Shown in pieces: positions 1-64,000 of a stretch of 64,000 nucleotides of DNA (its first letter is position 1; each line of letters opens with the position of its first letter). Origin of the DNA: Mangrovimonas xylaniphaga (GTDB lineage: Bacteria; Bacteroidota; Bacteroidia; Flavobacteriales; Flavobacteriaceae); NCBI RefSeq assembly GCF_001280435.1, contig NZ_LBIP01000013.1, forward strand, positions 1,798,001-1,862,000, written 5' to 3'. A model generated the notes under the pieces. That model did no database searches. It saw only the letters and a list, made by a program, of their open reading frames with translations, and was not told the DNA's origin. Position numbers and translations under genes: made by a program.

Positions 1-2
1 TG

Positions 3-884
3 TTATTGATTGGTTTGGATGTGGCCTATATATACTGTTTGTTGTTTGGAGCCTTGATATCGCCTACGGATCCCATTGCTGTTTTAGGGATTTTGAAAAA
101 GGCCAATGCGCCTAAAATATTGGAAACAAAGATTGTGGGAGAATCCTTGTTTAACGACGGTGTTGGAGTAGTCGTGTTCCTGACGATTTTTTCGGTGGCA
201 GCTTTTCCAAATTCTGAGCTGGTAGCAACGGATATATTGAAACTATTTGCACAAGAAGTGCTTGGGGGAATCGCCTTGGGTTTGTTGTTGGGATGGGTGA
301 CTTATCGTTTGATGAAATCCATAGACAACTACGAAATAGAAGTCATCATCACCATTGCGGCCGTGATGGGAGGGACTTTATTGTCGCACAAACTTCATGT
401 GTCGGCACCATTGGCTATTGTAGTGGCAGGTTTGATTGTTGGAAATGATACCGTACGAAATTCGGCCATGTCTGACGTTGTGGAACTTTACGTAGACAAG
501 TTTTGGGAACTTATAGATGTCTTATTGAATACCATCCTTTTTGTGATGATAGGTATGGAAATGTTGGTTTTGAGTTTTGAAACTAGTTATGTTTTGGCCG
601 GGTTGATTGCTGTTCCAATTGTTTTATTATGCCGTTACATCTCACTTTGGGTGCCTATAAAAGTTTATGCCCAAAGGTTAGGATTTGTGCCCTTTACCAA
701 TTTAATCATGACTTGGGGTGGTTTGCGCGGTGGTATTTCCATTGCCTTGGCTCTTAGCTTGAAACCAGAAATGCACCGAGATTTATTTTTGGTAATTACC
801 TATATTATTGTGGTGTTTTCCATTATCGGGCAAGGCTTGACGGTAGAACCCATCATTAAAAGGTTTAGCCAAAAAATTAGTTGA
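3..884 (+). CDS. Na+/H+ antiporter, CPA1 family (5' end missing)
   Basis: This is the C-terminal part of an inner-membrane cation/proton antiporter of the CPA1 (NhaP/NHE) type, which exchanges Na+ or K+ for protons. The reading frame is open to the window edge (Leu at 3-5, then a TTG at 6), so the true start lies upstream. The motif GALISPTDPIAVLGILKK near the start is the classic CPA1 signature carrying the ion-binding Asp, followed by ESLFNDGVGVV. At least seven hydrophobic segments follow, with TWGGLRGGISIALALSL near the end, also typical. No cytoplasmic tail follows the last membrane helix. It overlaps the convergent lipoprotein gene by 8 bp at the stop. The family call is strong; the transported ion is not determined by the sequence. 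Confidence 0.9.
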   Translation, partial: LLIGLDVAYIYCLLFGALISPTDPIAVLGILKKANAPKILETKIVGESLFNDGVGVVVFLTIFSVAAFPNSELVATDILKLFAQEVLGGIALGLLLGWVTYRLMKSIDNYEIEVIITIAAVMGGTLLSHKLHVSAPLAIVVAGLIVGNDTVRNSAMSDVVELYVDKFWELIDVLLNTILFVMIGMEMLVLSFETSYVLAGLIAVPIVLLCRYISLWVPIKVYAQRLGFVPFTNLIMTWGGLRGGISIALALSLKPEMHRDLFLVITYIIVVFSIIGQGLTVEPIIKRFSQKIS

Positions 885-1596
885 TACTTAGGTAGGCATT
901 TGCTTCACTATAAGGAATTAAAAACTCGGTAATGCCCTGTGCGTAGGAGGCAATTTCATAGGTGTTGTAAAGGATAATAACACCATCTTCATTAAACCCA
1001 ATGGATTCCGGAAGTTGGAAATCCTTTCCGAAGAAAAGGTCTTCCATGGCCTTATCCTTTGCCTTTTTGGCCTGCTCTTTTTTTAGGTTGGTTTCTACAA
1101 GTTTGCTAAACCCTGCCATATCTGAAATGAGATCTTGAGTAGTATATTGTTGTCCAGTATTGGGATTAAAATTTAAAAAATCGATACGGTCGTTACCATG
1201 AGCTCCCCCAGTATATAAATAGGTGTTTATGGAAATACATAAAATCTCTGGTGATTGGTATTGGATTTCTCCTTCAACCAAAGCTTCCCATCTGGCTTCG
1301 GTATCCTTAAACTCATCTTTAAAACCAGTATATTCCGAATTGAATTTTTCTATGGCATCTTTGACATCGCTAGGAGGGATACTATCATTAAAAGATAGTT
1401 GATTGGCGATATACGAATCGATGGTGGTGTTGATGTTTTTGGCTGCTTCGGAAGAACCTTTTGCTTTTGGATACAATACCTCGATTTTTGCTCCGGAAGG
1501 AAGTGAAAGAAATGAATCTTCAAATTTTAAAGACGCATCTTCGGCACAGTTGAAAAGAAATAGACTTAGGGCAAACAGGAACAGATATTTTTTCAT
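877..1596 (-). CDS. Lipoprotein with DUF4163/DUF3298 (RsiV-like) domains
   Basis: This is a 239-residue exported lipoprotein. The N-terminus MKKYLFLFALSLFLFNC is a lipoprotein signal with the lipobox Cys at residue 17. The middle and C-terminal parts, with TGGAHGNDRIDFLNFNPNTG and the closing IASYAQGITEFLIPYSE, match the DUF4163 plus DUF3298 arrangement seen in RsiV-like proteins; in RsiV this fold binds lysozyme, but no such role can be claimed here. I chose the ATG at 1594-1596 because the upstream alternative adds residues before a perfect signal peptide. It is divergent from the cystathionine synthase gene and tail-to-tail with the antiporter. The molecular role is unknown. Confidence 0.8.
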   Translation of the reverse strand: MKKYLFLFALSLFLFNCAEDASLKFEDSFLSLPSGAKIEVLYPKAKGSSEAAKNINTTIDSYIANQLSFNDSIPPSDVKDAIEKFNSEYTGFKDEFKDTEARWEALVEGEIQYQSPEILCISINTYLYTGGAHGNDRIDFLNFNPNTGQQYTTQDLISDMAGFSKLVETNLKKEQAKKAKDKAMEDLFFGKDFQLPESIGFNEDGVIILYNTYEIASYAQGITEFLIPYSEANAYLSIN

Positions 1597-1635
1597 AGGA
1601 AGGTTCAATTTTGGAAGTTAAAGGTATAACATCCA

Positions 1636-1666
1636 TTTGAATACAGCGAATTATAGCCTAAATTTG
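1636..1666 (+). promoter_or_regulatory. Bacteroidota promoter for the cystathionine synthase-like gene
   Basis: TTTG at 1636-1639, a 19-base gap, then TAAATTTG at 1659-1666. This fits the Bacteroidota consensus (-33 TTTG, -7 TAnnTTTG) exactly. The start codon follows 17 bases downstream, leaving a leader of roughly ten bases. Confidence 0.75.
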
Positions 1667-1682
1667 TTTAAAACCATTTTAT

Positions 1683-2822
1683 ATGAAATTTAATACCAAA
1701 ACCATACATGGTGGGCAGGAACATGACAAGGCTTATGGAGCTGTGATGCCCCCAATTTATCAAACATCCACTTACGCGCAATCCACTCCAGGTGGTCATA
1801 AAGGCTATGAATATTCGAGAAGCCAAAACCCAACACGCCATGCCTTGGAAAAAGCTTTGGCAAGTATTGAAAATGGGAACTATGGATTGGCGTTTGGTTC
1901 TGGTTTGGCAGCTATTGATGCAGTAATTAAACTATTGAATCCCGGAGATGAGGTGATTTCAACCAATGATTTGTACGGAGGCAGTTACCGTTTGTTTACC
2001 CAGATTTTTGAGCGTTTTGGGATTGTATTTCATTTTGTGGAAATGGAAAATGCAAAGAATATTGAGAGCTATATTAATACCAATACCAAGCTTATTTGGG
2101 TTGAAACACCAACTAACCCAATGATGAATATTATTGACGTTAAAGCGGTGGCTGAAATGGCTCAAAAGCATCAAATTTTATTGGCGGTGGACAATACGTT
2201 CGCGACGCCTTACTTGCAACAGCCTTTAGATATAGGAGCTGATATTGTAATGCATTCAGCAACTAAATATTTGGGAGGTCATAGTGATGTTGTGATGGGA
2301 GCCTTGATTGTAAAGGACAAAGACTTGGCAGAGAAACTTTATTTTATTCAGAATGCCAGTGGGGCTGTATGTGGCCCTCAGGATAGCTTTTTGGTGTTGA
2401 GAGGAATTAAAACCTTGCATATACGGATGCAAAGGCATTGTGAAAATGGACGAGCCGTAGCCGAATACTTGAAAGCACACCCTAAAATTGAAAATGTTTA
2501 TTGGCCTGGCTTTGAATCGCATCCAAACCATGACATTGCTAAGGCGCAGATGAAAGATTTTGGGGGAATGGTATCCTTTACCACAAAGGGGAATAATTAT
2601 AAGGAAGCGATTAAGATTGTTGAAAATTTAAAAATATTCACCTTAGCAGAATCTTTAGGAGGCGTAGAGTCTTTGGCTGGTCATCCTGCGAGTATGACAC
2701 ACGCCAGTATTCCAAAGGAAAAAAGAGAGCAAACAGGTATTGTAGATTCCTTGATTCGATTAAGCGTGGGGATTGAAGATATTGAGGATTTGATTGCTGA
2801 TTTGAAGCAAGCCATAGGATAG
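1683..2822 (+). CDS. Cystathionine gamma-synthase/lyase-family PLP enzyme
   Basis: This is a 379-residue cytoplasmic PLP enzyme of the Cys/Met metabolism family (trans-sulfuration). Such enzymes join cysteine and an activated homoserine to cystathionine, or cleave cystathionine. The opening TIHGGQEHDKAYGAVMPPIY, the segment YEYSRSQNPTRHALEKALA and the PLP-lysine site HSATKYLGGHSDVVMG (Lys195) are all typical, as is the SLGGVESLAGHPASMTH segment near the C-terminus. Length is normal for the family (about 380-400). It has its own promoter and a strong terminator, so it appears monocistronic. Sequence alone does not separate synthase from lyase or from O-acetylhomoserine-using relatives, so no symbol is given. 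Confidence 0.9.
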   Translation: MKFNTKTIHGGQEHDKAYGAVMPPIYQTSTYAQSTPGGHKGYEYSRSQNPTRHALEKALASIENGNYGLAFGSGLAAIDAVIKLLNPGDEVISTNDLYGGSYRLFTQIFERFGIVFHFVEMENAKNIESYINTNTKLIWVETPTNPMMNIIDVKAVAEMAQKHQILLAVDNTFATPYLQQPLDIGADIVMHSATKYLGGHSDVVMGALIVKDKDLAEKLYFIQNASGAVCGPQDSFLVLRGIKTLHIRMQRHCENGRAVAEYLKAHPKIENVYWPGFESHPNHDIAKAQMKDFGGMVSFTTKGNNYKEAIKIVENLKIFTLAESLGGVESLAGHPASMTHASIPKEKREQTGIVDSLIRLSVGIEDIEDLIADLKQAIG

Positions 2823-2836
2823 TGGGAACATAAAAT

Positions 2837-2865
2837 AAAAAAGCAGGTTTTCGGCCTGCTTTTTT
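2837..2865. terminator. Bidirectional hairpin terminator
   Basis: Perfect 11-bp stem, AAAAAAGCAGG (2837-2847) and CCTGCTTTTTT (2855-2865), with a 7-base loop. It has A- and T-runs on both sides and lies between two convergent genes, so it probably serves both. Confidence 0.85.
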
Positions 2866-2881
2866 ATTAGCTGTATATCGT

Positions 2882-3721
2882 TTAATCGAGATAATAAATG
2901 TATCCAAAATTCAACCAGATCAACCAATCGTTATATTTGTTATAGCTCAATTTATGGTTAAAGCCATCAATCCAATCACTGAAATAGTATTGCCAACGTA
3001 GGTCTAGCATCAAATCGGATAGGATTCCTAGTTTGTATCGCACTCCCACACTAGTAACAACTGACCAAGTGTTGATATGGTCTGTGTTGATTGGGTATTC
3101 TCTCGCTAAAGGTGAAGCTCCAGGAGGTAGTGGTGGTAAGTAAACAGGATTTTCAAACCAATATGAATAGATGTTGCTAGGATCATTAATATTGCCATTG
3201 CCATGTGTAGTACTAGCTTGAGGTGACGCCGAAGTATAGTGGGCCCCCAAACTTACGAAAGGCGCAAATCTGTAACTAAATGCTTGAAACGAACGGATAC
3301 TTCTTGGAAAATATTCCAGCTGCATTCCCACATCAAAATTTTCAGCAACACCATGATGATCTCTCAGACGTTGTGCGTTTTCACTTGTTTTACTAGGTCT
3401 TACCCATTGGCCATGGTGATCCAAAATGGTTTTGTTCCATGAAATTTCCGATCTTAGCTTGAAATGATCATTGAAATAGGTATCCGTGGAATAACAGTTA
3501 CAGTCGGCTCTATACGCAAAATTGATATAGTGGATAAGCCCTATACCAATCCCGGAGTTACCGTAGTTGGTCTCCTCATCATTTCGACTTCCAAAATCTG
3601 AACGGAATTGTACCGGACCTATAATTGCCCCGATTTCGTGTGAAAAACCCAATTGAGAGAATCCATTATATGCGGTTGAAAAGAGAAATATAATGGATAA
3701 TAGTTTGAAATTAAGCTTCAT
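2882..3721 (-). CDS. Outer-membrane beta-barrel protein, flavobacterial family
   Basis: This is a 279-residue exported protein. Residues 1-22 form a Sec signal peptide ending in FSQ. The rest alternates polar and aromatic residues in amphipathic strands and ends in an aromatic-rich strand (WLIWLNFGYIYYLD), as expected for an outer-membrane barrel. The segment GIGLIHYINFAYRADCNCYS carries two nearby Cys residues. I recall a flavobacterial family with this architecture (named THC0290_0291 in some databases), but I cannot confirm membership here. Its function is unknown. It is divergent from gdhA across a 229-bp spacer. Confidence 0.65.
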   Translation of the reverse strand: MKLNFKLLSIIFLFSTAYNGFSQLGFSHEIGAIIGPVQFRSDFGSRNDEETNYGNSGIGIGLIHYINFAYRADCNCYSTDTYFNDHFKLRSEISWNKTILDHHGQWVRPSKTSENAQRLRDHHGVAENFDVGMQLEYFPRSIRSFQAFSYRFAPFVSLGAHYTSASPQASTTHGNGNINDPSNIYSYWFENPVYLPPLPPGASPLAREYPINTDHINTWSVVTSVGVRYKLGILSDLMLDLRWQYYFSDWIDGFNHKLSYNKYNDWLIWLNFGYIYYLD

Positions 3722-3903
3722 ATGGTTTGGTTTGTCCTAGGGCAAATGTTGTTAACAAATATAGAAAAAGTGCATTAACAAACAAATAAAAGCATTTTAA
3801 CAAGTAATTAAGTACAATTTTGAGGTTTAATTATGAGATTAACATTGAGTTAAATTTATTTTGAGAATATCAAATAAATAAGTTTAATTTTTTAAAGATT
3901 CCC

Positions 3904-3911
3904 TATCTTTG
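3904..3911 (+). promoter_or_regulatory. -7 promoter box for gdhA
   Basis: TATCTTTG is an exact match to TAnnTTTG, 39 bases upstream of the gdhA start. A weak -33 candidate, TTTA at 3883-3886, lies 17 bases upstream. The rest of the 3722-3950 spacer is AT-rich and shows no other element. Confidence 0.65.
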
Positions 3912-3950
3912 CGCCTCGAAAAGAACCTTTGATTTTTAATATTTAATATA

Positions 3951-5294
3951 ATGAGAGAAAAAATAGATGCTTTTTTAGACCTGGTAAAAGAAAGAAACGG
4001 GCATGAACCTGAGTTTTTACAGGCGGTTGAGGAAGTTGCAGAGACTGTAATTCCTTACATTGCAGAGCAAGATATTTATCACGGGAAGAACATCCTGTTA
4101 AGAATGGTTGAGCCAGAACGTGTCATTACTTTTAGAGTTTGTTGGGTTGACGATGAAGGTGAAATCCAAGTGAACAGAGGGTATAGAATTCAGATGAATT
4201 CGGCCATCGGACCATATAAAGGAGGTTTGCGTTTCCACCCTTCGGTAAACATGAGCATCTTGAAGTTCTTGGCCTTTGAGCAAGTCTTCAAAAACAGTTT
4301 AACCACATTGCCTATGGGTGGTGGTAAAGGAGGAAGTGATTTTGATCCTAAAGGAAAAAGTGATAATGAAATCATGAGATTCTGTCATTCCTTTATGAGT
4401 GAGATGTTCCGTCATATTGGTCCTCAAACGGATGTTCCTGCAGGGGATATTGGTGTAGGAGCTAGAGAAATTGGTTTTCTATTCGGAATGTATAAAAAGC
4501 TAAGAAATGAATTTACCGGAGTATTGACTGGTAAAGGATTGTCATGGGGTGGATCTTTGATTCGTCCGGAAGCAACAGGTTACGGTAACGTATATTTTGC
4601 ACAAAGTATGTTGCAAACAAAAGGAGACAGTTTTGAAGGAAAAACAGTCGTGGTTTCTGGATCTGGAAACGTGGCGCAATATGCTGCTGAAAAAGCAACT
4701 CAGTTAGGAGGTAAAGTGGTAACATTATCCGATTCTTCTGGATATATCTTGGATGAAGAAGGTATCGATGCCGATAAATTGGCTTACGTAATGGAGTTGA
4801 AAAATGTAAAAAGAGGGCGTATTAGTGAATATGTAAAAGCATATCCAAATGCTAAATTCTTTGAGGGCAAAACTCCTTGGGAAGTGGCCTGTGATATCGC
4901 TCTACCATGTGCGACTCAAAATGAGCTTAACGGAGACGATGCAAAAATCCTTTTGAAAAATGGTTGTATCTGTGTGAGTGAAGGAGCTAATATGCCATCT
5001 ACCAAAGAAGCGATTACTGAGTTTCACAAAGCTAAAATCCTATTCGCTCCAGGTAAAGCTTCTAATGCTGGTGGTGTAGCGACTTCAGGTTTGGAAATGA
5101 CTCAAAACTCTTTACGTTATAACTGGACAAGAGATGAGGTTGACAACAAACTAAAAGAGATCATGGCCAATATCCACGAGGCATGTATTGAATATGGAAA
5201 AGATGAAAATGGCTATATTGATTATGTAAAAGGTGCAAACATTGCCGGGTTTGTTAAGGTAGCAGATGCTATGTTGGCTCAAGGAGTGGTGTAA
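3951..5294 (+). CDS. gdhA: NADP-specific glutamate dehydrogenase
   Basis: This 447-residue cytoplasmic enzyme reversibly aminates 2-oxoglutarate to glutamate and is the usual NADPH-linked ammonium-assimilating form. The length matches the hexameric bacterial GDH class. The glutamate-binding region has RIQMNSAIGPYKGGLRFHPS and LPMGGGKGGSDFDPKGKSD, with the catalytic lysine at about residue 126 (GGGKGG). The nucleotide-binding domain carries VVSGSGNVAQYAAEKA (GxGxxA type), and SEGANMPST follows. The gene has its own -7 box and a hairpin terminator, so it is probably monocistronic. All signature residues are present. Confidence 0.96.
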   Translation: MREKIDAFLDLVKERNGHEPEFLQAVEEVAETVIPYIAEQDIYHGKNILLRMVEPERVITFRVCWVDDEGEIQVNRGYRIQMNSAIGPYKGGLRFHPSVNMSILKFLAFEQVFKNSLTTLPMGGGKGGSDFDPKGKSDNEIMRFCHSFMSEMFRHIGPQTDVPAGDIGVGAREIGFLFGMYKKLRNEFTGVLTGKGLSWGGSLIRPEATGYGNVYFAQSMLQTKGDSFEGKTVVVSGSGNVAQYAAEKATQLGGKVVTLSDSSGYILDEEGIDADKLAYVMELKNVKRGRISEYVKAYPNAKFFEGKTPWEVACDIALPCATQNELNGDDAKILLKNGCICVSEGANMPSTKEAITEFHKAKILFAPGKASNAGGVATSGLEMTQNSLRYNWTRDEVDNKLKEIMANIHEACIEYGKDENGYIDYVKGANIAGFVKVADAMLAQGVV

Positions 5295-5319
5295 CACATA
5301 CTATCATCAGATAAATTTT

Positions 5320-5351
5320 AAAAAGCTTCCATTGAAAAATGGGGGCTTTTT
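5320..5351. terminator. Hairpin terminator after gdhA
   Basis: Fourteen-bp stem (5320-5333 with 5338-5351, two G-U pairs on the plus strand) around a GAAA tetraloop, followed by a T-run. It sits between the converging gdhA and algJ-like genes and may serve both. Confidence 0.85.
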
Positions 5352-6405
5352 ATTTTTCTAATAGGGATAGTGCTTGTACAAGATTACGTTCCACAATTTC
5401 AAAAATCACAACATTTGGCTGTTCTTTTTCAATTAAATCTTTGTCTAAAGTATAACCTCTTGTATAAATGGTTTCTCCAAAACTTTCATTGAAAAAGGGA
5501 ATCAATCCTACGGCAAAAGAATCGCGATGCATTAATAGTATATAAGGTACGTCAGGGTTTAAATAGCGTTGGAATGAAAATGATAATGAATCTGCTACCA
5601 CCGAAGAATTTTGTTTTGTGAAAAATTGGGAGGTTTCGTTGGTGTGGATATTAATCATTTTTGTAATGTCTTCCTCATTTAAGGGATACGTTTTAGAAGA
5701 AAAATTTGATAATTGAGTTTTAGGGATTGGGAATGATTGATTAATCTTATCTGTAGCATAAGAATATCCAATATAAGCACCAAAATCATTCCAGTGTGTA
5801 TTGGATTTGTAATATAGCTGTCTTTGGTTTTTACTTTGAAGAAGACTTTCGGAGGGGTCTATAATTTCAAAATCAATTTTTTTCTTCAAATATTCTTTAA
5901 GTTGCTCCAGTTTATTTGGGTTTTTATTGAGTTGAAATGGAAGGTGTTCAGGGTAAATATGACTTTTGTTTGGAGCGACAACCAAATAAAACTTTATGTT
6001 TTTTGAGTTTAAATAGGTGTTGATGTTATATATGTTGGCTGTAATGCTCTCCAATTCTTCCTTAGAAATCTTGTCATTTCCGAAGGTGTCATTTAATATG
6101 TTGTTGTGGTAATTTCCTAAGAAATACCATCCGTTATTGCCTTTTATCACACGATTGGGAATCGGGTTTTCATTTAGTAGATCAGATTTAAATGAAAGAT
6201 ATTTATTGGTTAGCCCAGTCTTTAATCCAAAACTATCTGAATAAAATTCTTTGAAGTCTTTAAGAGAGGATTTAATCGCTGGGAAATCTGTAGGATTTGT
6301 TATTACATAGCTCAAACCAGTAAACATTATTGCATTGGGAAGTATGAGCATTGCAATAAATACACAGTTAAAAATAAATGTTTTATTGGATTTTAGTTGT
6401 GCCAT
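5350..6405 (-). CDS. AlgJ/AlgX-like SGNH-type polysaccharide O-acetylation protein
   Basis: This 351-residue protein has one N-terminal membrane anchor (about residues 10-32) and a periplasmic domain of the AlgJ/AlgX (DHHW) type. These proteins work with an MBOAT partner to acetylate extracellular polysaccharide. The motifs are FYLVVAPNKSHIYPEHLPF, KSNTHWNDFGAYIGY and LLMHRDSFAVGLIPFF, the last carrying the likely catalytic Ser. In the D-x-H element the Asp is Asn here (N202-T-H204). The ATG at 6403-6405 overlaps the stop of the upstream MBOAT gene in a TGATG junction, so the two are translationally coupled. The acceptor polymer is unknown. Confidence 0.8.
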   Translation of the reverse strand: MAQLKSNKTFIFNCVFIAMLILPNAIMFTGLSYVITNPTDFPAIKSSLKDFKEFYSDSFGLKTGLTNKYLSFKSDLLNENPIPNRVIKGNNGWYFLGNYHNNILNDTFGNDKISKEELESITANIYNINTYLNSKNIKFYLVVAPNKSHIYPEHLPFQLNKNPNKLEQLKEYLKKKIDFEIIDPSESLLQSKNQRQLYYKSNTHWNDFGAYIGYSYATDKINQSFPIPKTQLSNFSSKTYPLNEEDITKMINIHTNETSQFFTKQNSSVVADSLSFSFQRYLNPDVPYILLMHRDSFAVGLIPFFNESFGETIYTRGYTLDKDLIEKEQPNVVIFEIVERNLVQALSLLEK

Positions 6406-7832
6406 CAAAATCTAAAATAAATAAAGGGGTTGTAAGAGTCCGTAGCCACATAAAAACAACTGATAATGAACAAGGCTATTAGGCAAACAAATTTAACTGT
6501 ATGAATGGATTCGTTTGATTTTGGAAAGATTCCAAGCGTTTTTAATCCTTTTTTGGTTGAATCAAAAAGCGGTGTTGAGAAAATAACGGCTAGTACTAAT
6601 ACAAATAAAACTTCTTTGGTCAGGTAGAAATTTAAAAAGTCAATGTTTGTTTCGTTTTTTAAACTAAATAGATTGCCTAAATAATTGATACTGTCTTGTA
6701 TGGTATCACTTCTAAAGAAAACCCAGGAAAGGCCTACAACCAATAAAGTATAGAGATGAGAAATTACATTTGGGAGCTTTTGTAGCCTGTCTTTAAAGCC
6801 TATTCGTTCAATAATCATGAAGCCTCCGTGAATCAATCCCCAAACTATAAAAGTCCAATTGGCTCCATGCCATAATCCTGTCAGCAAAAAAACAATAAAT
6901 AGGTTTAAATAGGTGAACATTTTCCCTTTTCTGTTACCGCCCAGTGAAATGTAGAGGTAATCCTTGAACCAACTTGAGAGGGTGATGTGCCATCTGCGCC
7001 AAAATTCCTGAATGGATTTTGAAATATAGGGGAAATTGAAGTTTTCTGGGAAATTAAAACCAAACATTTTTCCTAATCCTATAGCCATATCCGAGTATCC
7101 TGAAAAATCAAAATAGATTTGGAAACTATATGCCAAAATTCCTAACCAAGCAATAAGTGCTGACCTTTCATCGCTTGGCAAGTTAAATACACCATCGGCC
7201 AAAAATGCACAGTTGTTGGCAATAATCATTTTTTTAGCCAAACCAATAATAAAACGTTCCACTCCTGAAGCAAATAAATTTGAAGTGGTTTTTCTGTTGG
7301 TAAGTTCAGCCTGAATGTCCTTGTATCTCACAATTGGCCCCGCAATTAATTGGGGAAAAAAGCAGACATAGGTAGCGAAATTTATAAGATTTCTTTGAGC
7401 TTTTACCTGTCCTCTATAGACATCTATGGTATAGGACATTGTTTGAAAGGTGTAAAAGCTAATGCCTAAGGGTAGCGCAATATTTGAAAATGTGGAACCA
7501 AAATTAACTGGAACTTGCAGTGTGTTTAAGAGGTCGGCTAAATTTGAAAAAACAAAATTAGCATACTTGAAATATAGTAGTAATCCTAAATTAAAAACAA
7601 GGGACAGGAAAAGACCTGTTTTTCTCTGTCCATTATCAATAATTTGTCCGCTAATAAAATCTATTAGAGTAGATGCCAAAATTATGACAATAAGTTCCTT
7701 TTCACCCCATGTGTAAAAGAATAAGCTGGCGAGAAGAAGCAATAGGTTTTTTAACTTTTTTGGTACTAAGCGGTAAATAATAATTGTTAGCGGAAGAAAA
7801 AGGAATAAAAATATAGGGCTACTAAAAAGCAT
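6405..7832 (-). CDS. AlgI-like MBOAT-family O-acyltransferase
   Basis: This is a 475-residue polytopic inner-membrane protein of the MBOAT family, similar to AlgI, which passes acetyl groups across the membrane to the AlgJ-like partner for polysaccharide O-acetylation. Family marks are FYTWGEKELIVIILAST near the N-terminus, EFWRRWHITLSSWFKDYLYI, SLGGNRKGK, and GLWHGANWTFIVWGLIHGG, which holds the conserved active-site His. About ten hydrophobic segments are visible and the length is typical (450-520). It is the first gene of a two-gene operon with the downstream AlgJ-like gene. No polysaccharide synthase lies nearby, so the acceptor polymer must be made elsewhere. Confidence 0.9.
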   Translation of the reverse strand: MLFSSPIFLFLFLPLTIIIYRLVPKKLKNLLLLLASLFFYTWGEKELIVIILASTLIDFISGQIIDNGQRKTGLFLSLVFNLGLLLYFKYANFVFSNLADLLNTLQVPVNFGSTFSNIALPLGISFYTFQTMSYTIDVYRGQVKAQRNLINFATYVCFFPQLIAGPIVRYKDIQAELTNRKTTSNLFASGVERFIIGLAKKMIIANNCAFLADGVFNLPSDERSALIAWLGILAYSFQIYFDFSGYSDMAIGLGKMFGFNFPENFNFPYISKSIQEFWRRWHITLSSWFKDYLYISLGGNRKGKMFTYLNLFIVFLLTGLWHGANWTFIVWGLIHGGFMIIERIGFKDRLQKLPNVISHLYTLLVVGLSWVFFRSDTIQDSINYLGNLFSLKNETNIDFLNFYLTKEVLFVLVLAVIFSTPLFDSTKKGLKTLGIFPKSNESIHTVKFVCLIALFIISCFYVATDSYNPFIYFRF

Positions 7833-7877
7833 AGTGCTTGTTAAACAATTGAAAAGCCAAAATACAATAAATATTGC

Positions 7878-7885
7878 TATTTTTG
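7878..7885 (+). promoter_or_regulatory. -7 promoter box for porZ
   Basis: TATTTTTG is an exact TAnnTTTG match, 29 bases before the porZ-like start codon. No -33 element with good spacing is evident. Confidence 0.55.
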
Positions 7886-7914
7886 GTTACTCTTTAGACT
7901 TCTAAATTTTTTTA

Positions 7915-10314
7915 ATGAAACCTTATTTTTACGTATATATACTAGCCTGTTTGTTTTGTTTTAAAACTTCACTAGCCCAGGATTTTTCCACCTTGTGGCA
8001 GGGACATTTTTCTTATTTGGATATTAAGGATTTTTCTAAAGGTGAAGACCATATATATGTGGCTTCTGATAATGCCATATTTATATATGATATTAATTTC
8101 GGGACCATTGAAGAAATTACAACGGTAAATGGTTTGTCTGGAGAGTCGATTTCAACTATTCATTATAGTGAAGCCTTTGATGAGTTATTAATTGGTTATG
8201 AAAACGGATTGGTTGAAGTACTTTCAAACAATTTTACAGAGGTAACCACGGTTATTGACATTCTTAACAAGCCAACCATCCCAACTAATATAAAAAGGAT
8301 TAATCATTTTAATGAGCATGATGGATATGTGTATATAGCAACTGATTTTGGTATTTCAGAATACGATTTAGAGAACTTAGAATTTGGAGACACTTTTTAT
8401 GTGGGGATAGGTAGTTCTCACATAAAGGTTTATCAAACTACCATTAGTAATGGATTTATTTATGCCGCCTGTGGGGATAATAATGCAATAAAAATAGGTG
8501 ATTTGTCAAATCCAAACCTAATTGATTATACACAGTGGGAGACATTGGGAACTGGGAGTTTTGTTGGGATTGAACAATTGGGTAATAACTTATATGCATT
8601 CAAATCTAACAAAATCGCTTATGAAATTTTAAATGGCAATTTGAACAGTATTTTTACATATCCACAAGTGCCTTTGGATATGAGAAGTGATGAAGACAAT
8701 TTGGTGGTAACAACAAATTCTCAGGTATATCTTTATAGTGATGGCTTTGTGCAAACAGGGGTGGTAGACGCTCCTGCAGAATTGACGACCTCCTTTACTT
8801 CAGGTATTGTTGATTACCAAAATAATGTGTATGCTGGGACAAAAGGGATTTTATCAAGTGGAAAACCTGGCCATGGAGTTTTAAAAATGGCTGTTTCTGC
8901 TCCAGAAATCTATGATGAAATTCATCCTCAAGGGCCTTTGTTAAATAATATATTTTCAATTCAGACTCCAAGTAATGAAATTTGGACCGTTTTTGGAGGG
9001 TACTCATCCACCTATAACTTTAATGGAGGAAAGGCAAGAACAGGGGTTAGCCATTTTAAAAATGAACAATGGATCAATACGCCTTATGACACTATAGCCG
9101 CTGTTGTGAGTAATCCAAATTATCTTTCACATATAGCCGTTAATCCTATAAATCGTAAACAAGTTTATATATCATCTTATAGTGCTGGATTAATTGAAAT
9201 AAACAATGACCAGGTAATACAGGTCTATAATCAAGATAATAGTACCATCACTCCTTTTGCGGGGAATTCGCATTTAACTCTTTCGGGTGCTTTTGAAAAT
9301 GATGGTACCTTATGGTTGACAAATGGAAGGGTAGAGAGTCCTTTAAATAAATTTTCTGATGACCAGTGGACTTCCTTTGATTTTACTTCTATAATTGATG
9401 CTCCTCTGGAAAATATAGGATTTTCATCAACTATTGTGGATTCTCAGGGAAATGTTTTCTTCGGAAGTTATTATTATGGCGTGTTGGGATTCAATGAAAA
9501 TGGAGGTAATAATTTTATGAATTTTGTGGCTTCTGAGGAAGAAAATATGCCTTCTACAATTGTACGATCCCTTGCCTTAGATAATAATAATCAGCTGTGG
9601 ATAGGTACCGAAAGAGGTTTGCGGGTCATGTATAATCCGGGAAGTTTTGTTGCAGGCTCACAGGCCAATGTACATGAAATTGTAATTTTGCAGGATGGTT
9701 TGGCAGAAGAGCTTTTAGTAGAGCAAACAATAACTTCTATCCAAGTAGACGGCTCCAATAACAAATGGATTGGCACCTTGAATTCGGGGGTTTTTTACTT
9801 CTCTCCAGACGGCCAGGAAACTATTTATCATTTTACCAAAAGCAATTCTCCTCTACCTTCCAATGCCATTAATGACATTTCCATTGACAGTGAAAATGGT
9901 AGAGTTTATTTTGCAACAAGCAACGGTTTGGTTTCCTTTTTAGCGGGAGGTTCCAAAAGCGAGGAGGAGTTGGATGATGCTTTTGTTTATCCAAACCCAG
10001 TGAGACCGGAATATAACATTTTAGGGTTTGATGATCTTAACAATATTACTAAGGGTGTCAAAATAAAAGGGCTTACCGAAAATGTCAATATTAAAATTAC
10101 CGATATAGAAGGGAATTTGGTAGCTGAAGCCCAATCAAGAGTAAACCAACGTACCTCAAGAGCGGGTTATAATTTTGCCATCGATGGGGGCACCGCGATT
10201 TGGAATGGTAAAAACCTTGCCAATAATGTGGTGGCTACTGGGGTGTATCTTATCATGATTTCCGATTTGGATTCTTTTGAAACTAAAGTGTTGAAGTTGC
10301 TTATTGTTAGATAA
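7915..10314 (+). CDS. porZ: PorZ-like type IX secretion system propeller protein
   Basis: This 799-residue exported protein has a signal peptide (residues 1-21, ending SLAQ), two long stretches of beta-propeller repeats, and a C-terminal T9SS-type sorting domain starting near VYPNPVRPEYN and ending with GVYLIMISDLD...KVLKLLIVR. Propeller blades show the recurring pattern YIATDFGISEYD, LWIGTERGLRVMYN and KWIGTLNSGVFYFS. This order matches PorZ, which in Porphyromonas sits at the cell surface and helps deliver anionic LPS for attachment of T9SS cargo. The gene is followed 13 bp later by recO, an arrangement I associate with flavobacterial porZ. A general two-component-type propeller protein is the alternative. 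Confidence 0.8.
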   Translation: MKPYFYVYILACLFCFKTSLAQDFSTLWQGHFSYLDIKDFSKGEDHIYVASDNAIFIYDINFGTIEEITTVNGLSGESISTIHYSEAFDELLIGYENGLVEVLSNNFTEVTTVIDILNKPTIPTNIKRINHFNEHDGYVYIATDFGISEYDLENLEFGDTFYVGIGSSHIKVYQTTISNGFIYAACGDNNAIKIGDLSNPNLIDYTQWETLGTGSFVGIEQLGNNLYAFKSNKIAYEILNGNLNSIFTYPQVPLDMRSDEDNLVVTTNSQVYLYSDGFVQTGVVDAPAELTTSFTSGIVDYQNNVYAGTKGILSSGKPGHGVLKMAVSAPEIYDEIHPQGPLLNNIFSIQTPSNEIWTVFGGYSSTYNFNGGKARTGVSHFKNEQWINTPYDTIAAVVSNPNYLSHIAVNPINRKQVYISSYSAGLIEINNDQVIQVYNQDNSTITPFAGNSHLTLSGAFENDGTLWLTNGRVESPLNKFSDDQWTSFDFTSIIDAPLENIGFSSTIVDSQGNVFFGSYYYGVLGFNENGGNNFMNFVASEEENMPSTIVRSLALDNNNQLWIGTERGLRVMYNPGSFVAGSQANVHEIVILQDGLAEELLVEQTITSIQVDGSNNKWIGTLNSGVFYFSPDGQETIYHFTKSNSPLPSNAINDISIDSENGRVYFATSNGLVSFLAGGSKSEEELDDAFVYPNPVRPEYNILGFDDLNNITKGVKIKGLTENVNIKITDIEGNLVAEAQSRVNQRTSRAGYNFAIDGGTAIWNGKNLANNVVATGVYLIMISDLDSFETKVLKLLIVR

Positions 10315-10326
10315 AATCTCTCAGTC

Positions 10327-11046
10327 ATGCTCTCGAAAAACAATATAATTGTATTATCCAAGCTTAAATACCGGGACCACGATTTAATTGTGAAATGTTA
10401 CACCTATAATCGAGGGACGGTGAGCTATATTTTAAGGGGTGTTCTTAAAAGTAAAAAGGGAAATTCTAAGGTAGCCTATTTTCAAATGTTGTCACAGTTG
10501 CAAATAGATGAAGATTACAAGCCAAATCATTCGCTTCAAATTATCAAAGATATTAAGGTAGAGCATCCATATGAGTCTTTGCATACAAATGTGTTGAAGG
10601 GTTCTATCGTAATGTTTCTGGCAGAAGTCCTGTCTACTGCCTTGAGAGAAGAGGAACCCAACGAGGCTCTATACGACTATTTGGAAAATTCCCTGTTGCT
10701 GTTGGATCATGAAACCCAATTTTCCAATTTCCATTTGTTGTTTTTGCTTCAGCTTACGAGGCATTTGGGCTTTTATCCGGACGTTTCAAATAGTTCCAAA
10801 CCTTATTTTAATCTAAGTAACGGTCTGTTCGAAAGTCACAATGATGGTGTTTATTCTATATCTGATGAAAACTTGAGCATTTTAAAACAGTTATTGAATA
10901 CAAATTTTGAAGGCCTTTCCAATGTAAAACTGAATTCAAAACAGCGTCAATCCTTCCTTAATATGCTGTTGTTATATTATGAGTTGCATTTGGGGGATTT
11001 CAGAAAACCGAAATCATTATCGGTGTTTAACCAAGTGTTCAGCTAA
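10327..11046 (+). CDS. recO: DNA repair protein RecO
   Basis: This 239-residue cytoplasmic protein mediates RecA loading in the RecFOR recombinational repair pathway. The N-terminal OB-fold begins with IVLSKLKYRDHDLIVKCYT and continues with GTVSYILRGVLKSKKGNSK. The helical C-terminal part has the usual spacing, with LFLLQLTRHLGFYPD and a short C-terminal tail. The zinc cysteines of some RecO proteins are absent, as is common in Bacteroidota. It lies 13 bp after the porZ-like gene and is probably cotranscribed with it. Confidence 0.9.
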   Translation: MLSKNNIIVLSKLKYRDHDLIVKCYTYNRGTVSYILRGVLKSKKGNSKVAYFQMLSQLQIDEDYKPNHSLQIIKDIKVEHPYESLHTNVLKGSIVMFLAEVLSTALREEEPNEALYDYLENSLLLLDHETQFSNFHLLFLLQLTRHLGFYPDVSNSSKPYFNLSNGLFESHNDGVYSISDENLSILKQLLNTNFEGLSNVKLNSKQRQSFLNMLLLYYELHLGDFRKPKSLSVFNQVFS

Positions 11047-11075
11047 TAAGTGTTTAAGGATTAGGTGAAAACAAT

Positions 11076-13502
11076 TCATTGTTTGATAAATTTTTTGTTC
11101 AGAATCTGTCCGTTGGATAAGCTGATTTTGGCAATATAGGATGCTGTACTTAAACGAGATAAACTATAGGTCTCAGTATTACTGTTTCCTCTCAAATTAT
11201 ACATTTTCCTCCCCAACATATCCAAAATGTCAATTTGAATGATTTGTAATTGGTCATCGTTTAGTTTGAATTGAACTTCGTCATTTTGAAGCTCGAAAAC
11301 TGATAATTGGCTAGGGTTTGCAAAGTAATCGTTTGTTGATAACGTATTAGCGGTGAATACAATTTCAAACCGACTATTAAAAGTACCGACTTCCGAAGTG
11401 AACGAATAATTGGCCTCAGAAAGATTATGCGTAATGTTGAGTAAATTATCCTTCAAATAAATAGTAGTTGACTCCATAAATGTGCCTTCCGTTTGAGCTA
11501 TATTTATTGTGTATTGGGTTGATGATGGCGCCAGAGTTTGAAATCCTAAAGGAATCACTTCTTCTAAATTTAAACTTGTTGGGGATTTCCCTTGAATTGC
11601 AAAATTTTTATCCATCCCCTCAATTATGGAATACAAGGAGGTATATACATTGTGGGTTTGTCTGGGCGCATCATAGGACATGCCATCAAAACTGTCAGTT
11701 GCACCTTCAAGGTAACTAATCAAAATTTGACCAAAACTATTGTTGCTTGAGGTCAAATTCAACCAAAGTCTTTCATTTGGAGTGTTATTGGCGACTTTAA
11801 AAAACTGACTGTTGCCATTCGTGTCCTTAACCCTCATATCGTTGTTAAATATGATTTGAGTGCTATAAATTGGGCTAGTACCAGTTGTGGTAGCATCATT
11901 TTCCATGGTTACAAAAAATCCTTGGCATGAAGGAATGTATCTATCGTTATTTGTTCCAACTATTGGAGAAACACCGTCTCCGCCAGCTGTTTCCCCAGAC
12001 AAATTAATGATGGCATAATCTGCCTGCGAAAAATTTTCATTTTCGTTACCATTTGCGCTGCTAGAAGGCGCTGTGTTTTGCGACCATAAATATATCGCGC
12101 CAGCTATTTTTCCTGTAAGGTGGTTTTCTTCAAAGAACTTTTCCACGCTAATGGCAGAAGGGTACGGATTGCCTATAAGATTCCAATTGTCATCGTTAAG
12201 TTCTGTGTCATTTCTATAAATATCTACTTCAATACTGCCATTGTTAAATGGGCCTTCAAAGGTATATTTGAATTGAAAGGGAGGAGTTCCTAGTGTGCTG
12301 TTGAATAGTCCGGCATTATGGGTGGAAGCATAACCTTTGCCAATTTCCATTAACTCTGAACCTGGAACCCATGTCCAATCGTTGCCATCGTCGTCAATAC
12401 CATCTTGACCAGGCGAGGCGGTATTGTCATTGTTGGATTCCATAGTAGCATCCAAATAATTCTCGGCGGTAAATTTGTAACGTCTATTCACTGAAGATTC
12501 GGCTAGACCTGTTTGGATTTGTTCATTGGTAACAGGAGAGCTCCAATAGGTGTATTCATACCAATGGTTCATTGGGGCAGTAAATTTCTCCACGGTAATT
12601 TTTGAAGGGACATTCAAAACGTCTCCCTCAATAATTCCATCGTCATTGAGTTGGACAAAAGCACCTTGAGAAGCTACAATGATATTGCCATTTACCGTTA
12701 AATCATTTGTCACCTCTACATAGGTGTTGTTGGCAATGGTAAGCGTATATTCTGAATTTACAATTAGGCTACAGGCTTCGAAACTGGTTTGTCCGTTCAG
12801 ATTAGTTCCTGTGTCATAATCTGCATTTATAATAACCGCTTTGTCTGAAGTAGGAGGAGAGGACCACAAGCTGCCGTCCCAAATAGCGGTAGTGGAAGGG
12901 ATAGCAATGGCACTAGAGTTTTGGTAACAGGAAGTGCCGTTTTCCATGACTTGACAATAGTATTGGGCATCTTCAATTTCGGTAGTATCTAAAATGACAA
13001 GTGTATGAGAGGAAGTTCCAGAATAAATAGAATTATTAGAGAGTGGTGTCCAATTCGACTGGGATGAAGAATTGTAATACCATTGATAAGTCAGGTTATT
13101 AGTATCATCGATTTCGTTGTAGCCCTCGTTTGCTTCTACGGTTAGAGAAGTAGAAGTGCATCCTAAACTCGTGGCGTAAATGGTGTTCACGGTAGGAGGT
13201 ATGCCAGTAGAAAAATCATAGTTTCCAATACCGGAATAATCTACATCGTTACAATCTTCCCAATTTGAAATGTTCCAATCTGAAGTACTAAAAGTGGTGT
13301 TGGGCAAGGATAATGAAGCAATGCGTTCAAAAGTAGCGCCACTTTCTCCAAGCCACAATCCGTAGGCCCAAGTTTGGTCCCCAAAAACACCAAAAGCATC
13401 TATTAAAGAACTGTCTTCATAAAGCCCAATAAAATCATGGCCAATATTGGTATTGTAGTCTTTATGGAAATTAATGCTCACCCCAACGGTAGTAATTTCC
13501 AA
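11076..13502 (-). CDS. C-terminal part of the split T9SS cargo protein
   Basis: This is the 3' portion of the interrupted gene, 808 codons if read from the TTG at 13500-13502. It begins with the second half of the lamin-tail-like domain (NIGHDFIGLYEDSSLIDAFG), then an Ig-like domain (QWYYNSSSQSNW, ...AQYYCQV), a segment resembling beta-helix stalks (ANNTYVEVTNDLTVNGNI), and a long region seen in T9SS cargo. It ends with a type A sorting domain: IDILDMLGRKMYNL, then a last strand ending LNKKFIKQ. It has no signal peptide of its own, so if translated separately it could not be exported or reach the T9SS. The TTG start is only the first available codon and is not convincing. Confidence 0.6.
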   Translation of the reverse strand: MEITTVGVSINFHKDYNTNIGHDFIGLYEDSSLIDAFGVFGDQTWAYGLWLGESGATFERIASLSLPNTTFSTSDWNISNWEDCNDVDYSGIGNYDFSTGIPPTVNTIYATSLGCTSTSLTVEANEGYNEIDDTNNLTYQWYYNSSSQSNWTPLSNNSIYSGTSSHTLVILDTTEIEDAQYYCQVMENGTSCYQNSSAIAIPSTTAIWDGSLWSSPPTSDKAVIINADYDTGTNLNGQTSFEACSLIVNSEYTLTIANNTYVEVTNDLTVNGNIIVASQGAFVQLNDDGIIEGDVLNVPSKITVEKFTAPMNHWYEYTYWSSPVTNEQIQTGLAESSVNRRYKFTAENYLDATMESNNDNTASPGQDGIDDDGNDWTWVPGSELMEIGKGYASTHNAGLFNSTLGTPPFQFKYTFEGPFNNGSIEVDIYRNDTELNDDNWNLIGNPYPSAISVEKFFEENHLTGKIAGAIYLWSQNTAPSSSANGNENENFSQADYAIINLSGETAGGDGVSPIVGTNNDRYIPSCQGFFVTMENDATTTGTSPIYSTQIIFNNDMRVKDTNGNSQFFKVANNTPNERLWLNLTSSNNSFGQILISYLEGATDSFDGMSYDAPRQTHNVYTSLYSIIEGMDKNFAIQGKSPTSLNLEEVIPLGFQTLAPSSTQYTINIAQTEGTFMESTTIYLKDNLLNITHNLSEANYSFTSEVGTFNSRFEIVFTANTLSTNDYFANPSQLSVFELQNDEVQFKLNDDQLQIIQIDILDMLGRKMYNLRGNSNTETYSLSRLSTASYIAKISLSNGQILNKKFIKQ

Positions 13503-13508
13503 TTCGGC

Positions 13509-15512
13509 CTAAGATCCATCGGCGCCATCGGCAGCACATTGGGTGTCCGTGGTTCCCATAACAATAGCAAAAGCGCTGTTTTGAAGGATTGTCCCAGTGT
13601 TTAAAGTAATAATATTGTAGCTGGAGGTGTTCCCATTGTTATAGACTCGTAAACTGTAATTTGTAGTTGAAAAATCAATGTTAGCATTGGTAGCATTGTA
13701 TAATTCCACATAAGATAAACTTCCGGTTGGTGAATCCGTTACTTGACTAATGAACAGGTTATCCAAATTTGCCGAATTACTGGTGTCACATCCAGAGATT
13801 GATTGGTCAATAAGCGTAAATGTATTGCTGAAGATACAACCACTGGCCAATTCTACACTGATAGGACCACCTATGGTGACGTTCGACGGGATGCTAACCG
13901 TTAGTTCTTCAGAGGAGTTTGAAACTATGGAAAGAGATGTGCCATTAAGTGATGCAGTTGCTCCCAAAAGATTATTTGTGGAACTTATAGAGACCTCTGT
14001 TCCAATAGGACCTTCGGTAGGGGTAATTGTGCCACTTGTAGAAGGACAGGTTGCCGTGCCTTCAATCGTAAATGTATAAGGGTTTTTGTTGGGATCGGAA
14101 TTTGTAATGGAAACAACGCAGCTTCTGGTCCCAGAATCTGTTGTGGGTTGAAAGGTAATGCTGAAGTCTGCATAGCTGCCAATGGAAATGGCGTAGGGCG
14201 TGGAGGCCGTTACATAGAAATCTGCCGTATCTCCAGAAAGGGAAATTGTGGAAACTTCAAGAACGTCACTGCCAGTTTCGTTTGCAATGCGAAAACTCTT
14301 GGTTTGACTCCCGGAATTGATGGTTTGTGATGCGAAAAGGGTATTGTTTAATCCAGAAGTTGTGGTGCTACCATTAGCAATGGTGGGATTGGCTCCAATC
14401 ACGCCTCTCACAATAATATTTGGAGCGGGCGTATATCCTTCTCCTAATAAATTGATAACGCAATCTCCTTCGTTATTATCGTTGTTAATTATTTCCAAAG
14501 TACCATTTAAGAGGCCATCACTAAGAGGAGAAAACCTTATTGTAACAATCGTGCTTGAACTGGGATTGACCACAAGAGGCGTTGTAAAACTTGGAAGGGT
14601 TAAGGGATCAATAATTGAAAAATCCCCAGTGAGGTTTAAATTGGTTATTTCAAGATCGGCATTGCCAATATTTTCAATGGTGAAGTCAATATCAATATAG
14701 TCATTGTTACTTTCCGTACTTCCAAAGTTTATAGTGTAGCCGCAATTTTGCGGATTGGCATCGGCGTCCAAAAGTTTTAATTCAGGGCTAGGACTTCCAC
14801 TAAAGGCTGTAATTGAAATGTTGTCTATGGCAAATTCATCTCTAGATTCTGAGCCCGAAATGTCATCACCACTCCATCGCAAATAATAAAAGGAACCATC
14901 TGCAACGGCCAAACCTGTAAGGGTGATGCTTTTTGGGGAAGTTATTAAAACATCGGTTGCTACTTGTGGAGAATTGTAATCTAGTGTTGTTTCATGGATA
15001 TATGTTGTGTTATCATCGGAATGTGAGAAATTGAAGCTATTGCTTCGCTCTTGGTCATTAAAACAGAGAATGTCGTAAGTCAATTCCAAAGAATTAATAA
15101 GGTTCCCTGTGTTGTTTTGAATGCGCAGTGTTAGGTCTCCCGGAGTCCAATCGCTACCACCAGGTTGGATTCCTAATGCGATATCTCCATTATTACTAAA
15201 GGCATACCAACCTCCTGTTGATTCGCCATAAGTAGAAGTCCCTCCAGCATAATCTCCTGAATCTCCAGTATCTCCAAAGTTTAGATTTCCATCACTGTTT
15301 CCAGTATGGGACCAGGCATCGGAATCTAATTGTCCACTGTTGGGGTTTGGAGACCAGCCACTACCAGTAAAGGCATTGTTGTTTACATTGGTTAAAGTGT
15401 TGTCAAAATCAATAGTGTAAGGGACACCTGTTGAGTCGATTTCTAATTGTCCAAAACTATATGTTGCCACAAAGGCGATAGCAACAAAACTGAGGGTTGG
15501 TTGTTTTGTCAT
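13509..15512 (-). CDS. N-terminal part of the split T9SS cargo protein
   Basis: This is the 5' portion, 667 codons to the amber stop. A signal peptide (residues 1-21, ending SFGQ) is followed by a domain beginning IDSTGVPYTIDFDN. Next come two choice-of-anchor-D/ASH-like domains (for example DIDFTIENIGNADLEITNL and FRIANETGSDVLEVSTISL), an IPT/TIG-like domain (TPTEGPIGTEVSISSTN) and the first half of a lamin-tail-like domain (YVELYNATNANIDFS). The stop cuts that last domain after GADGS. The product would be exported to the periplasm but lacks a sorting domain. The intact protein was probably a surface or secreted adhesin or enzyme scaffold; no catalytic domain was recognised. Confidence 0.65.
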   Translation of the reverse strand: MTKQPTLSFVAIAFVATYSFGQLEIDSTGVPYTIDFDNTLTNVNNNAFTGSGWSPNPNSGQLDSDAWSHTGNSDGNLNFGDTGDSGDYAGGTSTYGESTGGWYAFSNNGDIALGIQPGGSDWTPGDLTLRIQNNTGNLINSLELTYDILCFNDQERSNSFNFSHSDDNTTYIHETTLDYNSPQVATDVLITSPKSITLTGLAVADGSFYYLRWSGDDISGSESRDEFAIDNISITAFSGSPSPELKLLDADANPQNCGYTINFGSTESNNDYIDIDFTIENIGNADLEITNLNLTGDFSIIDPLTLPSFTTPLVVNPSSSTIVTIRFSPLSDGLLNGTLEIINNDNNEGDCVINLLGEGYTPAPNIIVRGVIGANPTIANGSTTTSGLNNTLFASQTINSGSQTKSFRIANETGSDVLEVSTISLSGDTADFYVTASTPYAISIGSYADFSITFQPTTDSGTRSCVVSITNSDPNKNPYTFTIEGTATCPSTSGTITPTEGPIGTEVSISSTNNLLGATASLNGTSLSIVSNSSEELTVSIPSNVTIGGPISVELASGCIFSNTFTLIDQSISGCDTSNSANLDNLFISQVTDSPTGSLSYVELYNATNANIDFSTTNYSLRVYNNGNTSSYNIITLNTGTILQNSAFAIVMGTTDTQCAADGADGS

Positions 15513-15615
15513 TACGGATTAATTATTGGTTGGTTAAAAAAGAAGACTTAAATATAAGTAAAATATCTAATATTCAGATAGTTAGTTTGTTTTCGCCAAA
15601 TTGTTTAATTGTTGT

Positions 15616-15623
15616 TATTTTTG
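15616..15623 (+). promoter_or_regulatory. -7-like box directly upstream of recX
   Basis: TATTTTTG is an exact TAnnTTTG match ending only four bases before the recX ATG. If used, transcription would begin at or next to the start codon. No -33 box with proper spacing was found, so this may be chance. Confidence 0.35.
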
Positions 15624-15627
15624 AAAC

Positions 15628-16101
15628 ATGCAAACACACAAAACGTATACGGTAGAGGAAGCTGTTAAAAAGTTGGAACATTACTGTGCCTATCAGGAGC
15701 GTTGCCATAAGGAAGTGGTTCAAAAATTACGAACAATGCATATGATTCCAGAGGCTATTGACCATATCGTCGTGCACTTGCTTGCGCATAAGTTTTTAAA
15801 CGAAGAGCGCTTTGCCAAGAGTTTTGTGAGGGGAAAGTTCAGAATTAAGAAATGGGGAAGGAATCGGCTAAAGAATGAACTCAAGGCCAAGGAAATTTCT
15901 GCTTATAACATCAATGCTGCCTTAAAGGAAATTGACGATCAGGAATATTTGGAAGTGTTTTATAGCTTGGCAGAAAAGCAATGTGAAACTATCAGGGAAA
16001 CCAATCCTTTTAAGAAAAAGAAAAAGCTAGCAGATTACCTATTGTATCGTGGATGGGAATCGCATTTGGTTTATGAAAAGGTGAATGAATTGATCCGATA
16101 A
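15628..16101 (+). CDS. recX: Regulatory protein RecX
   Basis: This 157-residue cytoplasmic protein is an all-helical RecX-family regulator that binds RecA filaments and limits recombination. Marks are the three tandem helical repeats, with YCAYQERCHKEVVQKL, LNEERFAKSFVRGKFRIKKWG and RLKNELKAKEISAYNINAAL. Length is typical (about 150-160). It is a single gene between the T9SS cargo gene (divergent) and a convergent barrel gene, and ends in a strong terminator. It is not next to recA here. Confidence 0.92.
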   Translation: MQTHKTYTVEEAVKKLEHYCAYQERCHKEVVQKLRTMHMIPEAIDHIVVHLLAHKFLNEERFAKSFVRGKFRIKKWGRNRLKNELKAKEISAYNINAALKEIDDQEYLEVFYSLAEKQCETIRETNPFKKKKKLADYLLYRGWESHLVYEKVNELIR

Positions 16102-16131
16102 AAAAAGGCTGTTTATTAAACAGCCTTTTTT
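16101..16131. terminator. Hairpin terminator after recX
   Basis: Fourteen-bp perfect stem, AAAAAAGGCTGTTT (16101-16114) and its complement (16118-16131), 3-base loop, then T-run. A/T-runs on both sides suggest bidirectional use with the convergent gene. Confidence 0.88.
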
Positions 16132-16154
16132 TATATATGATTTGTTACTTTAAT

Positions 16155-16646
16155 TTACAGATTGAAGGAAGCTCCAAAGCTAATGGTAAATTGATTGTGT
16201 AATTTCTCTGCTGGTGATAAATGGCCAGTATCGTAAAAAGCGATAGGATAAGTAGCTTCGGTAAACACACCAAAACCTGATGTAAAGAAATAACGCGCTC
16301 CCAAATGTCCTCCAAAATTCTTGATGCTAAAATCCAATCCAGGGTATAAATCGAAATCTTCATGGATGTTGATGACATTCCCCAAATGTGCATTAAAACG
16401 TGCTTTAACATCAAAACGGTCAATAAAATCGGCATCAAGGAACTCTGGTACATCCAAAGCGTAAGTGGATGCAAATCCTAAAGAGATGTTTTCCCCAAGC
16501 CCGAAGTCGTAAGTGGCGTTGATTCCCGTAGCACGGTCTTGAAAATTGGCTCCAATCTGGAATTTTTTGTCGCCTTTTCCTTGAAAGGCTTGCGAGTAGG
16601 TTAAGGTGGCACATAACAAAAATGCCACAAATAGAATATTCTTCAT
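16155..16646 (-). CDS. Small outer-membrane beta-barrel protein (DUF6646-like)
   Basis: This 163-residue exported protein starts with a signal peptide, MKNILFVAFLLCATLTYSQA, and continues with short amphipathic strands (ATGINATYDFG, ISLGFASTYAL, GGHLGARYFFTSGFG). It ends with a terminal strand, QFTISFGASFNL. This pattern fits an eight-stranded outer-membrane barrel. I chose the ATG at 16644-16646 because it begins exactly at the signal peptide; the longer frame starts at an upstream ATG with unrelated residues. Its function is unknown. The domain name is from memory and not verified. Confidence 0.7.
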   Translation of the reverse strand: MKNILFVAFLLCATLTYSQAFQGKGDKKFQIGANFQDRATGINATYDFGLGENISLGFASTYALDVPEFLDADFIDRFDVKARFNAHLGNVINIHEDFDLYPGLDFSIKNFGGHLGARYFFTSGFGVFTEATYPIAFYDTGHLSPAEKLHNQFTISFGASFNL

Positions 16647-16691
16647 GTTATTTGGTTTTTTGAGTGGACAAATATAGCACAACCAAAGTAG

Positions 16692-17558
16692 TTATGCGTT
16701 AAGATTTATTCTATTATGGGTCCTTGTAATGGCTTGTTCATTTTTCCAGTCTATCCATTTTTGTCCTTGTAAACGCCTCATGAAATTGTCCAAATATCGT
16801 AATACGAAGACATTATAAATGGCGATTCCCAAATTTTTTGGATGTCTCGGAATAGCTCTCAAACTCATGGAAAATCCAGGTGTTAGATATTTCATATAGT
16901 GCCAATAGCCTTCGGGCATATAGAGTACTTCACCATGTTCCAATTTAGTAGTGTAGCCTTCTACATTTTTTAGGGCAGGCCACTGATTGAAATCTGGATT
17001 CGAAAAATCGATGTCTTCCCTGGTAATTAAGGAATAGGGAATTTTATAGAGATGCTTGTTTTGGTTTTGGTCGAACAAAATGATTTGTTTGGTCCCTTCA
17101 AAATGGAAATGAAAAATATTGGCCAAATCAATATCATAGTGCATAAACGTATGCGAATTCTCACCTCCAAAAAATAACATTGGTAGCTTTTTCATAAGCT
17201 TAATACCAAAATCTGGAAAGGAAAAATCGCTTTGTAGTTCGGGTACTTCCTTGAGGATATTCCAAAGGAAAATGCGGTATTTGGTGGGTTCGCTTCTTAA
17301 AAGGTCGATGTATTCGGCCATTTTCATGGTGGCGTGAGGTTGGTTGAAACCATCTTCGTGATGTACTGGTCGATCATCATAAAGGGGAACCGTTTTGTCT
17401 CCCGAAACAGATTTCATATACTCCAACGACCATTTGGAATAAGCAGGCCAATCTTCAGTTAAAGATTCAATAACCACAGGTTTTTGCGGCTTGAAGTAGT
17501 TTGCAATAAAGTCCTCTTTGGTAATTGTTTTTACGCGAGGAATGTTATGAAGCTTCAA
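16692..17558 (-). CDS. Cupin/JmjC-like Fe(II) oxygenase-fold protein
   Basis: This 288-residue protein has the cupin_8 (JmjC-like) fold. The start IPRVKTITKEDFIANYFKP then PQKPVVIESLTEDWPA is typical. The metal-binding elements are HTFMHYDIDLANIFHF (His and Asp) and LYMPEGYWHYMKYL (His). Relatives include 2-oxoglutarate-dependent protein hydroxylases, but the substrate is unknown. The start codon is TTG at 17556-17558, as no ATG or GTG lies nearby in frame. That start lies inside a 19-bp inverted repeat (17556-17630). The gene follows the BtuB-like TonB receptor by 92 bp on the same strand with no terminator-like hairpin followed by a T-run between them, so they may be cotranscribed. Confidence 0.8.
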   Translation of the reverse strand: MKLHNIPRVKTITKEDFIANYFKPQKPVVIESLTEDWPAYSKWSLEYMKSVSGDKTVPLYDDRPVHHEDGFNQPHATMKMAEYIDLLRSEPTKYRIFLWNILKEVPELQSDFSFPDFGIKLMKKLPMLFFGGENSHTFMHYDIDLANIFHFHFEGTKQIILFDQNQNKHLYKIPYSLITREDIDFSNPDFNQWPALKNVEGYTTKLEHGEVLYMPEGYWHYMKYLTPGFSMSLRAIPRHPKNLGIAIYNVFVLRYLDNFMRRLQGQKWIDWKNEQAITRTHNRINLNA

Positions 17559-17630
17559 TAGAAAAGTATGAATAGTTAACGTCTAAAGTTAAGAAAACGT
17601 TAGGACATGATATTCATACTTTTGCTATTG
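17556..17630 (-). promoter_or_regulatory. Inverted repeat covering the cupin-gene start codon
   Basis: Left arm CAATAGAAAAGTATGAATA (17556-17574) and right arm TATTCATACTTTTGCTATTG (17611-17630) are complementary over 19 bp with one bulged base. The spacer is 36 bases and holds an inner TAACG/CGTTA pair. In minus-strand RNA the TTG start codon would lie in the stem. No T-run follows, so it does not look like a terminator. Confidence 0.6.
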
Positions 17631-17650
17631 TTGAAAACTTGCTTTGATCC

Positions 17651-19471
17651 TTAATTGAAATGATAAGTTGCCCCGAACAGTACATTACCTTTAGGCATTG
17701 GTACTAAGTTAGTTTCGTAATATTCTTCATTGAAAATGTTGTTGGCGTAAAAAGACAAGTCCAATTGTTGAATACTCACCGTAAGTCCTACATCAAAGAC
17801 AGTATAGGCTTGTCCAGAGGTGCGCTCGGCATATTTATAGGTCAAACTTGGTTGTACAATTTTAAAGAAATGACCACGGTAGGTTGCTGTTGCCTGATGC
17901 TTTAAAGAGTTGATAGAATATCTTGAATAGTCGATATCCAAATCTTTAATTTCATCTTCTATAAAGGTATAGCCAAGATCGATGTGTTGTGTGAGTCCAG
18001 ACAGTTTAAAATGATAATTGAGGTTAGCTTCAAAACCTTTGGTGTTCAAATCTCTTATGTTTTCTGCTTGCCAAAGGTCGTCCTCATTTACTTTTACATA
18101 ATCAATAAGTTTTTGGGAATCTCTGTTGAAGAATGCCACAGAAGCATTGATGGATTTTCCTAGGAATTTTACCCCTATTTCCTCTGCAATGGCCTCTTCA
18201 GGATCCAATTGGTCATTTCCTAAAGTTGTTGGGTCGCTGTAGTACAAATCGGTGTAGGTTGGGATGCGGTATGTATAACCAATATTTCCGTAAAGTTTTA
18301 ATTGATCGGAAACCGAATATCCTACATCTACTCCGGGGAATGCATGGAATTTAAAATCTGAAAAATAGGTCACTGCCACTCCAGGAGTCACGTCGAATTT
18401 GTTGTTGAAAAATTTGAAACGGTGCTCCAAGAAGAAGTTGGTCATAAAACGGTCGCGTTTTCCTAAATTATTACTGGAAAGATAGGTTTGCGCCAAATCC
18501 ATTCCAAATCCGGTTGTTCCAATATTGGAGTTGTAAGAACCGTGAAGTTCTGCTCCAATCTTGTTGGTTTGGTGTAGGTTTCTGTAACCTTCAGGATTGG
18601 TTCTTGTGTACAAATACATATCCTGATTTCTGCGCCAGTACAAACGAGGTTTCAGTGTTATGTTGTTATGGTTGTAAACAGACGACAATCCTACCAAACT
18701 TGCTTGGGTTTCTTCATATTGATTAACTGCTGAAGGAGAGGCATAAAATCCATTGGCTCCAAAATCGCGCTCTTGGAATGTAGCAATCAAATCGATGGGC
18801 ATGTGGTTTTTATTAAAACTACTTTTCAAAAAGTAATTCTGATTGTCATAATCGGTGTTGTAGCGATAGCCTTCAGACGTATTTCTGGAATAGTGAATGA
18901 TGTGTGAGGTATTGCTAAGCTCGCTACCCACAGTTACTGAGGCATTTTTCTGCCCGAAAGAACCAGCTTGTACCCCTAAATCTACTCGGTTGTCCATAGA
19001 TTTTTTGGTAATGATATTGACTGCTCCCGTAAAGGCATTTTGGCCAAATACTCTTGCCGCAGGCCCTTTTATGATTTCAATACGTTCAATTACTTCTAGG
19101 GGCAAGGCCAAGTTCATACTATGGTGCCCCGTTTGGGCATCTTCCAATTTAATGCCATCAATTAACAATAGGGTCTGGTCAAAACTTCCTCCTCGAATGT
19201 AAAGATCGGCTTGTGAACCATAAGTTCCACGACGGCGAACATCCACCCCAGTTACTTGCTGTAATAAATCGGCCAGATTGGTGGCTGGGCTTTCTTTGAT
19301 GTCCTTTGCGGTAATTACAGTAATGGTTCTTGAGTTTTCCTTAAAGGGAAGGTCAATACGCGTGGAGGTAATGATGACTTCGTCCAGGGAGTCCATTTTA
19401 ACTGGTTCCACTTGGGCAATCCCCATTAAGGTTGATAATATAACTGCTGATGACAATAATTTGGTTTTCAT
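17651..19471 (-). CDS. TonB-dependent outer-membrane receptor, BtuB-like
   Basis: This 606-residue outer-membrane receptor imports a scarce nutrient using TonB energy. A signal peptide (residues 1-19) is followed by a plug domain: DEVIITSTRIDLPFKENSR (TonB-box region), ATNLADLLQQVTGVDVRRRG, DLYIRGGSFDQTLLLIDGIK, and IERIEIIKGPAARVFGQNAF. The 22-strand barrel ends in VLFGATYHFN, with a terminal aromatic strand. Size and plug resemble BtuB/cobalamin-type and small-molecule receptors, not SusC. It is divergent from a MocR-type regulator across only 70 bp, and the shared gap holds repeated half-sites. MocR regulators often control vitamin B6 or amino-acid genes, but the ligand is not known. Confidence 0.88.
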   Translation of the reverse strand: MKTKLLSSAVILSTLMGIAQVEPVKMDSLDEVIITSTRIDLPFKENSRTITVITAKDIKESPATNLADLLQQVTGVDVRRRGTYGSQADLYIRGGSFDQTLLLIDGIKLEDAQTGHHSMNLALPLEVIERIEIIKGPAARVFGQNAFTGAVNIITKKSMDNRVDLGVQAGSFGQKNASVTVGSELSNTSHIIHYSRNTSEGYRYNTDYDNQNYFLKSSFNKNHMPIDLIATFQERDFGANGFYASPSAVNQYEETQASLVGLSSVYNHNNITLKPRLYWRRNQDMYLYTRTNPEGYRNLHQTNKIGAELHGSYNSNIGTTGFGMDLAQTYLSSNNLGKRDRFMTNFFLEHRFKFFNNKFDVTPGVAVTYFSDFKFHAFPGVDVGYSVSDQLKLYGNIGYTYRIPTYTDLYYSDPTTLGNDQLDPEEAIAEEIGVKFLGKSINASVAFFNRDSQKLIDYVKVNEDDLWQAENIRDLNTKGFEANLNYHFKLSGLTQHIDLGYTFIEDEIKDLDIDYSRYSINSLKHQATATYRGHFFKIVQPSLTYKYAERTSGQAYTVFDVGLTVSIQQLDLSFYANNIFNEEYYETNLVPMPKGNVLFGATYHFN

Positions 19472-19509
19472 GAATTGATGTAATTTAACTCTGCAAAAGT
19501 CGTAACTTT

Positions 19510-19554
19510 CCGGACGAGTAAACTAGTCCAGTTTTAAAACTATGAATAGTCCGG
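19510..19554. promoter_or_regulatory. Candidate MocR operator: inverted plus direct half-sites
   Basis: CCGGACGAG (19510-19518) and CTAGTCCAG (19523-19531) form an inverted repeat around TAAA (7 of 9 matching). TAGTCCGG at 19547-19554 repeats the second half-site 23 bases on. On the minus strand the inverted repeat overlaps the likely promoter of the TonB receptor gene (TTTA, 17 bases, GACTTTTG at 19495-19502). Palindrome plus direct repeat is a layout known for MocR/PdxR sites. Confidence 0.5.
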
Positions 19555-21032
19555 TTAATGACCTCTTAAAACAGCTGATTTTTTTTGAAAAATCAAGTTC
19601 AACAGCAGTTTATATTCAAATCGCACAACAAATTATCAATGCCATTCAACGGGGGTATCTTTCCAAAGGTACGGCATTGCCAGGAACGCGAAGTTTTAGC
19701 CAGCTTTTCAGTATCCATAGAAATACGGCAGTGGCAGTTTATGAGGAATTAGCCTCGCAGGGTTGGGTTGAGATTCTTCCCAATAAAGGAACTTTTGTAT
19801 TGTTGCCAGAACAACGAACGGCTCCCATTAAGGCCTCGGTCCAGCAAATTGACCAGGTTTATAACTATTCAAAAACAACTGGGTTTCCATTTCAACAGTC
19901 GTTTCATTTGGCATCCACGGCTCAGGAAACCAATGCGAAATATACCATTAATGATGGACAACCTGATTTGAGACTGCATCCTGTGCATCAATTTTCAAGA
20001 TGGTACAGTGCGGCCATGAAGCGAAAGTCTTTAATCTCGAAATGGAACCATACAAGTGAATTGTCTGCTTCGGTTTTTGAAACCCAATTGTGTAACTATT
20101 TAAATGCAACCAGGGGATTTCATATTCAACCAAACAATTTGTTGAGTACCCGAAGTACAGAAATGAGCCTGTACATTGTTTCTCAGTTGTTGATCAAGCA
20201 GAATGATGTGGTATTGGTTGGGCAGTTGAGTAATTATGCCTCGAACATGATTTTTCAGCAGGCCGGTGCTGCTATAAGGACTATTCCTGTGGACGAATAT
20301 GGTTTGGATGTAGATTATATTAGAACCCATTTTATAAAACGAAATATTCGTTGTGTGTATGTGTGCGCTCATCGACACTATCCAACCACTAAAACTTTGA
20401 GTGCAGAGCGTCGTTTAAAGCTTTTGGAATTAGCCAAAGAATATCAGTTTGCTATTATCGAGGATGATTATGATTACGATTTCCAATTTGAAGGCTCTGC
20501 CATGTTACCTATGGCGAGCGCCGATGCCAATGGCTTGGTGATTTATTTGGGGAAATTGGGACAGTCATTGTTCCCTAGTTTTCAAACAGGGTTTGTTGTG
20601 GCTCCTGAGAACTTAATTTTAGAGGCAAAAAACTATTTGCAATTGTTGGATCGTCAAGGTGATTTAATTCAGGAGCAAATGCTTTCGGAATTGATTAGTG
20701 AAGGGGAAATGTACAGATTGATTAAAAAGAATGTCATTGTTTATAAACAACGGCGTGATTGTTTGTGTAGTCTGCTGAAGACTTATTTTAAGGATATCAT
20801 TTCTTATGAAATTCCGGCTGGAGGGTTAGCGATTTGGTTACAGTTCAATTCCAAAATTTCTTTGGTAAAATTAGCCGAACAAGCTGAAAAGCATGATTTG
20901 TTTTTGCCAAAAACCATTTTGTATCAAGATGCGGAAACTTGTGCCATTAGGTTTGGCTTTGGGCATTTAAATGAGGAGGAAATTCAATTTGTTGTTGAAC
21001 GTTTGAAAAGGGCGTTTGTTGAGGTGGCTTAA
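19542..21032 (+). CDS. MocR/PdxR-type GntR regulator with a degenerate PLP site
   Basis: This 496-residue regulator joins an N-terminal GntR winged helix (about residues 15-85, with IQIAQQIINAIQRGYLSKG and GTRSFSQLFSIHRNTAVAVY) to a fold-type I aminotransferase domain (about 130-490), the MocR/GabR/PdxR layout. Aminotransferase marks include AIIEDDYDYDFQFEG and IRFGFGHLNEEE. In GabR the PLP lysine lies in a T-F-S-K-S-L segment; here the aligned sequence is YLGKLGQSLFPSFQTGF, with Gln at residue 341 in place of Lys and Gln348 in place of the substrate-binding Arg. PLP may not bind covalently. It is divergent from the TonB receptor gene and probably controls it. Confidence 0.88.
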   Translation: MNSPVNDLLKQLIFFEKSSSTAVYIQIAQQIINAIQRGYLSKGTALPGTRSFSQLFSIHRNTAVAVYEELASQGWVEILPNKGTFVLLPEQRTAPIKASVQQIDQVYNYSKTTGFPFQQSFHLASTAQETNAKYTINDGQPDLRLHPVHQFSRWYSAAMKRKSLISKWNHTSELSASVFETQLCNYLNATRGFHIQPNNLLSTRSTEMSLYIVSQLLIKQNDVVLVGQLSNYASNMIFQQAGAAIRTIPVDEYGLDVDYIRTHFIKRNIRCVYVCAHRHYPTTKTLSAERRLKLLELAKEYQFAIIEDDYDYDFQFEGSAMLPMASADANGLVIYLGKLGQSLFPSFQTGFVVAPENLILEAKNYLQLLDRQGDLIQEQMLSELISEGEMYRLIKKNVIVYKQRRDCLCSLLKTYFKDIISYEIPAGGLAIWLQFNSKISLVKLAEQAEKHDLFLPKTILYQDAETCAIRFGFGHLNEEEIQFVVERLKRAFVEVA

Positions 21033-21062
21033 TTATTTTTATTTTTTTACGGTTAAAAATTA

Positions 21063-21091
21063 TTGAAAAACGATAAATTTTAATAAGTTTG
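21063..21091 (+). promoter_or_regulatory. Promoter for the DUF2975/HTH pair
   Basis: TTG (21063-21065), an 18-base gap, and TAAGTTTG (21084-21091), an exact -7 match. The box covers the TTG at 21089, which rules that codon out as the start and supports the ATG at 21110. Confidence 0.65.
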
Positions 21092-21109
21092 TTTAAAAGA
21101 AGTTGTCCT

Positions 21110-21619
21110 ATGAAGAAATTAATCCTTTTAAAATGGTTAGTGAGATACCTGTGGATTACAGGAGTTCTTGCTATGGGCGTAATGCTATTTTCCTATCTTC
21201 ATTTCTTATTTACCGGTACACTTAATGCCGTTGTTAAGATTAATGGTGTTGAAGTGCAGGGAATGACAATTGAAAAGCACATTTTATTATTGTTAATCTA
21301 TTTTTCTTTGGGCTTGGGGCTTAGAGCGGTTTTTCTGTTGGATGATGTACTTGACTATTTTAAAAACTTAAAACCGTTTAGTCACTCTGTGATCAAAAAT
21401 TTCAATGAAATAGGAGTTCTCTTTGTTGTAAGTGCATTGATTACGGGTATACCCTGTTTTTTATTGTCGGGATATTTCGGAAATGGTATTGAACGGACTT
21501 TTTCAGTAACTCCAGGACCAATTATAATGCTTATATGTCTAGGGTTGTTTTTTATGGTTTTAAGTGAGTTGTTTAAAATAGCCAAAGCTGCTAAAGAGGA
21601 GAATGAATTAACAGTTTAG
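21110..21619 (+). CDS. DUF2975 membrane protein
   Basis: This 169-residue inner-membrane protein has four predicted membrane segments (about residues 12-36, 62-82, 102-126 and 140-160) and matches the DUF2975 layout. DUF2975 genes commonly sit directly before a small Cro/C1-type regulator, and here the next gene starts 2 bp later. The start is the ATG at 21110, just downstream of a good promoter; a TTG further upstream is inside the -7 box. The biochemical role is unknown. The pairing suggests the membrane protein and the regulator act together. Confidence 0.78.
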   Translation: MKKLILLKWLVRYLWITGVLAMGVMLFSYLHFLFTGTLNAVVKINGVEVQGMTIEKHILLLLIYFSLGLGLRAVFLLDDVLDYFKNLKPFSHSVIKNFNEIGVLFVVSALITGIPCFLLSGYFGNGIERTFSVTPGPIIMLICLGLFFMVLSELFKIAKAAKEENELTV

Positions 21620-21621
21620 GG

Positions 21622-21828
21622 ATGGGGATTATTGTGAATGTGGATGTGATGTTGGCCAAGCGTAAAATGAAAAGTAATGAGCTTGCAGAGGCTATTGGGA
21701 TTACCACGGCTAATCTTTCTATTTTAAAAACAGGCAAAGCCAAAGCAATTCGGTTTTCGACTTTGGAAGCCATTTGCAGGGAACTCGATTGTCAACCAGG
21801 CGATATTTTGGAGTATGTGGAGGATTAA
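21622..21828 (+). CDS. Small Cro/C1-type HTH regulator
   Basis: This 68-residue DNA-binding protein is almost entirely a helix-turn-helix domain: MLAKRKMKSNELAEAIGITT, ANLSILKTGKAKAIRF, STLEAICRELDCQPGDILEY. The closing CQPGDILEY is typical of the YozG-like HTH_26 group, which pairs with DUF2975 membrane proteins. It starts 2 bp after the stop of the DUF2975 gene, so the two are cotranscribed. It probably regulates its own operon. Confidence 0.88.
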   Translation: MGIIVNVDVMLAKRKMKSNELAEAIGITTANLSILKTGKAKAIRFSTLEAICRELDCQPGDILEYVED

Positions 21829-21833
21829 GTTTT

Positions 21834-22382
21834 TTAAGCAGAAACTTTTTCTAATTGTTTCCGTAATTCCTCTTTATCCATCCATTTGTAATCGTTGGGT
21901 GTAGTGGCATCTAATAAATCGATATCCAATAATTCAGATAGTTCAAAACCAATCCGGAAGGCTTCCTTGGGATTATATTCTTCGTAAAGTTCCCAATGTT
22001 TGTTGGTGTCGTACCAAAGATTCACTTCGTAAATTTTATGACCATTATCTAAGGGCTGATGAAAAACAGATACATATTCGTAACTCGTAATAGTTTTCCA
22101 TTGGCCTAGTTTTACTGGACCAATCTCAAAGGTTGAACGAAATCTAGATTTTTTTAGGTCAATGTGTACACTTTTTTGGAAGCAGAATGAAGTGCCAAAA
22201 ACACTTAAGTATACTGCAAATTTAAAAAGGAGGCCAATGTCCCTAATAGTTTTGTCGTTCCAAACAACCTTGAAGATGATAAGTATTATGATATAGGTGG
22301 CAGCGGTAAAAAATAAAGCGGCTATTGGGATTTGCCATTTAGGCCGAGGACTCTCGGAAATGATAAGTTGGTTGGTATTCAT
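21834..22382 (-). CDS. Hypothetical protein with two membrane helices
   Basis: I do not recognise this 182-residue protein. Two hydrophobic helices (about residues 17-40 and 50-68) are followed by a soluble part rich in aromatic strands (SVHIDLKKSRFRSTFEIGPV, TITSYEYVSVFHQP, KIYEVNLWYDTNKHWELYEE) and a charged C-terminal helix. The layout resembles small membrane proteins with a PH-like or bPH domain facing the cytoplasm, but that is only a guess. It converges on the HTH gene, with 5 bp between stops, and stands alone. Confidence 0.6.
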   Translation of the reverse strand: MNTNQLIISESPRPKWQIPIAALFFTAATYIIILIIFKVVWNDKTIRDIGLLFKFAVYLSVFGTSFCFQKSVHIDLKKSRFRSTFEIGPVKLGQWKTITSYEYVSVFHQPLDNGHKIYEVNLWYDTNKHWELYEEYNPKEAFRIGFELSELLDIDLLDATTPNDYKWMDKEELRKQLEKVSA

Positions 22383-22442
22383 ATGGCAAATATAGCAGTA
22401 ACTTTATGTTGAGCAACTATCCTATTATTCGATATAAAAAGA

Positions 22443-22470
22443 AAAAGCCAAACAATACTGTTTGGCTTTT
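22443..22470. terminator. Hairpin terminator after atpC
   Basis: Twelve-bp perfect stem, AAAAGCCAAACA (22443-22454) and its complement (22459-22470), ATAC loop. It lies downstream of atpC on the minus strand, where the stem ends in a T-run. Confidence 0.8.
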
Positions 22471-22491
22471 CTATATTTAAGTTTCTGAATC

Positions 22492-22788
22492 TTATTTTTC
22501 AACAAGAATGATTACTTTATTGTCTTTCATTTCAACAGTTCCAGAATCTATTTTTAAGGTCAACACCTTATCATCTGTATGTAAAGGGATGATTTCGGCA
22601 GGCAATTCCTTAAATCCAGGCTGACTTTTGGTGTGCGTATGGATTTTGATGGTACCTTGTTGCAACAACGAGATAATAGGCGCGTGGTTTTGCAACATCT
22701 GGAATTCACCATCAACTCCAGGCAACACTACTGAGTCCACTTCTGAACTGAACAATGTAGCTTCTGGCGATACTATTTCTAAATACAT
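22492..22788 (-). CDS. atpC: ATP synthase F1 epsilon subunit (short form)
   Basis: This is the epsilon subunit of the F1 rotor, 98 residues. It contains only the N-terminal beta-sandwich: MYLEIVSPEATLFSSEVDSV, VVLPGVDGEFQMLQNHAPII, and a last strand GTVEMKDNKVIILVEK. The C-terminal two-helix arm (about 40 residues) found in enterobacterial epsilon is absent, so the arm that inhibits ATP hydrolysis cannot form. Short epsilon proteins are common in Bacteroidota. It follows atpD by 14 bp, and only these two ATP synthase genes are here; the rest must lie elsewhere in the genome. Confidence 0.93.
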   Translation of the reverse strand: MYLEIVSPEATLFSSEVDSVVLPGVDGEFQMLQNHAPIISLLQQGTIKIHTHTKSQPGFKELPAEIIPLHTDDKVLTLKIDSGTVEMKDNKVIILVEK

Positions 22789-22802
22789 AGTTTAGTGTTT
22801 TA

Positions 22803-24314
<1,512 letters not shown>

Positions 24315-24394
24315 TTATATGTTTAATGTTTAGATATTTTAATACTGAAAAACAAGGACTACGCATTGAAGCGGGCTCCCCGTTTTTTGCGCTG

Positions 24395-24402
24395 CAAAGA
24401 TA
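24395..24402 (-). promoter_or_regulatory. -7 promoter box for atpD-atpC
   Basis: TATCTTTG on the minus strand matches TAnnTTTG exactly. The leader between it and the atpD start holds a short CGGG/CCCG hairpin at 24371-24382. No clear -33 element was seen. Confidence 0.6.
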
Positions 24403-24451
24403 TATTTTTTTAATTTAATAATAAAGCCATTTTTTTTAGTTTTTCAGGATA

Positions 24452-24494
24452 AAAAAACGCCTACTTGATAGAGTTTGACAAGTAGGCGTTTTTT
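24452..24494. terminator. Hairpin terminator after the GDSL lipoprotein gene
   Basis: Sixteen-bp perfect stem, AAAAAACGCCTACTTG (24452-24467) and its complement (24479-24494), 11-base loop. On the minus strand it follows the GDSL-type gene and ends in a T-run. Confidence 0.85.
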
Positions 24495-24513
24495 ATGAAT
24501 TTTCTTAGCTATT

Positions 24514-26118
24514 TTATTGAAGGGTAGGAGCGTAGTTTGTTGGGAAGTTTCCTATATCTACTAAATTTCCTGAGGCTTCAAAATTGGATCCGTAAGTTTG
24601 GTCGATGGCCTTAAGGAAGGCATTTGCTATTGCAGCGTAACCCCTTGAGGTAAGGTGTACACCATCCAAAGACATGGCTCCTCCCGTAACCAAATTGGCG
24701 CTTAAGGTAAAATCACCATCTGTTAAACCTCCGTTGGCCAATTGGTACAACATAGCGTTGGCATCAACCATTGCTAAACCAGCTGCAGAGGCGGCCGCTT
24801 GAATTGTTGCGTTAAAACTATTGGTGGCAGTGGCTATTTCGGTTTGCTCTGTTGGAATCAATACCCATTTATCTTCCAATGGTAAGGTGATCCCCTCTAC
24901 TGAAAACTGTCCAGCTAAAGCTTGAGGTAATCCTTGCGCCATTAAAGCTCCTGCATAGGAGCTGTTCACTGTACCAATTACAGTACTGCTGGTCAACACA
25001 AATAAGTCATTTTCGTTGGCCTGTCTTGTCTGTCCGTAGGTTTGGCCTAATAAAGCCGCTACCAATGGAGCTGCTTCCTCAGGAAGTCCAAATTGGCCTA
25101 TAAAGGCAGGGAAGGTTGGACTGGCCATTAAGGCTCCCGTAATGGTAGATGAAATATCTTCTAAACTTTCGTCCTTAATCACCACGGCACTTGCTTCTGT
25201 TTCAGAAAATACAATGGCTCTTTCAGGAGCTCCTATAGCTACGTAAACTTGGTTTAAAGCACCAAAAATAGCATTCAAGGTTGGAATTTGAGGTCCGAAA
25301 TCAGGGTTGGAAGGATCCAAAGGATTGTAAGGAACCGTTGTAAAATGAGGAATTGTTGTGATGTCTGGAATGTTTGCAACCACCCCTTTAGCACCTCCTG
25401 ATGTTAGAGTTGTTACAAGAGTAGAGATGGCATAATCAAAGGTTGGCTGGTCTGTTATAGGTGAAGACCCATCGGCACCACTTAAAGCATATCCTAAAAC
25501 GTCATTGTTTCCTATCCACATAGTAAAGAAGGATGGGTTTTGAGCCATAGCCATTTCAATAACACTAGCATCTGGAGTGGCCCCCGTCATTCTTACAAAA
25601 TAAGGATTGGCCAATCCTGCTGAAAGGTTGGCTATATTTCCATAACCTGGAGCCAAAAGATGAAAACTTTTCGCCCCTGGAACTCCCATATTGTTGAAAG
25701 GCCCGGTGGGATTGTTGGTAGCAATATCTGTAGTTACGGTTACTGTTCCAATCACCGATTCTAAAGGTACTGGCCCAGCTCCTCCAAAGACCAATCTTGG
25801 GGAGGCAATGCGGTTTCCTGCTAGGGCCAACCCTCCGTAATTGTCGTTCATTAATGGTTGAGTGAAAGTTCCGCCATCGGCTAAACTGAATTGTGAGGCC
25901 AAAATGTTAGGATAGGAATTTTCTTGAGAGGCTATAAATAGGGCTCCATCGGTATAACCAGAGGTTAATGAGTTTCCTAAAGAAACGTAATTTGAAAAAT
26001 CAGCTTCTCCTGCGGTTAATTCAGGTAGGGGTTCTGTAGAAGGAGCTATTGTGTCGTCACTGTCGCAGGCCATGAATCCTAAGGAGATGGCGAGCAACCA
26101 TATATATTTTGTATTCAT
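24514..26118 (-). CDS. GDSL/SGNH-family surface lipoprotein
   Basis: This 534-residue lipoprotein has its lipobox Cys at residue 18 (ISLGFMAC) followed by acidic residues. It carries the SGNH hydrolase blocks: block I VSLGNSLTSGYTDG, with Ser50 as nucleophile and GNSL in place of GDSL; block III, MWIGNNDVLGYALSG; and block V, SLDGVHLTSRGYAAIAN, with the catalytic Asp and His. The fold acts as an esterase or lipase; the substrate is unknown. It lies 21 bp after a TonB receptor gene on the same strand. I infer that the hydrolase and receptor process and import the same compound, perhaps a lipid ester. Confidence 0.85.
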   Translation of the reverse strand: MNTKYIWLLAISLGFMACDSDDTIAPSTEPLPELTAGEADFSNYVSLGNSLTSGYTDGALFIASQENSYPNILASQFSLADGGTFTQPLMNDNYGGLALAGNRIASPRLVFGGAGPVPLESVIGTVTVTTDIATNNPTGPFNNMGVPGAKSFHLLAPGYGNIANLSAGLANPYFVRMTGATPDASVIEMAMAQNPSFFTMWIGNNDVLGYALSGADGSSPITDQPTFDYAISTLVTTLTSGGAKGVVANIPDITTIPHFTTVPYNPLDPSNPDFGPQIPTLNAIFGALNQVYVAIGAPERAIVFSETEASAVVIKDESLEDISSTITGALMASPTFPAFIGQFGLPEEAAPLVAALLGQTYGQTRQANENDLFVLTSSTVIGTVNSSYAGALMAQGLPQALAGQFSVEGITLPLEDKWVLIPTEQTEIATATNSFNATIQAAASAAGLAMVDANAMLYQLANGGLTDGDFTLSANLVTGGAMSLDGVHLTSRGYAAIANAFLKAIDQTYGSNFEASGNLVDIGNFPTNYAPTLQ

Positions 26119-26139
26119 ATTAATGATGTTTGCTAATTG

Positions 26140-28920
26140 TTATAGGTTGTTGATTGTCCATGAAACGTAGTACATAGATCCTATGTATCCAGTACCAATG
26201 GCAGTAAAGTACTCATCGCCCAATAGGTTGGTGGCGCCAGCTTTAAAGCTAGATTTGATAGATGGTACTCTGTAGTTAACTTGGGCATCCAAGGTGTGGT
26301 ATGCTGGGATAGCGCCGTCACCAAAGGTTGCTTGCCAGTAGTAATCGTCGCTCCATCTCCAAGCTATGTTAAATCCAAAGTTTTTGAACAAATCGGTATG
26401 CCCAAAAGAAGCCTTTACTTTATGTTCTGGCGTGTTAAAGTTGGTTCTGAAATCTGGATAGGCTGCTTGATCAAAATCTTGTTTTGTATAAGTATAGCTT
26501 CCTCCTAAATCGAAATCACCAAATATTTTTGTTGAAACCCCAAGGGAACCACCATAAGAATTTACATCAGCTTCTGAATTGGTGTATGCTTGGTAAACAT
26601 TGTAATCTCCATTAGCAATGGCAGCAACAGAAAGTGTGTTGTCTCCAACTTCACCGTAAAGTGGTGCTATCACATTTTCACTAGAGATAAAGTCTTTGTA
26701 CTTGTTGTAGTAAACGCTGAAGTCAATAATGTTTTTTTCAAACTTACCACGATACCCAACTTCAAAAGAAGTTACACGTTCTGGTTTTACCAGGTCTGGA
26801 TTTCCTATTTCTAAAAGGGCAGGGTTCCCTGCTAGTGAAAAGGCTTGTACGGAAGATGCTGAATAGGAGTTGTTATAAGCGGCAGCTCCTGTTTGGGTAA
26901 TACTAGAAGGTTGTCCTAATAATTGTCCCGAAGCGCTTACAGCATAATCTCTTGAATAACGGTCTAAGTTATCAGGGGCAGCACCAACTAAAACGGCGCG
27001 TCCCGCGTCCAATCCAATGAATAAATCCTGTGTAGTTGGGTTTCTGAATCCGGTTTGTACAGATGCACGGATGTTGTGGTCTTCATGCAAAGTTAAACCT
27101 GCCGATAATCTTGGCGACAAGAACCCATCAAAGAATTCTGATTTGTCATAACGAATAGAGCCTGTTAGCTTTAAGGACATATCATTGTTGAACTTTAAAA
27201 GTTTCTGCATTTGTGTATAGATTCCGAATTCGGAATAATCGATAGCTCCGTCGTAATCGGTATAGATGGTTCCAGAAGAATTAAGGCTGTACTTTCTGTA
27301 AGAACCTCCAACTTGAATTTCAACAACATCCCATAAATGTGTGAAGTTGTAGTTGGCATCGGCATGGTAATATTTGGAAGCATCCTGGAATTTAGACCCA
27401 GTGCTTAAGTTTGGATCGCTGATACTTCTGTTGAAAGCCGCTTGGAATTCAGGAGAACCTGGTTCATATCTTCCGGTGTCGGCCTGGGCACGGGCAATAG
27501 CATGGGCTTGTTCATTTGTTGCTCCAGCCAAAGTGGCCTGTACATAGGTTCCTGTATATTCTCCAAACCAAGTTTGGTCATCTTTCCAAGCTCTGTTGAT
27601 ATTGATTCCCGTGAAAACCATATCGTAAGAATCTCCGGCTTTATCAGAAACCACATACCCTCTAACAAAGAAGTTGTTGTTGCGAACTTCCAATTTGTGT
27701 TGTTGTTGGAAGAAGTTGTCAATAGTATATCTGTTGGTTCCTTGATAAATGGTAGAACCTGTTCCAATTTTACCAACATAGGCAATTTCAAAGTCATCGG
27801 CCATTGGTCTGAAGTACAATCCCCAGTCGGCTTTAATACTTTCCGCATTATAATCGGTTAAATCGCGTTCTTCATATCCTGTTCTACTTACGTCTACAGA
27901 AGGCACTAACGATTCGGCACCACTTGGAAGAATTCCCAAGCCAACCAATGCTAAGGCCACGTCTCTAATGTCTGTAGAAACTTCATCTCCATAAATATTG
28001 TATCCATCATATCCAACACTTGCTCTAGTGTCTCCTGTACCTGGTTTTCCTTGGTAGTTGTTCGCTACCCAGTCCGTTCCTTTTAACCAACCAAAATTTA
28101 CTTTGGCTGCAAACTTATCACTGAATTTGTAAGCTGCTCTAATCCCAGCGTCTCTGTAAGTGTTATCTCCTGCAGCATCTTGCGAAGTAATTCCTTGCTT
28201 GTAGTACCCACTAATTCCATGGTGATCAAATGGATTTTTACTACGCATGAACAAAATACCATTGAAGGCGTTAGCTCCGTACAAAGCCGAAGCAGCACCA
28301 GGCAATAGTTCTACACTTTGGATATCGGTTTCATTCATCCCAACCAAATTCCCAATTGGGAAGTTAAGGGCCGGTGTAGAGTTGTCCATGCCGTCTACCA
28401 ACTGCATGAAACGGGTATTGGCGAAGGTGGCAAAACCTCTTGTATTGATAGCCTTAAAGGTTAAACTGTTGGTGTTCACGTCTACTCCCTTTAAGTTTTC
28501 AAGTCCGTCGTAAAAATCTGCAGAAGCGGTGTTTTTGATTTCCTTTAAACCAAAACGTTCCACTGTAACTGGGGATTCAAAAATACGTTCAGGAGTTCTG
28601 GAGGCAGAAATAACAATTTCGTCCAGTTCTGTTCCTTCGGTTAAAATAATGTCTATGGTTTGAGGGTTGGTAGTAATTTCTTTAGTGACACTTTGAAATC
28701 CAACGCTACTTACTTGGATGCTAAATGGAGGTTGTTGATTGACAACAAAGGAATAATTTCCGTCAAAATCCGAAATGGTACCTTCGGAGGAACCAAGAGC
28801 TATAATGTTGGCTCCTGGAAGCGGTTGGCCGTTGTGGTCGGTAATTTTTCCTGATACGGTAGTTTGTGCAAACGAAAAGGCACAAAAAAGCAGCATAAGA
28901 ATCTTAGGGAGTGTTTTCAT
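26140..28920 (-). CDS. TonB-dependent receptor with carboxypeptidase-like N-domain
   Basis: This 926-residue outer-membrane receptor has a signal peptide (residues 1-18, ending FAQ), a carboxypeptidase regulatory-like domain (about 20-100, SGKITDHNGQPLPGANIIAL), a plug domain (DEIVISASRTPERIFESPV, AINTRGFATFANTRFMQLVD, VELLPGAASALYGANAF) and a barrel with a C-terminal strand ending TINNL. It has the N-domain of SusC-type receptors but no SusD gene beside it; the partner is a GDSL-type lipoprotein. Upstream, a 38-bp palindrome (28983-29020) could be an operator. The ligand is not identified. Confidence 0.88.
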   Translation of the reverse strand: MKTLPKILMLLFCAFSFAQTTVSGKITDHNGQPLPGANIIALGSSEGTISDFDGNYSFVVNQQPPFSIQVSSVGFQSVTKEITTNPQTIDIILTEGTELDEIVISASRTPERIFESPVTVERFGLKEIKNTASADFYDGLENLKGVDVNTNSLTFKAINTRGFATFANTRFMQLVDGMDNSTPALNFPIGNLVGMNETDIQSVELLPGAASALYGANAFNGILFMRSKNPFDHHGISGYYKQGITSQDAAGDNTYRDAGIRAAYKFSDKFAAKVNFGWLKGTDWVANNYQGKPGTGDTRASVGYDGYNIYGDEVSTDIRDVALALVGLGILPSGAESLVPSVDVSRTGYEERDLTDYNAESIKADWGLYFRPMADDFEIAYVGKIGTGSTIYQGTNRYTIDNFFQQQHKLEVRNNNFFVRGYVVSDKAGDSYDMVFTGININRAWKDDQTWFGEYTGTYVQATLAGATNEQAHAIARAQADTGRYEPGSPEFQAAFNRSISDPNLSTGSKFQDASKYYHADANYNFTHLWDVVEIQVGGSYRKYSLNSSGTIYTDYDGAIDYSEFGIYTQMQKLLKFNNDMSLKLTGSIRYDKSEFFDGFLSPRLSAGLTLHEDHNIRASVQTGFRNPTTQDLFIGLDAGRAVLVGAAPDNLDRYSRDYAVSASGQLLGQPSSITQTGAAAYNNSYSASSVQAFSLAGNPALLEIGNPDLVKPERVTSFEVGYRGKFEKNIIDFSVYYNKYKDFISSENVIAPLYGEVGDNTLSVAAIANGDYNVYQAYTNSEADVNSYGGSLGVSTKIFGDFDLGGSYTYTKQDFDQAAYPDFRTNFNTPEHKVKASFGHTDLFKNFGFNIAWRWSDDYYWQATFGDGAIPAYHTLDAQVNYRVPSIKSSFKAGATNLLGDEYFTAIGTGYIGSMYYVSWTINNL

Positions 28921-28982
28921 TATTAAGAATTAGTTATTAGTGGCGCCAATATATATAAACTTTGAGAACTTACAATGAAGAA

Positions 28983-29020
28983 TTATCAAAAAACTATGCA
29001 TGCATAGTACTTTTTGATAA
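28983..29020. promoter_or_regulatory. 38-bp palindrome upstream of the TonB receptor
   Basis: A perfect 16-bp palindrome, ACTATGCATGCATAGT (28993-29008), is flanked by TTATCAAAAA (28983-28992) and TTTTTGATAA (29011-29020), with only an extra AC on one side. It lies 63-100 bases upstream of the TonB receptor start. It is separate from the glmS terminator at 29053-29100. Confidence 0.5.
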
Positions 29021-29052
29021 AAAAGACCTATTTGTAATGGGAAATAGATAAA

Positions 29053-29100
29053 AAAAGCCTCTAAAAATGCATAATTCATATTGCATTTTTAGAGGCTTTT
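29053..29100. terminator. Hairpin terminator after glmS
   Basis: Nineteen-bp perfect stem, AAAAGCCTCTAAAAATGCA (29053-29071) and its complement (29082-29100), 10-base loop. On the minus strand it follows glmS and ends the operon. Confidence 0.88.
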
Positions 29101-29124
29101 GAGTTCTAGACCTTAGAGTTTGTA

Positions 29125-30972
29125 CTATTCTACGGTCACCGATTTGGCTAAATTTCGTGGTTGATCCACATTTTTACCTAGCATTACGGCCATATGGTAT
29201 GATAGTAATTGAAGCGGAATGGTGGTTAACAATGGTGATAAAGACTCTAAAGTTTCAGGAACTTCAATGACGTGATCAGCCAATTCCTTAACACTCTCGT
29301 CACCTTCCATAACGATTCCTATAATTTTTCCTTTTCTGGATTTAATTTCCTGAATGTTGCTTACCACTTTTTCGTAATGCCCCTTTTTGGTAGCGATTAC
29401 AACTATTGGCATGTTTTCATCAATTAAGGCAATTGGACCGTGCTTCATTTCTGCCGCTGGGTAGCCCTCAGCATGGATATATGAAATCTCTTTTAGTTTA
29501 AGAGCACCTTCCAAAGCAACCGGGAAATTATAGCCTCTCCCTAGGTAAAGACAGTTTTTGGAGTCTTTATAGATATCGGCTATTTTCTTAACAGCTTCAT
29601 CTGTTTCCAATGCCTTTTGAACTTTTTCGGGGATAAGTTCCAATTCAATTAAATGATGTCTGAAATCAGAACTTGAAATAGTGCCTTTGGCTCTTGCCAA
29701 TCGGAGAGCTATTAAAGACAGTACAGTAATTTGAGTGGTAAATGCTTTTGTAGAAGCTACCCCAATTTCAGGCCCTGCATGGGTGTACGCTCCTGCATCG
29801 GTTTCTCGAGCAATAGAAGATCCTACAACATTACAAACACCAAATACAAAAGCACCTTTGGATTTTGCCAATTTGATGGCTGCCAAGGTGTCGGCAGTTT
29901 CACCTGATTGTGAAATAGCAATCACAATATCCTTCTCAGTAATGATAGGATTTCTATATCGGAATTCCGAAGCATATTCTACTTCAACAGGAATTCTGGC
30001 CAAATCTTCAAAAATGTACTCGGCAACTAAACCGGCATGCCATGAGGTTCCACAGGCTACAATGATAATTCTCTCTGCATTGAGGAATTTTTTCATGTTG
30101 TCCTCTACACCTGCCATTTTTATAATAGCTTGGTCTGTGAGCAAACGTCCTCTAAAAGTGTCCAAGATAGCACTTGGCTGCTCATAGATTTCCTTAAGCA
30201 TGAAATGAGGGTAACCTCCTTTTTCAATTTGTTCAAGGTTTAGTTGCAGCTGTTGAACATAAGGATCTACTTTTGTATCGTCGTAAATTTTACGGATTTT
30301 GATATCCTTGTCACGACGAATAATTGCCATTTCCTCGTCTTCAAGGTATACCGCATTTTTAGTGTATTCCAAGAATGGAGACGCATCACTAGCAATAAAG
30401 AATTCGCCTTCACCAATACCAATGGCTAATGGGCTTCCCAATCTAGCAACAACAATTTCGTTAGGTTTAGTCTTATCAAAAACAGCAATGGCGTAAGCAC
30501 CGATGACTTGGTTTAAGGCTACTTGAACCGCTTTACCAAGTTTTAGGTTTTCCTTTTGCATGACATCTTCAATCAGGTTTACTAATACTTCGGTATCAGT
30601 ATCCGATTTGAATGTAAACCCTCTTTGGATCAATTCTTTTTTAAGGGATTCATAGTTTTCAATGATTCCGTTATGAATGATTACCAAATTCCCTGAGTTG
30701 GAAAGGTGGGGGTGTGAATTGACATCGTTTGGAACTCCATGGGTTGCCCAACGAGTGTGACCAATTCCTAAAGTTCCTTCCGTAGTAATTTCTTGTGCAA
30801 TACGATCTTCCAAATCGGTAACTTTTCCTTTAGTTTTGGAAAGTTTGATATCGCAGTTATCAAAAAGTGCGATACCAGCACTGTCGTACCCTCTATATTC
30901 TAAACGTTTTAGTCCTTTTATGATAATGGGGTGGGCTTCACGATGCCCAATATACCCTACAATGCCACACAT
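29125..30972 (-). CDS. glmS: Glutamine-fructose-6-phosphate aminotransferase (isomerizing)
   Basis: This 615-residue cytoplasmic enzyme makes glucosamine-6-phosphate from fructose-6-phosphate and glutamine, the first step toward UDP-GlcNAc. The N-terminal glutaminase domain has the catalytic Cys2 (MCGIVGYIG) plus YRGYDSAGIAL, HTRWATHG and HNGIIENY. Two SIS sugar-isomerase domains follow (ACGTSWHAGLVAEY, AISQSGETADTLAAIKLAK, GRGYNFPVALEGALKLKE), ending PRNLAKSVTVE. It is the last gene of a three-gene operon with the glycogen-synthase-like and DUF4270 genes, and no glmS ribozyme is seen upstream. All active-site motifs are intact. Confidence 0.97.
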   Translation of the reverse strand: MCGIVGYIGHREAHPIIIKGLKRLEYRGYDSAGIALFDNCDIKLSKTKGKVTDLEDRIAQEITTEGTLGIGHTRWATHGVPNDVNSHPHLSNSGNLVIIHNGIIENYESLKKELIQRGFTFKSDTDTEVLVNLIEDVMQKENLKLGKAVQVALNQVIGAYAIAVFDKTKPNEIVVARLGSPLAIGIGEGEFFIASDASPFLEYTKNAVYLEDEEMAIIRRDKDIKIRKIYDDTKVDPYVQQLQLNLEQIEKGGYPHFMLKEIYEQPSAILDTFRGRLLTDQAIIKMAGVEDNMKKFLNAERIIIVACGTSWHAGLVAEYIFEDLARIPVEVEYASEFRYRNPIITEKDIVIAISQSGETADTLAAIKLAKSKGAFVFGVCNVVGSSIARETDAGAYTHAGPEIGVASTKAFTTQITVLSLIALRLARAKGTISSSDFRHHLIELELIPEKVQKALETDEAVKKIADIYKDSKNCLYLGRGYNFPVALEGALKLKEISYIHAEGYPAAEMKHGPIALIDENMPIVVIATKKGHYEKVVSNIQEIKSRKGKIIGIVMEGDESVKELADHVIEVPETLESLSPLLTTIPLQLLSYHMAVMLGKNVDQPRNLAKSVTVE

Positions 30973-30978
30973 AATGTT

Positions 30979-32700
30979 TTAGTTTTCTGGTTCTGTATAA
31001 AAAATCTCCAAATATACCTTCTTGTCCTCATCTGCCGTGTTGTTTCCAAAAAGTACGGTTCCCCTTGGGGAAAGGACAGAACTTACAGGTACTTTTACGT
31101 CGTCTGCAGTAAGCATCTTTGCTTGATTGGTTGGTAGACCAGTACTGCTATTAACTTCTAGGTTTACGTTGGTTGAAACCACTAAACCTAATTTTACATT
31201 TGTAGAGTCGTTTTCTATAAGGCTTTTTACGTGTTCGGTAATTCTAAGTTTGTATTTGATTCCTTCACCATCAGCTTCATCATTCACGCGCTCCAATTTA
31301 CCTAAGTGATTGGTTCTTGAATACAGAGGCGAAGTGGTGCTTGCAAGATCTCCTAAATAGTCAGCCAAATATCTTTCATTGTCAATATCGTAAAGATAAA
31401 TGCGATCTGGCTCTTGACCATTCACTAGAGATTGATCTACGTGGAAAACAAGATTAGCTTCGTTAATTAGTCGTCTTCTTTTTGCAAACTTTCCTTCTTC
31501 GTCTGTTTGAGCAAAGAAGCTTTTAAAGTTTTCAAAAGTGTTGTCACTTTCTGTGTTTTCATCGGTGTCTTCACCGTCAAAAAGTTTGATGATTGCCATG
31601 GAACCTTGTCCTCCCTTTAGGTACAGTTTTTCATCTCCATTCAACTCATCTCCATCCAATAAAGGAAGGTTGAAATTATTTTCGAAGAAGTTAACACGAT
31701 TTCCTGAAAACGTTAAGGTGTAGCTAGCTTCAATTCTATCTCCATCCTCAACACTTGGATCTTTGGTGTAATAAATGGTAATGTTTGCAGAAGTTGAAGA
31801 CATGTTCAACATGGACATATGCCCTGATTCGCCAATTGCTTCAACCTTAAAGTAAATACCTCTAAAATAGTTGTTGAAATTGTTGGAGTTGCTCAAAACA
31901 GCGTCTCCTTCTTTAGCAATGATTTTTTCGTTCCAGTAGGTTGGATCCAATTTTACTCTAAGGGCCGGTGCTAAGCGCTCGGTTACTTCGTATTCAGGTT
32001 CCTCTCCTTCAGCTACTTCATCATCGGAAGGCTCTGTTAGGATAATCTGTGTTTCGCTAGGTTTGAAATTATCAAGAACAGATGGCTCTGTGTCACTTAA
32101 AAGTTCAACAATAGGTGTTCCTTCCAAGGAAGCAGGGTCTATAATTTCAGTAAGTGAAGTAGCGCCATTTGAATAGTAACGTTGACTTTCGTTAAATTCA
32201 GAATTTGGATCAAATCCTCTTAGGAAATAGTTGCTTTCATAGAGTGATAATTTGATATGTGCATCACCGAAAATAGAATCCAACTCATAAGTGTTGCCAC
32301 CTTCATCTGCAGTTCCTGTTACGGAGCTGTAGAAAGGAATGGTCATGACAACAGAGTCAATTTGGGTGCCTTCCCCAAAACTTGGATCTGAAGTGGATTG
32401 TGCCAATTGGGTGACAAAACTTGCCGTTGTGCGTCCGTAAGTAGGGTCGTCATAGATTCCTAAAAGGTTGGACGGTAAATTATTGGATTGAACGGGACGG
32501 AATTGTGCGCCTTCACCTCCAAGTGCCCTGTTGTAAGTGATTACATCGTAAAGGCTTGTTTCTGAATTGAAATGGGAGTTGTTATCGCTGTTGATAAGGT
32601 CCGAATCCAGAGTGGAAAAATCTTCATTACAAGCAATGGTAGCCAAGGATAGTGCTGCCAGTACCGCAATGTTTTTTAGGGCAATTGTTTTCTTTTTCAT
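30979..32700 (-). CDS. DUF4270-family lipoprotein
   Basis: This 573-residue exported lipoprotein has its lipobox Cys at residue 24 (LSLATIAC) followed by NED. Its length, strand-rich content and position just upstream of glmS fit the DUF4270 family of Bacteroidota outer-membrane lipoproteins. Segments such as QIDSVVMTIPFYSSV and ERIYLYDIDNERYLADYLGD are typical. It has no known catalytic motif. It starts 11 bp after the glycogen-synthase-like gene and ends 6 bp before glmS, so all three are cotranscribed. Its function is unknown. Confidence 0.8.
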   Translation of the reverse strand: MKKKTIALKNIAVLAALSLATIACNEDFSTLDSDLINSDNNSHFNSETSLYDVITYNRALGGEGAQFRPVQSNNLPSNLLGIYDDPTYGRTTASFVTQLAQSTSDPSFGEGTQIDSVVMTIPFYSSVTGTADEGGNTYELDSIFGDAHIKLSLYESNYFLRGFDPNSEFNESQRYYSNGATSLTEIIDPASLEGTPIVELLSDTEPSVLDNFKPSETQIILTEPSDDEVAEGEEPEYEVTERLAPALRVKLDPTYWNEKIIAKEGDAVLSNSNNFNNYFRGIYFKVEAIGESGHMSMLNMSSTSANITIYYTKDPSVEDGDRIEASYTLTFSGNRVNFFENNFNLPLLDGDELNGDEKLYLKGGQGSMAIIKLFDGEDTDENTESDNTFENFKSFFAQTDEEGKFAKRRRLINEANLVFHVDQSLVNGQEPDRIYLYDIDNERYLADYLGDLASTTSPLYSRTNHLGKLERVNDEADGEGIKYKLRITEHVKSLIENDSTNVKLGLVVSTNVNLEVNSSTGLPTNQAKMLTADDVKVPVSSVLSPRGTVLFGNNTADEDKKVYLEIFYTEPEN

Positions 32701-32711
32701 GTAAGCGATTC

Positions 32712-33524
32712 TTATTTTAAGACTTCGGTAGTGTAAAATTCGGTATAAGGCTCCATAAATTCGTCTGGAGCATAGTACTCAAGTACCGGTTTACCGCAGG
32801 CTTTAAGATATTCGGTCAATTCGTCTGGAATAACAGCCGATCCTTTTATCAAGGCATCCGAGTGGTCTATAGCCACTTTCATGATGTTGGAATAATTAGG
32901 CGTTTCCAAGACTTTTACCAGATCTTCATCGATATTGTCGAATTTTACTTTGTTGATCATTTCTTTATCTAACGTACCTTCGAAGCTTTGATTGTATACC
33001 GAAGTTACAATTTTACTTTCGTTAAAAAGTGGTTCGTTCTTGTAAAATTCTTTTAAGTACAATGGAAGTAAAGAAGCCATCCATCCGTTAACATGGATAA
33101 TATCTGGTGACCAATTGAGTTTTTTTACGGTTTCTATCACCCCTTTTGCGAAAAATATGGCGCGCTCGTCGTTGTCAGGAAACAGCTTTCCTTCCTCGTC
33201 TGTCAAGGTTGCTTTTCGCTTGAAATATTCTTCGTTGTCAATAAAATAAACCTGAATACGTTCTTTAGGGATGGAGGCCACTTTAATGATGAGTGGCATA
33301 TCTAAATCGTTTATTACTAGATTGATACCGGAAAGACGGATTACTTCGTGCAATTGATGTCTTCTTTCATTAATGTTACCATATCTAGGCATAAATATTC
33401 GTATCTGGCCTCCTTGTTTGTTTACCATTTTTGGAGCTTCAAATGACATCGATGAGATCTCTGTTTCTGGTAAATATGGTACAACTTCGGAAGACACATA
33501 CAATATTCGCTTATCTTTCATAAA
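32712..33524 (-). CDS. Single-domain glycogen-synthase-like protein (GT5 N-domain only)
   Basis: This 270-residue cytoplasmic protein is similar to the N-terminal Rossmann domain of glycogen/starch synthase: KRILYVSSEVVPYLPETE, GGQIRIFMPRYGNINERR, DIIHVNGWMASLLPLYLKEF. Full glycogen synthase is about 480 residues; the C-terminal GT domain is absent and the next gene starts straight after. Aligned without gaps to the PRYG motif, the ADP-glucose-binding KTGGL becomes PETEI (residues 18-22). It is therefore unlikely to make glycogen. I chose the ATG at 33524 because the -7 box (33562-33569) abuts the earlier ATG. It opens the operon to DUF4270 and glmS. Confidence 0.75.
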   Translation of the reverse strand, partial: FMKDKRILYVSSEVVPYLPETEISSMSFEAPKMVNKQGGQIRIFMPRYGNINERRHQLHEVIRLSGINLVINDLDMPLIIKVASIPKERIQVYFIDNEEYFKRKATLTDEEGKLFPDNDERAIFFAKGVIETVKKLNWSPDIIHVNGWMASLLPLYLKEFYKNEPLFNESKIVTSVYNQSFEGTLDKEMINKVKFDNIDEDLVKVLETPNYSNIMKVAIDHSDALIKGSAVIPDELTEYLKACGKPVLEYYAPDEFMEPYTEFYTTEVLK

Positions 33525-33561
33525 ATAGGTTCGATTTAGTAAATTAGAAATAAAAAACATG

Positions 33562-33569
33562 CAAAATTA
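33562..33569 (-). promoter_or_regulatory. -7 box for the glycogen-synthase-like/DUF4270/glmS operon
   Basis: TAATTTTG on the minus strand is an exact TAnnTTTG match, 37 bases upstream of the chosen start at 33524. It is back to back with the panC promoter. Confidence 0.6.
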
Positions 33570-33600
33570 CAAAATTTTATGCAGATTGCCAGTAAAATAT

Positions 33601-33608
33601 TAGTTTTG
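33601..33608 (+). promoter_or_regulatory. -7 box for panC-panD operon
   Basis: TAGTTTTG is an exact TAnnTTTG match. Transcription would begin near 33614, only about five bases before the first ATG (33619) but about twenty before the GTG at 33634, which favours the GTG start for panC. Confidence 0.6.
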
Positions 33609-33633
33609 CACGCTGTTAATGTTTTGTTGTCAC

Positions 33634-34482
33634 GTGAGAATTTATCATAAATCCAGTGAGTTAAAAAGCACTGTCGAGGAACTAAAAACCCAGAACCGTA
33701 GCATTGGAATGGTGCCTACCATGGGAGCTCTGCATCAAGGACATCTATCCTTAATCAAGCAGGCATTGGACGAAAATGACGCCGTTGTGGTGAGTATTTT
33801 CGTAAACCCTACCCAGTTCAATAATCCAGAAGATCTTGAGAAATATCCAAGAATGTTGGAGACCGATGTGGAGCTGTTAAAGCAGCTAAGCGACGATATT
33901 ATGGTGTTCGCGCCTTCGGTGGAAGATATCTACGGAACCGATGTGGAGTCAACATCTTTCTCTTACGATGGCTTGGAGCATGAAATGGAAGGTCGTTTTA
34001 GGGACGGACATTTTGACGGTGTTGGAACCATTGTAAAACGTTTGTTTGAAATTGCTCAGCCTGACAATGCTTATTTCGGAGAAAAGGATTTTCAGCAGTT
34101 GATGATCATTAAGAAGCTTGTTGAGAAGTACGAGATTCCAGTAAATGTCGTTGGATGTCCTATTTACAGGGAAGATGATGGTTTGGCTATGAGCTCTAGA
34201 AACATCCGTTTGACACCGGCTCATAGAGAGGCTTCACCATTTATCTACAAAACGCTGCAAGCTGCCAAAGTTAAGTTTGGCACAGAAAGTGCTAAAGCAG
34301 TAACCGATTGGGTTGAAAGTGAGTTTGCTGCCAACGATTTGTTGGAATTGGAATATTTCATTATTGCAGACGAACAGACCCTGAAAACAATTACAGAAAA
34401 AACTAATTCAAATACATATCGCGGTTTTATAGCCGTATATGCGGGAGATGTTAGACTTATAGACAACATCGCCTTAAATTAA
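33634..34482 (+). CDS. panC: Pantothenate synthetase
   Basis: This 282-residue cytoplasmic enzyme joins pantoate and beta-alanine using ATP. The HIGH-type motif is TMGALHQGHLSLIKQA; other marks are VSIFVNPTQFN, FGEKDFQQLMIIKKL and the KMSKS-like LAMSSRNIRL. All are intact and the length is normal (about 280). I chose the GTG start (MRIYHKSSEL) over the ATG 15 bases upstream because that upstream ATG is almost at the predicted transcription start. panD follows 12 bp later, giving the two steps that make pantothenate from aspartate and pantoate side by side. Confidence 0.94.
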   Translation: MRIYHKSSELKSTVEELKTQNRSIGMVPTMGALHQGHLSLIKQALDENDAVVVSIFVNPTQFNNPEDLEKYPRMLETDVELLKQLSDDIMVFAPSVEDIYGTDVESTSFSYDGLEHEMEGRFRDGHFDGVGTIVKRLFEIAQPDNAYFGEKDFQQLMIIKKLVEKYEIPVNVVGCPIYREDDGLAMSSRNIRLTPAHREASPFIYKTLQAAKVKFGTESAKAVTDWVESEFAANDLLELEYFIIADEQTLKTITEKTNSNTYRGFIAVYAGDVRLIDNIALN

Positions 34483-34494
34483 TATTTTTGCCTC

Positions 34495-34845
34495 ATGCAA
34501 ATTCACGTAGTAAAATCTAAGATTCATAGAGTTAAATGTACAGGTGCAGATCTTAATTACATTGGTAGTATTACTATTGATGAAGATCTTATGGAAGCCG
34601 CAAACATTATCCAAGGAGAAAAAGTTCAAATTGTGAACAATGATAATGGTGAGCGATTGGAGACCTATGTAATTCCTGGACCTCGCAACAGTGGTGAAAT
34701 CACCCTAAATGGGGCGGCAGCCCGCAAGGTAGCTGTTGGAGATACATTGATTTTGATTACCTATGCCATTATGGATATTGAAGAAGCTAAAACCTTCAAG
34801 CCAGCATTGGTGTTTCCAAACGAAGCCACTAACTTGTTAAACTAA
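34495..34845 (+). CDS. panD: Aspartate 1-decarboxylase
   Basis: This 116-residue enzyme makes beta-alanine from aspartate for pantothenate. The proenzyme cleaves itself between Gly24 and Ser25 to form the pyruvoyl group; here the site reads [10 protein letters not shown] with G24-S25 in the exact position. The segment [22 protein letters not shown] is typical. It lies between panC (12 bp upstream) and a flippase-like membrane protein (9 bp downstream), so it is in one operon with them. Confidence 0.96.
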
Positions 34846-34854
34846 ATCCCGAGA

Positions 34855-35808
34855 TTGAATTCTAAGCTTAAAACCATTCTTAAAGTAGCATTACCATTAT
34901 TGTTGGGTGTTGTTTTAGTGTGGTATTCGCTGTCCAAAATTTCAATTGGGGAACTCATTTTACATTTCAAAAAGGCAAACTATTTTTGGGTTGCCTTAGG
35001 AATCCTATTTGGTTTTTTGAGCCATTTATCTCGAGCTTACCGTTGGAAGTTTTTATTGGAACCCTTGGGGTATTTCCCTAAAATGCCCAATAGGGTAATG
35101 GCTGTATTTGCAGGTTATTTGGTGAATTTTACCATTCCAAGGGCTGGGGAAGTTACTAGGGCAACCGTGTTAACCAATTACGAAGGCGTGCCTTTTGAAA
35201 AGGGATTCGGAACTATTGTCTCAGAACGAGTGGCCGATCTTTTGGTGCTGCTTTTAATTATACTCACAACCCTATTTTTGGAATTTGAATTCATTTATAA
35301 TTTCTTCATTCAAAAATTTGATACCGTTAAGGTGCTTTCCGCTGGTGCCTTGTTGCTTGTTTTGGGAGTGGGGCTGATTATCTACTTTAAAAATGGGAAG
35401 TCGCAGTTTGCGGTCAAGGTGAGAACATTTGTAGTTGGTTTGATAGAAGGCGTGTTGAGTATTCTCAAAATGAAGAAAAAGTGGGCCTTTATAGGGCATA
35501 CTTTGTTCATTTGGATCATGTATCTTTTAATGTTCTATGTGACTTCGTTGGGAATAGAGGAATTACAGCCCATTCCATTAGCTGCCATTTTGGTTGGATT
35601 TATTTCTGCAACTTTTAGTATCGCGGCTACAAATGGCGGGATTGGATCTTATCCCGAAGCGGTAGTTCTGGCCTTTATGCTCTTTGCTTTGCCAGAAGAC
35701 CCTAGCAGGGCTTTTGGATGGATCATGTGGTCCACGCAAACACTCATGCTTACACTTTTGGGAGGAATATCTTTAATTTGCCTTCCAATCTATAATAGAA
35801 CCAAATAA
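34855..35808 (+). CDS. Lysylphosphatidylglycerol synthase-like transmembrane protein (YbhN/UPF0104)
   Basis: This 317-residue inner-membrane protein has about eight membrane segments and matches the LPG_synthase_TM (AglD/YbhN-like) domain, with HLSRAYRWKFLLEPLG, GYLVNFTIPRAGEVTRA and NGGIGSYPEAV. Proteins of this family are flippase-like; the soluble lysyl-transferase domain of MprF is absent, so it does not make lysyl-PG by itself. The start is TTG at 34855-34857, 9 bp after panD, and no ATG fits. It is the third gene of the pan operon. Confidence 0.85.
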   Translation: MNSKLKTILKVALPLLLGVVLVWYSLSKISIGELILHFKKANYFWVALGILFGFLSHLSRAYRWKFLLEPLGYFPKMPNRVMAVFAGYLVNFTIPRAGEVTRATVLTNYEGVPFEKGFGTIVSERVADLLVLLLIILTTLFLEFEFIYNFFIQKFDTVKVLSAGALLLVLGVGLIIYFKNGKSQFAVKVRTFVVGLIEGVLSILKMKKKWAFIGHTLFIWIMYLLMFYVTSLGIEELQPIPLAAILVGFISATFSIAATNGGIGSYPEAVVLAFMLFALPEDPSRAFGWIMWSTQTLMLTLLGGISLICLPIYNRTK

Positions 35809-35847
35809 TTTTATAAATTGCCGTAACAATATAAATGAAGGAAAATT

Positions 35848-36990
35848 ATGCATAAGTTTTTCATGCTTTTGGTATTTGTTTTGGGCTATCAAACACTACT
35901 ATCCCAGGTATTGTTCGAAACAATGGAATCATCCATTTTAGGGGAAAGTAGGGAATTGAAAATCCAATTGCCGTCCGATTACAATCCTGAAGACAAAACA
36001 GAGTATCCAATCATTATCGTTTTTGATGGGGATTATCTGTTTGAACCAGTTATTGGTAACGTAAATTACCAATCCTATTGGGGGGAAATGCCAAAATGTA
36101 TTGTGGTGGGGATCAATCAGGCGTCAACTAGAGAAGTAGATTTCTTTTATGATGACGAAACTTATTTTCCAGCACATGAAGGTGCACGATTTTTTGAGTT
36201 TGTTGGGGTAGAGTTGATTCCTTATATCGAAAGTAGATACAAAGCTTCCAAATTTAGAATTGGCGTTGGACATAATTTAAGTGCTAATTTCGTGAACTAT
36301 TATGTGTTCAAGGAATATCCTATTTTTAGGGCTTTTGTTGAGTTTAGTCCAGATTTGGCGCCAGAAATGGCCAGTCGTTTGGAGCAACGTTTGAATAATA
36401 TTCCTATTGATACTTTCTTTTATTTGGCCACTGCTGAAAACGATTTAGGGAATTTGAACAAAAGTATTGTCAATTTAGACAAGACATTAAGCGCTATTGA
36501 AAACCCAAAGTTGCATTACCGTTTTGATAATTTTGATGATGCCAACCACTATTCTTTGGTAGGTTTGGCAATTCCAAAGGCCATGAACCAGATATTTTCT
36601 TTGTACAAACCCATCAATAAAAAGGAATATTCAGAGCAAATGCTTACTTATGAAGGCTCTCCTTATGACTATTTGATGAAGAAATATGATGATATCAAAT
36701 TGTTTTATGGTTTTGAGAAAAAGGTTGTGGAAATCGATTTGAAGGCTACCGCTGCGGCTTCCAAGAAAAAGGACGATATGGAATCGTTAAAGAATGTTTC
36801 CAAACTGGCCAAAAAGGAATACCCAGATTCCATGATTAGTGCCTATTATCAGGGTATGTATTATGAGGAGTATGGCGACTTGAAAAAGGCTTTACAGTAT
36901 TACCAATCTGGATTATTGTTGAACGAGTCCGAATACATCGACAAAGACATGCTTTTGGAGAAGGTTTACGACATCAAAGACCAGAATTAA
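35848..36990 (+). CDS. Esterase-D-fold protein without the serine nucleophile, TPR-like tail (paralog 1)
   Basis: This 380-residue exported protein has a signal peptide (residues 1-19, ending LLSQ), an alpha/beta-hydrolase domain of the esterase-D type (about 25-255; SRELKIQLPSDYNPEDKTEY, IIIVFDGDYLFEP) and a C-terminal helical pair resembling a TPR (YYQGMYYEEYGDLKKALQYY). In active relatives the nucleophile elbow is G-H-S-x-G-G; here it is GVGHNLSAN with Asn143 in the Ser position. The C-terminal His (DDANHYSLV) remains. It may be a binding protein instead of an enzyme. A close paralog follows 87 bp downstream on the same strand. Confidence 0.75.
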   Translation: MHKFFMLLVFVLGYQTLLSQVLFETMESSILGESRELKIQLPSDYNPEDKTEYPIIIVFDGDYLFEPVIGNVNYQSYWGEMPKCIVVGINQASTREVDFFYDDETYFPAHEGARFFEFVGVELIPYIESRYKASKFRIGVGHNLSANFVNYYVFKEYPIFRAFVEFSPDLAPEMASRLEQRLNNIPIDTFFYLATAENDLGNLNKSIVNLDKTLSAIENPKLHYRFDNFDDANHYSLVGLAIPKAMNQIFSLYKPINKKEYSEQMLTYEGSPYDYLMKKYDDIKLFYGFEKKVVEIDLKATAAASKKKDDMESLKNVSKLAKKEYPDSMISAYYQGMYYEEYGDLKKALQYYQSGLLLNESEYIDKDMLLEKVYDIKDQN

Positions 36991-37077
36991 TACAAATAAT
37001 TGCAGTTCATCGATTTTTTTTAGCAGGTTAACTATTTTTTTGGTATGTTTACTATCCTAATCCAAACCTACTAAACG

Positions 37078-38247
37078 ATGAATAGAAATCTACTTTTTGT
37101 CTTAGCACTACTTACCTTTAGTGTTAGTTTTGCTCAGGTTACCCGAGAAAAGTTTGAATCTAGAAAGCTAAATACTACTCGTGAAATAAAAATCAAACTT
37201 CCAGCAGGTTACGATCCAAGTTCCCCTTTAAAACACCCGGTTATTGTGGTTTTTGATGGGGATTATCTTTTTGAAGCAGTTGCTGGGCAGGTTGCTTTTC
37301 AAACTTATTTCGATGAAATGCCCAAGTCTATCATCGTTGGAATCGAGCAAGGTAAGCAGAGATTTTACGATAGTTACCATGATGAAGTAACTGGAATGCC
37401 AATTGAATCTGGAGAGAGATTCTATAGATTCGTGTCAGAAGAATTGTTGCCATATATCGATAGTAAATACAACACTAGTAAGTTTAGAGTGGCTGTTGGT
37501 CACAATGTGATGGGGAATTTTATCAACTCATTCTTGTTGAGCTCAGATCCAATGTTTCATGCTTATGTGAATTTGAGTCCTGATTTTAAGGGAGAAATGA
37601 AGGAAAATGTGGTGAGCCGCTTGAAGTGGATTGACGAGGAAATTTTCTATTACATGGTTACCAGTGATCATGATTTAGCCTCATTAAAGGATAATATTCG
37701 TGAGGTCAATGCTAATCTTCAAGGAGCAAAAAACAATTCATTGACTTATTATTTTGACGAGTTCAAAGGAGATACACATTATATGTTGGTGACGGGAGGT
37801 ATCTCTAAGGCTTTGGATAAAATATTCGAATTGTATAAGCCTTTGGATGAAAAGGAGCTTAAAGAAAAAGTGTTTCCTTATGAAGGGACTTTGGATGATT
37901 ACATTGTAGATCGCTACAAAAGAATTGAAGAGCTTTTTGGAATTTATAAGCCTATTACCGAAGAAGAATTTGAAAAAATTGTGGCTGTAGCAGAGCAACG
38001 CGAGGATGTGGAATCATTGGAGAAAATTGGGAAATTAGCCGATAAGCAGGATCCTAATTCCTCTTTGGGAACTTATTATTTGGCATTGTATGCCGAAAAA
38101 ATGGGGAAAACCAAAAAGGCGGTTAAGTTGTATGAAACGGCTTTACAGTTGAATGACATGGCGCATATAGACAAAGATTTTATCTTGTCAAAAGTGGAAG
38201 ATTTAAAGTTTGTGGCAGAAGAAGTAGAGGAGGAAGGAGAAGATTAA
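37078..38247 (+). CDS. Esterase-D-fold protein without the serine nucleophile, TPR-like tail (paralog 2)
   Basis: This 389-residue protein is clearly paralogous to the gene just upstream along its full length: signal peptide ending SFAQ, FDGDYLFEAVAGQVAFQTYF, SKYNTSKFRVAVGHNVMGNF, KALDKIFELYKPLDEKELKE, and the TPR-like tail (GTYYLALYAEKMGKTKKAVK). Residue 143 is again Asn where Ser is expected (GHNVMG). The GDTHYMLV His is kept. The tail is longer and ends in a run of Glu. The hydrolase fold was probably already inactive before duplication, which argues for a conserved non-catalytic role. It is followed by a terminator. Confidence 0.75.
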   Translation: MNRNLLFVLALLTFSVSFAQVTREKFESRKLNTTREIKIKLPAGYDPSSPLKHPVIVVFDGDYLFEAVAGQVAFQTYFDEMPKSIIVGIEQGKQRFYDSYHDEVTGMPIESGERFYRFVSEELLPYIDSKYNTSKFRVAVGHNVMGNFINSFLLSSDPMFHAYVNLSPDFKGEMKENVVSRLKWIDEEIFYYMVTSDHDLASLKDNIREVNANLQGAKNNSLTYYFDEFKGDTHYMLVTGGISKALDKIFELYKPLDEKELKEKVFPYEGTLDDYIVDRYKRIEELFGIYKPITEEEFEKIVAVAEQREDVESLEKIGKLADKQDPNSSLGTYYLALYAEKMGKTKKAVKLYETALQLNDMAHIDKDFILSKVEDLKFVAEEVEEEGED

Positions 38248-38282
38248 AAGATAGAAACCAATACCAATCACTCAATTATGTA

Positions 38283-38318
38283 CAGTCCCCAATACCTTGT
38301 GTTGGGGATTGTTTTTTT
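38283..38318 (+). terminator. Hairpin terminator after the esterase-like pair
   Basis: Thirteen-bp stem CAGTCCCCAATAC (38283-38295) with GTGTTGGGGATTG (38299-38311), two G-U pairs, 3-base loop, then seven Ts. Confidence 0.85.
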
Positions 38319-38357
38319 GCGGAGATTTATTCCTTATTTTAGCCTAAATTTCTAAAG

Positions 38358-39719
38358 ATGGCCAAGGTAAAAACTACGTTTTATTGTCAGAATTGTGGAA
38401 GCCAGTATTCAAAATGGCAGGGGCAGTGTACTGCTTGTAAGGAGTGGAACACCATAGCAGAAGAGGTGCTTCAAACTCCTGAAAAGAGTGATTGGAAATC
38501 ACCTGCTTCAGCTTCGGTAAAACGTGCGGCAAAACCTTTGCTTATTAATGAAATTGACGGTTCACAAGACGCTCGGATTGATGTTGTTGATTTGGAGTTT
38601 AATCGGGTATTGGGAGGTGGCTTGGTGCCTGGATCCTTAACGCTTTTGGGAGGGGAACCTGGAATCGGGAAAAGTACACTCCTACTTCAAATGGCCTTGC
38701 GATTGCCTTATAAAACACTTTATGTATCTGGAGAGGAAAGCCAAAAACAGATAAAAATGCGTGCTGAACGCATCAATCCAGTCGCCAGTAATTGCTATAT
38801 TTTAACTGAAACCAAAACGCAAAATATCTTCAAACAGATCGAAGATTTGCAACCAGATGTTGTGGTGGTTGATTCCATTCAAACACTTCATAGTGATTAT
38901 ATAGAATCTTCTGCAGGAAGTATTTCCCAAATCAAGGAATGCACAACTGAGCTCATCAAATTTGCCAAAGAAACGGCTACTCCAGTGATTCTTGTTGGAC
39001 ATATTACCAAAGATGGTCACATTGCTGGCCCTAAAATTTTGGAGCATATGGTAGACACGGTGTTGCAGTTTGAAGGAGACAGAAACCATGTGTTTAGAAT
39101 TTTGCGGGCCAATAAAAACCGTTTTGGATCCACTAACGAATTGGGGATTTATGAAATGCAGGGAGCAGGTCTAAGGGAAGTTAGTAATCCATCGGAAATT
39201 CTTATTTCTAGAAAGGATGATGAACTCTCTGGTAATGCCGTAGCAGCTACTTTGGAAGGTACGCGCCCCTTGATGATTGAAGTGCAGGCTTTGGTAAGTA
39301 CGGCGGTTTATGGGACGCCACAGCGCAGTGCCACGGGGTTTAATGCCAAACGTCTCAATATGTTATTGGCGGTTTTGGAAAAGCGCGCCGGTTTTAGGTT
39401 GGGGGCCAAAGACGTCTTCTTAAATATTACGGGAGGCATCACCGTTGATGATCCTGCAATTGATCTTGCGGTGGTTGCAGCCATTTTGTCTTCAAACGAA
39501 GATGAAGCGCTCCCAAAAGACTATTGTTTTGCGGCCGAAGTTGGGCTTTCTGGTGAAATTAGACCGGTGCAACGTGTGGAACAACGCATTCTTGAAGCAG
39601 AGAAACTAGGGTTTTCAACGATTTTTGTGTCGAAATACAATAAAATTTCACTGAAAAAAACGGCCATTAAAATTCAGTTACTTTCCAAAATCGAAGACTT
39701 GGTAGGCTTTATTGTGTAA
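38358..39719 (+). CDS. radA: DNA repair protein RadA
   Basis: This 453-residue cytoplasmic RecA-like helicase processes recombination branches. In order: a C4 zinc finger (Cys10, 13, 24, 27), the ATPase core with Walker A GGEPGIGKST (98-107), the RadA-specific KNRFG motif (253-257), and a Lon-like domain (RSATGFNAKRLNMLLAVLEK, GLSGEIRPVQRVEQRILEA). All family motifs are intact. It stands alone between terminators and ileS. Confidence 0.97.
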   Translation: MAKVKTTFYCQNCGSQYSKWQGQCTACKEWNTIAEEVLQTPEKSDWKSPASASVKRAAKPLLINEIDGSQDARIDVVDLEFNRVLGGGLVPGSLTLLGGEPGIGKSTLLLQMALRLPYKTLYVSGEESQKQIKMRAERINPVASNCYILTETKTQNIFKQIEDLQPDVVVVDSIQTLHSDYIESSAGSISQIKECTTELIKFAKETATPVILVGHITKDGHIAGPKILEHMVDTVLQFEGDRNHVFRILRANKNRFGSTNELGIYEMQGAGLREVSNPSEILISRKDDELSGNAVAATLEGTRPLMIEVQALVSTAVYGTPQRSATGFNAKRLNMLLAVLEKRAGFRLGAKDVFLNITGGITVDDPAIDLAVVAAILSSNEDEALPKDYCFAAEVGLSGEIRPVQRVEQRILEAEKLGFSTIFVSKYNKISLKKTAIKIQLLSKIEDLVGFIV

Positions 39720-39812
39720 GTGACATTTTCAAGGTGACCATTTTCCTCCAAATAGCACGGCTATTTCTCTAAAAATCATTAATTTCGCAGGTCCAAAAGA
39801 ATTAATGATAAT

Positions 39813-42800
39813 ATGAGTACGAAATTCCCTGAATATAAAGGTCTTGACTTACCTAAAGTAGCCGATGAAATGTTGGCCTACTGGAAAGAACATTCCATTT
39901 TTGAAAAAAGTGTCACGTCTCGAGACAACGCAAAACCTTTTGTGTTTTTTGAAGGGCCTCCGTCGGCAAATGGTCTTCCTGGAGTGCACCACGTTTTGGC
40001 ACGTGCCATCAAGGATATCTTTCCTCGCTACAAAACCATGAAAGGGTTTCAGGTAAAAAGAAAGGCTGGATGGGATACTCATGGACTTCCAATTGAGTTA
40101 GGTGTTGAAAAGGAATTGGGAATTACCAAAGAGGATATTGGAAAAACTATTTCAGTAGAAGATTATAATGCAGCTTGTCGTAAGGCGGTGATGCGTTACA
40201 CGGATGTGTGGAACGACCTTACCGAAAAAATGGGGTACTGGGTAGATATGGATGACCCTTACATCACTTACGAACCAAAATACATGGAAAGTGTATGGTG
40301 GTTGTTGAAAGAAATCTATAATAAGAATTTACTATACAAGGGCTACACGATTCAGCCGTATTCTCCAAAGGCAGGGACTGGTTTGAGTTCCCATGAGCTG
40401 AACCAGCCAGGGACCTATCAGGATGTAACGGACACCACAATCGTAGCCCAATTTAAAGCTAAAGCAGAATCATTACCTGAGTTTTTGCAAAACGAAGGAG
40501 ATATTCACTTCTTGGCTTGGACGACTACACCTTGGACTTTGCCAAGTAACACGGCTTTAACCGTTGGGCCAAAAATTGACTATGTGTTGATTGAAACGTT
40601 TAATCAATACACTTTTGAGTCTATCAAAGTGGTGCTTGGAAAACCGTTGGTTGGAAAACAGTTCGCAGGGAAGTACATAGTTGCCGAATCTCAAGCAGAT
40701 ATTGATAGTTATTCAAAAGAAAATAAAAAGATTCCTTATCGTGTGATTAAGGAATTCAAGGGAGCAGATTTAGTAGGGATTACCTATGAGCAGTTATTAC
40801 CTTACGCATTGCCACATAACAATCCTGAGAATGCCTTTAGAGTGATTTTGGGAGATTTCGTGACGACTGAAGATGGTACCGGAATTGTACATACTGCGCC
40901 AACTTTTGGTGCCGATGATGCCATGGTAGCCAAACAAGCGACTCCAGAAGTGCCGCCAATGTTGGTAATGGACGAGCAAGGGAATTTGGTGCCGTTGGTG
41001 GACTTGCAAGGGAAGTTCAGACCAGAAATGGGTGAGCATACAGGGAAATATGTGAAGAACGAATATTATGCCGATGGTGAAGCGCCTGAGCGTTCGGTAG
41101 ATGTTGAGATCGCCATCCGTTTAAAAGAAGAGAACAAAGCCTTCAAGGTTGAAAAATACAAGCACAGTTACCCTAATTGTTGGAGAACCGATAAGCCAAT
41201 CTTGTACTATCCATTGGATTCTTGGTTTATCAAGGTGACCGATGTGAAGGAGCGCATGTTTGAATTGAACGAAACCATCAACTGGAAGCCTAAAGCTACA
41301 GGAACAGGACGTTTCGGAAATTGGTTGGCAAATGCTAATGACTGGAACCTGTCACGTTCTCGCTATTGGGGAATTCCATTGCCAATTTGGAGAACTGAAG
41401 ATGGCAAGGAAGAAATTTGTATTGGGTCCGTAGAAGAATTAAAAGCCGAAATGCAACGTGCTATTGATGCAGGCGTTTTGGCGGAAGATATTTTCAAGGA
41501 TTTTGAAGTAGGTAACAACGACGATGCTAACTATGCAAAATTAGATTTACATAAAAACATTGTGGACCAAATCACTTTGGTATCGGCTTCTGGAAAGCCA
41601 ATGAAGCGTGAAAGCGATTTGATAGATGTTTGGTTTGATTCTGGATCTATGCCATATGCACAGTGGCACTATCCTTTTGAAAACAAAGAGAAAATTGATG
41701 CCCATACCTCTTTCCCTGCCGATTTTATCGCGGAAGGAGTAGACCAAACACGTGGATGGTTCTATACACTTCATGCCATTGCAACTATGGTATTTGATTC
41801 GGTAGCTTATAAGAATGTTGTGTCCAACGGGCTTGTGCTGGATAAAAACGGACAGAAAATGTCCAAGCGTTTAGGGAATGCCGTGGATCCATTTGAAACC
41901 TTGGCCAATTATGGGGCAGACGCCACGCGTTGGTACATGATTTCCAATGCCAATCCATGGGACAATTTGAAATTTGACATTGAAGGCGTAGAAGAGGTAA
42001 AACGTAAATTCTTCGGAACACTTTACAATACCTATTCTTTCTTCACTTTATATACCAATTTGGATAACTTCACCTATAGTGAGGCGGATATTCCTTTGGA
42101 AGAAAGACCAGAGATTGATCGTTGGATCTTATCTGAATTACACACATTGATTCAAAAGGTTGATGAGTATTATGCCGAATATGAGCCAACAAAAGCGGCC
42201 AGAGCAATTTCAGACTTTACACAGGATTACTTGAGTAACTGGTATGTGCGTTTAAGTAGAAGACGTTTCTGGAAAGGCGATTACCAATCCGATAAGATTT
42301 CTGCTTACCAAACCTTGTACACCTGTATGGTAACCTTGGCGAAACTTGGAGCGCCGATTGCGCCATTCTACATGGATAAAATTTACCAGGACTTAACAAA
42401 AGTGACACAAAAAGAAAACTTTGAAAGTGTACATTTGGCGGAGTTCCCTGTAAGTGATCCAGCTTTTATAGATAAGGAATTGGAGCGTAAAATGGAGAGT
42501 GCACAAACTATTTCATCTTTGGTCTTGTCATTACGTGCCAAGGAAAAGATAAAAGTGCGTCAACCGTTGCAAAAGATTATGGTTCCTGTAAACAGCGAGC
42601 AACAAAAAACTGAGATTTTGGCGGTTGCAGATTTGATTACTTCGGAAGTAAATGTAAAGGAAATCGAAGTTTTGGAAGATGCTTCTGAGATTTTGGTGAA
42701 GCAGATCAAGCCTAATTTCAAGGTTTTAGGTCCTCGTTTTGGAAAAGATATGAAATCCATCGCTCAGATAATCAGTGGATTTACGTCTGAGGATATAAAA

Positions 42801-43217
42801 AATATGGAGCAAACAGGGGAGGTAAATGTTGAAATTAATGGAAAAAGTATTACATTAGAACGTTCTGATGTGGAAATTACCTCACAAGACATCGAAGGTT
42901 GGCTTGTAGCAAATGAAGGTGCTTTAACAGTTGCACTGGATGTTACAATCAATGAGGAATTGAAAAAAGAGGGTATCGCCAGAGAGTTGGTAAACAGAAT
43001 ACAAAACCTAAGAAAGGATTCAGGATTTGAGCTTACCGACAGGATTGCGGTCCACTTGCAAAAGGATGAACAGATTAGTAATGCGGTAAAACAAAATATT
43101 GACTATATAAAAACAGAGACGTTAACAGATCAATTGGAAATTTTAGACATTGTAACCGATGGGATTGAGATAGCCTTTGATGATGTAAATACCAAACTGT
43201 TTATTGAAAAATTATAA
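39813..43217 (+). CDS. ileS: Isoleucyl-tRNA synthetase
   Basis: This 1,134-residue class I synthetase charges tRNA-Ile. The HIGH-type motif is PGVHHVLARAIKD, the editing domain includes WTTTPWTLPSNTALTVG, and the second motif is GQKMSKRLGNAVDPF. There is a long C-terminal anticodon-binding region and no terminal zinc finger, features of the longer IleRS2-like type, often less sensitive to mupirocin; this subtype call is from general knowledge. All active-site features are present. A dksA-like gene begins 4 bp after its stop. Confidence 0.96.
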   Translation: MSTKFPEYKGLDLPKVADEMLAYWKEHSIFEKSVTSRDNAKPFVFFEGPPSANGLPGVHHVLARAIKDIFPRYKTMKGFQVKRKAGWDTHGLPIELGVEKELGITKEDIGKTISVEDYNAACRKAVMRYTDVWNDLTEKMGYWVDMDDPYITYEPKYMESVWWLLKEIYNKNLLYKGYTIQPYSPKAGTGLSSHELNQPGTYQDVTDTTIVAQFKAKAESLPEFLQNEGDIHFLAWTTTPWTLPSNTALTVGPKIDYVLIETFNQYTFESIKVVLGKPLVGKQFAGKYIVAESQADIDSYSKENKKIPYRVIKEFKGADLVGITYEQLLPYALPHNNPENAFRVILGDFVTTEDGTGIVHTAPTFGADDAMVAKQATPEVPPMLVMDEQGNLVPLVDLQGKFRPEMGEHTGKYVKNEYYADGEAPERSVDVEIAIRLKEENKAFKVEKYKHSYPNCWRTDKPILYYPLDSWFIKVTDVKERMFELNETINWKPKATGTGRFGNWLANANDWNLSRSRYWGIPLPIWRTEDGKEEICIGSVEELKAEMQRAIDAGVLAEDIFKDFEVGNNDDANYAKLDLHKNIVDQITLVSASGKPMKRESDLIDVWFDSGSMPYAQWHYPFENKEKIDAHTSFPADFIAEGVDQTRGWFYTLHAIATMVFDSVAYKNVVSNGLVLDKNGQKMSKRLGNAVDPFETLANYGADATRWYMISNANPWDNLKFDIEGVEEVKRKFFGTLYNTYSFFTLYTNLDNFTYSEADIPLEERPEIDRWILSELHTLIQKVDEYYAEYEPTKAARAISDFTQDYLSNWYVRLSRRRFWKGDYQSDKISAYQTLYTCMVTLAKLGAPIAPFYMDKIYQDLTKVTQKENFESVHLAEFPVSDPAFIDKELERKMESAQTISSLVLSLRAKEKIKVRQPLQKIMVPVNSEQQKTEILAVADLITSEVNVKEIEVLEDASEILVKQIKPNFKVLGPRFGKDMKSIAQIISGFTSEDIKNMEQTGEVNVEINGKSITLERSDVEITSQDIEGWLVANEGALTVALDVTINEELKKEGIARELVNRIQNLRKDSGFELTDRIAVHLQKDEQISNAVKQNIDYIKTETLTDQLEILDIVTDGIEIAFDDVNTKLFIEKL

Positions 43218-43221
43218 GATT

Positions 43222-43605
43222 ATGGCAGTAGAAACTAACAACAGGTATTCCGATAAGGATTTGGCAGAGTTTAAAGTATTGATTCTAGATAAAATTGAAA
43301 AGGCCGAACATGATTTAGCGCTTTTGAAAAGTGCGTACATGAACGACCTTAATAATGGAACCGATGATACTTCGCCGACATTTAAGGCTTTTGAAGAAGG
43401 TAGCGAAACCATGAGTAAGGAAGCGAACTCTCAATTGGCCATCAGACAGGAGAAATTTATCCGGGACTTAAAAAATGCCCTTATTAGAGTTGAGAACAAA
43501 ACTTATGGTATTTGCCGCGTAACGGGCAAGTTGATCAGTAAGGAGCGCCTCAAGTTAGTGCCGCACGCTACATTAAGTATTGAGGCAAAAAACATGCAGC
43601 AATAA
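43222..43605 (+). CDS. TraR/DksA-family regulator lacking most zinc cysteines
   Basis: This 127-residue protein has the DksA-like coiled-coil N-terminal part and a C-terminal zinc-finger region reading YGICRVTGKLISKERL then PHATLSIEAK. Canonical DksA has four Cys (C-x2-C-x17-C-x2-C). Here only Cys98 remains; the others are Thr101, Ser119 and Ala122. This form is, to my knowledge, common in Bacteroidota. DksA acts on RNA polymerase together with ppGpp; whether this variant does is open. I chose the ATG at 43222 since the upstream frame runs into ileS. It starts 4 bp after ileS. Confidence 0.85.
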   Translation: MAVETNNRYSDKDLAEFKVLILDKIEKAEHDLALLKSAYMNDLNNGTDDTSPTFKAFEEGSETMSKEANSQLAIRQEKFIRDLKNALIRVENKTYGICRVTGKLISKERLKLVPHATLSIEAKNMQQ

Positions 43606-43628
43606 CTAAACTTATATTTTTAGAATAG

Positions 43629-43657
43629 CGCCCTGTATATACAGGGCGTTTGTTTTT
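43629..43657 (+). terminator. Palindromic terminator after the dksA-like gene
   Basis: A perfect 20-bp palindrome, CGCCCTGTATATACAGGGCG (43629-43648), followed by TTTGTTTTT. The only T-run is on the plus strand. Confidence 0.85.
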
Positions 43658-43716
43658 ATGTCTTCTTTCTAGGATGTTCAAAATTGATTAAGTGTTCACA
43701 ATCAATTTATAAATCC

Positions 43717-43724
43717 TATTTTTG
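43717..43724 (+). promoter_or_regulatory. -7 promoter box for lspA
   Basis: TATTTTTG, an exact TAnnTTTG match, 20 bases upstream of the lspA ATG. No properly spaced -33 box is seen. Confidence 0.55.
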
Positions 43725-43744
43725 TGTTTCATCAATTCTAATCC

Positions 43745-44440
43745 ATGTCATTAAAAAAAGCATTCCTCTTAATTATTTTAATCTTGCTTGCCGATCAAAT
43801 AAGCAAACTATACATTAAAACCCATTTTGAACTTAGGGATCGTATAGAGGTATTTGAATGGTTTCATATTGCATTTGTAGAAAATGACGGGATGGCTTGG
43901 GGAACTAAAATCAGTGATTTTGCTTCGTTTATTTCAGATAAAACAGCTAAGTTGAGTCTAACACTGTTTAGAATTGTGGCTGTTTTTGGTATTGGCTATT
44001 GGTTGGTGTCTTCCATCCAAAAGAAAGCTTCCAAAACCCTAATTTGGGCAGTAGCCTTGATTTTTGCAGGTGCCTTGGGCAATATCATCGATTCGGTTTT
44101 TTATGGCGTCATCTTTAGCGATAGCATCAATAAGGTGGCCACTTTTCTGCCTGTTGAAGGTGGTTACGCCAGTTTGTTTCATGGCAACGTTGTGGATATG
44201 CTCCATTTTCCTATTTATAGTGGAATCTATCCAGAATGGTTTCCTTTTGTGGGAGGAAAGAGCTTTTCTTTTTTTGAGCCTGTGTTTAATATTGCCGATA
44301 TGGCCATTAGTACGGGAATAGGCATTCTCATTGTCTTCAACAAAAAGGCGTTCCCGAAGTCTTCAGATGAATTGGAAATTTTGGATGTAGAAAAAGAAGT
44401 AGAAAAGGAAAAGGACACTACTCAGCTAGAAAACGTGTAG
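43745..44440 (+). CDS. lspA: Lipoprotein signal peptidase
   Basis: This 231-residue inner-membrane aspartic peptidase cuts signal peptides from prolipoproteins. Four membrane helices are visible. The two catalytic Asp motifs are intact: GNIIDSVFYGVIF and FNIADMAISTGIGIL. It is longer than the enterobacterial enzyme (about 165) because of an insertion between the catalytic motifs and an acidic C-terminal tail, as often in Bacteroidota. It overlaps the convergent cyclo-ligase gene by 19 bp. Many lipoproteins in this window would be its substrates. Confidence 0.92.
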   Translation: MSLKKAFLLIILILLADQISKLYIKTHFELRDRIEVFEWFHIAFVENDGMAWGTKISDFASFISDKTAKLSLTLFRIVAVFGIGYWLVSSIQKKASKTLIWAVALIFAGALGNIIDSVFYGVIFSDSINKVATFLPVEGGYASLFHGNVVDMLHFPIYSGIYPEWFPFVGGKSFSFFEPVFNIADMAISTGIGILIVFNKKAFPKSSDELEILDVEKEVEKEKDTTQLENV

Positions 44441-44991
44441 ATGATTTTTGGTGTAACGCAATAGTCTAAACGAATGTCTGCTTCATGCATGTCGTCGAAT
44501 GAAGGTTCTGCTTCAAAAAATGACAGTCCAATTTTTAGTGCATCAGGTGTGCAGTTGGCCAAAAACCGATCGTAAAACCCTTTTCCATAGCCAATTCTTT
44601 GTCCGTTATCGTCAAAAGCCAATAAAGGGATAAATACCACGTCTAGCTTGTCATTGGCAATTTCAATGCCGTCCTGAGGTTCAGGAATGCCGTATGAGTT
44701 CACTTTTATTACAGTGTTGTCTGTCAATAAAAAGTTGGTCATAGTACCCGACTTGAAATCGCTTTTTGAAATAACAATGTTTTTATCTTTTCCAGAGAGA
44801 ATGTTCAGGATGAATTCGGTTTGGATTTCTTTCTTCGATGCAATGCTCAAAAAAAGATGATAGAAAGAATAGTTCCAAATATCCATCTTCAATAACTGAT
44901 TGGCAATTTCTATGCTCAATTGGTCAATATCGTCCTCCGAAAGCGCCTCTCGCTTCGATTTATATAGGGTTCTTAATTCTTGCTTGGTCAT
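44422..44991 (-). CDS. 5-formyltetrahydrofolate cyclo-ligase
   Basis: This 189-residue cytoplasmic enzyme uses ATP to turn 5-formyl-THF into 5,10-methenyl-THF. The N-terminus TKQELRTLYKSKREALSEDD is typical, and the ATP/folate site GQRIGYGKGFYDRFLANC is intact. It is the last gene of a four-gene operon and overlaps the end of the AstE/AspA-like gene by 32 bp, so the pair is probably translationally coupled. The overlap with lspA at the other end is 19 bp. Confidence 0.92.
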   Translation of the reverse strand: MTKQELRTLYKSKREALSEDDIDQLSIEIANQLLKMDIWNYSFYHLFLSIASKKEIQTEFILNILSGKDKNIVISKSDFKSGTMTNFLLTDNTVIKVNSYGIPEPQDGIEIANDKLDVVFIPLLAFDDNGQRIGYGKGFYDRFLANCTPDALKIGLSFFEAEPSFDDMHEADIRLDYCVTPKIIYTFSS

Positions 44992-45961
44992 TTTTTAATT
45001 TGGTACTAATATGGAATAGGGCGTCACCCTGATAGACGATAGGCAATTCATTCACATTAATAACATAGCCTGAATAAATGGCTTTTACGAAATGGTTGAA
45101 TTTACCATAGGGATCTGTAATGTTACCAATGATATCGCCTTTGGTCACTTTTGTGTTCAAGGCGATGGAAGGTTTGAACATTCCAGAATAGTTGGCGCGC
45201 TGCCAACTGCTGTCCAAAATGGTGACGGTTTGTGTTTTTGGCTTGGATACCTTGAATTTTGTAGATAACATCCCTAAATGGTGTAGCACGCGTTTTACGC
45301 CATTAACCCCAGTATTGGTAATATTGATATCTATATGGGTAGATTTCCCGCCTTCAAACAACAAAATAGGTTTGCCTAGTTTGCTACATGTATTTCTGAA
45401 GGACTTTTTGATGTTTTTGGTATACAATATAAATGGTGCTCCAAAGGCATTGGCCAACTCGTCCAATTGAGGATTGTTTTTGGTAATGCGTATTTGAGGT
45501 GCATTAAACCTTCCAGCTCCACCTGTATGAAAATCCATGATGAAATCTACATCAGGAATTACTTCGCTAACCAATTTGTAAGCTACACGACTAGCTAAAG
45601 AGCCTTTTTTGGTGCCAGGGAAAACTCGGTTTAAATCCCTGCCATCAGGGAATTCACGTTTCAGGGTAATAAACCCAAAAACATTAATAATAGGAATGCA
45701 AATAATGGTTCCGCATTTAGGTTTGTTAATGCCTTTGGCGATAATCTGCCTAATGATTTCCACACCATTCACTTCATCTCCATGGATGCCAGCCGTAAAA
45801 AGAACAACCGGCCCCGGCTTTTTGGAGCGTTCAATGATAACGGGCACATCGATGCTGGAAGTGGTATGCAGATTGGCCACCCCAAAATTCAATTCACAAC
45901 GCTCACCCGCTTTAATGTCTTTGCCAAGTATGGAAATGATTGCTTTTTGGGTGTAGGTCAT
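44960..45961 (-). CDS. Succinylglutamate desuccinylase/aspartoacylase-family zinc hydrolase
   Basis: This 333-residue protein belongs to the AstE/AspA group of M14-like zinc hydrolases, which remove an acyl group or an amino acid from an amide bond. The zinc motif is TAGIHGDEVNGVEIIRQI (His and Glu); GRDLNRVFPG and DFHTGG, with a further His, follow. It starts directly after rimK and overlaps the cyclo-ligase gene. Next to a RimK ligase and a protease, it may remove amino acids that RimK adds, but its substrate is not shown by the sequence. Confidence 0.85.
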   Translation of the reverse strand: MTYTQKAIISILGKDIKAGERCELNFGVANLHTTSSIDVPVIIERSKKPGPVVLFTAGIHGDEVNGVEIIRQIIAKGINKPKCGTIICIPIINVFGFITLKREFPDGRDLNRVFPGTKKGSLASRVAYKLVSEVIPDVDFIMDFHTGGAGRFNAPQIRITKNNPQLDELANAFGAPFILYTKNIKKSFRNTCSKLGKPILLFEGGKSTHIDINITNTGVNGVKRVLHHLGMLSTKFKVSKPKTQTVTILDSSWQRANYSGMFKPSIALNTKVTKGDIIGNITDPYGKFNHFVKAIYSGYVINVNELPIVYQGDALFHISTKLKNDQARIKNPI

Positions 45962-46834
45962 CTATCGGTTCCTTTCTATATAAGTTATGATGGCGCGGGC
46001 AATATTTTTTCCAGTAGCTTCTTCAATGCCTTCCAGTCCTGGGGTAGAGTTCACCTCCAATAATAGAGGTCCTCTGGCCGACTGAAGCATGTCAACACCG
46101 CAAACAGGGAGTTTCAATGCTTTTGAGGCTTGCATAGCCAACTTAAGTTCGGCATCATTAAGTTTGATGATTTGGGCGGTGCCTCCTCTGTGTAAATTAG
46201 AGCGGAATTCACCTTCTTTCCCTTGGCGTTTCATGGCGCCAACTACCTGTCCATCTACAACCAAAGCTCTAATATCAGCACCTTTGGCTTCCTTGATAAA
46301 TTCTTGAACAATCACCCTAGCTTGTAATCCATTGAAAGCTTCCAAAACAGATTCAGCTGCGCTTTTGGTTTCCGCCAAAACAACACCTAAACCTTGAGTG
46401 CCTTCAAGTAGTTTAATGATTACAGGAGTTCCACCGACGTGTTCAATAACTTCTTCAACATCTCTGGAATAGTTTGTGAATACCGTCTTTGGCATGCCGA
46501 TTCCGGCTTTGCTCAAGCGCTGTAAACTGCGCAGTTTGTCCCGTGAGCGTTGAATAGCGTCTGAGGTTACAATGGTGAACACGTTCATCATTTCAAATTG
46601 ACGTACCACAGCGCAACCGTAAAAGGTAACAGAGGCGCCAATCCTTGGGATAATAGCATCTACATAATCCAAATAGCGGTCTTTGTAAAAGATGGTAGGT
46701 TTTTCTTTTTCAATAATGATGTCGCATTTTAGGGGGTCGATCACTTCAACCTGATGCCCTCTTTTTCGGCCCTCTTCAATAAGCCGTTGGGTAGAATATA
46801 AATAAGAATTTCTAGATAGAATTACTATGTTCAT
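45962..46834 (-). CDS. rimK: RimK-family ATP-grasp glutamate ligase
   Basis: This 290-residue cytoplasmic ATP-grasp enzyme is similar to RimK, which adds glutamates to the C-terminus of ribosomal protein S6. Marks: [71 protein letters not shown] and [19 protein letters not shown]. Length is typical (about 300). It overlaps the retropepsin-like gene upstream by 4 bp and abuts the AstE/AspA-like gene. The substrate could be S6 or another protein. Confidence 0.93.
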
Positions 46835-47259
46835 GCGCGTTTACTGGCGTTAAAAGATACGTTCTTCTGGTCTACATCAACGAGAAATTTTTTGCTTAAA
46901 AACTGTCTGCCAATAAGAACTGGAAATTTCATGTCGTCTCTGGTGCTTAAAGTTAAGTTAATCTTATAGGTTTTACCAAAAAATATGACATCGGTTTTAA
47001 TTTTAAATCTGTTTTCCTTGAAACCGTTGCTACTCTTTACATTGGTTCTTGAATAGGAATTAAAGCTCACCTCGACACCGCTAAAGTTTGGATGGCCGTC
47101 ACTGTGAAATGTACAGATTAGGCTGTTGTTTTTTTCGATGATTTTTGAGCAATGTATGGCAGAAGTATAGGCGCCAGTGTCTACCTTAACATCAACTTCA
47201 AATAGTTGTAGTTCAGGGAAATCAATCTTGTCTATGCGGCCAATGGTTTGTGTTTTCAT
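46831..47259 (-). CDS. RimB-like retropepsin-fold protease
   Basis: This 142-residue protein matches the small retropepsin-like family often labelled ATP-dependent zinc protease (RimB-like). The aspartic motif [10 protein letters not shown] and the later [19 protein letters not shown] are the family marks. In other bacteria a RimB protein cleaves the glutamate tail that RimK adds to S6. It is the first gene of the operon with rimK (4-bp overlap). The zinc-dependence in the family label is doubtful given the D-T-G site. Confidence 0.85.
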
Positions 47260-47373
47260 TGCTGAATATAAATGTACGAAGTTAGTGAATTACTGATTTC
47301 AAAATTAGCTTTGCCAAGATAATTTTTAGGGCAATTAACATTTTGGCTGCCGATTGAAAACCATGAAAATAGT

Positions 47374-47381
47374 TACCTTTG
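47374..47381 (+). promoter_or_regulatory. -7-like box abutting the uvrC start
   Basis: TACCTTTG matches TAnnTTTG exactly and ends one base before the ATG at 47383. A TTG lies 17 bases upstream (47354-47356). If used, the mRNA would have no leader. Confidence 0.4.
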
Positions 47382-47382
47382 A

Positions 47383-49179
47383 ATGATGAGCCAAACTTCA
47401 CTTGAAATTCAGTTGCAAACCTTGCCCAATCAGCCGGGAGTCTACCAATATTACGACGCTGAGGGGAAGATTTTATATGTTGGGAAAGCAAAGAACCTTA
47501 AAAAGAGAGTCAGTTCTTATTTTACGAAACAGCATGATTATGGGAAGACCCGAGTACTGGTGAAAAAGATTGCTAGTATCAAACATATTGTGGTAGATAC
47601 GGAGACCGATGCTTTGCTGTTGGAAAATAACCTGATTAAAAAGTACCAGCCCAAATACAATGTGATGCTCAAGGATGATAAATCTTATCCTTGGATTTGT
47701 ATCAAGAAGGAGCGTTTTCCAAGAGTGTTTTCAACTCGCAGGGTGATAAAGGATGGTTCAGAATATTTTGGGCCTTATACCAGCATGAAAACAGTATCTA
47801 CTTTGTTGGAATTAATTAGAGGATTATTTCAATTAAGAACCTGTAATTACGATTTAGCTGAAGAAAAAATTGAAGCCGACAAATACAAGGTGTGTTTAGA
47901 ATACCATTTGGGAAATTGCAAAGGGCCATGTGAAGGGTATGAAACCGAAGAAGAATACCATGCCAATATCGCTTCGATTAAAGAGATTTTAAAAGGGAAT
48001 TTTAAGGACTCGCTGTCTCATTTTAAAAAGCAAATGCAGGCTTTGGCGCAAGATATGAAGTTTGAAGAGGCACAGAAAATAAAGGAAAAGATTGAAGTGC
48101 TGGAGAACTATCAGGCAAAATCTACGGTTGTCAACCCAAAAATCAGTAATGTAGATGTGTTCTCTATAGTGAGCGATGAAGGCTATGGGTATGTCAATTT
48201 TCTTCAATTGTCATACGGTTCCATCATTAGGTCCCATACTTTGGAAATCAAAAAGAAATTGGAAGAAACCGACAAGGAACTTTTGGAGTTGGCCGTAACT
48301 GAGCTTCGGCAACGCTTCAATTCCAATTCCAAAGAAATCTATGTTCCTTTTAAAATTGATATTGGCGAAACTATAAAAGTAACGGTTCCCAAGTTGGGAG
48401 ATAAAAAACATATTTTGGATCTCTCCATCAGAAATGCCAAGTATTACCGAATGGAGCGTTTCAAACAAGTTAAAATCACAGATCCCGATAGACATGCCAA
48501 CCGCATCATGGCACAAATGAAGGCCGATTTGAGATTGCATGAGGAGCCGCGGCATATTGAGTGTTTTGATAACTCCAATATTCAAGGGACCAACCCTGTG
48601 GCTGCTTGTGTGGTGTTTAAAAACGGCAAGCCAAGTAAAAAGGATTATCGCCATTTCAATATAAAAACGGTAGAAGGTCCAGATGATTTTGCTTCTATGG
48701 AAGAGGTGGTTCACAGGCGTTATAAAAGGCTTTTGGACGAAGGGCAGCCACTCCCTCAATTGATCATTATTGATGGAGGAAAAGGACAATTGTCTTCGGC
48801 GCTTAATAGTTTGGAAATCTTAGGTTTACGTGGAAAAATTGCAATCATCGGAATTGCGAAGCGTTTGGAAGAATTATTTTACCCAGAAGATCCAATTCCC
48901 TTATATTTAGATAAAAAAAGCGAAACCCTAAAAGTCATTCAACAATTACGAAACGAAGCGCACCGCTTTGGGATAGAGCATCATAGAAATAGAAGAAGTA
49001 AAAATGCCCTTAATACGGAGTTGGAAACCATTCCAGGTATTGGGGAGAAAACCATAGTGGAGTTGATGACCCACTTTAAATCGGTAAAACGGATTTCCCA
49101 AGCTTCTCTAGAGGATCTCACTTCGGTAGTTGGACCTTCCAAGGCACAGAAAATAAAGGCCTATTATGTAAACAAATGA
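47383..49179 (+). CDS. uvrC: Excinuclease ABC subunit C
   Basis: This 598-residue nuclease makes both cuts in nucleotide excision repair. In order: GIY-YIG domain (NQPGVYQYYDAEGKILYVGK, 15-95), UVR helices (KFEEAQKIKEKIEVLENY), the RNase H-like domain (HIECFDNSNIQGTNPVAACV, LIIIDGGKGQLSSALNS, with DGGKGQL) and a tandem helix-hairpin-helix (TIPGIGEKTIVELM, VVGPSKAQKI). All motifs are intact. Starts at 47383 and 47386 are both ATG. The patatin gene overlaps its stop by 4 bp. Confidence 0.97.
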   Translation: MMSQTSLEIQLQTLPNQPGVYQYYDAEGKILYVGKAKNLKKRVSSYFTKQHDYGKTRVLVKKIASIKHIVVDTETDALLLENNLIKKYQPKYNVMLKDDKSYPWICIKKERFPRVFSTRRVIKDGSEYFGPYTSMKTVSTLLELIRGLFQLRTCNYDLAEEKIEADKYKVCLEYHLGNCKGPCEGYETEEEYHANIASIKEILKGNFKDSLSHFKKQMQALAQDMKFEEAQKIKEKIEVLENYQAKSTVVNPKISNVDVFSIVSDEGYGYVNFLQLSYGSIIRSHTLEIKKKLEETDKELLELAVTELRQRFNSNSKEIYVPFKIDIGETIKVTVPKLGDKKHILDLSIRNAKYYRMERFKQVKITDPDRHANRIMAQMKADLRLHEEPRHIECFDNSNIQGTNPVAACVVFKNGKPSKKDYRHFNIKTVEGPDDFASMEEVVHRRYKRLLDEGQPLPQLIIIDGGKGQLSSALNSLEILGLRGKIAIIGIAKRLEELFYPEDPIPLYLDKKSETLKVIQQLRNEAHRFGIEHHRNRRSKNALNTELETIPGIGEKTIVELMTHFKSVKRISQASLEDLTSVVGPSKAQKIKAYYVNK

Positions 49180-51428
49180 AACACTTTCTAGCCATCATTG
49201 CCATTTTCCTATTGTTTGCGGGAGTTGGGTTTGCTCAAGAAACCCCTGCAAGGGATTCTTTGAAAATAGGTTTGGTGTTGAGTGGTGGTGGGGCTAAGGG
49301 ATTTGCCCATATTGGTGTGCTGAAAGTATTGGATAGTATTGGGCTGAAAGTAGATTATATAGCAGGTTCCAGTATGGGAGCCATTGTAGGATCCTTGTAT
49401 GCTTCGGGGTATTCGGCAAAGCAGTTGGATTCCATTTTTGGAAGTGTCAATTTTGATGAGGTGATTACCGATTATTTGCCAAGGGAATCCAAAACTTTCT
49501 ATGAGAGGGACAATTCAGAGAAATATGCCGTGACCTTACCGTTTAATAAATTCAAGTTGAAGTTGCCCTCGGCTATTTCCTCAGGGCAAAATGTCTATAA
49601 TTTATTGACTTATTTAACGCTTCCTGTGAGCGATGTCAAGGAATTTGATAAGTTGCCAATTCCATTTTTTTGTACAGCTACCAATGTGGAAACAGGAAAG
49701 GCTGTCTATTTGGAACGAGGTAATTTGGCGCAGTCGGTTACGGCCAGTGGTGCATTTCCGTCCTTGTTTCAACCGGTAATTATAAATGATCAGTTGTTAA
49801 TAGATGGGGGAGTGACCAATAACTACCCTATTGATGAGTTGAAGGCTAAAGGTATGGATGTGATAATAGGGGTGGATGTTCAGGATGATTTGGCAACTAG
49901 GGAGGAACTGACTTCTGCGCCTGATATTTTACTGCAGATTAATAATTACAGGACCATTAATGACATGGTTTGGAAATCGGAGAAAACCGATATTTATATT
50001 AAACCAGATATCAAGGATTTTTCGGTGATCTCGTTTAGTGAAGGGCAGCGAATTGTGAAAAATGGAGAGAGTGCGGCAAGGGAGCAACTTGGCCCTCTTG
50101 TTGAACTGGCCAAAAAAGTAGGGGCTTCAAATAGATCTACTACCAAGTCCTTGAAAAGTCCAGATAGTATCAGGATTAATTCCATCAAGATTAAAGGGTA
50201 TCAAAAGTACACTAGAGCTTATGTTTTGGGGAAATTGAAGCTTAAAAGTAACACCACCGTGAATTATACCGATTTTAGTAGAGGTGTGAATAATTTGATG
50301 GCAACCAATAATTTCGACACTTTTGAGTACCGGTTTCAGAAATCAAACGGTATAGAAGGCTATGATTTGTTGGCTACTATTAAGGAAAATGAAACTACAA
50401 CTTTTTTCCGTTTGGGATTGCATTATGATGAACTATATAAAAGTGCCGCCATAGTGAATCTTACTCGAAAACGCGCTCTTTTTGATAATGATGTGCTGTC
50501 TTTTGATGTGGTTCTAGGCGATAATATTCGCTATAACTTGGACTATTTTATTGATAGAGGGTTTTATTGGAGTGTGGGATTGCGGACACGATTCAATCAA
50601 TTTGATAGAGATGTCAATTCACAATTAATATTTCGGGCTTTTGAGGAAGAAGTCAGTAATGTCAATAAGGTTGATGTGGACCTTCGGGATTTTAGTTCGC
50701 AATTTTATGTGCAGACGCTGTTCCGAAAGGATTTTGCCTTGATTGCTGGGGCGGAGCATAAGCACCTAAGGATAACTTCTCAAACCTTGGTGAATCAGTT
50801 TAGTACTAATAGTGACGATGATTATTTGTTTGAAAACACAGATTATTTAAGTGTTTATGGTAATATTAAATTGGATACCTATAGCAGTCGCTATTTTCCT
50901 AAAAAAGGTTTCTACTTTAATGGTGATATCCATTGGTATTTCTATGCTTCCAGTTTTAATGAGAATTTTGAACCCTTTTCCATTGCCAAGGCGGATATTG
51001 GTTATGCCTTTAAGATTGCGAATGGCCTATCCATGACTATTTTGGAGCAGGGAGGATTCAAAATAGGAGAGAACACAACTAACTCGATGGATTTCGGATT
51101 GGGCGGCTATGCCAATAATTTCATAAATAATTTCGTTTCCTTTTATGGCTACGATTTTATGTCAATTACTGGGAATAGCTTTGTGAAAAGTACATTTACC
51201 TTGGATTATGAGTTTTTTAAAAAGAATCATTTCCTTCTTGCCGCCAACATTGGCAATGTAGAAGATAATATTTTTGAAACAGGCGAATGGTTAACTGCTC
51301 CAGATTATACAGGCTTTGCTGTGGGGTATTCTTATGAGACCTTTTTAGGGCCTATTGAAGCCAAATATACGTGGTCGCCAGATACCAAAAGGGACTATTG
51401 GTTCTTCAATCTAGGGTTCTGGTTTTAG
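49176..51428 (+). CDS. Patatin-like phospholipase with outer-membrane barrel
   Basis: This 750-residue protein is a fusion: signal peptide (1-20, GVGFAQ), patatin domain (about 30-310), a POTRA-like linker (about 325-400, IRINSIKIKGYQKYTRAYVL) and a C-terminal BamA-like barrel ending YWFFNLGFWF. The patatin catalytic dyad is present: Ser66 in GSSMG and Asp210 in LLIDGG, with the oxyanion loop SGGGAKG. This matches the type Vd (PlpD-like) autotransporter layout. It would hydrolyse lipids in or outside the outer membrane. It overlaps uvrC by 4 bp. Confidence 0.9.
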   Translation: MKHFLAIIAIFLLFAGVGFAQETPARDSLKIGLVLSGGGAKGFAHIGVLKVLDSIGLKVDYIAGSSMGAIVGSLYASGYSAKQLDSIFGSVNFDEVITDYLPRESKTFYERDNSEKYAVTLPFNKFKLKLPSAISSGQNVYNLLTYLTLPVSDVKEFDKLPIPFFCTATNVETGKAVYLERGNLAQSVTASGAFPSLFQPVIINDQLLIDGGVTNNYPIDELKAKGMDVIIGVDVQDDLATREELTSAPDILLQINNYRTINDMVWKSEKTDIYIKPDIKDFSVISFSEGQRIVKNGESAAREQLGPLVELAKKVGASNRSTTKSLKSPDSIRINSIKIKGYQKYTRAYVLGKLKLKSNTTVNYTDFSRGVNNLMATNNFDTFEYRFQKSNGIEGYDLLATIKENETTTFFRLGLHYDELYKSAAIVNLTRKRALFDNDVLSFDVVLGDNIRYNLDYFIDRGFYWSVGLRTRFNQFDRDVNSQLIFRAFEEEVSNVNKVDVDLRDFSSQFYVQTLFRKDFALIAGAEHKHLRITSQTLVNQFSTNSDDDYLFENTDYLSVYGNIKLDTYSSRYFPKKGFYFNGDIHWYFYASSFNENFEPFSIAKADIGYAFKIANGLSMTILEQGGFKIGENTTNSMDFGLGGYANNFINNFVSFYGYDFMSITGNSFVKSTFTLDYEFFKKNHFLLAANIGNVEDNIFETGEWLTAPDYTGFAVGYSYETFLGPIEAKYTWSPDTKRDYWFFNLGFWF

Positions 51429-51729
51429 TGGTATAAAATTTGACTTAATGCTCTGACATTGTAAGCTCTTCATGATTTATTAAAAATCTACAAAAATTTT
51501 ACGATATTTGCAGAAGACCGTGTGGTTTTAAGAGAAAACTATAAGGTTGCAAAACGCTCCTGATAAATATTAAACAAGAATTTTAAGTGACACATTTTTG
51601 GACAGGTTTATTGGCGCATCTTCATTTTCTTATCAAGAGAAATCCTGAGTAAGTAGGCGTTTTGTGCCTTCTGCGCAAGCGGCAATGCTGCTTGTTACTT
51701 TTTACTTTCAACTTAAAAAATTATTAACA
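51429..51729. other. Gap between patatin gene and hmgA
   Basis: About 300 bases with no gene. It holds a near-match -7 box GATATTTG at 51503-51510 (7 of 8 to TAnnTTTG), which would give a leader of over 200 bases. A 19-base hairpin at 51676-51694 (9 pairs, one G-U, 1-base loop) lies 36-54 bases before the hmgA ATG. Open frames here, including an extension of hmgA upstream of its ATG, are short and unconvincing. Confidence 0.5.
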
Positions 51730-52890
51730 ATGCCTTTTTATCATAAACTAGGGAAAATACCCCCAAAACGTCATATACAGTTCCGAAAGCCAGATGGAAG
51801 TTTGTATAGCGAGCAGCTTTTTGGGACTATAGGTTTTGATGGGATGTCCACCAACTCCTATCATGAGCAACGACCAACTCAGGTCAAAGCTATTCAAAAT
51901 CAATATAGCGTCGCTCCAAAAATTGCTAGAGAAAACAATATGCAATCATATCGTTTTAGAGGGTTTCAAGTGAAGCCGGAAAACGATTATTTGGAAAGCA
52001 GAAAAACAGTTTTGACCAATAGTGATTGTAGTATTATTTTGGCGGCTCCAAAACAATCCACAACCGATTATTTCTATAAGAATACCGATGCCGACGAATT
52101 GATTTTCATTCATAAGGGAACAGGGAAATTACGCACCCATCTTGGGAATCTTGACTTTAAATACGGAGACTATCTGTTGGTGCCAAGAGGCATTATCTAT
52201 AAAATAGATTTTGATACAGAAGAAAACCGCTTGTTCATTGTTGAGTCTCGTCGTCCTATTTACACACCTAAACGTTACCGTAACTGGTTTGGGCAATTGT
52301 TGGAGCATTCGCCTTTCTGTGAACGTGATATCAGGCGTCCTGAAGAATTGGAAACCTATAATGAATCGGGAGATTTTTTAATTAAGGTTAAAAAGCAGGA
52401 TGATATGTTTGATATGGTGTATGCCTCACATCCTTTTGATGTGGTTGGTTATGATGGCTATTGCTATCCGTACGCTTTTTCAATCCACGATTTTGAACCT
52501 ATAACCGGACGTATCCACCAACCGCCACCAGTACACCAAACTTTCGAGACTGATGCTTTTGTGGTGTGCAGTTTTGTGCCGCGTTTGTATGATTATCATC
52601 CAGAAAGCATTCCTGCGCCATACAACCATAGCAATATTGATAGCGATGAGGTGTTGTACTATGTCGATGGTGATTTTATGAGTAGAAATGATATTGCTGC
52701 AGGGCATATTTCATTGCACCCCGCTGGGATTCCGCATGGACCGCACCCAGGAGCAACAGAACGCAGTATCGGAAAGGAAAAAACAGATGAATTGGCGGTA
52801 ATGGTTGATACCTTTAGGCCATTAAAAGTTACTGAAGAAGCATTAAAAATAGCAGACGAAGATTATTTTAAATCTTGGTTGGAACACTAA
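51730..52890 (+). CDS. hmgA: Homogentisate 1,2-dioxygenase
   Basis: This 386-residue non-haem iron enzyme opens the ring of homogentisate in tyrosine catabolism. Conserved parts: FDTEENRLFIVESRRPIYTP, FSIHDFEPITGRIHQPPPVH, and the iron-ligand stretch PYNHSNIDSDEVLYYVDG followed by HPAGIPHGPHPG. The ATG at 51730 gives the usual bacterial length; the upstream extension is not convincing. hppD starts 14 bp after its stop, so the two successive steps, hydroxyphenylpyruvate to homogentisate to maleylacetoacetate, are in one operon. Confidence 0.95.
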   Translation: MPFYHKLGKIPPKRHIQFRKPDGSLYSEQLFGTIGFDGMSTNSYHEQRPTQVKAIQNQYSVAPKIARENNMQSYRFRGFQVKPENDYLESRKTVLTNSDCSIILAAPKQSTTDYFYKNTDADELIFIHKGTGKLRTHLGNLDFKYGDYLLVPRGIIYKIDFDTEENRLFIVESRRPIYTPKRYRNWFGQLLEHSPFCERDIRRPEELETYNESGDFLIKVKKQDDMFDMVYASHPFDVVGYDGYCYPYAFSIHDFEPITGRIHQPPPVHQTFETDAFVVCSFVPRLYDYHPESIPAPYNHSNIDSDEVLYYVDGDFMSRNDIAAGHISLHPAGIPHGPHPGATERSIGKEKTDELAVMVDTFRPLKVTEEALKIADEDYFKSWLEH

Positions 52891-52904
52891 AAAAATTAAA
52901 GATT

Positions 52905-54065
52905 ATGAGTAAAGAAATTAAGTCGGTTGAATACGGACTGGAAAAAATATTTGAGGGGGCAGAAGACTTTTTGCCTTTGTTAGGAACGGATTATGTGGAG
53001 TTGTATGTAGGTAATGCTAAACAAGCGGCTCACTTTTATAAAACTGCTTTCGGATTTCAATCGTATGCCTACAAAGGTTTGGAAACTGGCTCAAGAGATG
53101 AGGTGAGCTATGTGCTACTTCAGGATAAAATTAGATTGGTTTTAACCACGCCTTTGAACAGTAAATCACCAATCAACGAGCATATTGTAAAGCATGGAGA
53201 TGGAGTGAAAGTTGTGGCGCTTTGGGTGGAAGATGCAAGAAGTGCCTATGAGGAAACTACCAAAAGAGGTGCCAAATCCTATATGGAGCCAACCGTTGAA
53301 AAGGACGAATTCGGTGAAGTAGTAAGAGCTGGTATTTATACCTATGGAGAAACGGTTCACATGTTTGTGGAGCGTAAAAACTACAATGGACAGTTCATGC
53401 CTGGGTTTGTAAAATGGGAATCGGATTATAATCCAACGCCAACAGGTTTAAAATTCATAGACCACATGGTAGGAAATGTAGGTTGGGGAGAGATGAACAC
53501 TTGGGTGAAGTGGTATGAAGACGTGATGGGCTTTGTGAACTTCCTGTCGTTTGACGACAAACAAATCCATACGGAATATTCAGCCTTGATGAGTAAGGTA
53601 ATGAGTAACGGTAACGGTCGCATCAAATTCCCAATCAATGAGCCGGCAGAAGGAAAGAAACGTTCTCAAATTGAAGAATATCTTGATTTTTATGAAGGAT
53701 CAGGAGTGCAGCACATTGCGGTAGCTACAGATGACATTATCAAAACGGTGACTGATTTGCGTTCTAGAGGTGTGGAATTCTTATCAACACCACCGGAAGA
53801 ATATTACAGCGCAGTTCCTGGAAGGTTGGAAGAGTTCAGTCATGAGCTTCGTGAGGATATTGAAACCTTAAAAGGCTTGGGAATCATGATCGATGCAGAT
53901 GAAGAAGGATATCTATTACAGATTTTTACCAAACCGGTTGAAGATAGACCAACCTTGTTTTTCGAAATTATCCAAAGAATGGGGGCTCGCGGATTTGGAG
54001 CTGGGAATTTTAAAGCCCTTTTTGAATCCATCGAAAGAGAGCAAGAAAAGAGAGGTACATTATAA
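52905..54065 (+). CDS. hppD: 4-Hydroxyphenylpyruvate dioxygenase
   Basis: This 386-residue iron enzyme converts 4-hydroxyphenylpyruvate into homogentisate. The iron ligands are His187 (KFIDHMVGN), His270 (GVQHIAVAT) and Glu354 (LFFEIIQR), in correct order and spacing. I chose the ATG at 52905, beginning MSKEIKSVEYGLEKIFEGAE, instead of the GTG inside hmgA. It is the second gene of the hmgA operon and is followed by a terminator. Confidence 0.95.
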   Translation: MSKEIKSVEYGLEKIFEGAEDFLPLLGTDYVELYVGNAKQAAHFYKTAFGFQSYAYKGLETGSRDEVSYVLLQDKIRLVLTTPLNSKSPINEHIVKHGDGVKVVALWVEDARSAYEETTKRGAKSYMEPTVEKDEFGEVVRAGIYTYGETVHMFVERKNYNGQFMPGFVKWESDYNPTPTGLKFIDHMVGNVGWGEMNTWVKWYEDVMGFVNFLSFDDKQIHTEYSALMSKVMSNGNGRIKFPINEPAEGKKRSQIEEYLDFYEGSGVQHIAVATDDIIKTVTDLRSRGVEFLSTPPEEYYSAVPGRLEEFSHELREDIETLKGLGIMIDADEEGYLLQIFTKPVEDRPTLFFEIIQRMGARGFGAGNFKALFESIEREQEKRGTL

Positions 54066-54089
54066 CAAATTTTTAACGTTCCACGTTTT

Positions 54090-54122
54090 AAAAAACTCCA
54101 TAAGGCAACTATGGAGTTTTTT
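54090..54122. terminator. Hairpin terminator after hppD
   Basis: Thirteen-bp stem, AAAAAACTCCATA (54090-54102) and its complement (54110-54122), 7-base loop, then GTTTTTT. Confidence 0.88.
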
Positions 54123-54213
54123 GTTTTTTATACATTTGGAACAGTAATTGTTTGTCAGCTTTTTAAACAGCCTCATGATTTGTCAAAAGTTAGGAGGACA
54201 AGATACTTTTAAC

Positions 54214-54993
54214 ATGAAATTTAATCTTTTTTTTCTCAGTTTTCTTTTCTTTGCGCAAATTGCTTCGGCTCAGGACAAAACGGCTTTTGGCGGAGGCGAA
54301 TGGTTCAAGTTTAAGATGAGTTACAGTGGCTTTTTAAAGGCCGGTAACGCAACACTTGAGGTGCATGAAAAAATGCTGGATGGTAAAGAAGTATATCATG
54401 TAGTAGGTAAAGGATGGACTACAGGAGCCATAGGTTGGTTTTTTAAAGTAGACGACCATTACGAAAGTTATTTCGATAGGGAAACTGGTGCGCCGTATAA
54501 GTTCATAAGGAAGATTGACGAAGGTGGACATACCAAGGATATTGAAATCAAGTTTGATCACAATGAAAGCAAAGCTCATGTCAAAAACTATAAAAACGGC
54601 GGGAGACAAGTGTTTGCTACAGAAAAGGATGTTCAGGACATGGTGTCGGCGTTTTATTATTTGCGCAACAATTACGATACCGATAAGATAAAGGTTGGAG
54701 ATGTAGTGAAACTGAACATGTTTTTTGATGAAGAAAACTATGTGTTCAAGCTCAAGTTTTTGGGAAGAGAAACTATCGAGACAGATTTTGGAAAAGTAAA
54801 GACACTTAAATTCAGGCCGTACGTAATGGCAGGAAGGGTGTTTAAAGAACAAGAAAGTTTAACGTTATGGGTGAGTGCAGACGAAAACAAGATCCCATTA
54901 AAAATTAAAGCAGATTTGGCAGTGGGATCGTTACGGGCAGAACTGGAATCCTTCAGAGGCTTGAAACACTCCTTCCAAATTCAATTTGACTAA
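54214..54993 (+). CDS. DUF3108 exported protein
   Basis: This 259-residue protein has a signal peptide (1-20, IASAQ) and a DUF3108-type domain: GEWFKFKMSYSGFLKAGNAT, TKDIEIKFDHNESKAHVKNY, VSAFYYLRNNYDTDKIKVGD, and EDENKIPLK-like LWVSADENKIPLKIKADLAV. DUF3108 proteins are periplasmic and of unknown function. I chose the ATG at 54214 because it begins the signal peptide. kynA starts 7 bp after its stop, so they are cotranscribed. Confidence 0.85.
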   Translation: MKFNLFFLSFLFFAQIASAQDKTAFGGGEWFKFKMSYSGFLKAGNATLEVHEKMLDGKEVYHVVGKGWTTGAIGWFFKVDDHYESYFDRETGAPYKFIRKIDEGGHTKDIEIKFDHNESKAHVKNYKNGGRQVFATEKDVQDMVSAFYYLRNNYDTDKIKVGDVVKLNMFFDEENYVFKLKFLGRETIETDFGKVKTLKFRPYVMAGRVFKEQESLTLWVSADENKIPLKIKADLAVGSLRAELESFRGLKHSFQIQFD

Positions 54994-55000
54994 CTAACAT

Positions 55001-55933
55001 ATGGCCAACCCAAATAAATTTGATAATGTCATTGAGGAACTAGAACAAAAGTTCCAATCCATCAAACAAAATACCGAAGACCATTTAAAAGGGCTGCTTT
55101 ACAGTAAGCCCATTACATATTGGGATTATATCCAAACCGATGCCCTTTTGGGGCTCCAAATCCAGCGCACGCAATTGCCAGATGAAATGGTGTTTATTGC
55201 CTATCACCAAATCAATGAACTTTTGTTCAAAATGATTTTGTGGGAAATTGAGCAGGTAGCCGAATGTAAAGAGTTAAAAGCCGATTTCTTTGCAGAAAAG
55301 GTAATGCGCGTTAGTCGCTATTTTGATATGTTGACCACTTCTTTCAATATCATGCGAGAAGGTATGGAAGTGGAGCAATACATGAAGTTCCGACATACAT
55401 TGACTCCTGCCAGTGGTTTCCAAAGTGCGCAGTACCGTATGATAGAATTTGCTTCAACAGAGTTGATCAATTTGATCGATTATAGGTTCCGTGCCACCAT
55501 AGACAGAAATACACCATATACCCATGCTTTTGAGCATTTGTATTGGCAAGCGGCGGGAAAGGATTACAAAACAGGGAAAAAGTCGACGCTTTTAGTTAAT
55601 TTTGAAAAGCGCTATAAGGATGATTTCTTGAGATTTATGGAGAGTTACAATACCAAAAACCTTTGGACTAGATTTAAAGAGCTGCCAATGGAAGCTCAAA
55701 AGGATGAAAATCTCGTGCAGGCCATGAGGCATTACGACTATACAGTCAATATCACATGGGTAATGGCGCATTACAATACCGCAAGGCATTATATTGAAAG
55801 TGGTCTTGGAGACGGAGAAGCAACAGGAGGAAGTGACTGGAAGAAATATATGCACCCCAAATATCAAAGGCGTATATTTTTTCCGGAATTATGGTCGCAG
55901 GAGGAGTTGGATAACTGGGGAGAGAATATTTAA
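55001..55933 (+). CDS. kynA: Tryptophan 2,3-dioxygenase
   Basis: This 310-residue haem enzyme opens tryptophan to N-formylkynurenine, the first step of the kynurenine pathway. Marks: SKPITYWDYIQTDALLGLQI, MVFIAYHQINELLFKMILWE, MKFRHTLTPASGFQSAQYRM and a late GEATGGSDWKKYMHPKYQRR. Length is typical. Together with hmgA and hppD it makes this stretch an aromatic amino acid degradation region, although no other kynurenine gene is here. An M23 peptidase gene starts 15 bp downstream. Confidence 0.94.
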   Translation: MANPNKFDNVIEELEQKFQSIKQNTEDHLKGLLYSKPITYWDYIQTDALLGLQIQRTQLPDEMVFIAYHQINELLFKMILWEIEQVAECKELKADFFAEKVMRVSRYFDMLTTSFNIMREGMEVEQYMKFRHTLTPASGFQSAQYRMIEFASTELINLIDYRFRATIDRNTPYTHAFEHLYWQAAGKDYKTGKKSTLLVNFEKRYKDDFLRFMESYNTKNLWTRFKELPMEAQKDENLVQAMRHYDYTVNITWVMAHYNTARHYIESGLGDGEATGGSDWKKYMHPKYQRRIFFPELWSQEELDNWGENI

Positions 55934-55948
55934 AATTGATATAATTTA

Positions 55949-57250
55949 ATGCAAACAAGATTATTAACAGCACTATTTGTGTGTGTGACATTTTTATCAT
56001 GTAAGGATGATAAAAAGGTGAAAGAAGAGAAAATTGAGCCGTTACAAACTTTTGTTGAACCTGCAGAAATTCACGAGTTCGGATTCAATCTTAACGAGTT
56101 TATTGTAAAGCGCGATACCATTAAAAATGGGGATAGTTTTGGAGCTATCATGGAGCGTAATAGAATTGGATATCCTCTTATTTACAATATTGTAGAGAGC
56201 GCCAAGGATAGCTTCGATATTGCAAGAAGACTTCAGGTAGGGAAGCCTTATACCTTGTTGTGTTCCAAAGATTCCCTAGAGTTGCCACAGTGTTTTATTT
56301 ACCAACCTAATCAGGAGGAATATGTGGTAATTAATTTCAAAGATTCTATTCATGCCTATACCAATAGAAAACCTATCAAGTATGTGGAAAAGGAAGCTAC
56401 AGGAATTATAGATAGTAATATTTCCGAAACTCTGGAATCCCAAGGCTTGAGTCCACGATTGGCCTATAAAATGGCAGATGAAATTTACGCTTGGACTATC
56501 GATTTTAGACGTTTGCAAAAAGGAGATCGTTTCAAGGTGATTTATACGGATAAATATATAGATGACAGTATTTATGTAGGGGTAGATCAAATTAAAGCGG
56601 CTTATTTTGAGCATAATAATGAGCCTTTTTATGCATTCCAATTTAAAACCGATACCGTTAAGGGTATCGTAGATTACTTCAACGATGAGGCTAAAAACTT
56701 GCGACGTGCCTTCTTGAAAGCGCCGGTTCAGTTTGGAAGAATCTCTTCTAGATATAATCTTAACCGCCGAATTGCTTATTATGGTTATAAAGTAAAACCT
56801 CACAAAGGAACGGACTTTGCGGCATCCATTGGGACGCCTATTATGGCAACTGCCAATGGTACCGTAACCGAGTCTACAAGACGTGGTGGTAATGGAAAAT
56901 ATGTGAAGATTAGGCATAACGCCACTTACGAAACGCAGTATCTTCATATGAAGGCCCAAAACGTTAAGAAAGGGCAATTTGTAAAACAAGGAGATATTAT
57001 TGGTTGGGTAGGTATGACAGGTAATACTGGAGGCCCTCACGTTTGTTACCGTTTCTGGAAAAACGGCAGGCAAGTGGATCCTTTAAGGGAAAAATTACCA
57101 GAGGCCAAACCTATCTCGGATAGTTTGAAAACAAGATACATGGAATATATTACGCCAATTAGAGCTCGTTTGGATGCCATTCAATTTGAAGGGCTTCAGG
57201 AGGATGAAGAATTGTTGGCGGAAGAAACATTAATTACACAAGTAAAATAA
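55949..57250 (+). CDS. M23-family peptidoglycan peptidase lipoprotein
   Basis: This 433-residue lipoprotein (lipobox Cys18, VTFLSC, then KDDKK) carries a C-terminal M23 (LytM/lysostaphin-type) domain. The zinc and catalytic residues are His285 and Asp289 (PHKGTDFAA), His333 (QYLHM) and His364 in GPHVCYRFW. The second His of the usual HxH motif is Cys366 here. The N-terminal half includes a LysM-like or OapA-like domain. It would cut cross-links in peptidoglycan, or act as an activator if inactive. pgi starts 2 bp after its stop. Confidence 0.87.
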
Positions 57251-57252
57251 AA

Positions 57253-58875
57253 ATGGCATTAAAAGCAATAAACCCTACGACTACAGAGGCATGGAAGCAG
57301 CTGAAAGAGCATTTCGAAACCGTTAAAGATGCTCATATGAAAGATTGGTTTGCTCAAGATTCAGAAAGGGCAAATAATATGACCATTTCATGGGACGACT
57401 TTTATGTGGACTTCTCGAAGAATAGAATTACAGGAGAAACCCTTGAGCTTTTGCTAAAATTGGCAGAAGAAGTAGATCTTAAAGATGCGATTTCCAAATA
57501 TTTTGGAGGTGATGTTATTAACGAAACGGAAGGTAGAGCGGTTTTACATACCGCTTTAAGAGCTCCAAAAACTGCTGAGGTTTTGGTGGATGGTGAAAAC
57601 GTAATGACCGAAATTTATGAGGTAAAGGAAAAGATGAAGGCTTTTACCAATCAAGTCGTTTCGGGAGAGTTAAAGGGGTACACAGGGAAAGCGTTTACCG
57701 ATATCGTAAACATAGGAATTGGTGGATCTGATTTGGGACCAGCTATGGTTGTGGATTCGCTTACCTATTATAAAAATCACCTAAAGACGCATTTTGTAAG
57801 TAATGTTGATGGGGATCATGTGAATGAAGTTATCAAGCACTTAGATCCAGAAACAACCTTGTTTGTGGTAGTGTCCAAAACCTTTACTACTCAGGAAACT
57901 TTGTCTAACGCAAGCACCATCAGAAACTGGTTCCTGATCAATGCGCCAGAAGAAGCCGTTGCTCAACATTTTGTGGCGGTATCTACCAATATAGAGCGTG
58001 TAAAGGCTTTCGGAATTGATGAAAACAATATTTTCCCAATGTGGAATTGGGTAGGTGGTCGTTTCTCTCTATGGAGTGCTGTAGGTTTGTCTATCAGTCT
58101 TTCTGTTGGTTTTGAGAATTTCGACAAGCTGTTGTTGGGAGCTCACAAGATGGACGAGCATTTTAGAACTACCAGTTTTGATAAAAATATCCCCGTGGTT
58201 TCTGCACTGTTGAGTGTGTGGTATAATAATTTCTTCGGTGTTGAAACCGAGGCGGTTATTCCTTATTCTCAATATTTAAATCAGTTTGCTACCTATTTAC
58301 AGCAAGGGATTATGGAAAGTAACGGAAAAAGTATCGACCGAAGCGGGAATCCAGTAAACTACCAAACAGGAACAATCATTTGGGGAGAACCGGGGACTAA
58401 TTCGCAACATGCTTTCTTTCAATTAATCCACCAAGGGACAAAATTAATTCCAGCTGAATTTATTGGGTTTGCCCAAGCATTGCACGGTGATAAGGATCAT
58501 CAGGATAAATTGATGTCCAACTTTTTGGCACAAACAGAAGCCTTGTTGAATGGTAAGACAGAGCAACAGGTGAAAGAGGAAGGTGCTACAGGAAGTTTGG
58601 TGCCGTTTAAGGTGTTTGAAGGCAACAAGCCTACAACATCTATACTAATTGAGAAATTAACCCCAGAAAGCCTTGGGAAATTGATTGCGATGTATGAGCA
58701 TAAAATTTTTGTTCAGGGGGTTGTTTGGAATATTTTCAGCTACGATCAATTTGGTGTGGAGTTAGGAAAGCAACTTGCCAATACTATTTTGGAAGACATC
58801 AATGCTACAGGAAATGTTAATAGCCACGATGCTTCCACACAAAACCTTTTGGAGTTTTATAAAAAACTTTCTTAA
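57253..58875 (+). CDS. pgi: Glucose-6-phosphate isomerase
   Basis: This 540-residue cytoplasmic enzyme interconverts glucose-6-phosphate and fructose-6-phosphate; fructose-6-phosphate is also the substrate of GlmS. Marks: [66 protein letters not shown] and [12 protein letters not shown]. All are intact and the length is typical. It is the last gene of the DUF3108-kynA-M23-pgi run, with very short gaps. Confidence 0.97.
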
Positions 58876-58994
58876 CAAATGTTAAAAAACTTTTAACAGC
58901 TTTCATGTTTAATTGTTGATGGTTTGATATTAATCGTTAACTTTCAGGTGCTTAATTGCTAATGTTAAGGTAATATTTGATTATTCTTAATAAG

Positions 58995-59002
58995 TAATTT
59001 TG
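58995..59002 (+). promoter_or_regulatory. -7 promoter box for the TonB receptor/lipoprotein pair
   Basis: TAATTTTG is an exact TAnnTTTG match, 31 bases before the ATG at 59034. A TTTG lies at 58976-58979, with 15 bases between, slightly short. Confidence 0.55.
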
Positions 59003-59033
59003 CCAAGACTAATTCAAATTTCAACAATTAAAC

Positions 59034-61583
59034 ATGAAAAACATTTACCAGTTACTATGTGCAGCTGCTGTATTTTTATGTAGTTCGGCGCTGTTCTCAC
59101 AAAGCACTATCAAAGGTAAAATCATCGGTTCAGACTTCAGCGAACCATTACCAGGTGCAAACATCATTGAAAAGGGGACATCAAACGGGACAACCACCGA
59201 TTTTGATGGAAATTTCACAATTACTACACAAGCAAGTTCGGGAGAATTGGTGATTACCTACGTAGGGTATACCACCCAGACCATTACCTTTAGTGGTGAT
59301 CAGGACTTTGGAGTCATCACTTTGGAGTCTAGCGAGGTTGGGTTGCAGGAAGTCCAAATCATTGCTTCTGTGGCCGTAGATAGGAAAACGCCGGTAGCAG
59401 TGTCTACGGTAAAGGCAGAAGAAATCGAATTGAAATTGGGTACCCAGGAATTTCCTGAAGTTCTAAAATCAACACCAGGGGTGTATGCTACTAAATCTGG
59501 AGGAGGTTTCGGAGATGGTCGTATCAATTTGAGGGGGTTTGAATCCGATAACGTAGCGGTTCTAATTAACGGTATACCGGTAAACGATATGGAAAATGGT
59601 CGGGTATATTGGAGTAACTGGGCAGGTCTGTCTGATGTCACAAGTTCAATGCAGGTGCAACGTGGTTTGGGAGCTTCCAAAGTAGCGGTGCCTTCAGTTG
59701 GGGGAACAATTAATATTCTTTCAAAAACGACCGATGTGGAAGCTGGGGGGAATATTTCTACCCAGGTTGCCAATGATGGGTACTTTAAGGTTGGAGCCAC
59801 CTATTCAACAGGATTGATGGATAATGGTTTTGCAGCTACCATTTCAGCAGCAAAAACAGACGGAGATGGATATGTAGACGGTACGGAATTCAATGCTTTT
59901 TCATATTTTATTAACTTGTCAAAGGAGATAGGGGATGATCATAAATTGTCCTTTACAGCTTTTGGGGCAAAGCAACGCCACGGACAACGTCAAAATAGAC
60001 AGTTAATTTCTACCTATCGAGCAAGTGAAAGTGGTAAGCGTTTTAATGCTGATTGGGGGTATAAAAACGGACAGGTAACGCATCAGGAAGATAATTTTTA
60101 TCATAAACCACAGTTGTCTTTAAACCACTATTGGAATATTTCAGATGCTACCACTTTATCAACGGCTTTATATGCTTCCTTTGGATCTGGAGGTGGAGGA
60201 GGTTTCACTGGCACTAACAAGTTTGGCTTAGGCGAAGGAGGCGTGAGTGATTACAGGTATGGTTTGTATGGACCAATCAACTTTGATAAAGTTGTTGAGG
60301 AAAATGAAGAGTTAGGAGCGTTTGGTTCGGAGACGATTCTTAGGGCCTCACGTAACGACCATATTTGGTATGGAATATTGTCTACCTTGAAAACAGATTT
60401 GACTGATAATTTAGTATTGTTGGGAGGATTGGATTTGAGAAATTATAAAGGCATCCACTTTACCGAATTGACAGACTTGTTAGGAGGACAACATTTTGCT
60501 GATGACAGTGATGAAAACAACCCTAATGGCACCTACCAAGTTGGTGATAAGATTTTATACTACAATGATGGACTTGTAGGTTGGCAAGGGCTATTTGGCC
60601 AATTGGAATATTCTCAGGATAGATTAGCTGCATTTGTATCATTAGCAGCATCCAATACTTCTTATAAACGTATAGATTACTTCAATTATTTGGATAGTGA
60701 TCCACTTCAGGAAACAGACCGTTATAATTTCCTAGGGTATAGTGCCAAGGGAGGGGCTAACTTCAATTTAACAGATAACCATAACGTTTTTGCTAATATT
60801 GGCTATTTTGAAAAAGCGCCAGGTTTTGATGCTGTTTTCTTGAATTTTGATAACGAGCATATCAATGATGGGGCTGAGAATCAAAAGATTTTTAGTGTGG
60901 AATTTGGCTATGGTTTTAGAAGTGATAAACTCTCAGCTAATATAAACCTTTATAGAACCGCTTGGAGGGACAGAACAGAAACTTATAATTTTCAACAACC
61001 AGATGGTACAAATTCAACAGCCAATATTTTGGGGGTAAATGCCATTCATCAAGGGTTGGAGATTGATTTTGTGTATAAGCCATTTGAAAATTTAAGAGTG
61101 ACTGGTATGGCCTCATTTGGCGATTGGAGATGGGAAGATAATGTAGAAAATGTTCAAATTTTCGATGATGAGCAAGAATTGGTTGATACTGTTGATTTGT
61201 TTATCAAAGATTTGCACGTTGGGGATGCGGCCCAAACTACTTTCGCATTAGGACTTAATTATGAAATTATGAATGGTACCAATCTAATGGTAGATTATAA
61301 CTATTATGATCGTCTATATGCCGATTTTGATCCAAGTGACAGAGGCTCAGCAGGTGCGCCCGATGCATGGGAAGTGCCAGCTTATGGTTTGTTTGATATG
61401 GCCTTGTCTCATAAATTTGACTTTGGGCCTTTTGATATGCGTTTGATAGGAAGAATGAACAATGTATTCAATACTGAATATATTTCGGATGCCTTGGATG
61501 GAACTGGGTCTATTTCTTCCACAGCATTGGTATATTATGGCTACGGTAGAACCTTTAGTGTGGGAGCTAAGCTTAACTTTTAA
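59034..61583 (+). CDS. TonB-dependent receptor with carboxypeptidase-like N-domain
   Basis: This 849-residue outer-membrane receptor has a signal peptide (1-22, ALFSQ), a carboxypeptidase-like domain (about 23-105, KGKIIGSDFSEPLPGANIIE), a plug (TPVAVSTVKAEEIELKLGTQ, RINLRGFESDNVAVLINGIP, MQVQRGLGASKVAVPSVGGT) and a barrel ending GRTFSVGAKLNF. No SusD-type gene follows; the next gene, 12 bp away, is a lipoprotein with four repeated modules. Together they look like a two-gene uptake or surface complex. The ligand is unknown. The pair is flanked by pgi and gldD. Confidence 0.88.
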   Translation: MKNIYQLLCAAAVFLCSSALFSQSTIKGKIIGSDFSEPLPGANIIEKGTSNGTTTDFDGNFTITTQASSGELVITYVGYTTQTITFSGDQDFGVITLESSEVGLQEVQIIASVAVDRKTPVAVSTVKAEEIELKLGTQEFPEVLKSTPGVYATKSGGGFGDGRINLRGFESDNVAVLINGIPVNDMENGRVYWSNWAGLSDVTSSMQVQRGLGASKVAVPSVGGTINILSKTTDVEAGGNISTQVANDGYFKVGATYSTGLMDNGFAATISAAKTDGDGYVDGTEFNAFSYFINLSKEIGDDHKLSFTAFGAKQRHGQRQNRQLISTYRASESGKRFNADWGYKNGQVTHQEDNFYHKPQLSLNHYWNISDATTLSTALYASFGSGGGGGFTGTNKFGLGEGGVSDYRYGLYGPINFDKVVEENEELGAFGSETILRASRNDHIWYGILSTLKTDLTDNLVLLGGLDLRNYKGIHFTELTDLLGGQHFADDSDENNPNGTYQVGDKILYYNDGLVGWQGLFGQLEYSQDRLAAFVSLAASNTSYKRIDYFNYLDSDPLQETDRYNFLGYSAKGGANFNLTDNHNVFANIGYFEKAPGFDAVFLNFDNEHINDGAENQKIFSVEFGYGFRSDKLSANINLYRTAWRDRTETYNFQQPDGTNSTANILGVNAIHQGLEIDFVYKPFENLRVTGMASFGDWRWEDNVENVQIFDDEQELVDTVDLFIKDLHVGDAAQTTFALGLNYEIMNGTNLMVDYNYYDRLYADFDPSDRGSAGAPDAWEVPAYGLFDMALSHKFDFGPFDMRLIGRMNNVFNTEYISDALDGTGSISSTALVYYGYGRTFSVGAKLNF

Positions 61584-61595
61584 AAAAAGATTGAC

Positions 61596-63308
61596 ATGAA
61601 AAGAATAGTTTATTTATTATTTGTATTGATAGGAGCCACGTTTATAGGCTGTGATCCTATGGGAGACATTTATAATGATTTAGATGATCAGAATAGTTCT
61701 GCTGTAGTAGGTACAGATGAGTATACATTAACAGAAGATGATTACGAGGCTTTAGATTTGACGTATGGAAGTTTCGATTCTGAAGACGATGCTCGTGAGA
61801 TGATTCCAGGATTGTTGGCCGATATGTACCCTTATTGGGGGGCTGGTTCTCAAGTATTGGTGTCGTATAATTTATATGTAGGGGATGCTGAAGGTTTAAG
61901 TGATTTTACAGGTGCAGATGTCTATCAATTGACCACGGCGGATTATGCAGCTTCAGGCAGTGATGCTTTTGGGTACTATCCAAATGTTGATGCTACAGAA
62001 GAGATTATCTCGGTCTTGGATGCTCAAATTTCATCTCCTTCCGAAGGGCAAATTGTGTTGGCGCAATACAGACAGTATTTGGAAATCCCGGAAGTAGGCT
62101 TTGCTAATTTATATGAATATGGTTTTAACGGTACTCTAGATGGATTTGAGAGTGTTAATGTGCTTGGTGATCAAGTGTGGGAAGCGGCCTCTTTTGGAGG
62201 TGTGGAATATGCCTATATGAGTGGATACGATAGTGGAAGTATTGTTAATGAAGATTGGTTGATTTCTCCTGAATTGGATTTGTCGGGTGAGTCCGATGTT
62301 AGAGTTCAAATTAACCAAGCAATCAATTACGCTAGTGACTTAGCGCTATTGGGGGTCTGGGTGTCATCAGACTATACGACGGGAGGAGATGTTTCATCTG
62401 CTACTTGGGAATTGATTGATTTTGCAAATGCTCCTGCGGGAAATAATTGGAGTTTCGTGTTGTCTGAAGATTATGATTTGTCTGCTTATGATGGGGAGAC
62501 CATCCACATTGCTTTTAAATATGAATCTACTACCGAAGAGGCTGCTTCTTGGGAAATAGATGAGTTATTCGTGAAATCACTGGGTGTTTCAGGGGATTAC
62601 GATTCCAAGGGAGAGTATTTTGTGTATTCTGAAGGTGCTTGGGAAGTAATGGAGGATGTCTATTATCTAAGTTCCGAAGATTATAACTCTATGGGAGAAG
62701 GGGCTGGTCAACCAGGACAATATGATAACTTTAGTAGTTCAACTCCAGCGGATAGCTATTTGCCTACTTTCTTGAGCATCAAATATCCCTATGCACAAGA
62801 AGAAGATCAAATTTTTGTAATCTATAAGTACTATTCAAGTTCGGCAGGAGCGGTTCAAATAAGAGGAAATTCATATACTGTGATTGAAGGGGAATGGACG
62901 CCTCATGCATCTACGGTGGAAACCACTCTTCAGTTTGGACATGATGGGACGGAATGGGTGCCAGATAACACGATTCAATACACTTTAACAAGGGATGATT
63001 ACGACTATATAGTATCACAATTAGAAAACGAACCGGGTTATGAAGCGGCTACCTCAAGTATGGACAATTATGGAAACTTGGACAGAAGGCCAAGTCAGGC
63101 GGCTTATTGGAGTGATGCTGATACTCAAAATAGCGCGGGTATTACGGATATGATTGCAAATGCAATGGGGGTTTTATTGGATCATATTGATCCTGCTGCC
63201 GAAGAGGAGCAAAAGTACCTTTTAACTTATGATATATATAATGGAACCAATACTACCGAAAGTATAGCGATGATTAAAGTTGGTGGTGCCTGGGTTAGAA
63301 ATGACTAA
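61596..63308 (+). CDS. Lipoprotein with four repeated modules and a jelly-roll-like domain
   Basis: This 570-residue exported lipoprotein (Cys19, GATFIGC, then DPMGD) shows a repeated module opening with Y-x-L-[TS]-x-x-D-Y and closing with a hydrophobic strand. The openings lie at residues 43 (YTLTEDDY), 110 (YQLTTADY), 356 (YYLSSEDY) and 462 (YTLTRDDY). The closing strands read QVLVSYNLY, QIVLAQYRQY, QIFVIYKYY and KYLLTYDIY. Between copies two and three (about 170-330) lies a choice-of-anchor-J/DUF5017-like domain (GFNGTLDGFESVNVLGDQVW, WEIDELFVKS). I do not know a family with this layout, and no function can be assigned. Confidence 0.75.
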   Translation: MKRIVYLLFVLIGATFIGCDPMGDIYNDLDDQNSSAVVGTDEYTLTEDDYEALDLTYGSFDSEDDAREMIPGLLADMYPYWGAGSQVLVSYNLYVGDAEGLSDFTGADVYQLTTADYAASGSDAFGYYPNVDATEEIISVLDAQISSPSEGQIVLAQYRQYLEIPEVGFANLYEYGFNGTLDGFESVNVLGDQVWEAASFGGVEYAYMSGYDSGSIVNEDWLISPELDLSGESDVRVQINQAINYASDLALLGVWVSSDYTTGGDVSSATWELIDFANAPAGNNWSFVLSEDYDLSAYDGETIHIAFKYESTTEEAASWEIDELFVKSLGVSGDYDSKGEYFVYSEGAWEVMEDVYYLSSEDYNSMGEGAGQPGQYDNFSSSTPADSYLPTFLSIKYPYAQEEDQIFVIYKYYSSSAGAVQIRGNSYTVIEGEWTPHASTVETTLQFGHDGTEWVPDNTIQYTLTRDDYDYIVSQLENEPGYEAATSSMDNYGNLDRRPSQAAYWSDADTQNSAGITDMIANAMGVLLDHIDPAAEEEQKYLLTYDIYNGTNTTESIAMIKVGGAWVRND

Positions 63309-63331
63309 AAGAAACCACGATTTTTGAATTA

Positions 63332-63361
63332 AAAAAGCCATCAACACGTTGATGGCTTTTT
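63332..63361. terminator. Hairpin terminator between lipoprotein gene and gldD
   Basis: Thirteen-bp stem, AAAAAGCCATCAA (63332-63344) and TTGATGGCTTTTT (63349-63361), CACG loop, A/T-runs on both sides. It lies between convergent genes. Confidence 0.88.
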
Positions 63362-63378
63362 CTTTTATATATAAACAA

Positions 63379-63951
63379 TTAATTCCAAGTAATGGTTTCC
63401 ATGATATGCTTAATGTCGTTTTTTAAATACACGGCAGCAGGATAAATGGAATCGTAATTTGGTTTTGCGTAAAAGTACAAAGAACCCGTTAGGAAGTGAT
63501 TTACGCTGTCTGTAACGTAGAATTGCGATTGGCTGGCGGCATTGCCTCCAACTTCGTAAAACATCCCGAAAACGTTATGTAATTTGTTCTCGTAAGGTTG
63601 TTCGATAATCTCATCAGCTTTCACAACATGTTTTTGGGTAAGGTTTTGGGCATCCTTAATCAGGGACTCCAAATTCTCCTTAGTAACCTGTTTATAGGTT
63701 AGGTAAATGGTCCCTTTCATTTCTGGATACTGAATGTCCAAACCAAAAGTGTTTTTGGATTTATCTACCTTAATATTGTCAATGTCTTCAGCTATTTCGT
63801 TTTGTTCAAATGAGAAAGGCAATGCAGTCTGTACCGTATGGTAATTTGCTTGGGGATAATCTAAACGTAAAAAAGCCTTTGGTTTTGGAATCGGGTCTTC
63901 TGCGCATGATAGACAAAGTCCTGCCAAAATAACTGCTACTAATCTCTTCAT
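63379..63951 (-). CDS. gldD: Gliding motility lipoprotein GldD
   Basis: This 190-residue lipoprotein (lipobox Cys16, LAGLCLSC) resembles GldD, needed for gliding in Flavobacterium. Marks: KPKAFLRLDYPQANYHTVQT, FGLDIQYPEMKGTIYLTYK, GMFYEVGGNAASQSQFYVTD and LRGSLYF-like FLTGSLYFYAKPNYDSIYPA. In relatives gldD follows gldE; the end of that gene should lie just beyond the window, upstream on the minus strand. Together with porZ it shows the strain carries gliding/T9SS functions. Confidence 0.92.
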   Translation of the reverse strand: MKRLVAVILAGLCLSCAEDPIPKPKAFLRLDYPQANYHTVQTALPFSFEQNEIAEDIDNIKVDKSKNTFGLDIQYPEMKGTIYLTYKQVTKENLESLIKDAQNLTQKHVVKADEIIEQPYENKLHNVFGMFYEVGGNAASQSQFYVTDSVNHFLTGSLYFYAKPNYDSIYPAAVYLKNDIKHIMETITWN

Positions 63952-64000
63952 TTTAATATGATATTATCCTAAAAAGGAACTTTTAGGCGTCTAAAATAGT

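Follow-up and report, generated by a model that had tools for sequence, protein, structure and literature searches.

A TonB-dependent receptor and a four-module lipoprotein of a new class are encoded as a gene pair in Mangrovimonas xylaniphaga and relatives

Surface-exposed lipoproteins of Bacteroidota carry an acidic export signal (LES) after the lipobox cysteine (PMC5080379). Lipoprotein partners other than SusD have been described for vitamin B12 uptake (PMC10404256) and for siderophores (PMC13142918). In Riemerella anatipestifer, a receptor-lipoprotein pair (DUF5689/choice-of-anchor-J; RA0C_RS04920/RS04915) is required for DNA transformation, and the same report states that no uptake pilus was found (PMC8459023). 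tonB mutants transform less, which the authors, for the tonBB mutant, blame on poor iron uptake (PMC8383284). Two PF04231 nucleases of F. johnsoniae rise on phosphate depletion (PMC8115612). Among the open-access literature titles listed (for mosaic receptors, 10 of 136), we found none on a four-module lipoprotein or on a nuclease-receptor locus like the one described here.

We analyzed a window of 64,000 nucleotides from M. xylaniphaga, in which a receptor gene is followed by a lipoprotein gene. The features of the locus are:

59034..61583, + strand: TonB-dependent receptor, 849 aa (exact open reading frame and Pfam domains)
61584..61595, + strand: spacer of 12 bp (receptor stop at 61581-61583, lipoprotein ATG at 61596)
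61596..63308, + strand: lipoprotein with four modules, 570 aa (exact open reading frame, AlphaFold2 model and profile comparisons)
61596..61652, + strand: lipoprotein signal peptide with Cys19 (sequence)
61707..61883, + strand: module 1, about aa 38-96 (AlphaFold2 model, profile-profile comparison and single-module profile)
61900..62950, + strand: exchangeable middle cassette of module 2, jelly roll and module 3 (DNA identity; borders good to about 150 bp)
61911..62084, + strand: module 2, about aa 106-163 (evidence as for module 1)
62091..62588, + strand: jelly roll of choice-of-anchor-J type, aa 166-331 (NF038128 match and fold comparison)
62604..62915, + strand: module 3, about aa 337-440 (evidence as for module 1)
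62958..63305, + strand: module 4, about aa 455-570 (profile-profile comparison and single-module profile)
63332..63361, + strand: terminator-like hairpin with T tail, 3' of the lipoprotein gene (pattern scan)

The 12-bp distance agrees with the earlier note on this DNA. The pattern scan found four terminator-like hairpins in the region, with 2.8 expected. No nuclease gene lies directly after the pair in the window. The neighboring PGI gene was considered as a pointer to sugar uptake and rejected, because PGI-M23-TDO-DUF3108 is a fixed gene order that is also found with receptors without a module lipoprotein.

The product of 59034..61583 is a TonB-dependent receptor. Its CarbopepD_reg_2 N-domain (PF13715, 64.3 bits, cut-off 32.2), Plug (PF07715, 59.9 bits, cut-off 23.9) and barrel (PF00593, 42.5 bits, cut-off 27) all scored above the curated cut-offs, the first of them confirming the SusC-like N-domain that had been ascribed to it. 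The CarboxypepD-like N-terminal domain spans aa 26-108 and the plug aa 117-224, and the barrel extends to aa 849. With the SusC/RagA model TIGR04056 the receptor reached 106.1 bits, in two stretches, against a cut-off of 368.25; the best stretch was N-terminal (aa 25-185).

The lipoprotein had been read in the earlier note as four copies of a module that opens with Y-x-L-[TS]-x-x-D-Y and closes with a hydrophobic strand, two on either side of a jelly-roll-like domain. The motif occurs four times (YTLTEDDY, YQLTTADY, YYLSSEDY and YTLTRDDY). When the sub-alignments of the four modules were compared profile to profile, all six module pairs proved homologous (89-98% probability, E 2e-6 to 2e-15), and each module reached a probability of 0.2-0.5% against the jelly roll. 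A single-module profile found the four copies separately in the window's genome (E 2e-22, 1e-21, 4e-13 and 2e-5) and no further match, with 15 of the 17 candidates scored. In the AlphaFold2 model of the lipoprotein (mean pLDDT 86.4), each module combines a strand and helices with a long strand that closes it. The four-module reading was upheld. The exact Y-x-L motif is missing from some modules of relatives; the module is defined by the whole pattern rather than by this motif.

The middle domain is a known choice-of-anchor-J domain. NF038128 (choice_anch_J) matched the lipoprotein in this domain only (aa 175-325, 52.6 bits, cut-off 30), in line with the jelly-roll-like fold proposed for it. 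When the model was compared with the PDB, the fold resembled the adhesin domains of gingipains and a domain that binds carbohydrate; among the matches listed, the closest were the carbohydrate-binding domain of a chondroitinase (Z 16.2 over 162 residues, rmsd 3.1) and the gingipain adhesins. The jelly roll preferred the M949_1556 model (E 3e-17) somewhat over the general choice-of-anchor-J domain (E 6e-14). The M949_1556 (DUF5689) lipoprotein model NF052645 gave 62.7 bits, on the jelly roll only, against a cut-off of 475, and PF18942 did not match. The jelly roll is optional in the lipoprotein family and absent from short forms. Its being both known and optional goes beyond the earlier note, as do the mosaic nature of the locus and the nuclease gene with which it frequently ends in relatives.

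No known family in Pfam or NCBIfam matched the modules of the window lipoprotein and five relatives, and against PDB sequences the best E value was 0.09 with one protein and 0.58 with a 58-row profile. SusD-type Pfam and NCBIfam models did not match the lipoprotein up to E 1, nor the five relatives scanned. Both the proposed new lipoprotein class and its lack of SusD resemblance withstood these searches. A model of a short-form lipoprotein (pLDDT 89.6) was compared with the PDB using Foldseek (best E 0.027 at probability 0.11) and VIA (best Z 4.4, 58 residues, rmsd 2.5). The predicted module fold thus found no convincing PDB match among the whole-model searches, which leaves its novelty unproven; BtuG and XusB folds were not among the matches listed for either lipoprotein model. 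QFG..W.PDNTI lies just before module 4, and the module itself contains the segment D/E-R-R..W-S/T-D, whose conservation extends to 12 short forms.

Members of the family are strongly acidic, with a median pI of 4.05 and a net charge of -12 per 100 aa. Cys19 of the window lipoprotein is followed by D-P-M-G-D, and family members most often read C-[NDE]-P-x-[ED]-D; the acidic residues after the cysteine are mostly at +5 and +6 in the family (after N/D/E-P-x) and at +2 and +6 in the window. This stretch differs from the C. canimorsus export signal form C-X-K-(D/E)2.

The lipoprotein profile matched 64 of 299 Flavobacteriaceae genomes, and the receptor clade, scoring at least 858 bits, was found in the very same 64; the next genome scored 714 bits. 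The receptor lies directly upstream of the lipoprotein in 69 of 70 loci, the remaining locus starting at a contig edge; 3-30 bp separate the two genes in 66 of the 69. The pairing was also seen at loci outside the PGI run, in another family and in another class of the phylum. In a quick receptor tree, a branch with full support separated the lipoprotein-linked receptors from the rest (67 vs 24 rows); L093 (a near-copy from the same genus), L121 (contig edge) and L010 (partner receptor in two open reading frames) were left out. Because the modules match no known family and the receptor is so regularly upstream, a receptor with a new-class lipoprotein partner is well supported as a gene pair, and the link to receptors claimed in the earlier note survived. 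Its proposal of a SusCD-like complex therefore stands at the level of the gene pair; the physical uptake complex, the surface exposure of the lipoprotein and the cargo are what we infer from it.

The locus does not share one history. The middle cassette is 80-91% identical in DNA to that of Mangrovimonas sp. TPBH4, and the lipoprotein flanks are 57-72% identical. By block, comparison with the congener gave 99% for the receptor N-domain, 61% for plug and barrel, 57% for the lipoprotein N end, 89% for the middle and 56% for the C end; as reference, the PGI and GldD genes are 97% and 94% identical. Judged by these block identities, the locus is a mosaic. A second congener showed fairly even identity along the locus (70-98% per 150 bp). 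Across the family, the lipoprotein middle may be a jelly roll, extra modules or a different domain, or be missing altogether; its architecture changed 14 times or more on the receptor tree, a rough count because the receptor itself is mosaic. For correlations, 53 of 69 loci were used; L010, L084 and L121 were dropped, as were seven loci lacking the C-motif and six lacking a long PGI. The lipoprotein C end correlated with the receptor at Spearman 0.65 in short forms and 0.17 in jelly-roll forms, and the middle showed some correlation with the lipoprotein N end as well (0.51 and 0.55). Since the C end fails to track the receptor in jelly-roll forms and the middle in part tracks the N end, a clean split into frame and cassette is only partly borne out. 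This block exchange of receptor, lipoprotein ends and outer cassette offers a natural experiment on which lid parts belong to the receptor.

In 30 of 70 loci, the lipoprotein gene is immediately followed, on its own strand, by a predicted Endonuclease I gene, with a gap of 40-106 bp in 27 of them. This nuclease gene is absent from the other 40, window included; L106 and L117, counted here as nuclease-less, have <2 kb of DNA downstream. PF04231 identity is model-confirmed for five of the 30 nucleases (four plus one) and comes from BLAST for the rest. N-T-E-H is carried by 29 of the 30, at the place where L006, L053 and L090 read N-R-E-H; a crude pattern detected a lipoprotein-type signal in 21 of the 30. 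Beyond the PGI run, G119 and G100 encode no Endonuclease I other than the adjacent one, and their S1/P1 nuclease lies away from the pair. G444 and G180 each have a single S1/P1 nuclease, about 3 kb or less from the pair, and G452 has no nuclease near it. Nuclease presence changed at least nine times on the receptor tree, a count as rough as that of the architecture changes.

The nuclease subfamily comprised 46 matches (at least 214 bits), 29 beside the lipoprotein and 17 elsewhere, so an exclusive tie between nuclease and lipoprotein was rejected. The 17 lie by an RsmB-like gene (ten), between PGI and a lipoprotein-less receptor (two) and in other places (five); we take the neighbor of the ten to be RsmB-like by eye, and a gene near eight of these to be PurL-like. 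At 20 same-slot receptor loci without the lipoprotein, hand-picked from genomes scoring about 494-714 bits in the receptor search, no nuclease was present within four genes; two further such loci, found via the nuclease, have it. We put no weight on a Fisher test of the lipoprotein loci against these 20 (p 1e-4), because it ignores relatedness and predates the two contrary loci, and because the 20 were hand-picked.

We tentatively favor a complex that resembles SusCD in its working but not by family. The pair would be a dedicated outer-membrane uptake complex of a TonB-dependent receptor and a new-class surface lipoprotein, acting as lid or capture protein like SusCD or BtuBG, without membership of the SusC or SusD family. 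Of the four modules, those at the ends (module 1, perhaps module 4) would sit at the receptor and presumably contact it, and the middle cassette would face outwards, exchanged between lineages. The likeliest cargo would be nucleic acid, as DNA fragments or oligonucleotides generated at the cell surface by Endonuclease I, the next gene in many relatives; in the window's genome, the nuclease would have to come from elsewhere. The frequent nuclease neighbor speaks for this cargo, and the transformation pair of R. anatipestifer (PMC8459023) and the lowered transformation of tonB mutants (PMC8383284) are precedents, the latter tempered by the poor iron uptake blamed for tonBB. A full nucleic-acid utilization locus, PUL-like, is a doubtful extension: surface Endonuclease I would cut DNA, the module lipoprotein capture it and its own receptor import it, and recombination would swap the outer cassette between species when the cargo or the pressure from phages shifts. 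Several observations speak against DNA as cargo: the nuclease is missing at 40 of 70 loci, its subfamily also occurs elsewhere, and nothing listed is closer to the jelly roll than a carbohydrate-binding domain. Direct DNA binding by the lipoprotein is not favored, because it is so acidic.

It is quite possible that the same receptor-lid complex takes up another cargo (glycan, siderophore, vitamin or peptide) and that the nuclease is a separate gene in an insertion-tolerant slot beside PGI. The acidic lipoprotein, the 40 nuclease-less loci and the chondroitinase and gingipain relatives of the jelly roll among the matches listed all fit this explanation, as does the service of known non-SusD partners to vitamin B12 (PMC10404256) and siderophores (PMC13142918). 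However, the nuclease lies on the same strand at short gaps, also outside the PGI run, and was found at none of the 20 lipoprotein-less same-slot loci, though at two more. Other neighbors were labeled by our own queries and a few model scans, which leaves room for recurring sugar or iron genes. Improbable is a lipoprotein whose main role is to cover the receptor as a variable shield or decoy, under selection by receptor-using phages or bacteriocins, with uptake secondary. Block exchange of the middle cassette and receptor between species would be expected of surface parts under escape selection, but it could equally track cargo changes, and the nuclease link would be left unexplained; no phage or bacteriocin using this receptor is known to us. 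The Flavobacterium BAM complex reportedly includes SusC-like and SusD-like parts. In a description of the F. johnsoniae BAM complex, SusC is named 34 times (PMC12611786), and an envelope-assembly or housekeeping complex on a receptor-like barrel might be considered here. A housekeeping part should be near-universal, yet the pair is present in only 64 of 299 family genomes, making this explanation very improbable.

Nucleic-acid passage across the Bacteroidota outer membrane is an open question, and under the favored uptake reading the pair is a testable candidate for the use of DNA as food or phosphorus source. It would be a second receptor-lipoprotein type, often nuclease-coupled and built of an undescribed module. 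The exported Endonuclease I (EndA, PF04231) nucleases belong to the same family as the gene that follows the pair at 30 of 70 loci; unlike these locus-linked genes, those of F. johnsoniae are listed as orphans (PMC8115612). The Riemerella DUF5689 pair is similar in combining a receptor with a jelly-roll-containing lipoprotein, a likeness drawn via the M949_1556 model rather than the Riemerella genes, whereas the window lipoprotein has four modules and no DUF5689. A DUF5689 gene lies within the examined stretch at 31 of 70 loci, and the receptors neighboring DUF5689 genes are about 23-28% identical to the window receptor. As in BtuB-BtuG and XusA-XusB, a dedicated surface lipoprotein would sit on a TonB-dependent transporter. 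Compared with SusCD importers, the receptor falls far below the SusC/RagA cut-off, and the lipoprotein has four modules and an optional jelly roll in place of a SusD match; the N-terminal CarboxypepD-like domain of the receptor, the lipoprotein gene immediately next to it and the degradative enzyme gene in many relatives are features that the locus shares with them.

The earlier note had described a TonB receptor gene followed by a gene for a lipoprotein with four copies of one module, two on each side of a jelly-roll-like domain. The locus is arranged as follows:

59034-61583, + strand: receptor gene
61596-63308, + strand: lipoprotein gene (570 aa), starting 12 bp past the receptor gene
directly 3' of the lipoprotein gene: terminator-like hairpin
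beyond the hairpin: gldD, oriented opposite to the lipoprotein gene

The genes 5' of the receptor gene (the PGI run) are PGI, an M23 peptidase gene, a presumed TDO (our label), and DUF3108. The nearest named relatives of the lipoprotein are from Mangrovimonas species. Elsewhere in the window (24514-28920, - strand), a receptor-sized ORF (926 aa) with 33% identity to the lipoprotein-linked receptor across the matched part is followed by a 534-aa ORF; this is perhaps a SusCD pair.

The lipoprotein profile matched 64 of 299 family genomes. In a receptor search over an equally large draw with identical handles, in which only three candidates per genome were scored, exactly these 64 reached at least 858 bits, and all others scored at most 714. 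The receptor gene was located immediately upstream on the same strand in 69 of the 70 lipoprotein loci. The exception (L121) starts at a contig edge, and its genome, G232, carries the receptor on a different contig. Thus, the proposed pairing is well supported, as a gene pair, by the shared genomes and the adjoining genes. Twenty hand-picked lower-scoring receptors (approximately 494 to 714 bits) likewise follow PGI or M23, in the same slot, and lack a module lipoprotein. Receptors with and without the lipoprotein were split by one fully supported branch of the receptor tree, and both kinds occur in tandem at three loci (L010, L054, and L113). At loci L129-L148, the PGI slot often holds a standalone receptor of approximately 860 to 930 aa without a lipoprotein, mostly followed by an approximately 145-aa protein that by eye appears membrane bound. 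In Winogradskyella vidalii (L010:5403-7988), the partner receptor is split into adjoining ORFs (431 and 426 aa) and is broken or misassembled; the lipoprotein gene is intact.

The four-module description also held, since all module profiles matched one another with 89-98% probability; against the jelly roll, profile-profile comparison gave <1%. In 365 genomes of the phylum, a single-module profile matched in 8 genomes (3-5 matches each), and the whole-protein profile found the same 8 in an overlapping draw of 394. All single-module matches fell on lipoprotein family members, indicating that the module is private to this family within the genomes searched. Two AlphaFold2 models were confident (pLDDT 86.4 and 89.6), and their pTM values (0.49 and 0.60) make the domain arrangement unreliable. 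In a structure search, the jelly roll resembled a carbohydrate-binding domain, gingipain adhesin domains, and Eph or MAM domains; the modules had no convincing match among solved folds. The 67 lipoproteins that could be assigned to the receptor tree comprise 34 with the jelly roll, 24 short forms (four modules without insert), 2 with another domain in the middle, and 7 long forms without jelly roll, read as having extra modules (from alignment in L054 and L056-L059; from length and additional profile matches in L055 and L113).

The lipoprotein middle (in the window lipoprotein, the cassette of module 2, jelly roll, and module 3) does not simply follow the receptor. By pairwise block identities, the nearest relative by receptor was also nearest by middle in only 6 of 28 jelly-roll loci. 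Middle architecture changed at least 14 times on the receptor tree; for the jelly roll, the best count was 16 changes versus 22.7 with shuffled labels. Agreement with the receptor was best for the N end (Spearman 0.53 for jelly-roll and 0.64 for short forms), and the C end agreed with it in short forms only (0.65 versus 0.17 in jelly-roll forms). Values for the middle were lower (0.26 and 0.34); it also followed the N end (0.51 and 0.55).

The clearest mosaic emerged from comparison with Mangrovimonas sp. TPBH4. The flanking genes are 97% (PGI) and 94% (GldD) identical, the receptor 99% in the N-domain and 61% in plug and barrel, and the lipoprotein 57%, 89%, and 56% in N end, middle, and C end, with steps in DNA identity coinciding with the protein block borders. 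Differing rates were ruled out as the cause: the TPBH4 plug and barrel shares 78-82% identity with its counterparts in four other genera, and PGI identity between TPBH4 and these genera reaches only 71-76%. Exchange can explain this pattern. In a second congener, identity was fairly even along the locus. The receptor N-domain (59034-59357) was exchanged separately from plug and barrel (59500-61583), the respective identities being 99% and 61% to locus L003, and 48% and 83% to L008.

Endonuclease I is the next same-strand gene in 30 of 70 loci. Of these nucleases, 29 are of one kind with the N-T-E-H motif, and all four of this kind that were examined by model scan contain Ig-like repeats; the L006 enzyme, 757 bp away, is of the N-R-E-H kind with fibronectin and lamin-tail domains. 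Against a link stand its absence from 40 loci, at least nine changes in nuclease presence on the receptor tree, and 17 of 46 nuclease subfamily members located elsewhere. The sole Endonuclease I of the window genome, which bears a secretion-system sorting tail, is encoded on a different contig. The six loci outside the PGI run (L083-L086, L113, and L119) include cases for a link: the genome's single Endonuclease I adjoins in G119 and G100, as does one of two in G180, and the single S1/P1 nuclease lies within approximately 3 kb in G444 and G180. No nuclease was found near the pair in G452, and the nearest nuclease-like gene seen in G303, of the exo/endonuclease/phosphatase family, is approximately 7 kb off. 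In L149 and L150 (approximately 4000-9500), an N-T-E-H Endonuclease I is flanked by PGI and by a receptor of 35-36% identity, with no module lipoprotein among the genes displayed. From these two loci, the nuclease may be associated with the receptor slot rather more than with the lipoprotein.

A DUF5689 gene was present within the fetched stretch at 31 of 70 loci; in three of these (L004, L042, and L113), a model scan confirmed an exo/endonuclease/phosphatase gene in between. A Riemerella study describes the corresponding type of receptor-lipoprotein pair as required for transformation (PMC8459023). The window genome has its own pair of this type, a receptor with a DUF5689/choice-of-anchor-J lipoprotein (L088:2-9936, near 1.25 Mb on contig C5); 6 kb further lies an exo/endonuclease/phosphatase gene.

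We consider it likely that receptor and lipoprotein form a complex. Three points make nucleic acid our tentative favorite as cargo: the nuclease gene, the lipoprotein-type signal that a crude pattern finds on this nuclease in 21 of 30 loci, and the transformation-type pair close by. The probable mechanism, by analogy to SusCD, BtuBG, and XusAB, is that the lipoprotein closes over the receptor mouth, takes the cargo, and passes it to the receptor for TonB-driven import. In this arrangement, the end modules would be located at the receptor, with the cassette outside. The lipoprotein represents a new class in a system of known kind, and the pattern of exchange is unusual.
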